Of a stretch of DNA of 37,078 nucleotides, positions 1 through 37,078 are shown one piece after another. The first letter of the stretch is position 1. Each line of letters begins with the position of its first letter. The notes under the pieces are model-generated. The model searched no databases and had not been told where the DNA came from. It worked only from the letters and a program-made list of their open reading frames with translations. The translations under genes and the position numbers were made by a program. Location: positions 1 through 37,078 of IMG/VR virus record IMGVR_UViG_3300020424_000010; one strand, given 5' to 3'. The stretch comes from a virus.

Positions 1-216
1 TATTGATATTGTTCCAGTATCACCAGATATATCTACATCAAGTGCAGACACAGCAGTATTCAATGCAGTAACAGCTTCTATGACATCAGTTGCTGATGCA
101 ATAGTTCCAGATGCACTAGTGATACTTGCAATATCACCAACATCACTTGCAAGTTCATTGAACTCAGTTCTAAACTGTTCAAATGTATTTGAGGGTACTA
201 CACTTCTATCAGCCAT
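1..216 (-). CDS. Virion structural / fibre-like protein, N-terminal part (runs off left edge)
   Basis: The first 72 codons of a minus-strand gene are visible, starting at the ATG at 214-216 with MADRSVVPSNTFEQFRTEFN and then an Ala/Ser/Thr/Ile-rich stretch that is still open at base 1. The composition and the position directly after the DUF4815-type gene and its small partner suggest another tail or fibre component. The start overlaps the stop of the upstream 76-aa gene by 8 nt, so translation is probably coupled. The function is not recognisable from this fragment. Confidence 0.6.
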   Translation of the reverse strand, partial: MADRSVVPSNTFEQFRTEFNELASDVGDIASITSASGTIASATDVIEAVTALNTAVSALDVDISGDTGTISI

Positions 217-439
217 CTTTTTCCACCAACTTTACTAGTAAACTTTTAATCTCATGCATCTCAGATTTTAAAGTATTTATTTCCCTTGTTGCATCTCTTA
301 ATTCATCTCTTTGTGCAATAAACATTTTTTTTCTATGTATTGCAGCTTGATATGCAGTTCTATTTGTATTGATTACTGCTTTAGAGTGCATATCTCTTAC
401 CAAGTCATGATTCTCTTTTACTTTTCTATATTCATTCAT
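209..439 (-). CDS. Small coiled-coil protein of the tail block, function unknown
   Basis: A 76-aa charged protein. Residues about 40-74 form a heptad-like helix (RDATREINTLKSEMHEIKSL) that should make a short coiled coil. It has no signal or membrane segment. The ATG overlaps the stop of the 2,250-aa gene by one base (TAATG) and its own stop overlaps the next start, so it is coupled between two structural genes. It may be a small virion or assembly partner, but that is inference from position only. Confidence 0.65.
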   Translation of the reverse strand: MNEYRKVKENHDLVRDMHSKAVINTNRTAYQAAIHRKKMFIAQRDELRDATREINTLKSEMHEIKSLLVKLVEKDG

Positions 440-3400
440 TATGTTGCTAATGCGATAGCTCGCAAATCCTTTAGTCTTGGTGGTTCAGAACTATTTGTTC
501 CTTGCATACGAATCTTAATTGAAAATGCAATAAACTCATCTAAATCATTTGCAGTAAATTCATATTCTTTAAAGTCATCAAGTGTAGATGATGGAGTTAC
601 AGTATTATCTGATTCACCAGCAGTATTGAAAAAGTTATAACCTAATTCATCAAAATCAGATGCATCATCAGAACGAAGTATCTTATACATAAGTTGAACA
701 TCTGCACTTGCAAGACGATTTATATCTACTATTACTTTTAATCCAGAGGCAGGATTATCTAATGAAACTTTTCTTGTAACGTAGATTGCTTCATTACTAT
801 CACCACTTGATGCCTCTGCACCAACAAAGTCAGTTGTTGGAAAAACATCTGAACTACTATCAATATTATTTAATCTATTTGTAAATGCAATTACAGACTT
901 TCTATCTAAATCAATAATAGGTGATAAAGATGGTATAGTAGATGATAGACTTACATCTAAGAAAAATGATTTACTTCCACTAATCTCATTAGTTTCATTT
1001 ATTGGACTTGCAATTATCTTTGGATTATCAAAGAAAAAGTTTTCGTTCAATGCTATAGTTTTTGCATTTGTTGTAGCTTGTAATGCGAAAGATGTTTCTG
1101 AACCAGACGGTGATGTTCCAGTAGTTGTTCTTATCTTACTGGTAACTAATGTGTCTGGAAATTCTACTGTTGGTAAAAATACATCACCACCATCCATCTG
1201 TGCATTTTCAGTTGCAACGACAGCGTTACCACCTTGGTTTGATGAAGCATTTGCATTTGTAGTTGTTGTTATAACATAGTTATCAATACCTATATTTGAC
1301 AATGATGTATGAGTTGTATTAATCTCAGTCAAAGGTATTTTATTAATTTGATAAAGTTCTACAGTAGCACCATTTGCGTGTGCAGCTGCACTCGTTCCAT
1401 CTTGAGCTCTTGTCAAGTTATTAATATTATTACTTGATAGTGTACCAAATAAAATCTCATTGTCAATCTTTACATAACATCTTGATGAGTCATTACTTGC
1501 TTCAAATCCAGTCGCAGAGGTTAATGTTAGATTTATACCAGCTGCGTTTGTTATTGCACCATTAAGTGTTGTTGATATACCAGACTTTGCACCACTAATA
1601 GTAACATTATTATTTGAAGAATACATATGATGGTCACTATGTGTAATTTGTACAGTATTTGTACCACTAATTGTTCTTACTGGGTCAACACCCAAAGTTT
1701 TTGAAGGTACGATACCATTAGTTAATGTTAATGTACCAGTAGAACCAGTATTAAATTCTGCACGATATAAAGTAAATTTTAAATCCTCATATTGATAAGA
1801 ATTCCAAGTCGTATTATTTTGTGATTTAAATAATACACCAAGATGAGGTTGTTTTGAAACCATTCTTGTTCCACCAATATCTATCTCACCCATTCTTGAA
1901 ATCCATGCAAAATAACTTTCACATTGAGTAAATAATACCATAGAGGTTTCTACACCATCTTTAATATAAACTGGTGAGTCAAATCTAAATGTTGTCGGTA
2001 CACTTGCATCAGCAGATAAATTAACATTACTGATTTTTTTACCAGATGAATTTTGGTCACTCCTTGCTGGAGTAGCAACAGTTAATTCAGTATCAGATGT
2101 AATTGCAGTAACAGTTGTAACAAGTGCGTTTGCATCATATCCCTCTTGATTAGGTATACCAGAAGTTTGAGTTCCAGCTTCACTAATTGTGATTGTATCA
2201 CCTACACGAAGATTATGTTTACCAGTTAAGAAATCTGTATTAGTTCCAGTAACAGTAGTTGAATTTGCATTTATAGAAACTGTACCATCCATATATGGAT
2301 TTAAATGTTTACCAGCAAATGGTAATTGTTTGATGGTTGGAAATCCATTTACAACTTCTCTTAATTGAGCAAGTACTGGTATAATTGCATCTTTTCTTTG
2401 AAAGAATACATCCATTTTTGTAATAAATTCACCACCTATAGTTTCAAGTGTAAATGTTTGTGCAAGTGGGTCATTAGAACCATCACCAGTATTATCATCA
2501 CCACCATCATCATTACTACTAAAGTCTGCAAGAACTCTTTGTCTTACTGCTGTAACATTTGATAATGTTCTATTTTGAGTAACATTAGTAACTTCTATCC
2601 TACCATTTCTTGTTGCAATAATTTCTTCTTGAACAGTTCTTAAAGTACCAGTTGATGAAAATAGTGCTTGTGCGAAAGTCTCTGGTTCTGGAACTGTTTC
2701 ATTAGTTGCAGAAGATGTAACTCTAAAAAGTCTTTCACCAGTTCTAAATTTAGGATTACCAGTTACATTTGGGTCTGGTAATTCAAACAATCCATCTATT
2801 CTACCATTACCGTCAGTAAATGTACTGGTTGCACCTTTTACATTTTGTTGGTGTCCAGTAACACCACTTGATGATGTTATGGTAACAAAACTTGTAATAT
2901 TTTGTTTATCAAAAAATGGATAAATTCTTGTATTTGGTTTCATACCAGTTATAGTAAATGTAATATTTTTAGCTCTCATGAAAGGTATGAGTGCAGTTGA
3001 ACGAATTTTATCACCTAATGACTCTCTATCAATCTGTGCAACAACTCTTGTATTTACACCTTGCCTTCTTTGCCTTCTAGTATTTGTAGTAACTGTTCTT
3101 TCAATTAGTTGTTGACCAGTATTAACTTGATTTCTTCTAGTTGAAGAACCAGACCATTGAGTTTGCCATGCGTTCCAGATAGTTCCCATTGCATTTCCGA
3201 CTTGTGCAACTAATTGGTCAAAGTTACCTTCTTGATTTATTATTAAATCTGGTAGTCTATTTACTTCAAACCACTCATCTCCAGATGGGTCAAGAACACA
3301 AACACCAGCCCATGAGAATGTCAATACTGGATTAAGATTTTCAACTCTCGTTGCATATGGTTGTTGTACTGTTACAACATCTGTATAAGGTAATGTAACT

Positions 3401-6400
3401 AAATCACCAGTCTTTTGATATCCATCTGTAGTTCTTTCGGTATCAGTAGTATTTTGTTCAATAAGGTCAATACCTTTCATGAAATACTTTGGTCTTAATT
3501 CTTTCTCTTCATAATCTATAGAGTTTCTGTAATCTTCATTTTTAACATCACCGACTGAATGACCAGTAAAATTATCTACTACAAATCCAGACTTAAATCT
3601 ATCAAGACCATTTTCGTCTTGTATTTGAAAAGACTGTGCTTCTTTTTCTAACAGATTTAAAACTGTATAATATTCTACTGTATTAATTCTTCTTTCAAGG
3701 TCACCAATATCTGACATTGTATATCTACGATTATTAGATTTTTCAAAAACAACATCATTAATATCTAACACATAAGCAGGACTTTGTATTTCTGCAAGTA
3801 ACATCGCCTTTTCAATTGGTTTTGGTCTTTCTGGATTTTCTGCATCTGCACCATTAATGATTTTAAAATCTCCATTTTCGACTAAGAAAATAGAATCTTT
3901 TCTACCTAAGAAAAAATCAAAATCATATTGAAAATTAGAATTATCTTTTGGAATATTAATCGTAGATGAACCAGTTCCAGTAAACTTTCTATTTTCAAAG
4001 TCAAATGAAAATCCATTAACTTGATGTGCAGTCTGACCTTGAATAGATGTAGTTGATGTCGTTGCATCTTTTACTCTTGGTCTAAAGTCAATACTATCTC
4101 TTAAATCAAACTCACCAGATGGTTCTCTAACTTCTGGGTCAACTCTAGTTGCAGTATAAACTGGTATCTCTTTATAGTCTACTGCACTATAGGAATCTAC
4201 TGTGAAGAAATCACCAGTACCATGTTCAAAATAATCCACGACAACAAGTAATTTTCCAACTGGAACTGGTTTTCCAGCTTTTCTAATTATTCTTGCAATA
4301 TCATAAAAGTTATCTCTTTGACCAGTATCTAAAGTAAATCTATCCGTAATATTTTTTGAACCAGCAGTAAATGTTCCTAGAGTTGCAGTTGCAGCTGATG
4401 ATGCACCAGTTATAGTTTCATTTGCAGTAAAATCTTTATTATTAGTTGTAATAAAAGTTATAGGACTTGTTGGATTGACTATTGTTGCAGTTGCACCACT
4501 TGTACCACCAGTAATCTTTTCACCTTTTGTAAATGTACCACTAATACCAGTCAGACTAAATTGAGGTAAGACTGGATTAGTTCCAGTATCTTCAGAGTCA
4601 AATACTCCGTGTAACTTAAATGCATCTGCACGACCAATTGAAATTTCTTTATGTTGAGATGCAGTTCCTACCTCTGCACCAGCAGAAGCGTTTGCATCCA
4701 CAAGAACAATATGTGCAGCTTGTTTTGTTTTAGTTTTTTCGTTTGTAGATGTTCTTGTAAGAGTTGCAGTAACTTTTACTTTTGCACCGTTACCAAAAAC
4801 AGCTGCGTTTGTTATTGATAATGAATTAGTTCCTACCCCAACAAATCCAGTAGTAGTCGTTGCACTTAAATTAATAGTATCACCAGCAGGAGCATTAGTA
4901 CTACTACCACCAATCGCAGAACCAGCAGTTAGTTTTGTAATAATGTAATCTGTATTTGATTTTGCAGAAAAACTTTCATTTGCACTTGCAGTCAAATTGA
5001 TAACACCACCAGAGGTTGTTGTGGTAACAAACTGCCTTCTAAATGTTATAGTTGAGTCTGAAACTCCGTTATTGATATCAGTCTTTAAAGTTTTAATTCT
5101 TTTCTTTCTTAGTTTTCTAAGAAGTAAATTCTTTTGTTGGTCACGAAGTTGATTTCTTTTTCTTATGATTGGAACAGTTGTAACAGCAGTTGCAGAATTA
5201 CTTGCAAGAACTATCGTAGTATCATTTGTTATTGTGTTAACTTTTGCAGTTAAGTCTGCACCACCAGCACCAGCACCAGAAACAGTAACAAAATCCCCTA
5301 CTTTTAAATCTGTAACAAATGAAGTTCCAAATCCAGTTACGTTTGCATTTGAACCATTCATGGTTACAGAACCATTAAGAGTAGTAGATTGGTCTAATAC
5401 TGCATCAGCAGTAAAATCAGCAGTAGTATTTGGTGAGTCCATAAAGAAAGCTTTTACATCAGTAAAGTTTCTTAAAGTAATTCCATTTATTGTTAAATCT
5501 GTATTACTTGAATTTTCAATTATTTGGTCTGCAACATTTGAACTGGTTGATATAAGTTTTTCACCGACTACAAAATTACCAACAACATTTATTACTTCAA
5601 GATTTGTTGATGAAGAACTTTTTAGAAATGCAGTTGCACCAGATGTAGCACCAGTAATTTTTGCACCATTGACTGCACCACCAGCGTTACTACTTGCTGG
5701 TGTTCCAGATAAAGATAACTTTGTAAACATTCTTATATCAAAAAGATATAAATTAAATTGAGATGTAGTTACAGATGCACTTGCTAATGCATTTACACCA
5801 GCACCATCATTTCCAGATGCGTGTTCAAATGCACGAATCCTTGCAACACCAATTAAGTCACTCATAGTCTGACCTCTAGTAGTAGTTTTAGTACCGTGAA
5901 GTTCTACTTCTCTATATGGTTCTTCTACCTCACCAGATATAAATGGTGTTAAGTCTGGACTTCCAAAACATTTTTCTACACGAACAAAGTTACCAACCTC
6001 TATACCAGTAATTGCTTCATTGAAGTTTTCAGTATTTCTTGGTTTCTTAATATCAATAAATGTAGGAGTCAAAGTTTCAACTTCATATCCACGAACATAT
6101 GCCTTGCCTGGACTTATTTGAACTGTCATAAAATCTTCTGAAGCAGTATTACCACTATCAGTTGTACTTCCAGATGAATATACTCCATTATTAATACCAT
6201 CATCAAGAGTTTCTTTGAACTCAATATCAAAAGGTCTTACAGTATAGTTTCCAGACTCATCAAAAGTTCTTCTCGCAAGATTATCTTGAAATATACTATA
6301 CTCAGTTTTATCAACAATACTATTAATTCTACCATTACTTAAATTTAAAAGTTCAATAAAGTTTTCATCTGCTGAAGAACCAAGTGGTAGTTTTGAAAGT

Positions 6401-7191
6401 GTCAATGTAGTTTTAAGTCTATGAGCACCTTTTGCATTTACGTTTGAAGTTCCAGTTGCGTTATCAAGTAGTGTAGTATCGTTCTCTGGAGTTTCTAAAA
6501 TTTCTCCGACTGTCAATCCAACTCTATAAGATGGAGTATTAGTATACTTGTCTAGAATAATTCTTTGTTCTTCTACCTTTACAAACTGACCTCGAACAAA
6601 ATATATTCCCTCTTCAATCTTTGCTGATGAACCAATTGCAGTTGCATTTGATGTAAGTAAAGTTGAAGTATTAGTACCAGCACTTTCTGAATTTATAACT
6701 GCATCTGCGGCTAAACTTTCACCGTCAACAAATCTCAATGTCGTACCAGCAGTTGATGCACCAGTACTTGCAGTTGCGTTTGCAGTACTTGTTGCAGTAG
6801 TTAAATAATTTACATAAAGAGTTGGTGCATCAGTTGAAGTTGCAGCTTCAACTGCGATTACCCTTGCAGTAATACCACTAATAGAACCAGTAATAATTTT
6901 TCCAACATAAGACGATAGATATGTTGATATTGCGTTTCCACTAAATGTTGCTTGTAATTTTACTGCATAATATTTGTTGGTAGTAGATATCTGTCCAGGC
7001 ACGACCATTGAACCTTCTTTGAAGAAGTGTCTACCATTTCTCTCTACTTGGTTTTGTAAAATAGATTGTAAAGTTGTTAACTCTCGTGCTTGAACAGCAA
7101 AGCCTGGTCTAAACAGAACTCTATTAAATTTATCATTTGGGTCAAAATCGTCATAATATGGAGCGACATTTAAATCGGTCTTTTGAGGCAT
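439..7191 (-). CDS. Giant tail/baseplate structural protein with DUF4815-type N-terminus
   Basis: A 2,250-aa protein, the largest in the window. The first 80 residues (PYYDDFDPNDKFNRVLF, then FAVQARELTTLQSILQNQVE) match the DUF4815-type head that I recall at the start of long structural proteins in marine T4-like phages. The rest is Thr/Ser/Ala/Asn-rich beta-type sequence. It carries repeated motifs of the form FxxGExIxGxxSxAxAxI, near residues 96-113, 538-555, 885-903 and 917-935. No enzyme motif is seen. It follows gp8 by 3 nt and lacks a strong Shine-Dalgarno, so it may depend on translation from gp8. It is probably a long baseplate-attached fibre or the functional replacement for T4 gp9-gp12 type proteins; that role is inference. 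Confidence 0.8.
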   Translation of the reverse strand: MPQKTDLNVAPYYDDFDPNDKFNRVLFRPGFAVQARELTTLQSILQNQVERNGRHFFKEGSMVVPGQISTTNKYYAVKLQATFSGNAISTYLSSYVGKIITGSISGITARVIAVEAATSTDAPTLYVNYLTTATSTANATASTGASTAGTTLRFVDGESLAADAVINSESAGTNTSTLLTSNATAIGSSAKIEEGIYFVRGQFVKVEEQRIILDKYTNTPSYRVGLTVGEILETPENDTTLLDNATGTSNVNAKGAHRLKTTLTLSKLPLGSSADENFIELLNLSNGRINSIVDKTEYSIFQDNLARRTFDESGNYTVRPFDIEFKETLDDGINNGVYSSGSTTDSGNTASEDFMTVQISPGKAYVRGYEVETLTPTFIDIKKPRNTENFNEAITGIEVGNFVRVEKCFGSPDLTPFISGEVEEPYREVELHGTKTTTRGQTMSDLIGVARIRAFEHASGNDGAGVNALASASVTTSQFNLYLFDIRMFTKLSLSGTPASSNAGGAVNGAKITGATSGATAFLKSSSSTNLEVINVVGNFVVGEKLISTSSNVADQIIENSSNTDLTINGITLRNFTDVKAFFMDSPNTTADFTADAVLDQSTTLNGSVTMNGSNANVTGFGTSFVTDLKVGDFVTVSGAGAGGADLTAKVNTITNDTTIVLASNSATAVTTVPIIRKRNQLRDQQKNLLLRKLRKKRIKTLKTDINNGVSDSTITFRRQFVTTTTSGGVINLTASANESFSAKSNTDYIITKLTAGSAIGGSSTNAPAGDTINLSATTTTGFVGVGTNSLSITNAAVFGNGAKVKVTATLTRTSTNEKTKTKQAAHIVLVDANASAGAEVGTASQHKEISIGRADAFKLHGVFDSEDTGTNPVLPQFSLTGISGTFTKGEKITGGTSGATATIVNPTSPITFITTNNKDFTANETITGASSAATATLGTFTAGSKNITDRFTLDTGQRDNFYDIARIIRKAGKPVPVGKLLVVVDYFEHGTGDFFTVDSYSAVDYKEIPVYTATRVDPEVREPSGEFDLRDSIDFRPRVKDATTSTTSIQGQTAHQVNGFSFDFENRKFTGTGSSTINIPKDNSNFQYDFDFFLGRKDSIFLVENGDFKIINGADAENPERPKPIEKAMLLAEIQSPAYVLDINDVVFEKSNNRRYTMSDIGDLERRINTVEYYTVLNLLEKEAQSFQIQDENGLDRFKSGFVVDNFTGHSVGDVKNEDYRNSIDYEEKELRPKYFMKGIDLIEQNTTDTERTTDGYQKTGDLVTLPYTDVVTVQQPYATRVENLNPVLTFSWAGVCVLDPSGDEWFEVNRLPDLIINQEGNFDQLVAQVGNAMGTIWNAWQTQWSGSSTRRNQVNTGQQLIERTVTTNTRRQRRQGVNTRVVAQIDRESLGDKIRSTALIPFMRAKNITFTITGMKPNTRIYPFFDKQNITSFVTITSSSGVTGHQQNVKGATSTFTDGNGRIDGLFELPDPNVTGNPKFRTGERLFRVTSSATNETVPEPETFAQALFSSTGTLRTVQEEIIATRNGRIEVTNVTQNRTLSNVTAVRQRVLADFSSNDDGGDDNTGDGSNDPLAQTFTLETIGGEFITKMDVFFQRKDAIIPVLAQLREVVNGFPTIKQLPFAGKHLNPYMDGTVSINANSTTVTGTNTDFLTGKHNLRVGDTITISEAGTQTSGIPNQEGYDANALVTTVTAITSDTELTVATPARSDQNSSGKKISNVNLSADASVPTTFRFDSPVYIKDGVETSMVLFTQCESYFAWISRMGEIDIGGTRMVSKQPHLGVLFKSQNNTTWNSYQYEDLKFTLYRAEFNTGSTGTLTLTNGIVPSKTLGVDPVRTISGTNTVQITHSDHHMYSSNNNVTISGAKSGISTTLNGAITNAAGINLTLTSATGFEASNDSSRCYVKIDNEILFGTLSSNNINNLTRAQDGTSAAAHANGATVELYQINKIPLTEINTTHTSLSNIGIDNYVITTTTNANASSNQGGNAVVATENAQMDGGDVFLPTVEFPDTLVTSKIRTTTGTSPSGSETSFALQATTNAKTIALNENFFFDNPKIIASPINETNEISGSKSFFLDVSLSSTIPSLSPIIDLDRKSVIAFTNRLNNIDSSSDVFPTTDFVGAEASSGDSNEAIYVTRKVSLDNPASGLKVIVDINRLASADVQLMYKILRSDDASDFDELGYNFFNTAGESDNTVTPSSTLDDFKEYEFTANDLDEFIAFSIKIRMQGTNSSEPPRLKDLRAIALAT

Positions 7192-7194
7192 ATC

Positions 7195-8694
7195 TTAAAA
7201 TTCCACTACAATTTTTATATCTTCAGTTTGGTCAGATGCTCTTGATATTACTCTTCTGTTTTCTACATAAAGTATCTCACCAGTATCAGCATCAAATTCT
7301 GGTGTTGCATATCCACTTGCAAACACAACATTATTGACTGTTTGACTTGCAGTATCTATACTATAACTTGCAGTTGATGTACCACCAGTTATTGCATTAT
7401 TTCCAGAGAACGCAGTAAGATTACTATTTGCATCTAAACCATATGTTGCGTAACCCTCTTGACAATAATATAATATTTTATTTGTTGCATCCCATTCTAC
7501 AACTCTTCCTCTTGCACCAGTTGTTGCTTGAGTGATTTGTTCATCTACTTGATAGTTTGTTGTTATAGTTCCAGTAATCTTTACTGCTTTTGTTAATCTT
7601 GCAGTAGACGCTGTAAACGCACTACCACTTGCAGTTGGATTTTTAACAATACCTACTCTTCTAAAATCGTTAACTTGAGTTACATCTGCATCTGCTGGTT
7701 CAAACTTTCCTTGAACCATAACAAAATGTCCACCTAGTTCTTCTATATCATCATCACCATGTCCACCTAATGGTGCAATTATTGGTGTGATTGAACCAGC
7801 TGTTGCAGAATTCCATTGAGTAAGAGTTGCACCAGAGATTGCAGAGGATAATCCAGCATCTGTAAATATACCACCAGATGCAAGACTTATTGATGCAAAA
7901 CTATATCCACTACCAGCTGCGTGAAGATAAGTGTTTGTTGCATTGTTTGAACCAAAAACTGTAATTTGTCCACCACTAACAACAAGAGCAACAACACCAC
8001 CAGTACCATCACCTCTAACAGATGTATAAAAAGTTCCATTAGGATAACCAGAACCAGTATTTGTTACCATAACAACATCTATTCCACGATTATTAGATTC
8101 ATTTGAATTTACTTTAACAGGCATAAAGTCAGTTGTCAAGAAGTTTTGTACCTCTGAAGTTGTCAACTGATACATAAATTTTAAGTAATAATTACTATCA
8201 TGCCAGAAAGGTGCGTTACCAGTTGATGTTGGTTCACTTCCAGATATGTTTGTTGCACCATCTTGTGCTGGGTCACCATTGTAAAGAACTTTATAAACTT
8301 TATTTTCAGATGTTTTAAAATAATATGTAGAGTCAAATAAATTTGTTGCACCACTTGAACTTGATGTTTTTGTTGGATAAGCACCAGAGGTTTGTGTTCC
8401 AGCAATATCATGTCTATACATATCAAATGATGCAGAAGTAGAATAATCTCTTCTTGGTATAACCATTTTAATATTTGAAGCACCTACTAGTTTTGCAGCT
8501 AACATATCATCAAAGTAAAGTGATTCTGGTTGTACAGAATCTACTGGAACTGGTGGAACACTATCTGAAGTTGCACCCTCTGAAGTCCAAGGTTGTGATT
8601 TACCTATGAACACATAATACTTACTTGCAGTTAGGTCTGCAAAAAACAAGTCTGCATTTGACTGTCTAAATTTTTCCGTGATTATTGCGGCCAT
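7195..8694 (-). CDS. 8: Baseplate wedge protein gp8
   Basis: A 499-aa protein that keeps the diagnostic spacing of T4 gp8. It has FIGKSQPW (T4: FGRSEPW) near residue 30, VPPVPVDSV near residue 50 (T4: PPYPTDSV), and MVIPRRDY near residue 77 (T4: AVIPRRDW). gp8 is a dimeric component of the baseplate wedge that interacts with gp10, gp7 and gp6. It is longer than T4 gp8 (about 334 aa). The extra length is in beta-rich Thr/Gly/Ser sequence and includes a YQVDEQITQATTGARGRV repeat near residue 380 like those in its neighbours. The Shine-Dalgarno AGGAAA lies 6 nt before the ATG, and an exact late-promoter motif lies 19 nt upstream. Confidence 0.88.
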   Translation of the reverse strand: MAAIITEKFRQSNADLFFADLTASKYYVFIGKSQPWTSEGATSDSVPPVPVDSVQPESLYFDDMLAAKLVGASNIKMVIPRRDYSTSASFDMYRHDIAGTQTSGAYPTKTSSSSGATNLFDSTYYFKTSENKVYKVLYNGDPAQDGATNISGSEPTSTGNAPFWHDSNYYLKFMYQLTTSEVQNFLTTDFMPVKVNSNESNNRGIDVVMVTNTGSGYPNGTFYTSVRGDGTGGVVALVVSGGQITVFGSNNATNTYLHAAGSGYSFASISLASGGIFTDAGLSSAISGATLTQWNSATAGSITPIIAPLGGHGDDDIEELGGHFVMVQGKFEPADADVTQVNDFRRVGIVKNPTASGSAFTASTARLTKAVKITGTITTNYQVDEQITQATTGARGRVVEWDATNKILYYCQEGYATYGLDANSNLTAFSGNNAITGGTSTASYSIDTASQTVNNVVFASGYATPEFDADTGEILYVENRRVISRASDQTEDIKIVVEF

Positions 8695-8711
8695 GATGTT
8701 TTCCTATATTT

Positions 8712-9080
8712 TTATTTATATGGTGATGTACCAAGCATATTTTCATTCCATGTCTTTTTTAACTCATCTATATCTTTTGCAGAGTCAATCTTTGTATCTG
8801 CTGGTAAATCTCTTAGTACTTTTTTCTTATCTGCAATCTCTTTTGCTTTTGCAGTATTACCATCTTCTAATGCTCTCATATAATTAACATCTTCTAATTC
8901 TAGAAGTGGTTTTCTAACCTCACGAATTTTATCTTTAAATAAAGTTTTAGCAGTTGCTAAATCTTCAGAAATCACATCACCATTGATAACCCATGCGTTA
9001 CGAAAATGTCTAAACTGAGGTGTTTTTGCAATAGAACTATCAATGGTCTTTCCATTTTTATCTTGTATATAAGTAGTCAT
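8712..9080 (-). CDS. Tail-assembly-chaperone-like protein (Phage_tail_APC type)
   Basis: A 122-aa protein starting after GGAGAAAAAT. The C-terminal half has the pattern KPLLELEDVNYMRALEDG then KKKVLRDLPADT and a final LKKTWNENMLG. This resembles the small tail/fibre assembly chaperones of the Phage_tail_APC type, whose hallmark is a 'DW..L' segment followed by 'LRDLP'. The N-terminal part, TPQFRHFRNAWVINGDV, resembles the C-terminus of the next gene upstream (TWRNAWKISEDV). Its position downstream of the short adhesin genes fits a chaperone for fibre assembly. The family call rests on motif memory. Confidence 0.5.
   Translation of the reverse strand: MTTYIQDKNGKTIDSSIAKTPQFRHFRNAWVINGDVISEDLATAKTLFKDKIREVRKPLLELEDVNYMRALEDGNTAKAKEIADKKKVLRDLPADTKIDSAKDIDELKKTWNENMLGTSPYK
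8713..8720 (-). promoter_or_regulatory. T4-type late promoter (TATAAATA) for gp8
   Basis: On the minus strand the octamer reads TATAAATA, the exact T4 late-promoter -10 element. It overlaps the stop codon of the upstream gene and lies 18 nt before the gp8 start. This leaves room for a short leader containing AGGAAA. T4-type late promoters need no -35 element. Confidence 0.7.
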
Positions 9081-9089
9081 ATTTTTCTC

Positions 9090-9572
9090 CTATGCGACCA
9101 TTTCTACTTTGACATCTTCAGATATTTTCCATGCATTTCTCCATGTTCTTTCTGAAGGTAATTGATTCTTTTTACATATAATCATTCTAGGTTTATTACC
9201 TTTGTTCCAATTTCTCCAAACTTTTTCTGGAATATCTTTTTGAATTAAATATTCTATAGCTTGTTCTTCAGTCATTGCATCAATAGGTTTTGTATTATGT
9301 AGTAAGTATCCCCTAGTATGTTTTTTAAAATCTGGTTTTGATTCATCTTTTTTGAGTTCCCAGTAAACTTCTACTGGTGGTAGTATTCCACCTTGTAATG
9401 CACACGCTAACCAGTTTGGGTCTGGTATAGTAATCTTTGCTGGTTCATCTGGTTTATCTACATCTTCCCAAACTATCCTATAATCTGTTTGAACACCGTC
9501 TAAGTTTTCTTTCGCCCAACACAATCTATCCCAAAGATGAGTTCCTTGAAACTCTGGTGTTTTTATTGTCAT
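9090..9572 (-). CDS. Conserved tail-region protein of unknown function, 160 aa
   Basis: A soluble 160-aa protein rich in Trp, Lys and Asp, quite unlike the Thr/Ala-rich fibres around it. The C-terminus (PSERTWRNAWKISEDV) resembles the N-terminal RNAW...DV motif of the next gene, so both may act on the same partner. It starts at an ATGA overlap with the preceding short adhesin, using the embedded GGAGAT as ribosome site. It may be a fibre-assembly factor; no domain is recognised. Confidence 0.6.
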   Translation of the reverse strand: MTIKTPEFQGTHLWDRLCWAKENLDGVQTDYRIVWEDVDKPDEPAKITIPDPNWLACALQGGILPPVEVYWELKKDESKPDFKKHTRGYLLHNTKPIDAMTEEQAIEYLIQKDIPEKVWRNWNKGNKPRMIICKKNQLPSERTWRNAWKISEDVKVEMVA

Positions 9573-9583
9573 GCTAAATCTCC
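9569..9583 (-). repeat. Gene-junction repeat, copy 1 (GGAGATTTAGCATGA)
   Basis: This 15-nt sequence is identical to 10012-10026. It encodes GDLA-stop, and contains the Shine-Dalgarno GGAGAT and the overlapping ATG of the following gene. Confidence 0.85.
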
Positions 9584-10015
9584 TGCTACATGATTTGTAA
9601 CTATACTACTATCTCCATTACCACTAACCGCTGCTGCTAATCTTATTTTCATTGTTGTTGTAGTGTTAGCATCAGAAAAAGCTATATTAATCTTTGCACC
9701 GTGGTCTACATCACCAGCACCACAAGTTTGAGAGTAGTTAGCATTAGCCATAGCAGTTTGCATTGTCATAGTGTAAACACCAGTTGCATTATCTGTAATG
9801 CTTGAACAATTAAAATTATCATCTATAGCGATAGTGCCTGTACCATTAAATCTAATCCAAGATTTTATTAATCCTTGTTGGACATTTGTCTGATTACTAC
9901 CCTCACCTCTAATTGTCAAAGAATTTGCAGAAGCACTCACTACTGGTGTATTACCAAGAGTTATGTTATTAGCTGCAGTAACCCCTTTAATTGTATCTGC
10001 TGATATTTGACTCAT
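9569..10015 (-). CDS. Short adhesin / fibre-tip-like protein (paralogue A)
   Basis: 148 aa. It opens with MSQISADTIKGVTAANNI, a short tag related to those of the next two genes upstream, followed by a beta-rich globular domain with ATGVYTMTMQTAMANANYSQ. This sequence type is common in phage fibre tips. It ends in GDLA, exactly like its 148-aa neighbour. The last 15 bases (GGAGATTTAGCATGA) encode the tail, the stop, the ribosome site and the next start. It is probably a virion receptor-contact protein. Confidence 0.65.
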   Translation of the reverse strand: MSQISADTIKGVTAANNITLGNTPVVSASANSLTIRGEGSNQTNVQQGLIKSWIRFNGTGTIAIDDNFNCSSITDNATGVYTMTMQTAMANANYSQTCGAGDVDHGAKINIAFSDANTTTTMKIRLAAAVSGNGDSSIVTNHVAGDLA

Positions 10016-10026
10016 GCTAAATCTCC
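10012..10026 (-). repeat. Gene-junction repeat, copy 2 (GGAGATTTAGCATGA)
   Basis: This is the second identical copy of the junction, ending the other 148-aa gene and starting the next. The two copies flank one complete adhesin gene and could serve as homology for module exchange or duplication. Confidence 0.85.
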
Positions 10027-10458
10027 AAATACTATATTCGCCATGCCATCTTGGTCAATGCCATTACCATTTGAATAGGCAATATGACAACCTAAAGAAG
10101 ATGTAGCATACTCTCCAGATGTAACATGATTTACTCTCATTCCAGTAACACCGGCTCTATTTCCTTGTGCTGAAGAAACAGTACCAGCAGAGGAAAAATT
10201 GTTAGAGAAATTTAAAGTAAATGTACCAGTTCCATCATCAGATGTAGATGAAATATTAAATGAATTACCACTTGAGTTAGTACCTATATCATATTTACTT
10301 GTTGCTTTTGCAATACAAGAAACTAAATTCTGTGTAACACTTGTACCACCATCCGACTCATACACAGATGTATTCTTAACTCTTATATCGACTCCAAGAG
10401 AACCACCAGTTTTTCTGATTGTATCACCATGAAGATTTGTTGCTGTAATTGTACTCAT
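10012..10458 (-). CDS. Short adhesin / fibre-tip-like protein (paralogue B)
   Basis: 148 aa, the same length as its downstream neighbour and with the same final GDLA and the same 15-nt gene junction. The N-terminal tag MSTITATNLHGDTIRKTGGS matches that of the C1q-like protein (MSTIVATNIQSDTIKHSGGT). The body has DDGTGTFTLNFSNNFSSAGT, the fibre-tip pattern seen in paralogue A. The variable bodies on a shared tag and tail suggest an exchangeable module. The role in host recognition is inferred. Confidence 0.65.
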   Translation of the reverse strand: MSTITATNLHGDTIRKTGGSLGVDIRVKNTSVYESDGGTSVTQNLVSCIAKATSKYDIGTNSSGNSFNISSTSDDGTGTFTLNFSNNFSSAGTVSSAQGNRAGVTGMRVNHVTSGEYATSSLGCHIAYSNGNGIDQDGMANIVFGDLA

Positions 10459-10462
10459 CTTT

Positions 10463-10996
10463 TTATCCTACTAGATATCCATTAAAATTTGTAAATGAAA
10501 AAGTACTATTGGTGTTTTGACTAGAACCAGTATTATGTTGAACTTGTACATCTAAATAATCACTTGAACCATTCATATAAATTATTCCACTAACATGAGC
10601 AGGAACATGAGCATTAGTTGCATTAGATTCCATGCCAAGATTTCTATATACAGAAGAATTATTTTTAGTAATATAAATTATAACATAATCTGGAGTTGTT
10701 GATTTGATAGTAACAGTTGAAGAAACAAAATAGTACCCAGCAACTTGTGGTATATATCTATAATTTGATGTATTAAAATAACCACCAATATCAAATGCTC
10801 CAGAAGAAGTCTTATCATTGAACTGTACTACTGTAGCAGTCGCATTAGAAATTGCTTGGTCAGATGACTGTTTTACTCTAAACATAGGTTTAGCAGGTTG
10901 AGTTACTACACCAGCACTAGTAATACTAATTGCAGAAGTACCACCACTATGTTTAATAGTGTCAGATTGAATATTAGTTGCGACTATTGTACTCAT
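10463..10996 (-). CDS. Adhesin with C1q/TNF-like beta-jellyroll domain
   Basis: 177 aa. After the tag MSTIVATNIQSDTIKHSGGT, residues about 38-176 have the layout of a C1q-like domain. These include FRVKQSSDQAISNATATVVQ, FDIGGYFNTSNYRYIPQ, then VAGYYFVSSTVTI and a terminal NSTFSFTNFNGYLVG. C1q-like jellyrolls form trimers and occur at phage fibre tips, where they bind ligands. The gene starts at an ATGA overlap with the 114-aa gene upstream. A receptor-binding role is inferred from the fold and position. Confidence 0.7.
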   Translation of the reverse strand: MSTIVATNIQSDTIKHSGGTSAISITSAGVVTQPAKPMFRVKQSSDQAISNATATVVQFNDKTSSGAFDIGGYFNTSNYRYIPQVAGYYFVSSTVTIKSTTPDYVIIYITKNNSSVYRNLGMESNATNAHVPAHVSGIIYMNGSSDYLDVQVQHNTGSSQNTNSTFSFTNFNGYLVG

Positions 10997-11337
10997 ACCG
11001 CTACGAACCTTCCACCACTTTGTACTGTTAATGTTACACCATTTGCAATCGTAACTGGGCCAGCCATTGATGCATTTTGTGTACCAGTAATAGTAACATT
11101 ACCAGATAGAGTTTGATTATTTACACGCATTAGTGCATTTAATCCACTTGATGTGGTATCACCTATTGCAGTTCCAGAACTATTAACAAAATATGCAACT
11201 GCACCACTTCCAGAAAACTTTGCATTTGTTACAGCATTATCAGCAATATCTGCTGTTGCGATAGTCCCATCAGCAATCTTAGCTGATGTGACTGAATTCG
11301 CACCAAGTGAATTTGTACCTAAAGTATCTATCGCCAT
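10993..11337 (-). CDS. Short fibre-like repeat protein, 114 aa
   Basis: Residues 1-45 carry the degenerate repeat common in phage fibre shafts (VTSAKIADGTIATADIADNA followed by VTNAKF). The rest is beta-rich and ends in GGRFVAV. It is likely a fibre shaft or connector segment made as a separate chain. It lies between the 396-aa fibre-like protein and the C1q-like protein, with a clear AAGGAG ribosome site upstream. Confidence 0.65.
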   Translation of the reverse strand: MAIDTLGTNSLGANSVTSAKIADGTIATADIADNAVTNAKFSGSGAVAYFVNSSGTAIGDTTSSGLNALMRVNNQTLSGNVTITGTQNASMAGPVTIANGVTLTVQSGGRFVAV

Positions 11338-11349
11338 GACTACTCCTTA

Positions 11350-12540
11350 TTAAGATATAGTAGTTCCATTATTTGAAAGAACTGACCATCCACCAGTCGT
11401 ATTATAAATTAAGACTACACTATCACCTACGTCATTGAACACAATGGTTGAACCACCAGCTAAAGTTGCTGGAGTAAGTGTTGCATCACCACCATCTGTT
11501 ACCATTGAGATAGTTTTGATTTGTCCATTTACACCATTTGCAAGTGTGAACGCTTGAGCACCAGTTGTTACAATCGTGCTGTGTGCTGTATTGAGTGATA
11601 ATGCAACATCAGAACCACCACCAGTTGCAGTTTCAGTAGCGACAACAGTTTTATTTCCACTCAACAATGTGTTTGGAGTTGCTCTTGCAGAACCACCATC
11701 TTTAGGTAACTGAAAGAAACCACTATCACTAGATGCGTGTGGTTGACCCATCAGAGTTTGACCGTGAGTATTTTGTTCACAGTTAAGTTTAATCTGACCT
11801 TGGTTATTTGCACCAGTAGTTGAACGAACAGTTACAACACCAGTACCTTTTGGAAGTAATGCAAGGTCAACATTGGTTTCACCAGATGCACCAATAATAG
11901 GTGCAGTTGATGTGGCTGCAACAGCAGAACCACCAGTAGCTGCGTTTGTAATTTCAATTTCATTTACTGCACTTGCAGTTGTTTGAAAAATTAATGACTC
12001 AGCACCATTTGCATCTGCAATAAAACCACCATCTGCAAACTTAGGTGCAGTTAATGTTTTATTCGATAATGTAGTTGTCGAAGTTGCAGTAACAGTAATA
12101 TCAGATGTAAAAGCAACTGTACCACTACCATCTTTAAATGTTATTGTTCTATCAGCAGTTGGATTAGTAATTGAAAATGTAGTTTCATTTGCATCTGCAC
12201 CAGAACCTTCAAAAACTAAAGCAGCAGTTCCAGCGAGGACTGCACCAGTTAAATCTAATGTACCAGTTACAGTTGCAGTTGAAGCAACAGTTCCAGTTAA
12301 CGTAGCTGCATTAATAGTTGGGTTAGTTAAAGTTTTATTTGTAAGAGTGTCGGTTGTCTGTCTCAATACAACATTGTCTGAAGTTAACGCAGTTCCATTA
12401 CTGATACTACCAGTTGAAACTCCATTAATCTTAGCATATAATTCTATGAGGTTATCATTGATTTTGTCACCGCCAACTCTTAATGTATCTCCAGTTCCAT
12501 CATTGGCGGAACTACCAATACCTAGTAATTGAAATGCCAT
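11350..12540 (-). CDS. Fibre-like virion protein, 396 aa
   Basis: The N-terminus, MAFQLLGIGSSANDGTGDTL followed by RVGGDKINDN, is a typical marine-phage fibre attachment head. The middle is Thr/Ala/Gly-rich repeats (LTNKTLTNPTINAATLTGT, then TTLSNKTLTAPKF), and the C-terminus resembles a small beta-domain (VLIYNTTGGWSVLSNNG). It has no enzymatic motif. It is the first gene after an exact late promoter, with TAGGAGATA as ribosome site, and it heads the adhesin gene row. It is likely the anchor for the short adhesins below it, though this is inferred. Confidence 0.7.
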   Translation of the reverse strand: MAFQLLGIGSSANDGTGDTLRVGGDKINDNLIELYAKINGVSTGSISNGTALTSDNVVLRQTTDTLTNKTLTNPTINAATLTGTVASTATVTGTLDLTGAVLAGTAALVFEGSGADANETTFSITNPTADRTITFKDGSGTVAFTSDITVTATSTTTLSNKTLTAPKFADGGFIADANGAESLIFQTTASAVNEIEITNAATGGSAVAATSTAPIIGASGETNVDLALLPKGTGVVTVRSTTGANNQGQIKLNCEQNTHGQTLMGQPHASSDSGFFQLPKDGGSARATPNTLLSGNKTVVATETATGGGSDVALSLNTAHSTIVTTGAQAFTLANGVNGQIKTISMVTDGGDATLTPATLAGGSTIVFNDVGDSVVLIYNTTGGWSVLSNNGTTIS

Positions 12541-12565
12541 CAGTTATCTCCTATTTCATTATTGT

Positions 12566-12573
12566 TATTTATA
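12566..12573 (-). promoter_or_regulatory. T4-type late promoter (TATAAATA) for the fibre gene row
   Basis: An exact TATAAATA on the minus strand sits in the 42-nt gap after the 960-aa gene. It lies 25 nt before the ATG of the 396-aa fibre gene, with TAGGAG between them. It would give the adhesin row its own late transcript. Confidence 0.75.
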
Positions 12574-12582
12574 ATGTTTTTA

Positions 12583-15465
12583 TTACGCAATTACATCTCT
12601 GTCAAATTTAACAGAGTTATTATCATATCTAAAGAAATCTTCGTCAAAAGATGTCGTTCCTAAAACAGTTGCCTGTCCGTCAAAAGTTCTTACAGATGTA
12701 TCAAATTTTATATCGTTTTGGTCAAAACCAGCAAAACCAATAAATCTTATTTCACTTGGTACTGGTACATTTATTTTAGTTTTAAATGCTGATGGTGGAA
12801 TGATGATATGATTATTACCATCAAATGTTTCTGTGTTATTACTAAATTTTACATCACCACTATCAGAAAATAAATCTGGTGTCTCTCCAGAAAATGACCT
12901 TGTAGATATTTCATTTATCTTTACATCTTTAAATTGTTCTATTGGATAATAAGCACCACTTTCAAATTCCAAAGTTCTTATTGGTCTTATTATGCCTGGG
13001 TAGTTTGCAGTTTCCTCAGAGGTCGTAGTTGGTGGAACAGAGAAAGCATACTTTGCAAGATTGATTAATCTTGGGCCAAACACCCCACCTCTATCAGTTC
13101 TTCTTGAACCAATCACAACATTGTGTACTCTTTTTAATGTTAAATCTCTTGTTGCATTTGATAAGTCTGTGTGACTCTCAACTCCAGTTTGTGCTGATAC
13201 ACGAAGAGATGTACCATCATCAGTTGTACCTAATCTTCTACCAAACACAGCAGAGAAAAGTGTCTTGAGAATTGATGCAAGTTCTGGTGTAAATGAAGAT
13301 GGAACGATAGTTGATGTTTGAACACCAGCAAACACTCTACTCTTAATTTCAACTTCACCAAAAACAATCCAACCAGCAGGATGCAAAGATGAACGTAATG
13401 AGTCTCTCCAAGATGCAATTGACTCACCAACTTTTACCACATATGAATAATCTTGATAATAAAAACTATCTTGTATTCTATTTACATCTTCAGATATTAT
13501 TCCATCAGAACCTAAAAACTCACCAGCGGTAACTGACTCTGTTCCAGTATTTGCAGTTCCACTTGCAATATCAATATTTGCAATTGTAGCACTTGCACTA
13601 CCAGATGTCCTTATGAGTGTACCCTCTATAAATGTTTCATCTGTATCAATTGATATTAATTGTGTATCTGCATTAAATCCAGTAATAGTTCCAGTATGAG
13701 TAATTAATGTATCACCTACTTGAATTGTTCCAGATATATCTTTTAATACTGCGTGTCTAAATGGTGTTATTGTTGGAGCACTAGTATAATTTATACCAGA
13801 GTTTGTAAGTTCAAAAGAACCAATACTTCCTAATCCACTTCTTGATATTGGTAAAACTTTTGCACCAGAACCACCAGTTGTTATGATACCAGTATTGTAT
13901 ACTTGACCAGAAGAATCATCACGAACACCAGCAGTTGTATACTTATTTGTTTTATCAAGTTTTGGAAGTTGAGTATAACCGTTACCCCCACTTATCAGTC
14001 TAATGTCTGTAATCTCAGTAGCCTCTGATGCACTTGCAAAAGTACCAGTTTCTAAAACAATTTTAGTTCCATCATAATCATCTCCATAAAATATTTGACT
14101 TTCCTCTTCAAGTGTGATATGGTCTGATGTTTTCATATCATACTCACCAATCTCTTTATCAAACTTACTATTAGTATTGTCAAATTTTTGTGAAACATCA
14201 TCAGTAGTATCAAATGATGGTGCAGTACTTCCACTCTCTGGTGCGATACCACCACCAACCACAGAAACTTGTGCAGCTGCACCAGTACCATTTGTATTTT
14301 CATTATTGATTATTAAATCATCACCTACTGCATATCCAGTACCAGCATCATCAATAATAAATTCATCAATTGAACCAGTATTGATTGTTTGAACTTTCAC
14401 TTGAGCTGCATTATTAGAATTTGCAACTGTTCCGACATTTACTTTTTGATTGACTGAATAATATTGACCAGAATTATTAATCGCAACTGAAACAACTATC
14501 CCTCTTATTGTTGCAGTAACGTCAAGGTCATTCACACTTGAAATACCAGAAATCTGTTCACCTTCTTCAAAAGCACCAGTTTTTGTATTTTCATCAATCT
14601 CTATTTCAACAATAGTTGTTCCACCCTCTCTAAATGATACAGTTGATGTAACAATTGCAGTTGCTTGAGATGATACACCCAATATTGGTTGTCCAACTAA
14701 ATCTGGAATATTACCACTACCTAATGCACCACCAGTTTCAACTCTTATTAATCTTCTAGTTGTCCATTTACCGTCAGATACCTTTAACATATTTTCATTT
14801 GGGAAAAGTATACTAGGTTGTTCATTTAATAGTAATCTAAAAAATAATTCGTGTCCTTTTTTAGTTCCCTTTGCAAGATATAAATCACGAACATTTTTAA
14901 TAAGTTTTCTTTTGTCAACTGTAGTGTCTAGGTTGTCAACAATACCCTCTAAGAAAGCATCTCTAAAATTATCTAAAAATGAAAATAAGGTTGAGTCAAC
15001 ATTTGTAAAATTAATTAATTGTTGAATATTAGAAATAGGATTAGGTCTATATGTTTGAATAGTACCACTTGCGTTTGATGTATTACCAGATATTATTTCA
15101 CCTACTTGAAATTTAGAGTTAGATGTAATAAATAATCTTTTACCATCATCTACATCATCAACTAAAACTTTTCCAGTTGCATTTGATGATTGACCAGTAA
15201 CAGTTTCACCAACTAAAAACTTAACCTCAGAATCTTCTAAAACAATTTGGTCACCATTTTCATCTAATACAAAATTAACAGATGATGATTCTTGTCTTAA
15301 ATAATTATTGACTTCAGAAAAAGTAACCTCAGCACTTTCAAGAAATTGAAAATATGCTTTGACAAAAGATGCAAAGATAGGGTGGTCTGCTTGAATAAAT
15401 TCAGGCAGTTGAGTTTGTATGTGAGTCCTAACTTTTCTCTTTAAGGTTATGTCATTGTTTGACAT
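12583..15465 (-). CDS. Baseplate wedge-type structural protein, gp7-like by position
   Basis: 960 aa. Residues 15-60 (LPEFIQADHPIFASFVKAYF, then QFLESAE) and 190-220 (DLYLAKGTKKGHELFFRLL) are the kind of conserved helices found in wedge proteins that follow gp6 in marine T4-like phages. Two FxxGExIxGxxSxA repeats lie at about residues 83-100 and 119-136, with further Gly/Ser/Asp beta repeats in the middle. The size is close to T4 gp7 (1,032 aa) and it directly follows gp6 with 2 nt between genes. Direct similarity to T4 gp7 is not obvious by eye, so the name is positional. Confidence 0.6.
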   Translation of the reverse strand: MSNNDITLKRKVRTHIQTQLPEFIQADHPIFASFVKAYFQFLESAEVTFSEVNNYLRQESSSVNFVLDENGDQIVLEDSEVKFLVGETVTGQSSNATGKVLVDDVDDGKRLFITSNSKFQVGEIISGNTSNASGTIQTYRPNPISNIQQLINFTNVDSTLFSFLDNFRDAFLEGIVDNLDTTVDKRKLIKNVRDLYLAKGTKKGHELFFRLLLNEQPSILFPNENMLKVSDGKWTTRRLIRVETGGALGSGNIPDLVGQPILGVSSQATAIVTSTVSFREGGTTIVEIEIDENTKTGAFEEGEQISGISSVNDLDVTATIRGIVVSVAINNSGQYYSVNQKVNVGTVANSNNAAQVKVQTINTGSIDEFIIDDAGTGYAVGDDLIINNENTNGTGAAAQVSVVGGGIAPESGSTAPSFDTTDDVSQKFDNTNSKFDKEIGEYDMKTSDHITLEEESQIFYGDDYDGTKIVLETGTFASASEATEITDIRLISGGNGYTQLPKLDKTNKYTTAGVRDDSSGQVYNTGIITTGGSGAKVLPISRSGLGSIGSFELTNSGINYTSAPTITPFRHAVLKDISGTIQVGDTLITHTGTITGFNADTQLISIDTDETFIEGTLIRTSGSASATIANIDIASGTANTGTESVTAGEFLGSDGIISEDVNRIQDSFYYQDYSYVVKVGESIASWRDSLRSSLHPAGWIVFGEVEIKSRVFAGVQTSTIVPSSFTPELASILKTLFSAVFGRRLGTTDDGTSLRVSAQTGVESHTDLSNATRDLTLKRVHNVVIGSRRTDRGGVFGPRLINLAKYAFSVPPTTTSEETANYPGIIRPIRTLEFESGAYYPIEQFKDVKINEISTRSFSGETPDLFSDSGDVKFSNNTETFDGNNHIIIPPSAFKTKINVPVPSEIRFIGFAGFDQNDIKFDTSVRTFDGQATVLGTTSFDEDFFRYDNNSVKFDRDVIA

Positions 15466-15467
15466 TT

Positions 15468-17426
15468 TTAATATCCACTTGAACTAGAACCACTTGAACT
15501 TGATGAAGAGGTTGAACCAGATGTTGATGTTGTTGTTGAACTTGTTGTTGATGTCGTACCACTATATGAACTTGTAGTTGAAACACCTATACCAGCTGCA
15601 GAACTTCCAGTTGCGATTGAGTCTACAGTTGATGATATTGTTAATGCACCAGTATCTATTCTTACAACTTGATTACGAACACCCACAACATCATTTGACT
15701 CTGGTGTAACAATCAATCTGATACTTGTTGAAGTTGCACCATCTACAGTTGATATACTTGTAATATTTAAATTTGTTAAAATAATCTCACCAGTAACATA
15801 ATTAATAGTACCAGCAGTATTATCTTCGTAAGTTGTTGTTGTACCATCTTGAACATAAAACATTCTTACATTACCATTACCATCATCATTTAAAAACATT
15901 TCATTTGTATTACCAGAAATGAAAAACCCACTTGATGAAAGTATTCCACCAGTATCCGACATATGTCCAGAGTGTGGATTAAACAATGCGTTGTTAAATG
16001 GTATTGTATATTTTGTAGGACTATTTAATGTTGGTACAAAATCTTTTGATAATTTAATTGTTGTAATATTTGAAGTTATTGAATTATCAGAATCGTCTAT
16101 TAATCTAGTTATTTGTGAGTGTCTAAACACTCCATCAAAAGTTGATAAATTATTTGTGTTAAAATTTAATATTGTATCTCTTACATTTGATATTAATGTT
16201 TCAGATGTTTTTGTTGTATTCTTTGCGTTATACTGAAACACTACATTCATTCTTATATCAATATATTCTGGGTCTATAATTATTGGTGTTACAGATGCGA
16301 TAGTAAAGTCATTTTTTAAATCGTTTACGATTTGTTGTTTTGCTGATGCAGTAATAGAACCTAGTGTTGGTACAATTGAAATATAAACTCTTCCGTAAAC
16401 TGGAACGTCATTATCTTCACCACCATATACTTGAACAGATTTTGTATTAGGATAAACTTTAGGTATGATTGATTTGTAATCATTAGTTGTAACTGCACGA
16501 CCTTGAGCTGCATAATCTAATGGTGCGTTTAATTTAATAGATTGTATAGTTTCTCTTTCTGCACCACCAGATGCAACATCAACTGTAAGTATTGATAAAT
16601 CTGTTACAGTAGATATCGCATTAGAAGATGTAAATGAAGAGGCACCATTTGCAACTGTTTTATTTGTTACAACATATCTTAATCTCACAACATTATTATC
16701 TGATAGTGCTTTACCAGTAATACCATCACCAAAGTAAACTTCAAACTTACCATCTATACTTTCTTGTAAGTAATATACATTTGAGGTCTGTGTAACTTTA
16801 GTCAAGTCAGTTGCAAGAGTAAAAGTTGTAGATGAGGTGGAAGTAGATGTTTCAAAAACATCAACTAGTAATGTTGTAGTATCTGCGTTCTCATCATTGA
16901 GAGTAAATTTTTGTTCTAAGTTTTGATTGTCTACCGTGTAACGATTTGTTACATAAGTTCCTTCATAAATTGGTATACTGTTAAATGCAAGAACTCCATT
17001 TGATAAATTTGTAGTATGTTCAGAGGTTGTAACAAATTGATATGATACACCATCAATACTAGATGTAAAAGTATATCCGACTGGAATTGTTGCAGTTGTT
17101 AAATTACCAAAATCATTTAATTCAATATTAACACTTGCCATTGGTGCTCTTGGTGAACTCGGTGTATATCCTAAAGTCTTTGCATGAGATACAACTGATT
17201 GTCTTAGAGCAGCAGTATCAAGAAAAGATTCGTTAGCAGCCATGTTGGTATTCATTGCAAGGTAATGTGTATTATACGCAAGAACATCTAACAACGCATT
17301 GATACCAGAACCCTCAAAATCATAATCTGTAAATTCTGATTGGTTTCTCATAAATGTTTTAAGATTTGTTTTGATGTTATCAAAATCTAATTCTGAAACT
17401 GAAAGTTTTTTATCTGTAGTAGCCAC
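15468..17426 (-). CDS. 6: Baseplate wedge protein gp6 (baseplate J-like)
   Basis: 652 aa, close to T4 gp6 (660 aa). The N-terminus has the characteristic FEGSGINALLDVLAYNTHYL near residues 38-57 and ANESFLDTAALRQSVVSHAK near residues 64-83, found in gp6 and baseplate J proteins. gp6 dimers link neighbouring wedges into the baseplate ring. Residues from about 598 to 652 are an unusual Ser/Thr/Gly tail ending in a single Tyr, which I do not know from T4 gp6. The gene overlaps the gp25 stop by one base. Confidence 0.9.
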   Translation of the reverse strand: MATTDKKLSVSELDFDNIKTNLKTFMRNQSEFTDYDFEGSGINALLDVLAYNTHYLAMNTNMAANESFLDTAALRQSVVSHAKTLGYTPSSPRAPMASVNIELNDFGNLTTATIPVGYTFTSSIDGVSYQFVTTSEHTTNLSNGVLAFNSIPIYEGTYVTNRYTVDNQNLEQKFTLNDENADTTTLLVDVFETSTSTSSTTFTLATDLTKVTQTSNVYYLQESIDGKFEVYFGDGITGKALSDNNVVRLRYVVTNKTVANGASSFTSSNAISTVTDLSILTVDVASGGAERETIQSIKLNAPLDYAAQGRAVTTNDYKSIIPKVYPNTKSVQVYGGEDNDVPVYGRVYISIVPTLGSITASAKQQIVNDLKNDFTIASVTPIIIDPEYIDIRMNVVFQYNAKNTTKTSETLISNVRDTILNFNTNNLSTFDGVFRHSQITRLIDDSDNSITSNITTIKLSKDFVPTLNSPTKYTIPFNNALFNPHSGHMSDTGGILSSSGFFISGNTNEMFLNDDGNGNVRMFYVQDGTTTTYEDNTAGTINYVTGEIILTNLNITSISTVDGATSTSIRLIVTPESNDVVGVRNQVVRIDTGALTISSTVDSIATGSSAAGIGVSTTSSYSGTTSTTSSTTTSTSGSTSSSSSSGSSSSGY

Positions 17427-17866
17427 TATCTTAATCTCTCTAATGTAAATGATAAATCAACAAGTTCTGCTGGTGCATTTTGTAAATAAAACTCTACAGT
17501 TACACTATACGCATTTTGGTCAAAGTCTGGAAAAACTTCAACACCAGCAAGTAATGCTCTTGGTTCAAAGTTATTAATTGTATCTTCTATCTTTCTTGCA
17601 AGAGTATTTGCAACAAATGGTGTCATATTTTCAAATAATAAATCACGAACACCAGAACCTATTTCTGGATGAAAGGGTTTTTCGTAGTGTCCATATTGAA
17701 CTAGATTACGAACACTTCTCTTAACAGCAGCTGCATCTGTAAGGACTGTTAAACCTTTTGTTACTGGATGTCTTGAAAAGTTTAAATTCAAATCCCTATA
17801 TTGTTTTGAGGGTCTATCTGAATTATTAGTTCTTTCTGCATCTCTATATGCTGGTTGTACTGCCAT
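17426..17866 (-). CDS. 25: Baseplate wedge protein gp25 (GPW_gp25 family)
   Basis: 146 aa (T4 gp25: 132 aa). The motif PFHPEIGSGVRDLLFENMTP near residue 84 is the signature of the GPW/gp25 family, followed by a helix (ANTLARKIEDTINNFEPR) and the beta strands that end the fold. gp25 joins the wedge core with gp6 and gp53 and contacts the sheath. GAGGAG lies about 8 nt before the ATG and a CTAAATA late-promoter-like motif lies just before that. Confidence 0.9.
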   Translation of the reverse strand: MAVQPAYRDAERTNNSDRPSKQYRDLNLNFSRHPVTKGLTVLTDAAAVKRSVRNLVQYGHYEKPFHPEIGSGVRDLLFENMTPFVANTLARKIEDTINNFEPRALLAGVEVFPDFDQNAYSVTVEFYLQNAPAELVDLSFTLERLR

Positions 17867-17882
17867 TACATACTCCTCGTTT

Positions 17883-17889
17883 TATTTAG
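17883..17889 (-). promoter_or_regulatory. Late-promoter-like element CTAAATA before gp25
   Basis: The minus-strand heptamer CTAAATA shares the TAAATA core of the T4 late promoter. It overlaps the end of the 663-aa gene and lies 16 nt before the gp25 ATG. The same heptamer also occurs before gp5 and before the plus-strand Fe-S carrier gene. Confidence 0.45.
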
Positions 17890-19881
17890 TTAGTCTACAG
17901 TCCTGCTTTGTCTACCACCACTCATAAATACTAAACCACCAGTAACATTATCTTCTCTTATGCGAACTGGATTTAATCCCTCTGGTTTATCAAATTCAAA
18001 TATATCTTCGCCATCATTTATATTACATAATACTTCATAGTTTGTTCTATAATCTGCAAGTTGTTGCAAACTGTATATATCAGTTTCTTTTGCAATATTC
18101 TCATCATAAAACTTTCTAACATCTTCAGTTGCATTAGGATTTGTTGTTAGATTTTTATCAATTAATTTATAGTTTAGTCTGAAATGGTTGTTAAATCTAT
18201 TTTTTCTTTTCGTTTTTCCACTTGACAACCAATTTGCAATCTGTACATTTCTTAAATTTTGTCCTTTAACTTGTAATCGTCTTACAAAACTTGGGTCATC
18301 AAGAAATCCGATATTAGTATCAAGTGTTACTTTTACTTTTGTTCCATCACTTTTTGTATAGTCAAAAGTTTGTGGAGTATTTTTACTTCTAAGTTTTTTA
18401 CCAACTAAAGTCATTTGACTAAACATAATTTTCATTTTTTCTACATGATTGTCAACTAATTTTTTTAAATTATTTAAATCTTTATCTGATACTGGAGCTG
18501 TCTTTGATGGTTGTACACCAGTTTCATCTTCTGCTTCATTTAGTTTTTGTACAACTTTATTTTCTAGAATCTCTTTCTTCTCTTGAGGGTCAAATGTTCC
18601 AGTTCTATCTACGATTTCCATTTTAATCGTTTCTTCTTTTTCTTTACACTTTTCGATAAATGATTTTGGTATCTCACCATTTATTTCTATTGTATTAGGA
18701 ACATTTGCTTTTATATGTTCTTGAATACTTTCTGTTCTTTTTAATAATGCATCAGCATCAATTTTAAAACTTTTTAGAACATTCAATGCTTCTTTTTGTT
18801 TTGTGGTAATCTCTGGTTCTGCTGATGGTGTTTCTTCTTCACCAGCCTCTTGAGGTATTAAAGATTCTTTTGCTTTTTGTTTAACAACAGCAGCATTATA
18901 TACTACTTTGATTTCTGCGTAAAATTTATTTAAGAAAATATTTTTACCATCTTGTGAATATTGAATATTACCAAAAAAATTATTACCCTCTTCTCTTCCT
19001 TGTACACTAACAATACTTGTTGGTGTTTTATCTAAAATAATACTATCTGCACCATTTTCTTTTTGTTCAAACTCTTGAGTTCCAGATGCACCAGTATTAA
19101 CTTCAAGATTAGGCATATTACAAATTGCATCTTTCATTTTTGCTTGACCAGCTGCAAGAGATTCTGGAGACAATTCTGGAACTTCTGAAAAATCTAAATT
19201 AGGTAATGTTGGAAAAGATAAACTAGGTAAACCTAAATCACTAAGTGAAGGTAATTCAAAACCAGTAATTGGGTCAAGGTTAGGACTAGTAGTTTGTTCA
19301 ACTGTATAAATTACCTTAATCTTTTTATATACTTGTCTTGTTGTTACTATAGTATCATCACCATCTGATGAAGTTGTATAACCTACACCACCGAAAAAAT
19401 TAGTTCCCTCTTTCATACCTTGTACTTGAGTAATACTTTTATAAACTTCTGTGATTATGACTGTATCTGTATTTTCTCCAGTCTCCTCTTTTTCAACATC
19501 TGCAACTGAAGGACTAGCTCCACTTGCAAGTTCAGAAGTTGCAGTACTTATCAAAGTATCTATGTCAGTACCAACCTTATCAAGTGCATCAGTAAACTTT
19601 CCTTTGAGGTCATTTAGTTTTTCTGCTGCTTCACTAGACTTGAGTGGGTCAAGAGTTAAGTTTATAAATTTGTCAAACTCTTCTTGAAAAGATTCAAATG
19701 GTTCATCTGGTATTTTTTCTGCAAGATTGTCGAGTTCTTTTTCTAACTCTGGAAGTTTTGCATCAAGTTCTGCTTTTAAGTCAGATGCAACTGCATCTAT
19801 CTTTTCTGTAATCTTAGATTCTATTTCTGCAATTTTATCTGTTACTGCATCTAAAGATAAATTTTTACCACAAAGCGCCAT
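17890..19881 (-). CDS. Virion/baseplate-region structural protein with duplicated domain, 663 aa
   Basis: The protein is not recognised. Residues 10-115 are helical and acidic (probable coiled coil). Residues about 141-195 and 281-330 are two copies of one small beta domain: both contain VQG.(K/E)EG.NFFG, then a Y, a D/G-rich turn and KI/EIKV(I/V)Y at the end. Between them is a Leu/Pro-rich linker (LPSLSDLGLPSLSFPTLPNL). The C-terminal third is Lys-rich and helical, with SGKTKRKNRFNNHFRLNYKL near residue 560. Its place between gp5 and gp25 suggests a hub- or wedge-associated part. AGGA precedes the ATG. Confidence 0.65.
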   Translation of the reverse strand: MALCGKNLSLDAVTDKIAEIESKITEKIDAVASDLKAELDAKLPELEKELDNLAEKIPDEPFESFQEEFDKFINLTLDPLKSSEAAEKLNDLKGKFTDALDKVGTDIDTLISTATSELASGASPSVADVEKEETGENTDTVIITEVYKSITQVQGMKEGTNFFGGVGYTTSSDGDDTIVTTRQVYKKIKVIYTVEQTTSPNLDPITGFELPSLSDLGLPSLSFPTLPNLDFSEVPELSPESLAAGQAKMKDAICNMPNLEVNTGASGTQEFEQKENGADSIILDKTPTSIVSVQGREEGNNFFGNIQYSQDGKNIFLNKFYAEIKVVYNAAVVKQKAKESLIPQEAGEEETPSAEPEITTKQKEALNVLKSFKIDADALLKRTESIQEHIKANVPNTIEINGEIPKSFIEKCKEKEETIKMEIVDRTGTFDPQEKKEILENKVVQKLNEAEDETGVQPSKTAPVSDKDLNNLKKLVDNHVEKMKIMFSQMTLVGKKLRSKNTPQTFDYTKSDGTKVKVTLDTNIGFLDDPSFVRRLQVKGQNLRNVQIANWLSSGKTKRKNRFNNHFRLNYKLIDKNLTTNPNATEDVRKFYDENIAKETDIYSLQQLADYRTNYEVLCNINDGEDIFEFDKPEGLNPVRIREDNVTGGLVFMSGGRQSRTVD

Positions 19882-19889
19882 CTTAGTTC

Positions 19890-21275
19890 CTAATTAGGTG
19901 TAGAGGTTTGATTACCAGCAACTCCAGCAGGGTCAGTATGCGTATGACCAGTAAGTAATATACCAGATGCATTTACTTCACTTCCACTAGCAGCCATAGT
20001 AATTGTTCCAACACCAGTTACAGTATCGTTTAAAGTACCACCTATTGTTCTGACAACATTATTAGATATAGTTTCGGTCAAAGATGTTTCCGTAACTATA
20101 GCCATTTCAGTTGCAGATTTAATATTCATTTGTGTTCCAGATATCATAGTTGTTTTACCACTAATAGATGATTGTACATGATTTTGTAATGCAGTAACTT
20201 TGATATCACTAAACACTAATGTTGTTTCATTTTTACCAACTGTTTTCTTATCATCACCTTTTACATTTTCTATTCGATTACCTTTTAATAATATTTCTGT
20301 ATCTGCACCAACTGTTTGAACAAATTTGTCGGAAATGTTTTCTGCAACTGTTCCTCTTATTTCTGCTTGTATGTTTCCACCAGAAGTACCAGCACCAACT
20401 TTCATTAATTTATTTTTATGTATCTTTTGTGTGAAATCACCCTCAACCTCAAGAACATAATCACCTTTAATAAGTTGTCTTACATTTCCATCTACTGTAA
20501 GATTAATACTACCTTGAACATAACAATTTCTGTTTCCAACAACTATTTCATAATCGTCACCAACTATTTTTACAACTTTACTTCCGTCTGGATGTATTTC
20601 TTCAAAAGAACCAGACCTATGATAAGTAAAAAGTCTTTCTCCCTCTGGACTATCATCTATTTCATGTATATGTCCACTTTCTGATTCATGGACATGATTA
20701 AATGGATAAAAAGAAACTGAATTTGATTTTGCATCTAGTTCATTCCATGATGTACGACTTTCTTGAACAGCTGCATCTTCAACTGTTGGTATATAAGGTT
20801 TAGTTGCAATCGGAACTTCAGTAACTTGTGCTTTTCTTCTTGTAAATAATGAGGGATGAGTATCTCCAACTAATCCTTGTGCAAGTCTATTTACGTCAAC
20901 TTCGCCTGTGGTTTTTGGATACACACCATTAGGGTCATTAAATCCTTTAGTACCATCTGGTGAACTCAAATTAAAGCCAGGCAAACTACCCAATATTATT
21001 GGTTCTTGAAACAAAGTATCTCTAAAGAATCCTAAAACCCAAGAACCCTCAACTAAAAATGGTGGTGTTTCTCCCATACCATTCATAGATGGTACAGTTG
21101 TTGGATTCATTACCCACGCCCAAGGTAAATCTTCTGTTTGTATTTCATCTTTGTTTTCTGTGTGATATCCAACTGCACGAACACGAACACGACCAAGTTT
21201 ATTTGGGTCATCTCTATCTTCGACAACTCCAGTAAACCAAGTGAAACCATCTTTTCCGATAAAAAAGTTTTCCAT
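19890..21275 (-). CDS. 5: Baseplate hub/central spike protein gp5, without lysozyme domain
   Basis: 461 aa. Residues 10-125 form the gp5/VgrG OB-fold (WFTGVVEDRDDPNKLGRVRV, WVLGFFRDTLFQEPIILGSL). After a linker, residues about 205-330 carry the spike-entry motif SESGHIHEIDDSPEGERLF and regular beta-helix repeats (VEGDFTQKIHKNKLMKVGAG). The chain ends in a low-complexity tail with GHTHTDPAG. T4 gp5 (575 aa) has a lysozyme domain between the OB-fold and the spike. None is visible here, and the linker (about residues 125-200) is too short for one. No Shine-Dalgarno is seen; a CTAAATA motif ends 5 nt before the ATG. Confidence 0.88.
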   Translation of the reverse strand: MENFFIGKDGFTWFTGVVEDRDDPNKLGRVRVRAVGYHTENKDEIQTEDLPWAWVMNPTTVPSMNGMGETPPFLVEGSWVLGFFRDTLFQEPIILGSLPGFNLSSPDGTKGFNDPNGVYPKTTGEVDVNRLAQGLVGDTHPSLFTRRKAQVTEVPIATKPYIPTVEDAAVQESRTSWNELDAKSNSVSFYPFNHVHESESGHIHEIDDSPEGERLFTYHRSGSFEEIHPDGSKVVKIVGDDYEIVVGNRNCYVQGSINLTVDGNVRQLIKGDYVLEVEGDFTQKIHKNKLMKVGAGTSGGNIQAEIRGTVAENISDKFVQTVGADTEILLKGNRIENVKGDDKKTVGKNETTLVFSDIKVTALQNHVQSSISGKTTMISGTQMNIKSATEMAIVTETSLTETISNNVVRTIGGTLNDTVTGVGTITMAASGSEVNASGILLTGHTHTDPAGVAGNQTSTPN

Positions 21276-21280
21276 GTGTT

Positions 21281-21287
21281 TATTTAG
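21281..21287 (-). promoter_or_regulatory. Late-promoter-like element CTAAATA before gp5
   Basis: CTAAATA on the minus strand lies between the terminator and the gp5 ATG. The spacing is very short (5 nt to the ATG), so initiation at the usual T4 distance would give an almost leaderless gp5 mRNA. It is the same heptamer as before gp25. Confidence 0.4.
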
Positions 21288-21296
21288 TCTGAATAT

Positions 21297-21325
21297 AAAA
21301 AAAGAGAGAACTCGTCAGTTCCCTC
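21297..21325 (-). terminator. Intrinsic terminator ending the small-gene region
   Basis: The minus-strand RNA would read GAGGGAAC, loop TGACGA, GTTCTCTC, then seven U. This is an 8-bp stem with one G-U pair followed by a U-run, a textbook Rho-independent terminator. It lies between the last small gene and gp5 and separates the two transcription units. Confidence 0.8.
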
Positions 21326-21423
21326 TTTCGCAATTTCAGTTTTGTTTAAAGTCAAAAACTGGGGGCAATCCTCAAAACGACTATTTGGAATTTTCGCAAC
21401 TTAATCTACTCTATATCCAAATT

Positions 21424-21606
21424 CTAAAATATAACTTGTGAAATCTTTGACGTAACCTTCCAAACATTTTTGTCGATAGAATTATTCATCTTGTTAAAAT
21501 AGTTATTCGCTTTTTGCAACTGATTAATAGTAAAGAACTTAGATGACTTATCACCGTTCTTGTAAATTACCTCAATCTCATAACCTTTTTTCATAATATT
21601 TTCCAT
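21424..21606 (-). CDS. Small hypothetical protein, 60 aa
   Basis: A Lys/Asn-rich soluble protein, last gene of its operon before the terminator. GAGGAAGT sits just before the ATG. The N-terminal KKGYEIEVIYKNGDKSSKFF looks like paired beta strands. The function is unknown. Confidence 0.6.
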   Translation of the reverse strand: MENIMKKGYEIEVIYKNGDKSSKFFTINQLQKANNYFNKMNNSIDKNVWKVTSKISQVIF

Positions 21607-21619
21607 ACTTCCTCTCTTT

Positions 21620-21811
21620 CTAATCGTATGTTACTTGAGCTGCATAATCAATCTCATTAAAGATTTTTTCCAACTCTGCAATTTTTTCTTTACACTTCAT
21701 CTTTGCAAAACCGTTCCCAGGCGTTTTCTTTTCTTTTTCTAAAGACTTTAACATATCTTTGAAGTACTTATAATCATTTTGCAACTTTGAAAGATAATCT
21801 TTATAATCCAT
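21620..21811 (-). CDS. Small helical hypothetical protein, 63 aa
   Basis: A highly charged protein (LSKLQNDYKYFKDMLKSLEK) with a second helix ending IAELEKIFNEIDYAAQVTYD. It is probably a helical hairpin. It lies 2 nt after the previous stop. No domain is recognised. Confidence 0.6.
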   Translation of the reverse strand: MDYKDYLSKLQNDYKYFKDMLKSLEKEKKTPGNGFAKMKCKEKIAELEKIFNEIDYAAQVTYD

Positions 21812-21813
21812 AA

Positions 21814-22071
21814 TTAAACTCCATTATCAAAAACATTAGTATCTGCATCAGTTATAAATGCATCTTTTACATCATCAAACAACTTAGTGAAATGGTCATA
21901 ATTTTTCCACCATGCAGTTTTACAAGCAAGAGCATCTAAATAAACTGTATCCTTAACATTTTTCCAATCAACATCATTAATATCTTTATTCCATATTTTT
22001 GGTTTTACCCAATTGTAGATATGTGATTTAACTAACTTATCTACATCACTTTGATACACCATCTTACACAT
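21814..22071 (-). CDS. Small hypothetical protein, 85 aa
   Basis: The start is placed at the ATG overlapping the upstream stop (TAATG), which gives MCKMVYQSDVDKLVKSHIYN; a GTG 12 nt upstream is possible but less likely. It is Trp/Asp-rich and acidic at the C-terminus. The function is unknown. Confidence 0.6.
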   Translation of the reverse strand: MCKMVYQSDVDKLVKSHIYNWVKPKIWNKDINDVDWKNVKDTVYLDALACKTAWWKNYDHFTKLFDDVKDAFITDADTNVFDNGV

Positions 22072-22298
22072 TACACACCCCACTTTAAATTGTTATCTTC
22101 TAAAATAATATCTCTTATCTTTTCTCTATCAACAGAGTCAGCACAAAACTCTTGACCAACCTTTTCAATATGTTTTTTAACAGCATTGATAACCATTGAA
22201 TTAGTCATACCCTTGATAGGATACAACCCAGACTTTTCGTTATAGAACGAATCTACATAAGCAACAAAGTCACAAATTTGATTTACGATTTTCTCCAT
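22071..22298 (-). CDS. Small hypothetical protein, 75 aa
   Basis: A soluble protein (MEKIVNQICDFVAYVDSFYN). The start overlaps the preceding stop by one base (TAATG) and the stop overlaps the next start the same way. The function is unknown. Confidence 0.6.
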   Translation of the reverse strand: MEKIVNQICDFVAYVDSFYNEKSGLYPIKGMTNSMVINAVKKHIEKVGQEFCADSVDREKIRDIILEDNNLKWGV

Positions 22299-22654
22299 TA
22301 CTTAACTCCTTGTTCTATAGCAGCAGCGATAATGATAGGAGTCAAAACTTCTTCAACTCTATCTTCCCAATGACTCCAAGTCATTCTATTCGCATAACTT
22401 GTTTCTCTATAACCAACAGACCAACCATAGATATCTTTGAAAAGTCTTGATTGATTACAAAGACCATTATTGAAAAGGTCATAAGCAGCATTTTGAGCAC
22501 GTCTGAACTTTTCTAAATGTTTGTTCTTTGTTTTTGGAAACTCACATCTACCCTCAAAAGGTAACAACTCAGTTAACTTATCACACAAGTCTTTAAAACC
22601 CTCATTAACACCCCAAGGATTTTTGAACATTTCTTCTTGATAACCTTTATACAT
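22298..22654 (-). CDS. Hypothetical protein, 118 aa, first gene of its operon
   Basis: A soluble protein with many aromatic residues (KNPWGVNEGFKDLCDKLTEL; YGWSVGYRETSYANRMTWSH). It is the first gene after the promoter at 22687-22715 and shares the conserved AGAGAAAGAGAG leader as ribosome-site region. The function is unknown. Confidence 0.65.
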   Translation of the reverse strand: MYKGYQEEMFKNPWGVNEGFKDLCDKLTELLPFEGRCEFPKTKNKHLEKFRRAQNAAYDLFNNGLCNQSRLFKDIYGWSVGYRETSYANRMTWSHWEDRVEEVLTPIIIAAAIEQGVK

Positions 22655-22686
22655 ATTTTTTTCTCTCTTTCTCTTGATTATACTTT

Positions 22687-22715
22687 ACAATACCATGTTC
22701 TGATAACATTGTCAA
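22687..22715 (-). promoter_or_regulatory. Sigma70-like promoter P1 with palindromic spacer
   Basis: The minus strand has TTGACA at 22710-22715, a 17-nt spacer and TATTGT at 22687-22692. The spacer contains the palindrome ATGTT-ATCAG-AACAT (22695-22709), so a repressor or activator bound there would sit on the polymerase face. A GGGGGG run directly precedes -35. The leader has the 18-mer TAATCAAGAGAAAGAGAG shared with P3 and P4. Confidence 0.8.
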
Positions 22716-22724
22716 CCCCCCAAG

Positions 22725-22758
22725 AAAAATCCTTGCAAATCAAAGACTTACAAGGATT
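22725..22758 (-). terminator. Probable terminator hairpin upstream of P1
   Basis: Minus-strand AATCCTTG and CAAGGATT form an 8-bp stem with a 15-nt loop, followed by further U residues. It would end the short operon 23199-22799, just before P1 restarts transcription. Confidence 0.65.
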
Positions 22759-22775
22759 GACTTTTTGAGAGAAAT

Positions 22776-22792
22776 GCGAATCAATGCGAATC
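22776..22792. repeat. GATTCGC iterons upstream of P1 (2 copies, 10-nt period)
   Basis: GCGAATC on the plus strand occurs at 22776-22782 and 22786-22792. The nearest copy is 60 nt upstream of the P1 -35 box, the same gap as at P3. Confidence 0.6.
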
Positions 22793-22798
22793 ACTTTA

Positions 22799-23020
22799 TT
22801 AATATGGTACAAAATCTAAATCCTCTCCGTATTCAAAATGTCCATTGTCCATATCGAATACACATCTTGCAATATCTGTTACCCAACATTTATTGACAAC
22901 AATACCATATTTTTCTCCGACATTTTGACACAATTCAATCTTATTTATTTTTGCAAGACCAAATTTACCCATGACGGTATCACCAACTTCTAAGAAGTTT
23001 TTCTTATCTAAATTATCCAT
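22799..23020 (-). CDS. Small hypothetical protein, 73 aa
   Basis: LEVGDTVMGKFGLAKINKIE suggests a small SH3-like beta barrel, and the C-terminus is acidic (FEYGEDLDFVPY). It is the second gene of the P2 operon, with a TAATG overlap with the 59-aa gene before it. The function is unknown. Confidence 0.6.
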   Translation of the reverse strand: MDNLDKKNFLEVGDTVMGKFGLAKINKIELCQNVGEKYGIVVNKCWVTDIARCVFDMDNGHFEYGEDLDFVPY

Positions 23021-23199
23021 TATTTATTCTCCACAATTTTAATTTCACCCTTAGCGATTTTTTCTTTGAATTTATTCAACCATGAAACAGCCATTGACTT
23101 TTCATCACTTGCACCCTCTGAAATATTAATCATGCAACTTTCAAAAGTATCGAAATACTTTTTTGTTGTTTCATCTTGAAAAATATCTAATTGTACCAT
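23020..23199 (-). CDS. Small hypothetical protein, 59 aa
   Basis: It reads MVQLDIFQDETTKKYFDTFE and ends KFKEKIAKGEIKIVENK. AGAGGAGT lies before the ATG. It is the first gene after P2 and couples by TAATG to the next. The function is unknown. Confidence 0.6.
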   Translation of the reverse strand: MVQLDIFQDETTKKYFDTFESCMINISEGASDEKSMAVSWLNKFKEKIAKGEIKIVENK

Positions 23200-23244
23200 T
23201 ATTGACTCCTCTAAAAATTAATTTCTTTCCTCATTATACGAATC

Positions 23245-23273
23245 ACTATACCATGTTTTCATAACATTGTCAA
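23245..23273 (-). promoter_or_regulatory. Sigma70-like promoter P2 with palindromic spacer
   Basis: TTGACA (23268-23273), a 17-nt spacer and TATAGT (23245-23250) on the minus strand. The spacer holds ATGTT-ATGAA-AACAT (23253-23267), almost the same as in P1. The -10 is followed directly by GATTCG. The leader differs from that of P1, P3 and P4. Confidence 0.8.
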
Positions 23274-23313
23274 CACTTAATTTAACATTGACAAAAGAAA
23301 ATCAGATAAGCAC

Positions 23314-23342
23314 CATAGGTTATAACACTAAAATAACCTATG
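23314..23342. promoter_or_regulatory. Perfect 10-bp inverted repeat upstream of P2
   Basis: CATAGGTTAT and ATAACCTATG, with a 9-nt loop, lie 25 nt after the preceding operon's last stop and 40 nt before the P2 -35. There is no U-run on the minus strand, so it may be an operator or an RNA 3'-end stem rather than a classic terminator. Confidence 0.5.
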
Positions 23343-23367
23343 ATACCAACTGTCAAGAGAAAACCCA

Positions 23368-23568
23368 TTAGCGACTTCTATTCAAAATTTCGTTGTTGAT
23401 TTCTTCTATAGACATACTTGCAAATCTAGCACTAAACTCTGCATCAGTTTCAATATTTAAAACCTTACAAAGTTTGTCAAGAGTCTCTTGACCACTTGAT
23501 GACATTCTATCATATTCCCAACATAGGTCAACAACTAATTTTGTAACTTGTGATTTGTTTAACGACAT
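23368..23568 (-). CDS. Small hypothetical protein, 66 aa
   Basis: A helical soluble protein (SQVTKLVVDLCWEYDRMSSS) with a conserved-looking C-terminus, SMSIEEINNEILNRSR. The TAATG overlap with the LPD29-like gene shows coupling. The function is unknown. Confidence 0.6.
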   Translation of the reverse strand: MSLNKSQVTKLVVDLCWEYDRMSSSGQETLDKLCKVLNIETDAEFSARFASMSIEEINNEILNRSR

Positions 23569-23987
23569 TATGCAGCCTCCACTATTTCATAATCTTTATT
23601 CCATTTACCAACACTAATTGATACATAGTAAGCAATATCAAAATAATCTGTCATTGCATCTGATTTATTATACCAAACTTTTCCACCATTTTTAGCAGGA
23701 GCAGTATGAGCAATCTCAGAAACCTTATCTAAAATTTTTGCATTTTCTTCACCGTAAAAATCCTTAGTGTGAAAATGATTGATTTGATGATAACCATCAA
23801 GATTGTCCATCTTGGTTTCATGAGTATACTTGTCAAAGTATTCATACTCTGCAAACCTTGGGCCTTTCATAAAATTAATATTGACACCCAACCAATGGTC
23901 ACGAGTAACTGAAAATTTATATTGTGGAAATTCTTTTTTCAATTCATTACGAATATGTTTAACATCTTCAGCAGATATATAAGCCAT
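23568..23987 (-). CDS. LPD29-like protein (large-polyvalent-protein-associated domain)
   Basis: 139 aa. The N-terminus MAYISAEDVKHIRNELKKEF followed by PQYKFSVTRDHW matches the LPD29-type domain as I remember it ('isa.dvK.iR.eLK..FP..KFSV'), and the C-terminal DYFDIAYYVSISVGKWNKDY completes the pattern. This domain usually occurs inside very large polyvalent proteins of mobile elements or as a stand-alone phage protein; its biochemical role is unknown. It is the second gene of the P3 operon. Confidence 0.55.
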   Translation of the reverse strand: MAYISAEDVKHIRNELKKEFPQYKFSVTRDHWLGVNINFMKGPRFAEYEYFDKYTHETKMDNLDGYHQINHFHTKDFYGEENAKILDKVSEIAHTAPAKNGGKVWYNKSDAMTDYFDIAYYVSISVGKWNKDYEIVEAA

Positions 23988-23989
23988 AA

Positions 23990-24226
23990 TTAACCTCTCA
24001 TTTCTACAGCATTATTAAATAATTCTTTTGCACCATCATCAGTAGCAAAACCGTTCTCACTTGCGAAGTCCATAGAACTTGTGAACATCACTTCACCAAA
24101 AATCTTTTTGGTATCAAGAATATATGCAAGCATCTTAGGAGTCTTTGCAAAACCAACTTGATTACCAGCACCGATAAAAACACCGATACCACCGTTTTGA
24201 GCATCTATAAAAACTGTTTCTTTCAT
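23990..24226 (-). CDS. Small hypothetical protein, 78 aa
   Basis: It reads MKETVFIDAQNGGIGVFIGA then GNQVGFAKTPKMLAYILDTK, an alternating beta/alpha pattern. It is the first gene after P3, with the shared AGAGAAAGAGAG leader. The function is unknown. Confidence 0.65.
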   Translation of the reverse strand: MKETVFIDAQNGGIGVFIGAGNQVGFAKTPKMLAYILDTKKIFGEVMFTSSMDFASENGFATDDGAKELFNNAVEMRG

Positions 24227-24256
24227 ATTTTCTCTCTTTCTCTTGATTACATATAT

Positions 24257-24285
24257 AATGTACTATGTTATCAGAACAAAGTCAA
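24257..24285 (-). promoter_or_regulatory. Sigma70-like promoter P3 with palindromic spacer
   Basis: TTGACT (24280-24285), a 17-nt spacer and TACATT (24257-24262) on the minus strand. The spacer contains TGTT-CTGAT-AACA, the reverse-oriented form of the P1 palindrome. The leader (TAATCAAGAGAAAGAGAG) is identical over 18 nt to those of P1 and P4. Confidence 0.7.
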
Positions 24286-24345
24286 GGGTTATTTTAAGTC
24301 ATTGTTTTTATTGAATAATTTTAGGGGGGTAGGGGTGGTCATTTT

Positions 24346-24370
24346 GCGAATCGGTGCGAATCAGCGAATC
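24346..24370. repeat. GATTCGC iterons upstream of P3 (3 copies)
   Basis: GCGAATC occurs at 24346-24352, 24356-24362 and 24364-24370 on the plus strand. The last copy overlaps the stop codon of the upstream gene, and the nearest is 60 nt from the P3 -35. A G-rich run (GGGGGGTAGGGG) lies between iterons and promoter. Confidence 0.6.
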
Positions 24371-24545
24371 ACCTACGACCAAAGAATTTCTTTGCAACAT
24401 TAATCGGATTTTTTAAATCTTGGTAGACATCATCTATGAAGTTAATATGTTTATCTAACTTATCAAGTCGTTCTTCTATTCTATCAAGTTTATCTTCAAT
24501 CCTCTTCAGAGTCGATTCTAGTTGTATGTCTATTTGTTTATTCAT
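24369..24545 (-). CDS. Small coiled-coil protein, 58 aa
   Basis: MNKQIDIQLESTLKRIEDKL followed by DRIEERLDKLDKHI is a clear heptad coiled coil, ending VAKKFFGRR. The start is set at the ATG overlapping the upstream stop (ATGA); an in-frame extension of ten residues is less likely. It is the last gene of the P6 operon. The function is unknown. Confidence 0.6.
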   Translation of the reverse strand: MNKQIDIQLESTLKRIEDKLDRIEERLDKLDKHINFIDDVYQDLKNPINVAKKFFGRR

Positions 24546-24754
24546 CTTATTGAATCCATCATAACTAAAATACAAACATAAAAAAATGCAAAGATAAAAA
24601 CTGGTGTTGCATTACTTATTTGTTTATTTGATTTAGGTATTTGTTTTTTATAATGCGAACCCATATAGTCTCTATCCCATGCATCTCTTCTTGTATCTTT
24701 TTTTGTTTGGTCATATTTTATTGATAAAGGGTCAACCTTATAATCTTCTTTCAT
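24542..24754 (-). CDS. Small membrane protein with C-terminal TM segment, 70 aa
   Basis: A charged N-terminal half (KYDQTKKDTRRDAWDRDYMG) and one membrane segment near residues 50-67 (PVFIFAFFYVCILVMMDS). It is probably C-terminally anchored in the inner membrane. It couples by ATGA on both sides. The function is unknown. Confidence 0.6.
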   Translation of the reverse strand: MKEDYKVDPLSIKYDQTKKDTRRDAWDRDYMGSHYKKQIPKSNKQISNATPVFIFAFFYVCILVMMDSIR

Positions 24755-24978
24755 TTTTTACTTTCTAATTCTTCATTCACAAAACTTTGCAATTCTTCTG
24801 TCATTGGGACTATTGTTTTATCCCACCATTTTATAAATGCATTATAATCATTATCAAAATAACTTTCTAGTATAAATGTTTCTATTTGTGAACAATTAAA
24901 AGCCATTGACGGTTGTATTAAAAAATTTGCAGATAATACTTCACACATTGAAAGTTGCATAATAAATTGATTTAACAT
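24751..24978 (-). CDS. Small hypothetical protein, 75 aa
   Basis: The start is placed at the ATG preceded by GGAAGT (MLNQFIMQLSMCEVLSANFL); a GTG 12 nt upstream is the alternative. It is an acidic helical protein ending ELQSFVNEELESKK, located directly downstream of the GMP reductase gene. The function is unknown. Confidence 0.6.
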   Translation of the reverse strand: MLNQFIMQLSMCEVLSANFLIQPSMAFNCSQIETFILESYFDNDYNAFIKWWDKTIVPMTEELQSFVNEELESKK

Positions 24979-24990
24979 TTCTACTTCCAC

Positions 24991-26016
24991 TTATTCTTCA
25001 CTCCCAAATATTTTATTATGAGTATTATTTACTCTTACAAATGTTGCACACTTAGATAAAGACTTTAATCTTTTTGCACCAACGTAAGTACACGCAGAAC
25101 GAATACCACTAAGAATATCTATCAGAGTATTCTTGACAGGCCCTTTGTAGGGAACTGAAACTGTCTTACCCTCGACACCACGATATTCTCTATGAGGTAC
25201 ATTATGTCTATCCATTGCAGTTTCAGATGCCATACCATAGAATTCCATTTTTCCATTTTTAACAACACCATCACATTCATCATGTCCTGCTAACATTCCA
25301 CCAATCATTACAAAATCAGCACCAGCAGCAAACGCTTTCACGATATCACCAGAATTATTACAACCACCATCTGCAATAATATGTGCATTGAGTCCATGAG
25401 CTGCATCTGCACATTCCATGACAGCGGAAAGTTGTGGATAACCAATTCCAGTTTTAATTCGTGTCGTACAAACAGACCCAGGCCCTACACCTACTTTTAT
25501 AATATCTGCACCAGCAAGAATCAACTCTTGTGTCATATCAGCAGTCACCACATTACCAGCGACAATCGTTGCATCTGGTAATCGCATACGAATATCTTTT
25601 ACTGCATCAATCACAGAAATAGTATATCCGTTTGCAACATCAATACCAATGAACTCCCATTTCAAATGGTGTGTAATTAAATGTTGAATATCATCAACAC
25701 CAGTCATCATACAAACATTTTTACCTAACATCTTATTGTCAGTTGTTCCAACTCTCCACCATGTTGCATCTTTTTTCATATAATGACGAGCAGGACAAGT
25801 AATCATATTCTGTTCTAACATTTTTTCATTCATTTGTGGAGTCCCTACGGTATCCATATTAGATGCCATAATCGGAACACCTTTCCAAGTCTTACCACTA
25901 TGAACAAATGTAAACTCACGATTCATATCAACATCATATCGTGAAGTCAGAGTAGACCGTTTAGGTCGAATCAATACATCATCATAATCAAGTTTTACAT
26001 CATCTTCTATTCTCAT
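24991..26016 (-). CDS. guaC: GMP reductase
   Basis: 341 aa, the length of bacterial GMP reductase (E. coli GuaC is 347), with no CBS insert as found in IMP dehydrogenase. The flavin-free TIM-barrel enzyme converts GMP to IMP and ammonia with NADPH. Visible motifs are [13 protein letters not shown] at 9-21, the catalytic loop [11 protein letters not shown] with Cys183, [19 protein letters not shown], the phosphate-binding [16 protein letters not shown] and [10 protein letters not shown], the flap-region VEGKTVSVP, and [11 protein letters not shown]. The catalytic residues look intact. It overlaps the next upstream gene by 4 nt (ATGA) and shares an operon with the MazG-like gene. It probably shifts guanine nucleotides towards IMP/AMP for an AT-rich genome, or lowers GMP/ppGpp; both are inference. 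Confidence 0.92.
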
Positions 26017-26396
26017 GAAACCACCCCACTAGGAACAACAACTTTCCAACCCATTCTTTTTTCTTGGTATTCTCCGTACCTATCGTCAATCCAATCACCA
26101 TGTTTTAGATACCATTCACAATGACGAATATATGCAGAATGGTCAGCGCATTTCGCAATCGCACCATCAACCTTTCTTCTCATATTATTCCTCTCAGCAC
26201 TTAGAAGGGATTTTTGGGTTTTTATCCATTGAACAACTTTCTTTCGACTCAAAGGGTCATCATCTGGTCTTGCAAGAACACTCGGATGAATATTCGCATA
26301 CTTCGGTGGATTTTCTTTCAACCTTTTCTCTCTTGCAACTCTCAGACGCTCTGCGGCTTTTTTTCGTTGTTCCTCACTCATTTTACGTCTGGTCAT
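26013..26396 (-). CDS. Conserved phage protein of unknown function, 127 aa
   Basis: MTRRKMSEEQRKKAAERLRV is a basic helix, followed by NPPKYANIHPSVLARPDDD and VVQWIKTQKSLLSAERNNMR, a layout I recall from marine T4-like phages. The ATG is chosen at the ATGA overlap with the MazG-like gene, not five residues upstream. The strongly basic N-terminus suggests nucleic-acid contact, but no function is known. Confidence 0.65.
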   Translation of the reverse strand: MTRRKMSEEQRKKAAERLRVAREKRLKENPPKYANIHPSVLARPDDDPLSRKKVVQWIKTQKSLLSAERNNMRRKVDGAIAKCADHSAYIRHCEWYLKHGDWIDDRYGEYQEKRMGWKVVVPSGVVS

Positions 26397-26653
26397 ATCA
26401 AGTCGCTCCACTTCTTTAGTTTTTCTCTCTTTTCCTCTCTACGTTTCTCAATCTCTGTCCAAGAGAGAATATCCCATTCGACCAACAAATCAATCATTGC
26501 GTAAACATCTCCGACCTCATCTTTGAATTTCTGTCTGTCAAAGATTTCACTTCTTCGTAAGTTCTTAGAACATTCTTGAATGAGTTCTCCACACTCTTCC
26601 ATGAGTATGACCATGAGTTGTTGTCTTTCATCTAAGGTTTTCATTTCACTCAT
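26393..26653 (-). CDS. MazG-like nucleotide pyrophosphohydrolase
   Basis: 86 aa from the ATG at the ATGA overlap (MSEMKTLDERQQLMVILMEE). It has the all-alpha NTP pyrophosphatase metal motifs EECGELIQE (19-27) and DEVGDVYAMIDLL (45-57), i.e. EExxE and ExxD. Such single-domain proteins hydrolyse (d)NTPs or related alarmone nucleotides to monophosphates. It is shorter than cellular MazG (two domains). Located two genes upstream of guaC, it suggests nucleotide-pool control; the substrate cannot be told from sequence. Confidence 0.75.
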   Translation of the reverse strand: MSEMKTLDERQQLMVILMEECGELIQECSKNLRRSEIFDRQKFKDEVGDVYAMIDLLVEWDILSWTEIEKRREEKREKLKKWSDLI

Positions 26654-26850
26654 TGTTCTTTTAATACCCATATAACTTTTTCAGAACCATCTTTGTAGGT
26701 CAAAGGAATCGCTGGAACATTTTTGTTCCTATCTTTATAATCCCACTCCCATTGATAACCTTGTTCAACTTGTTTATTTGCAGTTTTAAAAAATTCTGCA
26801 TTGTCATATATAAATGAACCCAACACAGACATTATTAATGTTTCTATCAT
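26650..26850 (-). CDS. Small hypothetical protein, 66 aa
   Basis: MIETLIMSVLGSFIYDNAEF has a short hydrophobic start, then a Trp/Lys-rich soluble part (QGYQWEWDYKDRNKNVP). TTAGGAGT precedes the ATG, and an ATGA overlap leads into the MazG-like gene. The function is unknown. Confidence 0.6.
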   Translation of the reverse strand: MIETLIMSVLGSFIYDNAEFFKTANKQVEQGYQWEWDYKDRNKNVPAIPLTYKDGSEKVIWVLKEQ

Positions 26851-26858
26851 GATTACTC

Positions 26859-27134
26859 CTAACTAACTTTTATTGCAATATATATGCAAAGACCGATAAT
26901 TAAAAGTTTACCATAATCTAGGTCATACTTTGTACCCTCACCAAATCTTCGATTAAAATCTAAATTGCACCAATCAATAATTCTACCCCACATATCTTTA
27001 CTCCTTATTGTAATTAAAATGTATAATAGTTTAAATAAATTCTTTTCATGTATCATCAAATCTTTACTTCTGTATTCCCAAGATACAGTTTCATAGATAT
27101 ACTCACCTTTGTATGGATTACTTTTCTTTGTCAT
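26859..27134 (-). CDS. Small protein with C-terminal hydrophobic segment, 91 aa
   Basis: The start chosen is MTKKSNPYKGEYIYETVSWE; another ATG lies two codons upstream. The central part is basic, and residues about 73-89 (GKLLIIGLCIYIAIKV) form one membrane segment. It overlaps the end of the DUF3310-like gene by 17 nt. The function is unknown. Confidence 0.5.
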   Translation of the reverse strand: MTKKSNPYKGEYIYETVSWEYRSKDLMIHEKNLFKLLYILITIRSKDMWGRIIDWCNLDFNRRFGEGTKYDLDYGKLLIIGLCIYIAIKVS

Positions 27135-27447
27135 GTACATATAATGCAATCATACCATAATGAAGAACTTTCAATAGGTCTTTTCTTGCATCCTCTCTTG
27201 AACCTTTTTTTCCATATCGTTGTGCATACTTTAATATGTTACCCAAACAAAAACCAGTACCATGACCAGAGTCAATAATGAACTCTGTTGCTTGATATTT
27301 ATTTTGTGAGTAATGTTCTCCGTATGTCTTATCAACATATTCTTTTAATTCTTTTAGAACTCTATCCTCATGATACTTGTAATCAACACTCTCAGATTTT
27401 GGGGGAGTGGGTTCTTCGATTACTTTCTTATTACCAAATAATTTCAT
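27118..27447 (-). CDS. DUF3310-like phage protein
   Basis: 109 aa. Residues 42-105 (YGEHYSQNKYQATEFIIDSG, FCLGNILKYAQRYGKKG, ARKDLLKVLHYGMIALYV) have the DUF3310 arrangement: a Q.(T/D)E/D.I start, GN(I/V)(L/I)KY..R.G.K, then a DL.K...Y helix. The family is common in phages, often near nucleotide-metabolism genes, and has no proven activity. It is the first gene after promoter P6, in the same operon as the MazG-like gene and guaC. Confidence 0.7.
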   Translation of the reverse strand: MKLFGNKKVIEEPTPPKSESVDYKYHEDRVLKELKEYVDKTYGEHYSQNKYQATEFIIDSGHGTGFCLGNILKYAQRYGKKGSREDARKDLLKVLHYGMIALYVHDKEK

Positions 27448-27498
27448 AAAATATCTTTCTGTATCTTTATTGCATTTATAGATTATATAACTATGTGT

Positions 27499-27527
27499 AG
27501 TTTAACACCCCCACCCCCATATGTCAA
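27499..27527 (-). promoter_or_regulatory. Sigma70-like promoter P6 with G-rich spacer
   Basis: TTGACA (27522-27527), a 17-nt spacer and TAAACT (27499-27504) on the minus strand. The spacer is G-rich (GGGGGTGGGGG) and has no TGTT-N5-AACA palindrome. It would drive the operon with the DUF3310-like, MazG-like and GMP reductase genes. Confidence 0.7.
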
Positions 27528-27534
27528 GTCATGC

Positions 27535-27556
27535 AGAGAACTCTTTCGAGTCCCCT
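27535..27556 (-). terminator. Stable hairpin with GAAA tetraloop at operon end
   Basis: Minus-strand RNA AGGGGACUC-GAAA-GAGUUCUCU forms a 9-bp stem (two G-U pairs) closed by a GNRA tetraloop and overlaps the stop codon of the 132-aa gene. No U-run follows, so it may be a weak terminator or an mRNA 3' stabiliser. Confidence 0.5.
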
Positions 27557-27953
27557 AGTCTAGTCTACTCATATTATATGCTGTTATACCATAGTCACCT
27601 AGTACCTTTGCAAAGGCTCTTGCGTAGTTTTCTTTTCTCGCAATACTCTGACCGAAATCAGAAACCCAGACAGTCCAACCACCATAGTAAGAGTCTTTCC
27701 TACCTATGTTGTTTTTCTTCATCCAAGTAACGAACTTTCCCCTAGCGGGCTTAATGTTAATCCATGCGAAACCACATAGACCGTCTGCAACATAATATGT
27801 TTCTTTTGAATAGTCTATGTCATCTCCTAGCGGTGTGGTAGGTGTTCCGACAACCATAGGTGTTGGTGTGCAACCGTGTCCAGCAGCCATACCAGCAGAA
27901 TGTGCCTCTGCATATATCATAGCAGGATTATCTGAAATTGAATTCTTTTTCAT
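27555..27953 (-). CDS. Conserved phage protein of unknown function, 132 aa
   Basis: It has GMAAGHGCTPTPMVVGTPTT, then YYVADGLCGFAWINIKPARG and KDSYYGGWTVWVSDFGQSIA, a pattern I recall from many large tailed phages without a known role. It is soluble and the sole gene of its transcription unit, with promoter P5 upstream and the P6 hairpin at its stop. GAGAGAAAGGA precedes the ATG. Confidence 0.7.
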   Translation of the reverse strand: MKKNSISDNPAMIYAEAHSAGMAAGHGCTPTPMVVGTPTTPLGDDIDYSKETYYVADGLCGFAWINIKPARGKFVTWMKKNNIGRKDSYYGGWTVWVSDFGQSIARKENYARAFAKVLGDYGITAYNMSRLD

Positions 27954-27982
27954 ATTAGATTCCTTTCTCTCATTACAGAATC

Positions 27983-28011
27983 AGTATAACCGATTCGCTA
28001 TGCTATGTCAA
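27983..28011 (-). promoter_or_regulatory. Sigma70-like promoter P5 flanked by GANTC sites
   Basis: TTGACA (28006-28011), a 17-nt spacer and TATACT (27983-27988) on the minus strand. A GAATC in the spacer and a GATTC directly after -10 bracket the -10 box as an inverted repeat. Confidence 0.8.
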
Positions 28012-28060
28012 GTCACTTATATAAATGTAATGAAAACAAAGGGTTAGCTGGGTGTTTTTG

Positions 28061-28104
28061 TGGTGTTTCGTGGGGATTTCGTGATGATTCGCATGGTGAT
28101 TCGC
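28061..28104. repeat. GATTCGC-type iterons upstream of P5 (about 4 degenerate copies)
   Basis: On the plus strand there are four successive units like TGGTGATTCGC: TGGTGTTTCG, TGGGGATTTCG, TGATGATTCGCA and TGGTGATTCGC. The period is 10-12 nt. They lie 50-93 nt upstream of the P5 -35. The rest of the gap 28012-28166 is AT-rich with no further feature seen. Confidence 0.55.
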
Positions 28105-28166
28105 AAAATCTGCCGATAAATGTCAGAATTTAATCACTACAGTATACGATTTATTTTAACCTTTTA

Positions 28167-28325
28167 TTAATATGTCCGATTTACTTCTATTATACTACAG
28201 ATAGGTAAATCTTTTCCGATACGACAATTTCCTCTATAGTATTCTATTATCATACACACAATAAACAATAGAAAAAAACTAGGAAATATAAGTCTATCCC
28301 AATGATTTTTTAACCAATTTACCAT
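28167..28325 (-). CDS. Small membrane protein, 52 aa
   Basis: MVNWLKNHWDRLIFPSFFLL, then FIVCMIIEYYRGNC: a basic/aromatic N-terminus, one membrane segment (about residues 12-29) and a short tail with two Cys. It overlaps the preceding gene's stop by 7 nt. The function is unknown. Confidence 0.55.
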   Translation of the reverse strand: MVNWLKNHWDRLIFPSFFLLFIVCMIIEYYRGNCRIGKDLPICSIIEVNRTY

Positions 28326-28492
28326 AGACCTAATAACCTTCCGTTACCTATTATAATGAATAGACAAGTAACTATATGTAAGAGAAACCAAAAGGTTCTT
28401 ATAGTAAGGTGTACATGGTCATCTTTCTCTTCATCATCATACGCATGACTTCCCATTGCTTTACACCAATACTTCCACAACCTATTCATCAT
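28319..28492 (-). CDS. Small membrane protein, 57 aa
   Basis: RLWKYWCKAMGSHAYDDEEK then TFWFLLHIVTCLFIIIGNGR: a soluble N-terminus and one membrane segment with a conserved-looking HIVTCLFIIIGNGR. Similar small proteins are familiar from marine T4-like phages. The ATG at 28490-28492 is preferred over a TTG three codons upstream. The function is unknown. Confidence 0.65.
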   Translation of the reverse strand: MMNRLWKYWCKAMGSHAYDDEEKDDHVHLTIRTFWFLLHIVTCLFIIIGNGRLLGLW

Positions 28493-28667
28493 ATTCGTCA
28501 ATTATCTTTTTATGTTTGTTTATCCAATCAATAACTGTTCCATTATCTGAATGTATTTCACCAGACTTTATTTTCCAACCATGCATTTCAACTACTGCTT
28601 TGGCGTGTTCTACTTCAAATTTTTTTATTTCTTCTTCTGTATAGTTCAAATGTTCTGCACTTGTCAT
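28482..28667 (-). CDS. Small hypothetical protein, 61 aa
   Basis: The start is set at the ATGA overlap with the upstream gene (MTSAEHLNYTEEEIKKFEVE). It is a helical, acidic and soluble protein. The function is unknown. Confidence 0.6.
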   Translation of the reverse strand: MTSAEHLNYTEEEIKKFEVEHAKAVVEMHGWKIKSGEIHSDNGTVIDWINKHKKIIDEYDE

Positions 28668-28930
28668 GTCCACCTCTTATCCCATATAGGGTCATTTAAC
28701 GCATACTCTTTGCCATCTTCAAGAGTTCTTTTGTCCTCTTTTCTATTCGTGTTGCTTCTCTCAGTATTCTTTCCATCTGTATCACTAGGGGAAACTCTAC
28801 GATATTCGTCTGGTACTTTTCCCCAACCAACTGTTCTTTCCCATTCTCTTTGTGTGTATCCATCATTTGACAATTTTAACTTTCCTCGCAGGCCCTCCTC
28901 TGGGTCTTGGTCTAAGTATTTCTTCATCAT
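28664..28930 (-). CDS. Small hypothetical protein, 88 aa
   Basis: MMKKYLDQDPEEGLRGKLKL, then REWERTVGWGKVPDEYRRVS and a very charged, probably disordered C-terminus (KNTERSNTNRKEDKRTLEDG). It overlaps a possible 37-aa gene in another frame at its 5' end. The function is unknown. Confidence 0.6.
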   Translation of the reverse strand: MMKKYLDQDPEEGLRGKLKLSNDGYTQREWERTVGWGKVPDEYRRVSPSDTDGKNTERSNTNRKEDKRTLEDGKEYALNDPIWDKRWT

Positions 28931-28976
28931 TAGTTATTGTTCCCATAACAATTGCAAGTATTAATATTAGTTTCAT
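28863..28976 (-). CDS. Possible 37-aa peptide with hydrophobic N-terminus
   Basis: MKLILILAIVMGTITNDEEI, then a basic tail (RPRPRGGPARKVKIVK). It starts at an ATGA overlap with the membrane protein upstream and bridges the gap to the 88-aa gene, which it overlaps by 68 nt in another frame. It may be a real small peptide or a translational bridge. Confidence is low because of the overlap. Confidence 0.35.
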   Translation of the reverse strand: MKLILILAIVMGTITNDEEILRPRPRGGPARKVKIVK

Positions 28977-29170
28977 TTATAGTGTAACCATATCTTATGT
29001 AATGTATAAAACCATATACCATTTAAACATGGTTCTACGAGTGCGACTGTTCCTGCTTCCCATATGTTTGCACCAGTCAACACATACACCGTAGTTCCAG
29101 CGATAAGTATATGTCCTAGAGTATAGATACATGATAATGCGATACTATTATTGAGTAGTTTTAAGGTCAT
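28973..29170 (-). CDS. Small membrane protein, DUF2061-like
   Basis: 65 aa from the ATG (MTLKLLNNSIALSCIYTLGH); the in-frame TTG 57 nt upstream is unlikely. There are two hydrophobic segments with a VYVLTGANIWEAGTVALVEP turn, ending YTLHKIWLHYK. The layout (two short membrane helices, an E in the second and H.IW at the end) resembles DUF2061 membrane proteins. The function is unknown. Confidence 0.5.
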   Translation of the reverse strand: MTLKLLNNSIALSCIYTLGHILIAGTTVYVLTGANIWEAGTVALVEPCLNGIWFYTLHKIWLHYK

Positions 29171-29366
29171 CTGATACAACTTTTCCGTAGAGTTGTTCTT
29201 CTTTTTTTCTTCTGTCAATCTCACCAAACTTATGATAGACTTCTACATAGGTATTACAAGTAGGACAAGATAAGTTTGTAAGTATATCATATTCACCATC
29301 AGAATCTTCCTCAAAGTCATGGTCACCACCCCATATCAAATCTGATTGACAATGCCAACACTTCAT
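29148..29366 (-). CDS. Small zinc-ribbon-like protein, 72 aa
   Basis: C3xxC6 at the N-terminus (MKCWHCQSDLIWGGDHDFEE) and C34xxC37 (LSCPTCNTYVEVYHKFG) would bind one Zn in a ribbon fold. An acidic loop separates the pairs. Such proteins are common in large phages; the partner (nucleic acid or protein) is unknown. ATGA links it to the gene below. Confidence 0.7.
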   Translation of the reverse strand: MKCWHCQSDLIWGGDHDFEEDSDGEYDILTNLSCPTCNTYVEVYHKFGEIDRRKKEEQLYGKVVSDDLKTTQ

Positions 29367-29461
29367 GATTTATCCTTTGTGGAAATGTAGTCATATGCGA
29401 TTAGATAACCCATGAAGATTACCATTGCGATAAAACTGTAATAAAATAATTCAAATGTCAT
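29363..29461 (-). CDS. Tiny membrane protein, 32 aa
   Basis: MTFELFYYSFIAMVIFMGYL, then IAYDYISTKDKS: almost entirely one membrane segment with a charged C-terminus. The ATG is chosen because GGAGAA lies 5-6 nt before it. A longer in-frame version would overlap the 60-aa gene upstream by more than 130 nt. The function is unknown. Confidence 0.6.
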   Translation of the reverse strand: MTFELFYYSFIAMVIFMGYLIAYDYISTKDKS

Positions 29462-29498
29462 AGTTTTTCTCCATAAAAAAAATTGCGTATCTCCGATA

Positions 29499-29681
29499 CT
29501 ATCCCTTATTGTTTCTATACTCTGTGATAATCCATAGAATAAACATAGGTAACCATATAAGGGGATATATAACGTAAACAAACCAAGAGTACGAATTATG
29601 TTGATTGAGAAGTTCTTCCCAGTCTGTATCGTCATTTATAAACGTATACTCTCTATCCTTTTGTACTCTAGTCCTTTTCAT
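29499..29681 (-). CDS. Small membrane protein, 60 aa
   Basis: A charged N-terminus (MKRTRVQKDREYTFINDDTD) then one membrane segment (WFVYVIYPLIWLPMFILWII) and a short basic tail. It overlaps the zf-CHCC-like gene by 14 nt. The function is unknown. Confidence 0.6.
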   Translation of the reverse strand: MKRTRVQKDREYTFINDDTDWEELLNQHNSYSWFVYVIYPLIWLPMFILWIITEYRNNKG

Positions 29682-29832
29682 AACCCTCTAACACATATAA
29701 ACGATTGCAGTAATTACAAACAGCCTCTCCATTGACCATTGTGTAATATACTCTGGGATGTCCGAAATCATCTCCACCATCACAATAAAATTCTTTGTCT
29801 TTGATGACAATCGTTTCTCTTTCAAATATCAT
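29668..29832 (-). CDS. zf-CHCC-type small zinc-finger protein
   Basis: 54 aa from MIFERETIVIKDKEFYCDGG. The pattern C-DGG-(x)-GHPRVYY, then CNYC and LYVL, is the zf-CHCC motif (C..GG...GHP.VY...C.YC...Y) known from small zinc proteins and NDUFS6. This start is preferred because AAGG lies before it and it overlaps the stop of the 47-aa gene upstream only slightly; an ATG seven codons upstream also exists. The role in the phage is unknown. Confidence 0.65.
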   Translation of the reverse strand: MIFERETIVIKDKEFYCDGGDDFGHPRVYYTMVNGEAVCNYCNRLYVLEGYEKD

Positions 29833-29965
29833 TCTTGACCTTGTAGTTTCCATCTCTTGTAAAATACTTTGAATTAAAATAACAATCAAATAGACTTCTA
29901 AAGTATCCGTACTTTGGTGCTTGTTTTTTATACCACCAGATGTAATCTTGAAGTCTAGAGTTCAT
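29822..29965 (-). CDS. Small basic aromatic protein, 47 aa
   Basis: MNSRLQDYIWWYKKQAPKYG, then YFRSLFDCYFNSKYFTRDG. It fills the space between glutaredoxin and the zf-CHCC-like gene with 11-nt overlaps on both sides. The aromatic and basic residues suggest nucleic-acid or membrane-surface contact. The function is unknown. Confidence 0.55.
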   Translation of the reverse strand: MNSRLQDYIWWYKKQAPKYGYFRSLFDCYFNSKYFTRDGNYKVKNDI

Positions 29966-30179
29966 GTATTTTCTCTTGTAGTTCCATATACCCACCAATA
30001 TGTATACCCTTATCAGTATATATCTGTGGTACTGTTCTAAGGTCTTGACCTTGCAAAAAACTCATTGCAGATTCATCTTCCCATACATTGATTTCTTGAT
30101 ACTTGATATTCTTTTGTTCTAGTAGTTGTTTTGCAAGTGTGCAATAACCACAACCATCTCTCATATAAATTTTAAACAT
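29955..30179 (-). CDS. Glutaredoxin
   Basis: 74 aa, the usual size of a compact glutaredoxin. Active site C10-G-Y-C13 in MFKIYMRDGCGYCTLAKQLL; the cis-Pro motif RTVPQIY at 48-54 and GGYMEL at 62-67 bind glutathione. It is a thioredoxin-fold protein that reduces disulphides with glutathione, often feeding ribonucleotide reductase. T4 also carries a thioredoxin-like NrdC. It overlaps the upstream gene by one base (TAATG). No reductase gene is in this window. Confidence 0.88.
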   Translation of the reverse strand: MFKIYMRDGCGYCTLAKQLLEQKNIKYQEINVWEDESAMSFLQGQDLRTVPQIYTDKGIHIGGYMELQEKIHEL

Positions 30180-30544
30180 TACATAACATCCAATAATATA
30201 GAACTAAAATTTTCACCATACGACAGAATACACATTTGACCATAACTTGGATGTGTTTCAGTAATTGTGTATGTTTTAGTTTCTAGGTTAACATAAACTT
30301 TCAAAGGAAGAGTAGCAGGAATAGGTGATAATCCATTTGACTCGTCTGGGTCACGAACTTTTGTCAACTGTACTCCAGACATAATTAAAAGTTCTCCCTT
30401 ATCTCGTAATAGTTTTTGTACAGTTTTTCTGTCCTCACACATAACTGGTTTTTCATTCCATTCCCCAGCATCTGTTGCATTACTAAACATAAGTACTGCG
30501 GCTATGAGTAGTAGTAACCACCATAAATTATCTTTGTTTAACAT
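30179..30544 (-). CDS. Exported hypothetical protein with signal peptide, 121 aa
   Basis: The N-terminus MLNKDNLWWLLLLIAAVLMF with SNATDAG is a signal peptide, probably cleaved after the Ala near residue 26. The mature part has two Cys (VMCEDRKTVQ; YGQMCILSYG) that may pair in the periplasm, and VYVNLETKTYTITETHP. I recall similar secreted proteins in marine T4-like phages, without function. It may act in the envelope (lysis or exclusion); this is speculative. Confidence 0.65.
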   Translation of the reverse strand: MLNKDNLWWLLLLIAAVLMFSNATDAGEWNEKPVMCEDRKTVQKLLRDKGELLIMSGVQLTKVRDPDESNGLSPIPATLPLKVYVNLETKTYTITETHPSYGQMCILSYGENFSSILLDVM

Positions 30545-30693
30545 TGTATTTCCTTTATATAATGAAATTTGTGAACCTCTGGTTTTGTAACTAATATCTG
30601 TTCCAAATGTATTTCTGCTTCTCTTAAAGATTCGTATTCTGATAGTACAACCTCATCTTCAATCTTAGGAATATAGACTACTTGATACTTCAT
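30538..30693 (-). CDS. Small hypothetical protein, 51 aa
   Basis: MKYQVVYIPKIEDEVVLSEY, then ESLREAEIHLEQILVTKPEV: beta then helix. It starts at an ATGA overlap and ends 7 nt into the secreted-protein gene, filling an otherwise empty gap. The function is unknown. Confidence 0.6.
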   Translation of the reverse strand: MKYQVVYIPKIEDEVVLSEYESLREAEIHLEQILVTKPEVHKFHYIKEIQC

Positions 30694-30848
30694 CTTTTCA
30701 CTCTTTCTCTACAATAATACATCCAACATAGTTCAGTAATAATTAACATGACTACATTTAGATTTGTAAACCCTAATGTATATGCATATGCAAAACACCC
30801 ACATACAAAAGAATCATAATCGTTAAATGGACTAGGTTTTTTGTTCAT
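30690..30848 (-). CDS. Small membrane protein, 52 aa
   Basis: The start is at an ATG with GGAA 8 nt upstream (MNKKPSPFNDYDSFVCGCFA). One long hydrophobic stretch (YTLGFTNLNVVMLIITELCW) and a basic C-terminus (CRERVKR) suggest an inner-membrane protein. The function is unknown. Confidence 0.55.
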   Translation of the reverse strand: MNKKPSPFNDYDSFVCGCFAYAYTLGFTNLNVVMLIITELCWMYYCRERVKR

Positions 30849-31092
30849 TTTTATTTCCAGATTGTAATTGCATTTGATAAAGTGTTCTCGTATCGACACA
30901 ACGTAATGTAAACCTATCGACATTTGGATATTCTCTCATAAGTGAGTCTTGTAATCCTTTACGATTAGACATCAATACATTAACACAACCCTCAAATGTT
31001 TTAAACTCTTTGTTTGTGTTAATCTTAATTATAGGGTCATCTCCACTCCATGCATAATATAAAAATGCAACTATGAAAAACTTAATTGTCAT
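30832..31092 (-). CDS. Small exported protein, 86 aa
   Basis: MTIKFFIVAFLYYAWSGDDP is a short signal or anchor sequence. The mature part has paired Cys (FEGCVNVLMS; FTLRCVDTRT), as expected for a periplasmic disulphide. Overlaps on both sides show coupling. The function is unknown. Confidence 0.6.
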   Translation of the reverse strand: MTIKFFIVAFLYYAWSGDDPIIKINTNKEFKTFEGCVNVLMSNRKGLQDSLMREYPNVDRFTLRCVDTRTLYQMQLQSGNKNEQKT

Positions 31093-31315
31093 TTACATAT
31101 TCCTTTGGTAATGGATAATTTAAGACCATATGAACCCAATCTTCAGCTGTGTTTTCTGCAAGTTGTTCAGTATTCATAGGTTTTGTCGTAATCTTTTTCA
31201 TACCACCTTTTGTCTTTTTATACATTTCAACAATAAACAATTTTAAGTCATTATCATATAATACTTGTGAGTGTCTATCATTTAACCAATATTTGTGTAA
31301 TATATCTCTATCCAT
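31082..31315 (-). CDS. Small hypothetical protein, 77 aa
   Basis: MDRDILHKYWLNDRHSQVLY, then KLFIVEMYKKTKGG and NTAEDWVHMVLNYPLP. The ATG is preferred over a GTG three codons upstream. It is soluble; the function is unknown. Confidence 0.6.
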   Translation of the reverse strand: MDRDILHKYWLNDRHSQVLYDNDLKLFIVEMYKKTKGGMKKITTKPMNTEQLAENTAEDWVHMVLNYPLPKEYVNDN

Positions 31316-31592
31316 AAATCTCACCTTGTTCAGTAATTTTTGTCAGTTTATTTTTCTTAATCTTATATTTACTATTCTTTGGTATCTCTCTTGTTCTCAA
31401 AACATCTTGTATATAATTCTTAAATAATTCTGCACCTTGAAAACCTTGTGATGGTGGATATAAATTGTCCTCATTCTTCATAAAGAACAAACACATTTTC
31501 GCAACATCTTCAAACTTTACTGGTAGTCCATTAAACAACATAATCATATCGTTCTCTTTCTTTCTACCTTTGACAAATTGAAATCTATTCAT
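31308..31592 (-). CDS. Small hypothetical protein, 94 aa
   Basis: GLPVKFEDVAKMCLFFMKNE, then NLYPPSQGFQGAELFKNYIQ and a Lys-rich C-terminus. It overlaps both neighbours by 8 nt. It is soluble; the function is unknown. Confidence 0.6.
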   Translation of the reverse strand: MNRFQFVKGRKKENDMIMLFNGLPVKFEDVAKMCLFFMKNEDNLYPPSQGFQGAELFKNYIQDVLRTREIPKNSKYKIKKNKLTKITEQGEIYG

Positions 31593-32481
31593 AATATTCT
31601 GCTTTCATACCGTTGTTTTCATGCACGACTTTTGTAAGACCACCTTTAGTTTCTTTGGATTCTTTGAGTTTTCTTTCCCATGCAGTTTCATCTTCTTTTT
31701 GTTTTTTACGTCTACTTCTTGTCGTTTTTGTTCTTCGTCTTTTACGTTCTTCTTTGAGTGTAATATTTGCACTAATTAATAACAATACTGCAAGTGGGTC
31801 AAATACAAAAACTATGATGATGATGACCCATCTGACGGCATCTTCAATGATAGATTGAGTTGAGTCCCCATAGATGAGTTCTGCAATGTATTTGATGGGC
31901 CCAACCTCTGATTCGATTCGTAGTTGTTCTTTTCTAAGGTCGAATTTCTTCTTCGTGAGTTCTGCAATAATCTTTGTTGAGTTTTGAATCGATTGGTTGA
32001 GTTCATTTCTTTCTTCCTCTTGTTCTTTTCTTGCATTGAGTCCTTTGGTAACTGCACCAAGTTGAGTATACCTTGCAAGTGTATCGTCTAATAATTTAAG
32101 TGAATTTTCTGCACGAAAAATATCTGTTTCGTACCTTTTGATTTGATTTTCTACAGAAACAATCTCAAGTGATTTATCACCAGAGATAGTTGTTTGTTCT
32201 ATGTGTGCTTTTGATAGGAAACCGAATATACCCATAGATGTAATAAACATCAATATAAATACTGCACTCATTAAATAAGTCTTGAGTATCTTATGTACTT
32301 TTTTCCAATAGTGATATAACCAAGATGCAGTAACAAGTTTACCTAACTCTAATACTACACCCATAATTGCAATAGGAATTACAGCAGCAGAAAAGATTGC
32401 AATCAATCCAATAATACTATAATATGCAGCTACAGCACTAATCGCAAGAGCAGTAAATAAAGTAATAATACCTAATATCAT
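31585..32481 (-). CDS. Inner-membrane coiled-coil protein, 298 aa
   Basis: The start is set at the ATGA overlap (MILGIITLFTALAISAVAAY). Three membrane segments lie in residues 1-95, then a long coiled coil (about 100-195, VENQIKRYETDIFRAENSLK onward), a fourth membrane segment (about 218-245, IIIIVFVFDPLAVLLLISAN) and a very basic cytoplasmic tail (RKRRRTKTTRSRRKK). The coiled coil probably lies in the periplasm or between membrane hairpins. I recall similar architecture in marine T4-like phages, always unnamed. Candidate roles are envelope reorganisation, exclusion or lysis control; none is shown. Confidence 0.7.
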   Translation of the reverse strand: MILGIITLFTALAISAVAAYYSIIGLIAIFSAAVIPIAIMGVVLELGKLVTASWLYHYWKKVHKILKTYLMSAVFILMFITSMGIFGFLSKAHIEQTTISGDKSLEIVSVENQIKRYETDIFRAENSLKLLDDTLARYTQLGAVTKGLNARKEQEEERNELNQSIQNSTKIIAELTKKKFDLRKEQLRIESEVGPIKYIAELIYGDSTQSIIEDAVRWVIIIIVFVFDPLAVLLLISANITLKEERKRRRTKTTRSRRKKQKEDETAWERKLKESKETKGGLTKVVHENNGMKAEYYE

Positions 32482-32720
32482 AAAATCTCGACAGATTGAC
32501 AACAAAAGGGATTATTATTAATATTTTTCCCCTCATAATATATTTTTGTTTCTGTAACTTTCCGTATATGTCTTGTACCATCTTCATGTTTATCTTGATA
32601 GTACCTTACCGTTTCTTCTTTTAGAAGTCGTGGTGTTTCCATACCATCTAACTTATCTTCATCAAGTTCTGGAAACAAAAACGGTTGTTCTGACAATGGA
32701 AATTTAAATGGAAGTGTCAT
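32478..32720 (-). CDS. Small hypothetical protein, 80 aa
   Basis: A Pro/Phe-rich start (MTLPFKFPLSEQPFLFPELD), then a charged beta region (RHIRKVTETKIYYEG) and a C-terminal CC. ATGA overlaps join it to the lipoprotein before it and the coiled-coil protein after it. The function is unknown. Confidence 0.6.
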   Translation of the reverse strand: MTLPFKFPLSEQPFLFPELDEDKLDGMETPRLLKEETVRYYQDKHEDGTRHIRKVTETKIYYEGKNINNNPFCCQSVEIL

Positions 32721-33178
32721 TTTTTAAATCTCACAGTATATGACTTACCATCATAATTAAAAGTAATTATTGAGTGAGAATAAATTGTTTCCATAGACTC
32801 TTTGTATCTTGTTAAATTTCTACATACAAGTTCAGTACCATCTTTTGCAGTACTGTTTTGATGTCCTAACATACCACCAATAATCGCACCAGCAGTTCCA
32901 CCGTCTGGTAGATTCTTAGTTACATTATTACCGATAATACCACCAATAATTGCACCCATAAGCGCATCACCAGTTTTATCACCAGACACTTTTCTTTCAG
33001 AACAAACTTCTACATTATAAGGTGTTCTTTTGATAACTGTTTTTTGATAATCTTGAACATCAACATTATACGGTTGAGTTGCATTTGCAGTTGTGCATGA
33101 TGCCATGATACACATAAAAAAAATTGCAATTAAAGATATTGTTAAATATGCTTTTCTTGGTTCTGGACTATAGCTCAT
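32717..33178 (-). CDS. Glycine-zipper lipoprotein (17-kDa surface-antigen-like)
   Basis: 153 aa from the ATG after GGGAGAAAT. The signal peptide spans residues 8-27 and a lipobox-like IMASC puts the lipidated Cys at 28. Two glycine-zipper helices follow (GDALMGAIIGGIIGNNV and GGTAGAIIGGMLGH), the 2TM pattern of the rickettsial 17-kDa antigen and OmpA-associated lipoproteins. Mature Cys pairs (EVCSERK; LVCRNLT) and a beta C-terminus (FNYDGKSYTVRFKK) are visible. It probably sits in the outer membrane. Such a host-like lipoprotein in a phage could protect, remodel or mask the envelope; this is inference. Confidence 0.78.
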   Translation of the reverse strand: MSYSPEPRKAYLTISLIAIFFMCIMASCTTANATQPYNVDVQDYQKTVIKRTPYNVEVCSERKVSGDKTGDALMGAIIGGIIGNNVTKNLPDGGTAGAIIGGMLGHQNSTAKDGTELVCRNLTRYKESMETIYSHSIITFNYDGKSYTVRFKK

Positions 33179-33180
33179 TT

Positions 33181-33360
33181 TTATTTCTCCCATACTACTA
33201 TATAACAACCCTTATCATATGAAGAGATAGGGCCTGCTCCTCGTTTAATGGTGAATACAGTTTCACCCTCTATCCACCCTTTGTAAATACCACCATGATT
33301 GTTTGCAAAGAATTTTGCAATTCTATCATTTCTAAATCTCATTATCCTAGAATACTTCAT
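33181..33360 (-). CDS. Small basic protein, 59 aa
   Basis: MKYSRIMRFRNDRIAKFFAN, then GGIYKGWIEGETVFTIKRG and a C-terminal YIVVWEK. It starts at an ATGA overlap and ends 2 nt before the lipoprotein start, whose ribosome site lies in its last codons. It looks like a small beta barrel. The function is unknown. Confidence 0.6.
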   Translation of the reverse strand: MKYSRIMRFRNDRIAKFFANNHGGIYKGWIEGETVFTIKRGAGPISSYDKGCYIVVWEK

Positions 33361-33572
33361 ACACCCAACACCGAACCTATAGATTTCTCATCAGTTGGTA
33401 ATGACTTACCCTCTCTTAAATGTGTTTCTACTTGTTCAAAATAGAAAGCAGCATCCTCGTGTCCATATTCTTCAAGAAGTTTCTTTGCACCCTTGAAAAA
33501 TGTTACTGTCTGCATACCATTACTTTCACCTATAGATGCAGACTTCCATTTACCTCGTCTTTGATTACTCAT
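33357..33572 (-). CDS. Small hypothetical protein, 71 aa
   Basis: MSNQRRGKWKSASIGESNGM, then KGAKKLLEEYGHEDAAFYFE. It has a basic N-terminus and a helical remainder. TGATG overlaps the gene before it and ATGA the gene after. The function is unknown. Confidence 0.6.
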   Translation of the reverse strand: MSNQRRGKWKSASIGESNGMQTVTFFKGAKKLLEEYGHEDAAFYFEQVETHLREGKSLPTDEKSIGSVLGV

Positions 33573-33718
33573 CAATTTACCTCATTACGATTTAATTGTC
33601 TAACTAATGCATTAATTACTGTAGTCCAATAATTAACACCCCACTCACTACCAGAAGTTTTGCAGACATCCATAGCAAAATAAGCATTATCAATACGTCT
33701 TGTTAATTCGTTGTCCAT
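33572..33718 (-). CDS. Small hypothetical protein, 48 aa
   Basis: MDNELTRRIDNAYFAMDVCK, then TSGSEWGVNYWTTVINALVR. It fills the interval between two genes, with a 16-nt overlap upstream and a 1-nt overlap downstream. It is helical. The function is unknown. Confidence 0.55.
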   Translation of the reverse strand: MDNELTRRIDNAYFAMDVCKTSGSEWGVNYWTTVINALVRQLNRNEVN

Positions 33719-33984
33719 AATATATCCTTTGTTAATGACATTGCTGCACTTTTAATTCTGTTAGTATAATTAATACCATATCCAGTTCCTGCTGTCAAGT
33801 CGCTCTTTGACACTAAATCTTTATTTATGTGTTGAACTTCGTCAAACTTGTCATGTAGTGTTTTACACAACTTATCAAACTCTGAATCATCTATCAATGA
33901 TATATTCTTTTCATAATAAAGATATGAGAACATAAGATAATATGGTACTAACATATTTGGATTTTTATCCCAAATCCTAATCAC
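33703..33984 (-). CDS. Conserved phage protein of unknown function, about 93 aa
   Basis: NPNMLVPYYLMFSYLYYEKN, then SLIDDSEFDKLCKTLHDKF and SDLTAGTGYGINYTNRIKSA. This pattern is familiar from marine T4-like phages; the 'YY...isl.dd.eFDkL...L' part vaguely resembles the N-terminal domain of NAD-dependent DNA ligase, but no nucleotidyltransferase site exists. The start is uncertain: a GTG overlapping the previous stop (33984) is used here; an ATG at 33954 gives 83 aa. Confidence 0.6.
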   Translation of the reverse strand: MIRIWDKNPNMLVPYYLMFSYLYYEKNISLIDDSEFDKLCKTLHDKFDEVQHINKDLVSKSDLTAGTGYGINYTNRIKSAAMSLTKDILWTTN

Positions 33985-34147
33985 TTGATTTCGCTTTCTC
34001 AAGGTCTTTCTCAAGTTTCTTTTCATTATCTTTAATGAATTGTGGAACTCCAATACCTAACTTTAACAAACCAGTTTGTATTGTTAAGTTCTCAATTAGT
34101 CTACCTTGTAAACTAGTGACATCACTAAAACCTTGTAAATTACTCAT
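33977..34147 (-). CDS. Small hypothetical protein, 56 aa
   Basis: MSNLQGFSDVTSLQGRLIEN, then LLKLGIGVPQFIKDNEKKLE and a charged end. Its first four residues (MSNLQ) equal those of the 57-aa protein on the other side of the metallopeptidase gene. TAATG overlap with the metallopeptidase stop. The function is unknown. Confidence 0.55.
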   Translation of the reverse strand: MSNLQGFSDVTSLQGRLIENLTIQTGLLKLGIGVPQFIKDNEKKLEKDLEKAKSSD

Positions 34148-34821
34148 TACATTTTCCTTTCTCTAATTTCTTTCATTCTAAATACCGACTTAATCCATTC
34201 TTCAGGCGACAATATATGATTACTTGTTGTAATCTTTAGTTTCGCATCTTTGAAACTCTTCTTGAGAATATTACCAAACTCTTTACTAATAAACATTGAT
34301 GCAAGTTTGATTACATCTCTACGAAAACCTATATCATGATGCATATTACCACATAAGTGTGCGAACTCATGAATAACTGTATAAGGACAGTTGTATTCTT
34401 GTAACTCCATTGCACCATACCAAGTAGCACGACCAGCAGTTGCACCACGAAAACTTTTCTTTACAAGAGTTGGATAATAATTTTTCTTAGTTGAACCAAC
34501 TTCGTTCTCACATAACTTTTTATAAGTCTTGGATTTTGCAATCTTATTGAAAAGTTTTTGTGTACCTTTCCAATTGAGTATTGCAGTTTTTTTATTGTTT
34601 GGATATAGTTTCCTATATTCTGCAAGAGCAGCAAACTCTGCATTGTAAGTCTTTTGTTTACCACTATCTTTGTAGTTTGCTTTACCAGACTTAATTGTTT
34701 TCTGTTTCTTTGCATAATAGTTTGCATACTTGTTTGCATAATCATGACCCATAATAGGTAGAGCCTTCTGATATACATCTGTGGTACTAATACCATTAAT
34801 CATATTGTAAGTTACACTCAA
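34147..34821 (-). CDS. Zinc metallopeptidase-like protein (HExxHxxGxxH)
   Basis: About 224 aa. The zinc site HEFAHLCGNMH (residues 151-161) fits HExxHxxGxxH and is followed by HDIGFRRDVIKLAS, similar to the 'HG..F' region of SprT/TIGR04338-type phage metallohydrolases. The first half is Lys/Tyr-rich with no signal peptide, so it would act in the cytoplasm. The start used is a TTG overlapping the previous stop, with AGAGG 7 nt upstream; the ATG at 34803 (MINGISTTDVYQK) gives 218 aa. A target (host regulator or virion protein) cannot be inferred. Confidence 0.72.
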   Translation of the reverse strand: MSVTYNMINGISTTDVYQKALPIMGHDYANKYANYYAKKQKTIKSGKANYKDSGKQKTYNAEFAALAEYRKLYPNNKKTAILNWKGTQKLFNKIAKSKTYKKLCENEVGSTKKNYYPTLVKKSFRGATAGRATWYGAMELQEYNCPYTVIHEFAHLCGNMHHDIGFRRDVIKLASMFISKEFGNILKKSFKDAKLKITTSNHILSPEEWIKSVFRMKEIRERKM

Positions 34822-34991
34822 TGCGACACCTCTTCAAACTTCTTTTCAACCAAATTTTCAACCAAACTGTCAATCACACTATTACCCTCAAGACCAGCTT
34901 TTTCAAGTGCATCTTGAAATTCATCAACTGTCATTGAACCTATCTCTTCACAAATGTTCTCTTTGATGATATCATTTTGTAAATTACTCAT
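34818..34991 (-). CDS. Small acidic protein, 57 aa
   Basis: MSNLQNDIIKENICEEIGSM, then TVDEFQDALEKAGLEGNSV and an acidic helical C-terminus. TAATG overlap with the upstream gene; its end holds the ribosome site of the metallopeptidase gene. The function is unknown. Confidence 0.55.
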   Translation of the reverse strand: MSNLQNDIIKENICEEIGSMTVDEFQDALEKAGLEGNSVIDSLVENLVEKKFEEVSH

Positions 34992-35266
34992 TAACCAAAC
35001 TCCCTCTGAACTGAACCATAATTCTCATTGAAACCACCCTCTTCGATAGGTGTTTCAAGACACTTCTGAGCAGACTCTTGTGTCATGTATTCTGTGTACC
35101 TATCGTAAGGAACAATCATACCACCACAATCTTCGTCTTTACAGACCTTACCAACATACCAACCAGCAGCAGAAGCCATGACGATTGGTTCTGAGACTTC
35201 CATCATCTCACCATAGACGTTGACTTTTTCAAACTTGATTTCTTTAATGTCTTTTGCAAATTTCAT
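34991..35266 (-). CDS. Hypothetical protein, 91 aa, first gene of the large operon
   Basis: KEIKFEKVNVYGEMMEVSEP, then AAGWYVGKVCKDEDCGGMIV and PYDRYTEYMTQESAQKCLET. Three Cys are visible (two in CKDEDC). It is the first gene after P4, with the shared leader, and so probably strongly expressed early. The function is unknown. Confidence 0.65.
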   Translation of the reverse strand: MKFAKDIKEIKFEKVNVYGEMMEVSEPIVMASAAGWYVGKVCKDEDCGGMIVPYDRYTEYMTQESAQKCLETPIEEGGFNENYGSVQREFG

Positions 35267-35297
35267 ATTTTACTCTCTTTCTCTTGATTACATATAT

Positions 35298-35327
35298 AAT
35301 ATAACATTGTTTTAATAACAAAGTCAA
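35298..35327 (-). promoter_or_regulatory. Sigma70-like promoter P4 with palindromic spacer
   Basis: TTGACT (35322-35327) with -10 TATATT (35298-35303, 18-nt spacing) or TTATAT (17-nt) on the minus strand. The spacer holds TTGTT-ATTAA-AACAA. The leader is the same 18-mer as in P1 and P3. It heads the operon of about 27 genes from 35266 to 28167. Confidence 0.75.
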
Positions 35328-35379
35328 GTCATTTTTTAAGTTATTGATTTTATTACATTTTTTTGAGAGTATTTTTTAC

Positions 35380-35386
35380 CTAAATA
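35380..35386 (+). promoter_or_regulatory. Late-promoter-like element CTAAATA before the Fe-S carrier gene
   Basis: CTAAATA on the plus strand lies 25 nt before the ATG at 35412 and is identical to the heptamers before gp5 and gp25. TTAAGG then serves as ribosome site. This suggests late expression of the carrier, away from the early operon diverging on the other strand. Confidence 0.45.
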
Positions 35387-35402
35387 TTTTTTTAATTAAG
35401 GT

Positions 35403-35420
35403 GATTCGCTAATGATTCGT
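35403..35420. repeat. GATTCGC iterons between P4 and the Fe-S carrier gene
   Basis: GATTCGC at 35403-35409 and GATTCGT at 35414-35420, 11 nt apart, on the plus strand. The second copy overlaps the start codon of the carrier gene. The first lies 75 nt upstream of the P4 -35. Confidence 0.5.
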
Positions 35421-35717
35421 TTAACAGAAAACGCAATAGAATACTTAAATAGTATTAAAAAAGACGATTATGTAACTTTGGGAGTACAAGGTGGTGGTTG
35501 CTCTGGTTTTACATATGTGTGGGATTATATGAAAAATTGGCCTGATGTTAAGTGGAGTAAACCATACGAAGATTGTTTGGTCTTAGACCCTATGGCTGAA
35601 ATGTTCGTTGCTGGTTGCACTATAGATTATATTACAGAACTTGGTGGTTCATATCTAAAAGTTATAAATCCTAATGCAACTGCATCATGTGGTTGTGGTG
35701 AAAGTTTCGCAGTATGA
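35412..35717 (+). CDS. A-type iron-sulphur carrier (IscA/HesB family)
   Basis: 101 aa, the family's usual length (IscA 107). The three cluster-binding Cys are in place: C30 in VQGGGCSGFTY and C93/C95 in ASCGCGESFAV. A-type carriers pass Fe-S clusters to target enzymes. It is the only plus-strand gene of the window, with a CTAAATA late-promoter-like motif upstream, and it ends directly against the kinase gene on the other strand (no spacer). No other Fe-S assembly gene is nearby, so it would plug into the host system. Confidence 0.9.
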   Translation: MIRLTENAIEYLNSIKKDDYVTLGVQGGGCSGFTYVWDYMKNWPDVKWSKPYEDCLVLDPMAEMFVAGCTIDYITELGGSYLKVINPNATASCGCGESFAV

Positions 35718-36392
35718 TTATCTACGTCTTTGTGCAAGTTCTGATGCAATCCAACGAACTGCTTGAGGTTTAGTTGGTTTACCCTTTATCAATCCTCTGA
35801 TTCTTTTAGTTGCATCTGCAAATAAATCACTATCTGACACACTCACATTATTGTCAACAATTACAAAATTCTTTCCACCAAATAGTCTTTGAAATGCACC
35901 AATATTTTTTTGTACTGCGTTCCACATAGCTTCAACTGCTTTTGGTTGAAGTTTTCTTTTTCTTTGCATATTTCTTTCTTGTGCAATTTCTAAAGATGTG
36001 TTTACAAATATCATATATGTGTCATAACCTATTTGGTCAAGTAGTCTCTTTTGTCTACCAATCTTATTTACATCTTTTCCAGTACCATCAATTATGACAC
36101 CTAGTCTACCATCAACCCATAAATCTTGTCTTTTACTTGTAAGTTTTTTTGCCTTACCTCTTATGTCTTGACCTTTGTCTGAAAATATATCCTCTGGTTT
36201 ACCAGCGTCTAGTCCAGCATCTTCTAGTTTCTTTTCAAATATATCATCACTATTAAGAATTTTCATACCTAATCCACCAGTCGTTTGTCTTACAACAAAT
36301 GACTTACCAGACCCAGGCCCTCCAGCAAGAAATACTGCTTTAAATATGTTGGGGTCGTAAACTCCCTCTTGTATTTGTAAAAATGTTTTCAT
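35718..36392 (-). CDS. Zeta-toxin-like P-loop kinase
   Basis: 224 aa. Walker A GGPGSGKS at 25-32 after KAVFLAGG, then LNSDDIFEKKLEDAGLDAGK, a second acidic strand LGVIIDGTGKD (about 98-108) and an Arg-rich lid region (ERNMQRKRKLQPKAVEA). This is the layout of small-molecule kinases of the zeta-toxin/AAA_33 group, which phosphorylate nucleotides, sugars or cell-wall precursors. The N-terminus (MKTFLQIQEGVYDPNIF) is familiar from marine T4-like phages. Its substrate is unknown. A 57-aa gene overlaps its start. Confidence 0.75.
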   Translation of the reverse strand: MKTFLQIQEGVYDPNIFKAVFLAGGPGSGKSFVVRQTTGGLGMKILNSDDIFEKKLEDAGLDAGKPEDIFSDKGQDIRGKAKKLTSKRQDLWVDGRLGVIIDGTGKDVNKIGRQKRLLDQIGYDTYMIFVNTSLEIAQERNMQRKRKLQPKAVEAMWNAVQKNIGAFQRLFGGKNFVIVDNNVSVSDSDLFADATKRIRGLIKGKPTKPQAVRWIASELAQRRR

Positions 36393-36513
36393 ATTTGTCT
36401 CGATACAACTCTTTTATCGTATTTATCTGTTCTTCCGTCATAGGTTCAATCGTTCTCTCTTGTCTTTGTAAATTAATAAATTTCTTCAGTTTAAGTTTGG
36501 TTTTACTTGTCAT
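36340..36513 (-). CDS. Small basic protein overlapping the kinase gene, 57 aa
   Basis: MTSKTKLKLKKFINLQRQER, then TIEPMTEEQINTIKELYRDK and YENIFTNTRG. A strong ribosome site (AAGAGGAA) lies 6 nt before the ATG. The gene overlaps the kinase start by 53 nt in another frame. It is helical and basic at the N-terminus. It may be a kinase partner or only a translated leader. Confidence 0.5.
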   Translation of the reverse strand: MTSKTKLKLKKFINLQRQERTIEPMTEEQINTIKELYRDKYENIFTNTRGSLRPQHI

Positions 36514-36565
36514 AGTTATTCCTCTTGATTGATTGTTGTCATAACGAAATGTGAGTTGCTCCTTT

Positions 36566-37078
36566 CTAAAGTACTATTGACTCTGGTTTCAATTTGTTTG
36601 AATAATCAACCGTACCACTTGGTATTTCAGTTGACACACTTTCTTTGATGCAAGACATATACATCATATGTGTTTGTTCCTCGCCAGAGTTGTTAAATTC
36701 GTGTCTGATTTTTGTGATAAGATATTTACCACTATAGTTGGGGTCATTTTTTCTATTAGTCACAGATGAAGATGCTCCAATCGTAACATTAATTGTGTCA
36801 CCAGCTTGAATAAAAGTATTACCAGCGACAGTCATATTTAGTGTAAAAGAGTTTTGTAACTGTTTCATTCTTGAATTTCTTCTCATAACAATATTTTCTA
36901 AGTTATCATATTTAAAACTATATTTACCAAGTTCTTCAAAATTTTGACCAGATGATGAAATAGTTACATATTTTTTAGATGTAGAAAAATCTCCTATACC
37001 TTTATTGTTGTGAATATCTTTTGATTTAGATACCATAGGTGCTTTATTTAAGTGTGTATCCTCATCAAAATTATTAAA
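36566..37078 (-). CDS. Baseplate hub-like protein (gp27/gpD type), C-terminal part, runs off right edge
   Basis: The frame is open from the right edge to the TAG at 36566, giving about 170 residues of the C-terminus. The segment TVAGNTFIQAGDTINVTIG, then SGKYLITKIRHEFNNSGEE and THMMYMSCIKESV, follows the 'aGn..i.aGd.i...G.Y.I..v.H.f......m.l...k..v' pattern of hub proteins such as gp27 and gpD. No complete start is visible; an internal ATG at 37036 is probably not the start. The full gene would be needed to confirm. Confidence 0.5.
   Translation of the reverse strand, partial: FNNFDEDTHLNKAPMVSKSKDIHNNKGIGDFSTSKKYVTISSSGQNFEELGKYSFKYDNLENIVMRRNSRMKQLQNSFTLNMTVAGNTFIQAGDTINVTIGASSSVTNRKNDPNYSGKYLITKIRHEFNNSGEEQTHMMYMSCIKESVSTEIPSGTVDYSNKLKPESIVL

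Follow-up and report, generated by a model that had tools for sequence, protein, structure and literature searches.

It is an open question how marine phages keep pace with the rapid change of host surfaces, and most of their host-recognition genes lack annotation. The present analysis concerns a row of three short genes (9569-10996, minus strand) of a marine bacteriophage, contained in a stretch of 37,078 nt referred to here as the window. An earlier note on this DNA had reported three consecutive short tagged proteins, and the ORFs and their quoted N-termini are indeed present. Each of the three genes encodes a conserved N-terminal tag followed by a diverged beta head. In the same operon gp25, gp6, a gp9-like protein, gp8 and a very large baseplate protein lie together, which is the T4-like (Kyanoviridae) baseplate order, and the array is located between gp9 and gp8. 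As a unit the array is wider than the three ORFs: it includes a 114-aa protein (10993-11337), which lies within the span of the earlier note, and the genes at 9090-9572 and 8712-9080, which lie below that span. L006 and L086 in the list below are the two closest loci, described further on.

11350-12540, minus strand: 396-aa gp9/gp10-type baseplate wedge or tail-fibre connector protein with fibre-like repeats
10993-11337, minus strand: 114-aa short cap or fibre-end protein, N-terminal half of the myovirus 'MAID' fibre type, C-terminal half the stub
10993-11169, minus strand: candidate socket, the C-terminal stub ending AGPVTIANGVTLTVQSGGRFVAV, associated with tagged heads and proposed to dock them
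10463-10996, minus strand: slot 1 ORF, 177 aa
10916-10996, minus strand: slot 1 tag, starting MSTIVATNIQSDTIKHSGG, conserved in L006 and L086
10463-10915, minus strand: slot 1 head, C1q-like by profile match
10012-10458, minus strand: slot 2 ORF, 148 aa
10327-10458, minus strand: slot 2 tag, starting MSTITATNLHGDTIRKTGGSLGVDIRVKN, conserved in L006 and L086, dN/dS 0.06
10012-10326, minus strand: slot 2 head, GDLA family, member of a 371-ORF family
10012-10026, minus strand: joint GGAGATTTAGCATGA at the slot 2 end
9569-10015, minus strand: slot 3 ORF, 148 aa
9872-10015, minus strand: slot 3 tag, starting MSQISADTIKGVTAANNITLGNTPVVSASANSLTIRGEG, conserved in L006 and L086
9569-9871, minus strand: slot 3 head, GDLA family, beta-sandwich by AF2 model and fold comparison
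9569-9583, minus strand: joint of the same kind at the slot 3 end, overlapping the start of the 160-aa gene
9090-9572, minus strand: c160, 160-aa conserved accessory protein (81% mean column identity, 27 loci)
8712-9080, minus strand: c122, 122-aa accessory protein, phrog_20196 match

Tags, heads and joints of the array

The locus set was collected with c160, gp8, the 114-aa protein and the heads themselves, and all counts given here therefore describe a non-random sample. The cassette is common to podoviruses resembling Puniceispirillum phage HMO-2011 (GU557055) and to alphaproteobacterial prophages. Exactly three ORFs were found in 47 of the 58 stub-to-c160 cassettes and three tagged genes in 15 of the 21 second cassettes; some phages have two or four heads, three being a rule with exceptions. 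Hundreds of short ORFs in the relatives start with related tags. Within the window, tags 1 and 2 are related beyond chance (alignment score 64, reached by 0 of 5000 shuffles), as the earlier note had proposed for all three, but tag 3 is only marginal when compared alone with tags 1 and 2 (177 and 207 of 5000 shuffles reach the score). It is of the same type as the slot 2 tag of HMO-like cassettes. The tags track the conserved neighbour c160 (Mantel r 0.24-0.61), the heads hardly do so (0.03-0.24), and the order of the slot-specific tag versions is kept across phages. The shuffle and Mantel comparisons led us to drop a single common tag in favour of slot-specific ones. The slot 2 tag recurs at about 85% nucleotide identity in some 40 loci, of which many are HMO-2011-like. 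Its variation is mostly silent (dN/dS 0.06), indicating that it is kept as a protein. The tags are slot-specific and under purifying selection. In the AF2 model, calculated for the monomer only, the tag has no secondary structure.

The slot 1 head is C1q-like, as the earlier note had suggested for one of the three proteins. A profile of 17 relatives matches C1q chains of known structure (E 7.9e-26), and 13 of these 17 members match Pfam C1q (PF00386); the window protein by itself gives no Pfam C1q match, and the family profile is needed. Both 148-aa proteins belong to a single head family of 371 unique ORFs, mostly ending in GDLA. The description of the heads as unrelated or diverged is thus correct as to divergence but not as to the two 148-aa proteins being unrelated. 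Pfam scans of the GDLA-family heads returned no family, and only chance-level matches came up when the family was searched against PDB sequences. The AF2 model of the slot 3 head (mean pLDDT 78.6, above 90 in blocks spanning residues 51-90) has as nearest solved folds tailspike or fibre tips and H-type lectins, with borderline Z scores of 8.0-5.0 (phiAB6 tailspike, the best, 8.0; Pam1 7.8; Helix agglutinins 5.6-5.7) and a best Foldseek E of 0.067. On this borderline fold match the slot 2 and 3 heads may be regarded as H-type-lectin-like.

The GGAGATTTAGCATGA joint encodes GDLA-stop and at the same time holds a Shine-Dalgarno-like GGAGA and the overlapping ATG of slot 3. In the relatives GGA encodes the final G in 99% of cases versus 34% elsewhere, the stop is overlapped by the start of the following gene in 302 of 306 cases, and the last 20 bases are 68-79% identical across otherwise dissimilar heads. 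The codon bias weakens the idea that GDLA is purely a protein signature and fits a ribosome-binding site. Downstream of slot 3, c160 adjoins head arrays in prophages as well as in myovirus and podovirus-type loci. It has no family match, and its predicted fold (pLDDT 72.5) gave nothing significant among the Foldseek PDB candidates or in BFVD, a lack of match that is no evidence for a new fold; c160 is a possible assembly factor. The c122 protein, which travels with c160, matches phrog_20196 (E 7.8e-28), a family of unassigned function, and is fibre-chaperone-like by appearance.

Head exchange behind retained tags

Only two close relatives, L006 and L086, cover the whole array. Compared with the window, they mostly keep 80-100% DNA identity in the flanks, and their tags keep 85-100% amino-acid identity, versus 18-35% for all three heads. 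In slot 1 the tag is 85% identical to both relatives and the heads are 27% and 23% identical; in slot 2 the tag reaches 98-100% and the head 29-35%; in slot 3 the tag reaches 88-92%. The tags, whose lack of conservation in relatives would by the earlier note have refuted the proposal, are therefore retained, and the heads turn over. The earlier note had, in addition, envisaged receptor switching by swapping whole genes. This is rejected because the tags stay in place in L006 and L086; as far as these sequences go, what changes is the head within the gene, behind a retained tag. The locus thus has at least two proteins in which a short N-terminus is conserved and the rest varies; they look like separate, presumably receptor-binding, tips.

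The uncoupling of tag and head extends across 346 family members. Tag pairs at least 95% identical carry heads just 31% identical and, conversely, near-identical heads are found behind differing tags. Several entries in a first list of 47 pairs with high head and low tag identity were late-start artefacts of mechanical ORF calling; a recount with clean starts gave 43 pairs with heads more than 70% identical, and in 56% of them the tags are less than 50% identical. The slot 1 head of the window is 80% identical in nucleotides to a head in L208 and L209, and in L006 and L086 it has been swapped for a different head, that of L086 being of another kind. The slot 3 head is 86% identical in nucleotides to a head of L167 and L168 that sits behind a different N-terminus, and two heads 98% identical to each other follow tags of different slots, slot 3 in L221 and slot 2 in L113. 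Members of the same family are also fused onto fibre N-termini in L082, L126 and L121. The recurrence of near-identical heads in other phages suggests a pool of heads common to unrelated phages. Heads change slots, and C1q or other heads fill some of them, which speaks against three GDLA heads forming a strict heterotrimer.

The candidate socket and competing explanations

The 114-aa protein is chimeric. Its residues 1-58 yield 57 matches in gp8-type myovirus loci and one in c160 loci; residues 59-114 yield 118 in c160 loci and 3 in gp8 loci. Tagged heads come next after 70 of the 73 stub-ended proteins (70:3) versus 4 of the 55 fibres without a stub (4:51; Fisher p 4e-27). The earlier note had instead taken the 396-aa protein as the docking fibre. 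That protein matches phrog_677 (E 1.9e-8) and, under the Pfam cut-off, PF07880 over residues 4-56 (E 4.3e-4). Almost every sister myovirus locus has a gp9-like protein, with tagged heads or without, and so do sister phages with a single ordinary fibre; in podovirus-type phages and prophages with such tags a stub-ended protein precedes them and there is no gp9-type neighbour. Because gp9-like proteins also occur in tag-less sisters and the stub occurs in the tag-carrying podovirus-type phages and prophages, we favour the C-terminal stub of the 114-aa protein as the likely socket, although the stub-tag linkage could reflect only common descent of the cassette.

We consider it probable that the locus is a receptor-binding cassette of interchangeable parts, acting in the virion. 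The stub of the fibre-end protein would be the socket for three separate small proteins. Each consists of an N-terminal tag, the proposed plug, which is specific to its slot, and a head at the C-terminus; in this array one head is C1q-type and two are putatively H-type-lectin-like. Each head protein would probably form its own trimer and plug into the fibre end, giving three different tips per virion. Plug and socket would be kept and heads recombined in from the pool common to other phages. With each GDLA-type head gene ending in a joint that doubles as ribosome-binding site and overlapping start of the gene that follows, a new head could be inserted without disturbing the operon. A broader proposal is more tentative, namely that stub, slot tags and GDLA/ribosome-binding-site joint form a plug-and-socket standard in T4-like myoviruses, HMO-2011-like podoviruses and alphaproteobacterial prophages, with one shared pool of heads and three different heads at a time on each fibre end, possibly as a hetero-assembly.

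Other readings are less probable. A role of the tag in trimerisation or folding alone, the proteins attaching elsewhere or being released with no common socket, is unlikely; C1q and lectin-like tips of known proteins are trimeric and the modelled tag lacks structure, but such a role would require neither slot-specific versions in a kept order nor so close a link to a stub-ended protein. Docking of the tags on the 396-aa protein, with the 114-aa protein merely another tip, is slightly less likely again. This protein lies nearby and has a gp9/gp10-type N-terminus and fibre repeats, and a T4gp10-like domain is the docking site in phages of the K1-5 and G7C type (PMC6872550), but its distribution in the single-fibre sisters, podovirus-type cassettes and prophages argues against it.

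The conserved blocks on both sides of each variable head, including the similar last 20 bases, could be kept mainly as DNA homology arms for head recombination. We find this improbable as the main explanation, since the dN/dS of the slot 2 tag points to retention as protein and the joint is accounted for by ribosome-binding site and start overlap; the two roles may coexist. Least probable is variation by targeted mutagenesis (a diversity-generating retroelement or similar) instead of exchange. The heads are hypervariable and C-terminal, but whole domains are replaced, including by another kind of head in slot 1 of L086, and heads that are almost identical turn up after other tags as well as in other phages. 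No reverse transcriptase was detected among those ORFs of the window that were scanned.

Relation to known systems

T-even phages exchange tail-fibre adhesins at gene 37/38; the array differs in that more than one small gene undergoes exchange, and each of these genes keeps a plug of its own. The array resembles the branched receptor-binding proteins of the K1-5/SP6, G7C, Klebsiella KP32, Menlow and PhiK64-1 groups, in which a short N-terminal peptide is conserved (PMC6872550). As in the array, there are several receptor-binding proteins per virion (presumably so here), with a variable rest and a conserved piece that presumably docks on another fibre protein. Those proteins are mostly large enzymes and dock on a T4gp10-like domain, whereas the heads of the array are lectin-like or C1q domains of about 100 aa, usually three to a candidate stub-ended socket; its tags are slot-specific and an accessory gene is shared.

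The portions of two papers considered here, on host-recognition metaviromic islands of marine phages (PMC3909814) and on the pelagimyophage host recognition cluster (PMC7029224), likewise report C1q and fibre genes that vary strongly between near-identical genomes. These portions describe no tag-plus-head design, slots or stub, and place the island between VrlC and gp14, in contrast to the array between gp9 and gp8. The tail-fibre row of HMO-2011, whose products carry no more specific annotation than putative tail fibre or tail-related protein, has the same kinds of tags and heads, stub-ended caps, c160 and c122. HMO-2011 is another type of phage, infects SAR116 and has two cassettes, whereas the window has one.

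A fixed plug with a replaceable head would give the virus a ready-made way to change the cells to which it adheres. Since tag, socket and head can be separated by sequence alone, docking, stoichiometry and receptor specificity are testable in cultured phages such as HMO-2011, and a design recognisable in this way offers a route to receptor-binding heads in metagenomes.

Tagged genes and their setting

The window, an IMG/VR virus record of 37 kb, derives from a marine myovirus of the T4-like kind, with its structural genes on the minus strand. The features concerned here are listed below in their order.

19890-21275, minus strand: gp5
17426-17866, minus strand: gp25
15468-17426, minus strand: gp6
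After gp6, minus strand: baseplate protein, 960 aa
Between the baseplate protein and the tagged array, minus strand: 396-aa gp9/gp10-type protein
10012-10026 and 9569-9583: joints, the DNA at the GDLA gene ends
9090-9572: c160, accessory protein of 160 aa
7195-8694, minus strand, after the array: gp8
After gp8, minus strand: 2250-aa protein in the VrlC position

Among cultured phages, the 960-aa protein has its closest relatives in Methylophilales phage Melnitz (41% identity) and the Pelagibacter phages Mosig (34%) and HTVC008M (32%). Elsewhere the window encodes an IMP dehydrogenase/GMP reductase domain protein (24991-26016; PF00478, E 3e-70), a candidate auxiliary metabolic gene, and a P-loop kinase-like protein (35718-36392) matching AAA_33 (PF13671) and Zeta_toxin (PF06414).

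The three tagged ORFs reported in the earlier note are present as described. Their tags had been called related, which clearly holds for tags 1 and 2 (0 of 5000 shuffles) and is marginal for tag 3 taken alone. The C1q-like head was recovered as a C1q domain in slot 1. Because slots 2 and 3 belong to one family, two of the three heads, previously given as unrelated or diverged, are diverged. In the fetched loci this family numbers 371 unique ORFs, 316 of them with the GDLA end. An AF2 model of slot 3 built on 70 sequences reached a mean pLDDT of 78.6, with residues 51-90 above 90, and left the tag without structure. The best structural neighbours of its head form a coherent list (parts of the phiAB6 and Pam1 tailspikes, LKA1 gp49, AP22 gp53, R-type pyocin fibres and Helix agglutinins); since their Z scores among Foldseek's PDB candidates (8.0 to 5.0) fall where chance matches occur, the predicted H-type-lectin assignment is tentative.

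Exchange of heads behind conserved tags

The array has counterparts on two IMG/VR contigs, L006 and L086. Their 60-base flanking blocks are mostly 80-100% identical to the window, and within each tagged gene the tag keeps a DNA identity of about 85-100%, after which the head drops to 16-75%, mostly below 60%. At the protein level the cap (the 114-aa protein preceding the array), c160 and the 122-aa accessory protein c122 share 93-99% identity, the tags 85-100% and the heads only 18-35%. Retained tags with a loss of head identity are the pattern in all three slots and all three pairs, so what is exchanged is the head and not the gene; the whole-gene swapping proposed earlier is not supported, as heads alone are replaced.

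The same uncoupling extends across 346 family members, where median head identity is 31% in the 601 pairs whose tags match at 95% or more, versus 29% for all pairs, and heads more than 70% identical often carry unrelated tags. Tag and head identity correlate at 0.08 when only ORFs with clean starts are used. The slot 3 head of the window shares 86% DNA identity with a head that lies behind a different N-terminus in L167/L168, and its C1q head shares 80% with a head in L208/L209. At about 85% DNA identity, the slot 2 tag recurs in some 40 loci, many of them HMO-2011-like. The dN/dS of this tag is 0.06, so it is kept as protein.

Among the terminal GDLA codons glycine is GGA in 99% (34% elsewhere) and alanine GCA in 95% (49% elsewhere), and the stop and the next start codon overlap in 302 of 306 cases. 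Given this bias and overlap, GGAGA in the joint reads as a putative Shine-Dalgarno site for the following gene.

A candidate socket and the order of slots

In most of 46 gp8-anchored phage loci a single longer 'MAID'-type fibre lies between gp9 and gp8; in the window lineage and in L031, another myovirus, a short protein with three tagged ones after it takes its place. Tagged heads follow proteins with the C-terminal stub of the cap in 70 of 73 cases and stub-less fibres in 4 of 55 (Fisher p 4e-27), figures that are associations in a biased sample because the loci were fetched by queries including the cassette itself. By eye, three of the four stub-less exceptions have stub variants outside the search pattern. 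The 396-aa protein, previously proposed as the docking partner, shows no link to the tags of the kind the stub has. The 114-aa protein is chimeric, its first half being of the myovirus fibre type and its second half belonging to the cassette. Natural fusions of GDLA-family heads directly to fibre or cap N-termini (L121:3253-4080, L126:2191-3036 and L082:706-1425) fit a stub-to-head connection. The L031 cassette (L031:7198-7560 and following genes), also between gp9 and gp8 (gp8 50% identical), has a 120-aa stub-ended protein and three tagged proteins whose heads come from other families, and is apparently independent of that of the window.

Among 58 non-redundant stub-to-c160 cassettes, 47 have three ORFs and 11 have four, in some cases including a chaperone-like ORF. 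A second cassette in HMO-like phages has exactly three tagged genes in 15 of 21 cases, all of the GDLA family. In Puniceispirillum phage HMO-2011 (L004:4102-6109; GU557055 26101-28108) the second cassette follows a 'TVNGYWSIV' stub and has three tagged heads, including one C1q. Tag similarity is 0.43-0.53 within the same slot versus 0.25-0.32 between slots, and tags track c160, which heads hardly do.

Spread of the cassette

c160 shows 81% mean column identity over 27 myovirus and HMO-2011-like loci, and at least 585 related stretches occur in IMG/VR; searches of Pfam and PHROG assigned it to no family, and it gave no structural match. It is present in HMO-2011 (75%) and in phages of Nostoc and Microcystis, and also in the record named Dunaliella viridis virus SI2 and in genome contigs of alphaproteobacteria. 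Most of the contigs read have two or three GDLA-family heads before c160, and these rows are often preceded by a fibre with a stub-like end. In the alphaproteobacterial contigs L252, L253, L254, L257 and L258, GDLA-family heads stand in rows beside c160 within prophage-like regions; L258 has two rows, and its array looks tandemly duplicated. The genes it accompanies suggest that c160 is a candidate assembly factor.

Host-recognition genes, including C1q, vary within marine phage populations (PMC3909814), and the host recognition cluster of pelagimyophages lies at another genome position (PMC7029224). In Klebsiella and E. coli phages, conserved peptides are considered to be the means by which a second receptor-binding protein is attached (PMC6872550). 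The open-licence literature searched gave no account of a tag, a stub and a head combined in this way. The interpretation in the earlier note stands in part, and the array is best modelled, with fair likelihood, as a plug-and-socket cassette whose exchangeable adhesin heads would dock on the stub, be present in the virion and bind receptors.
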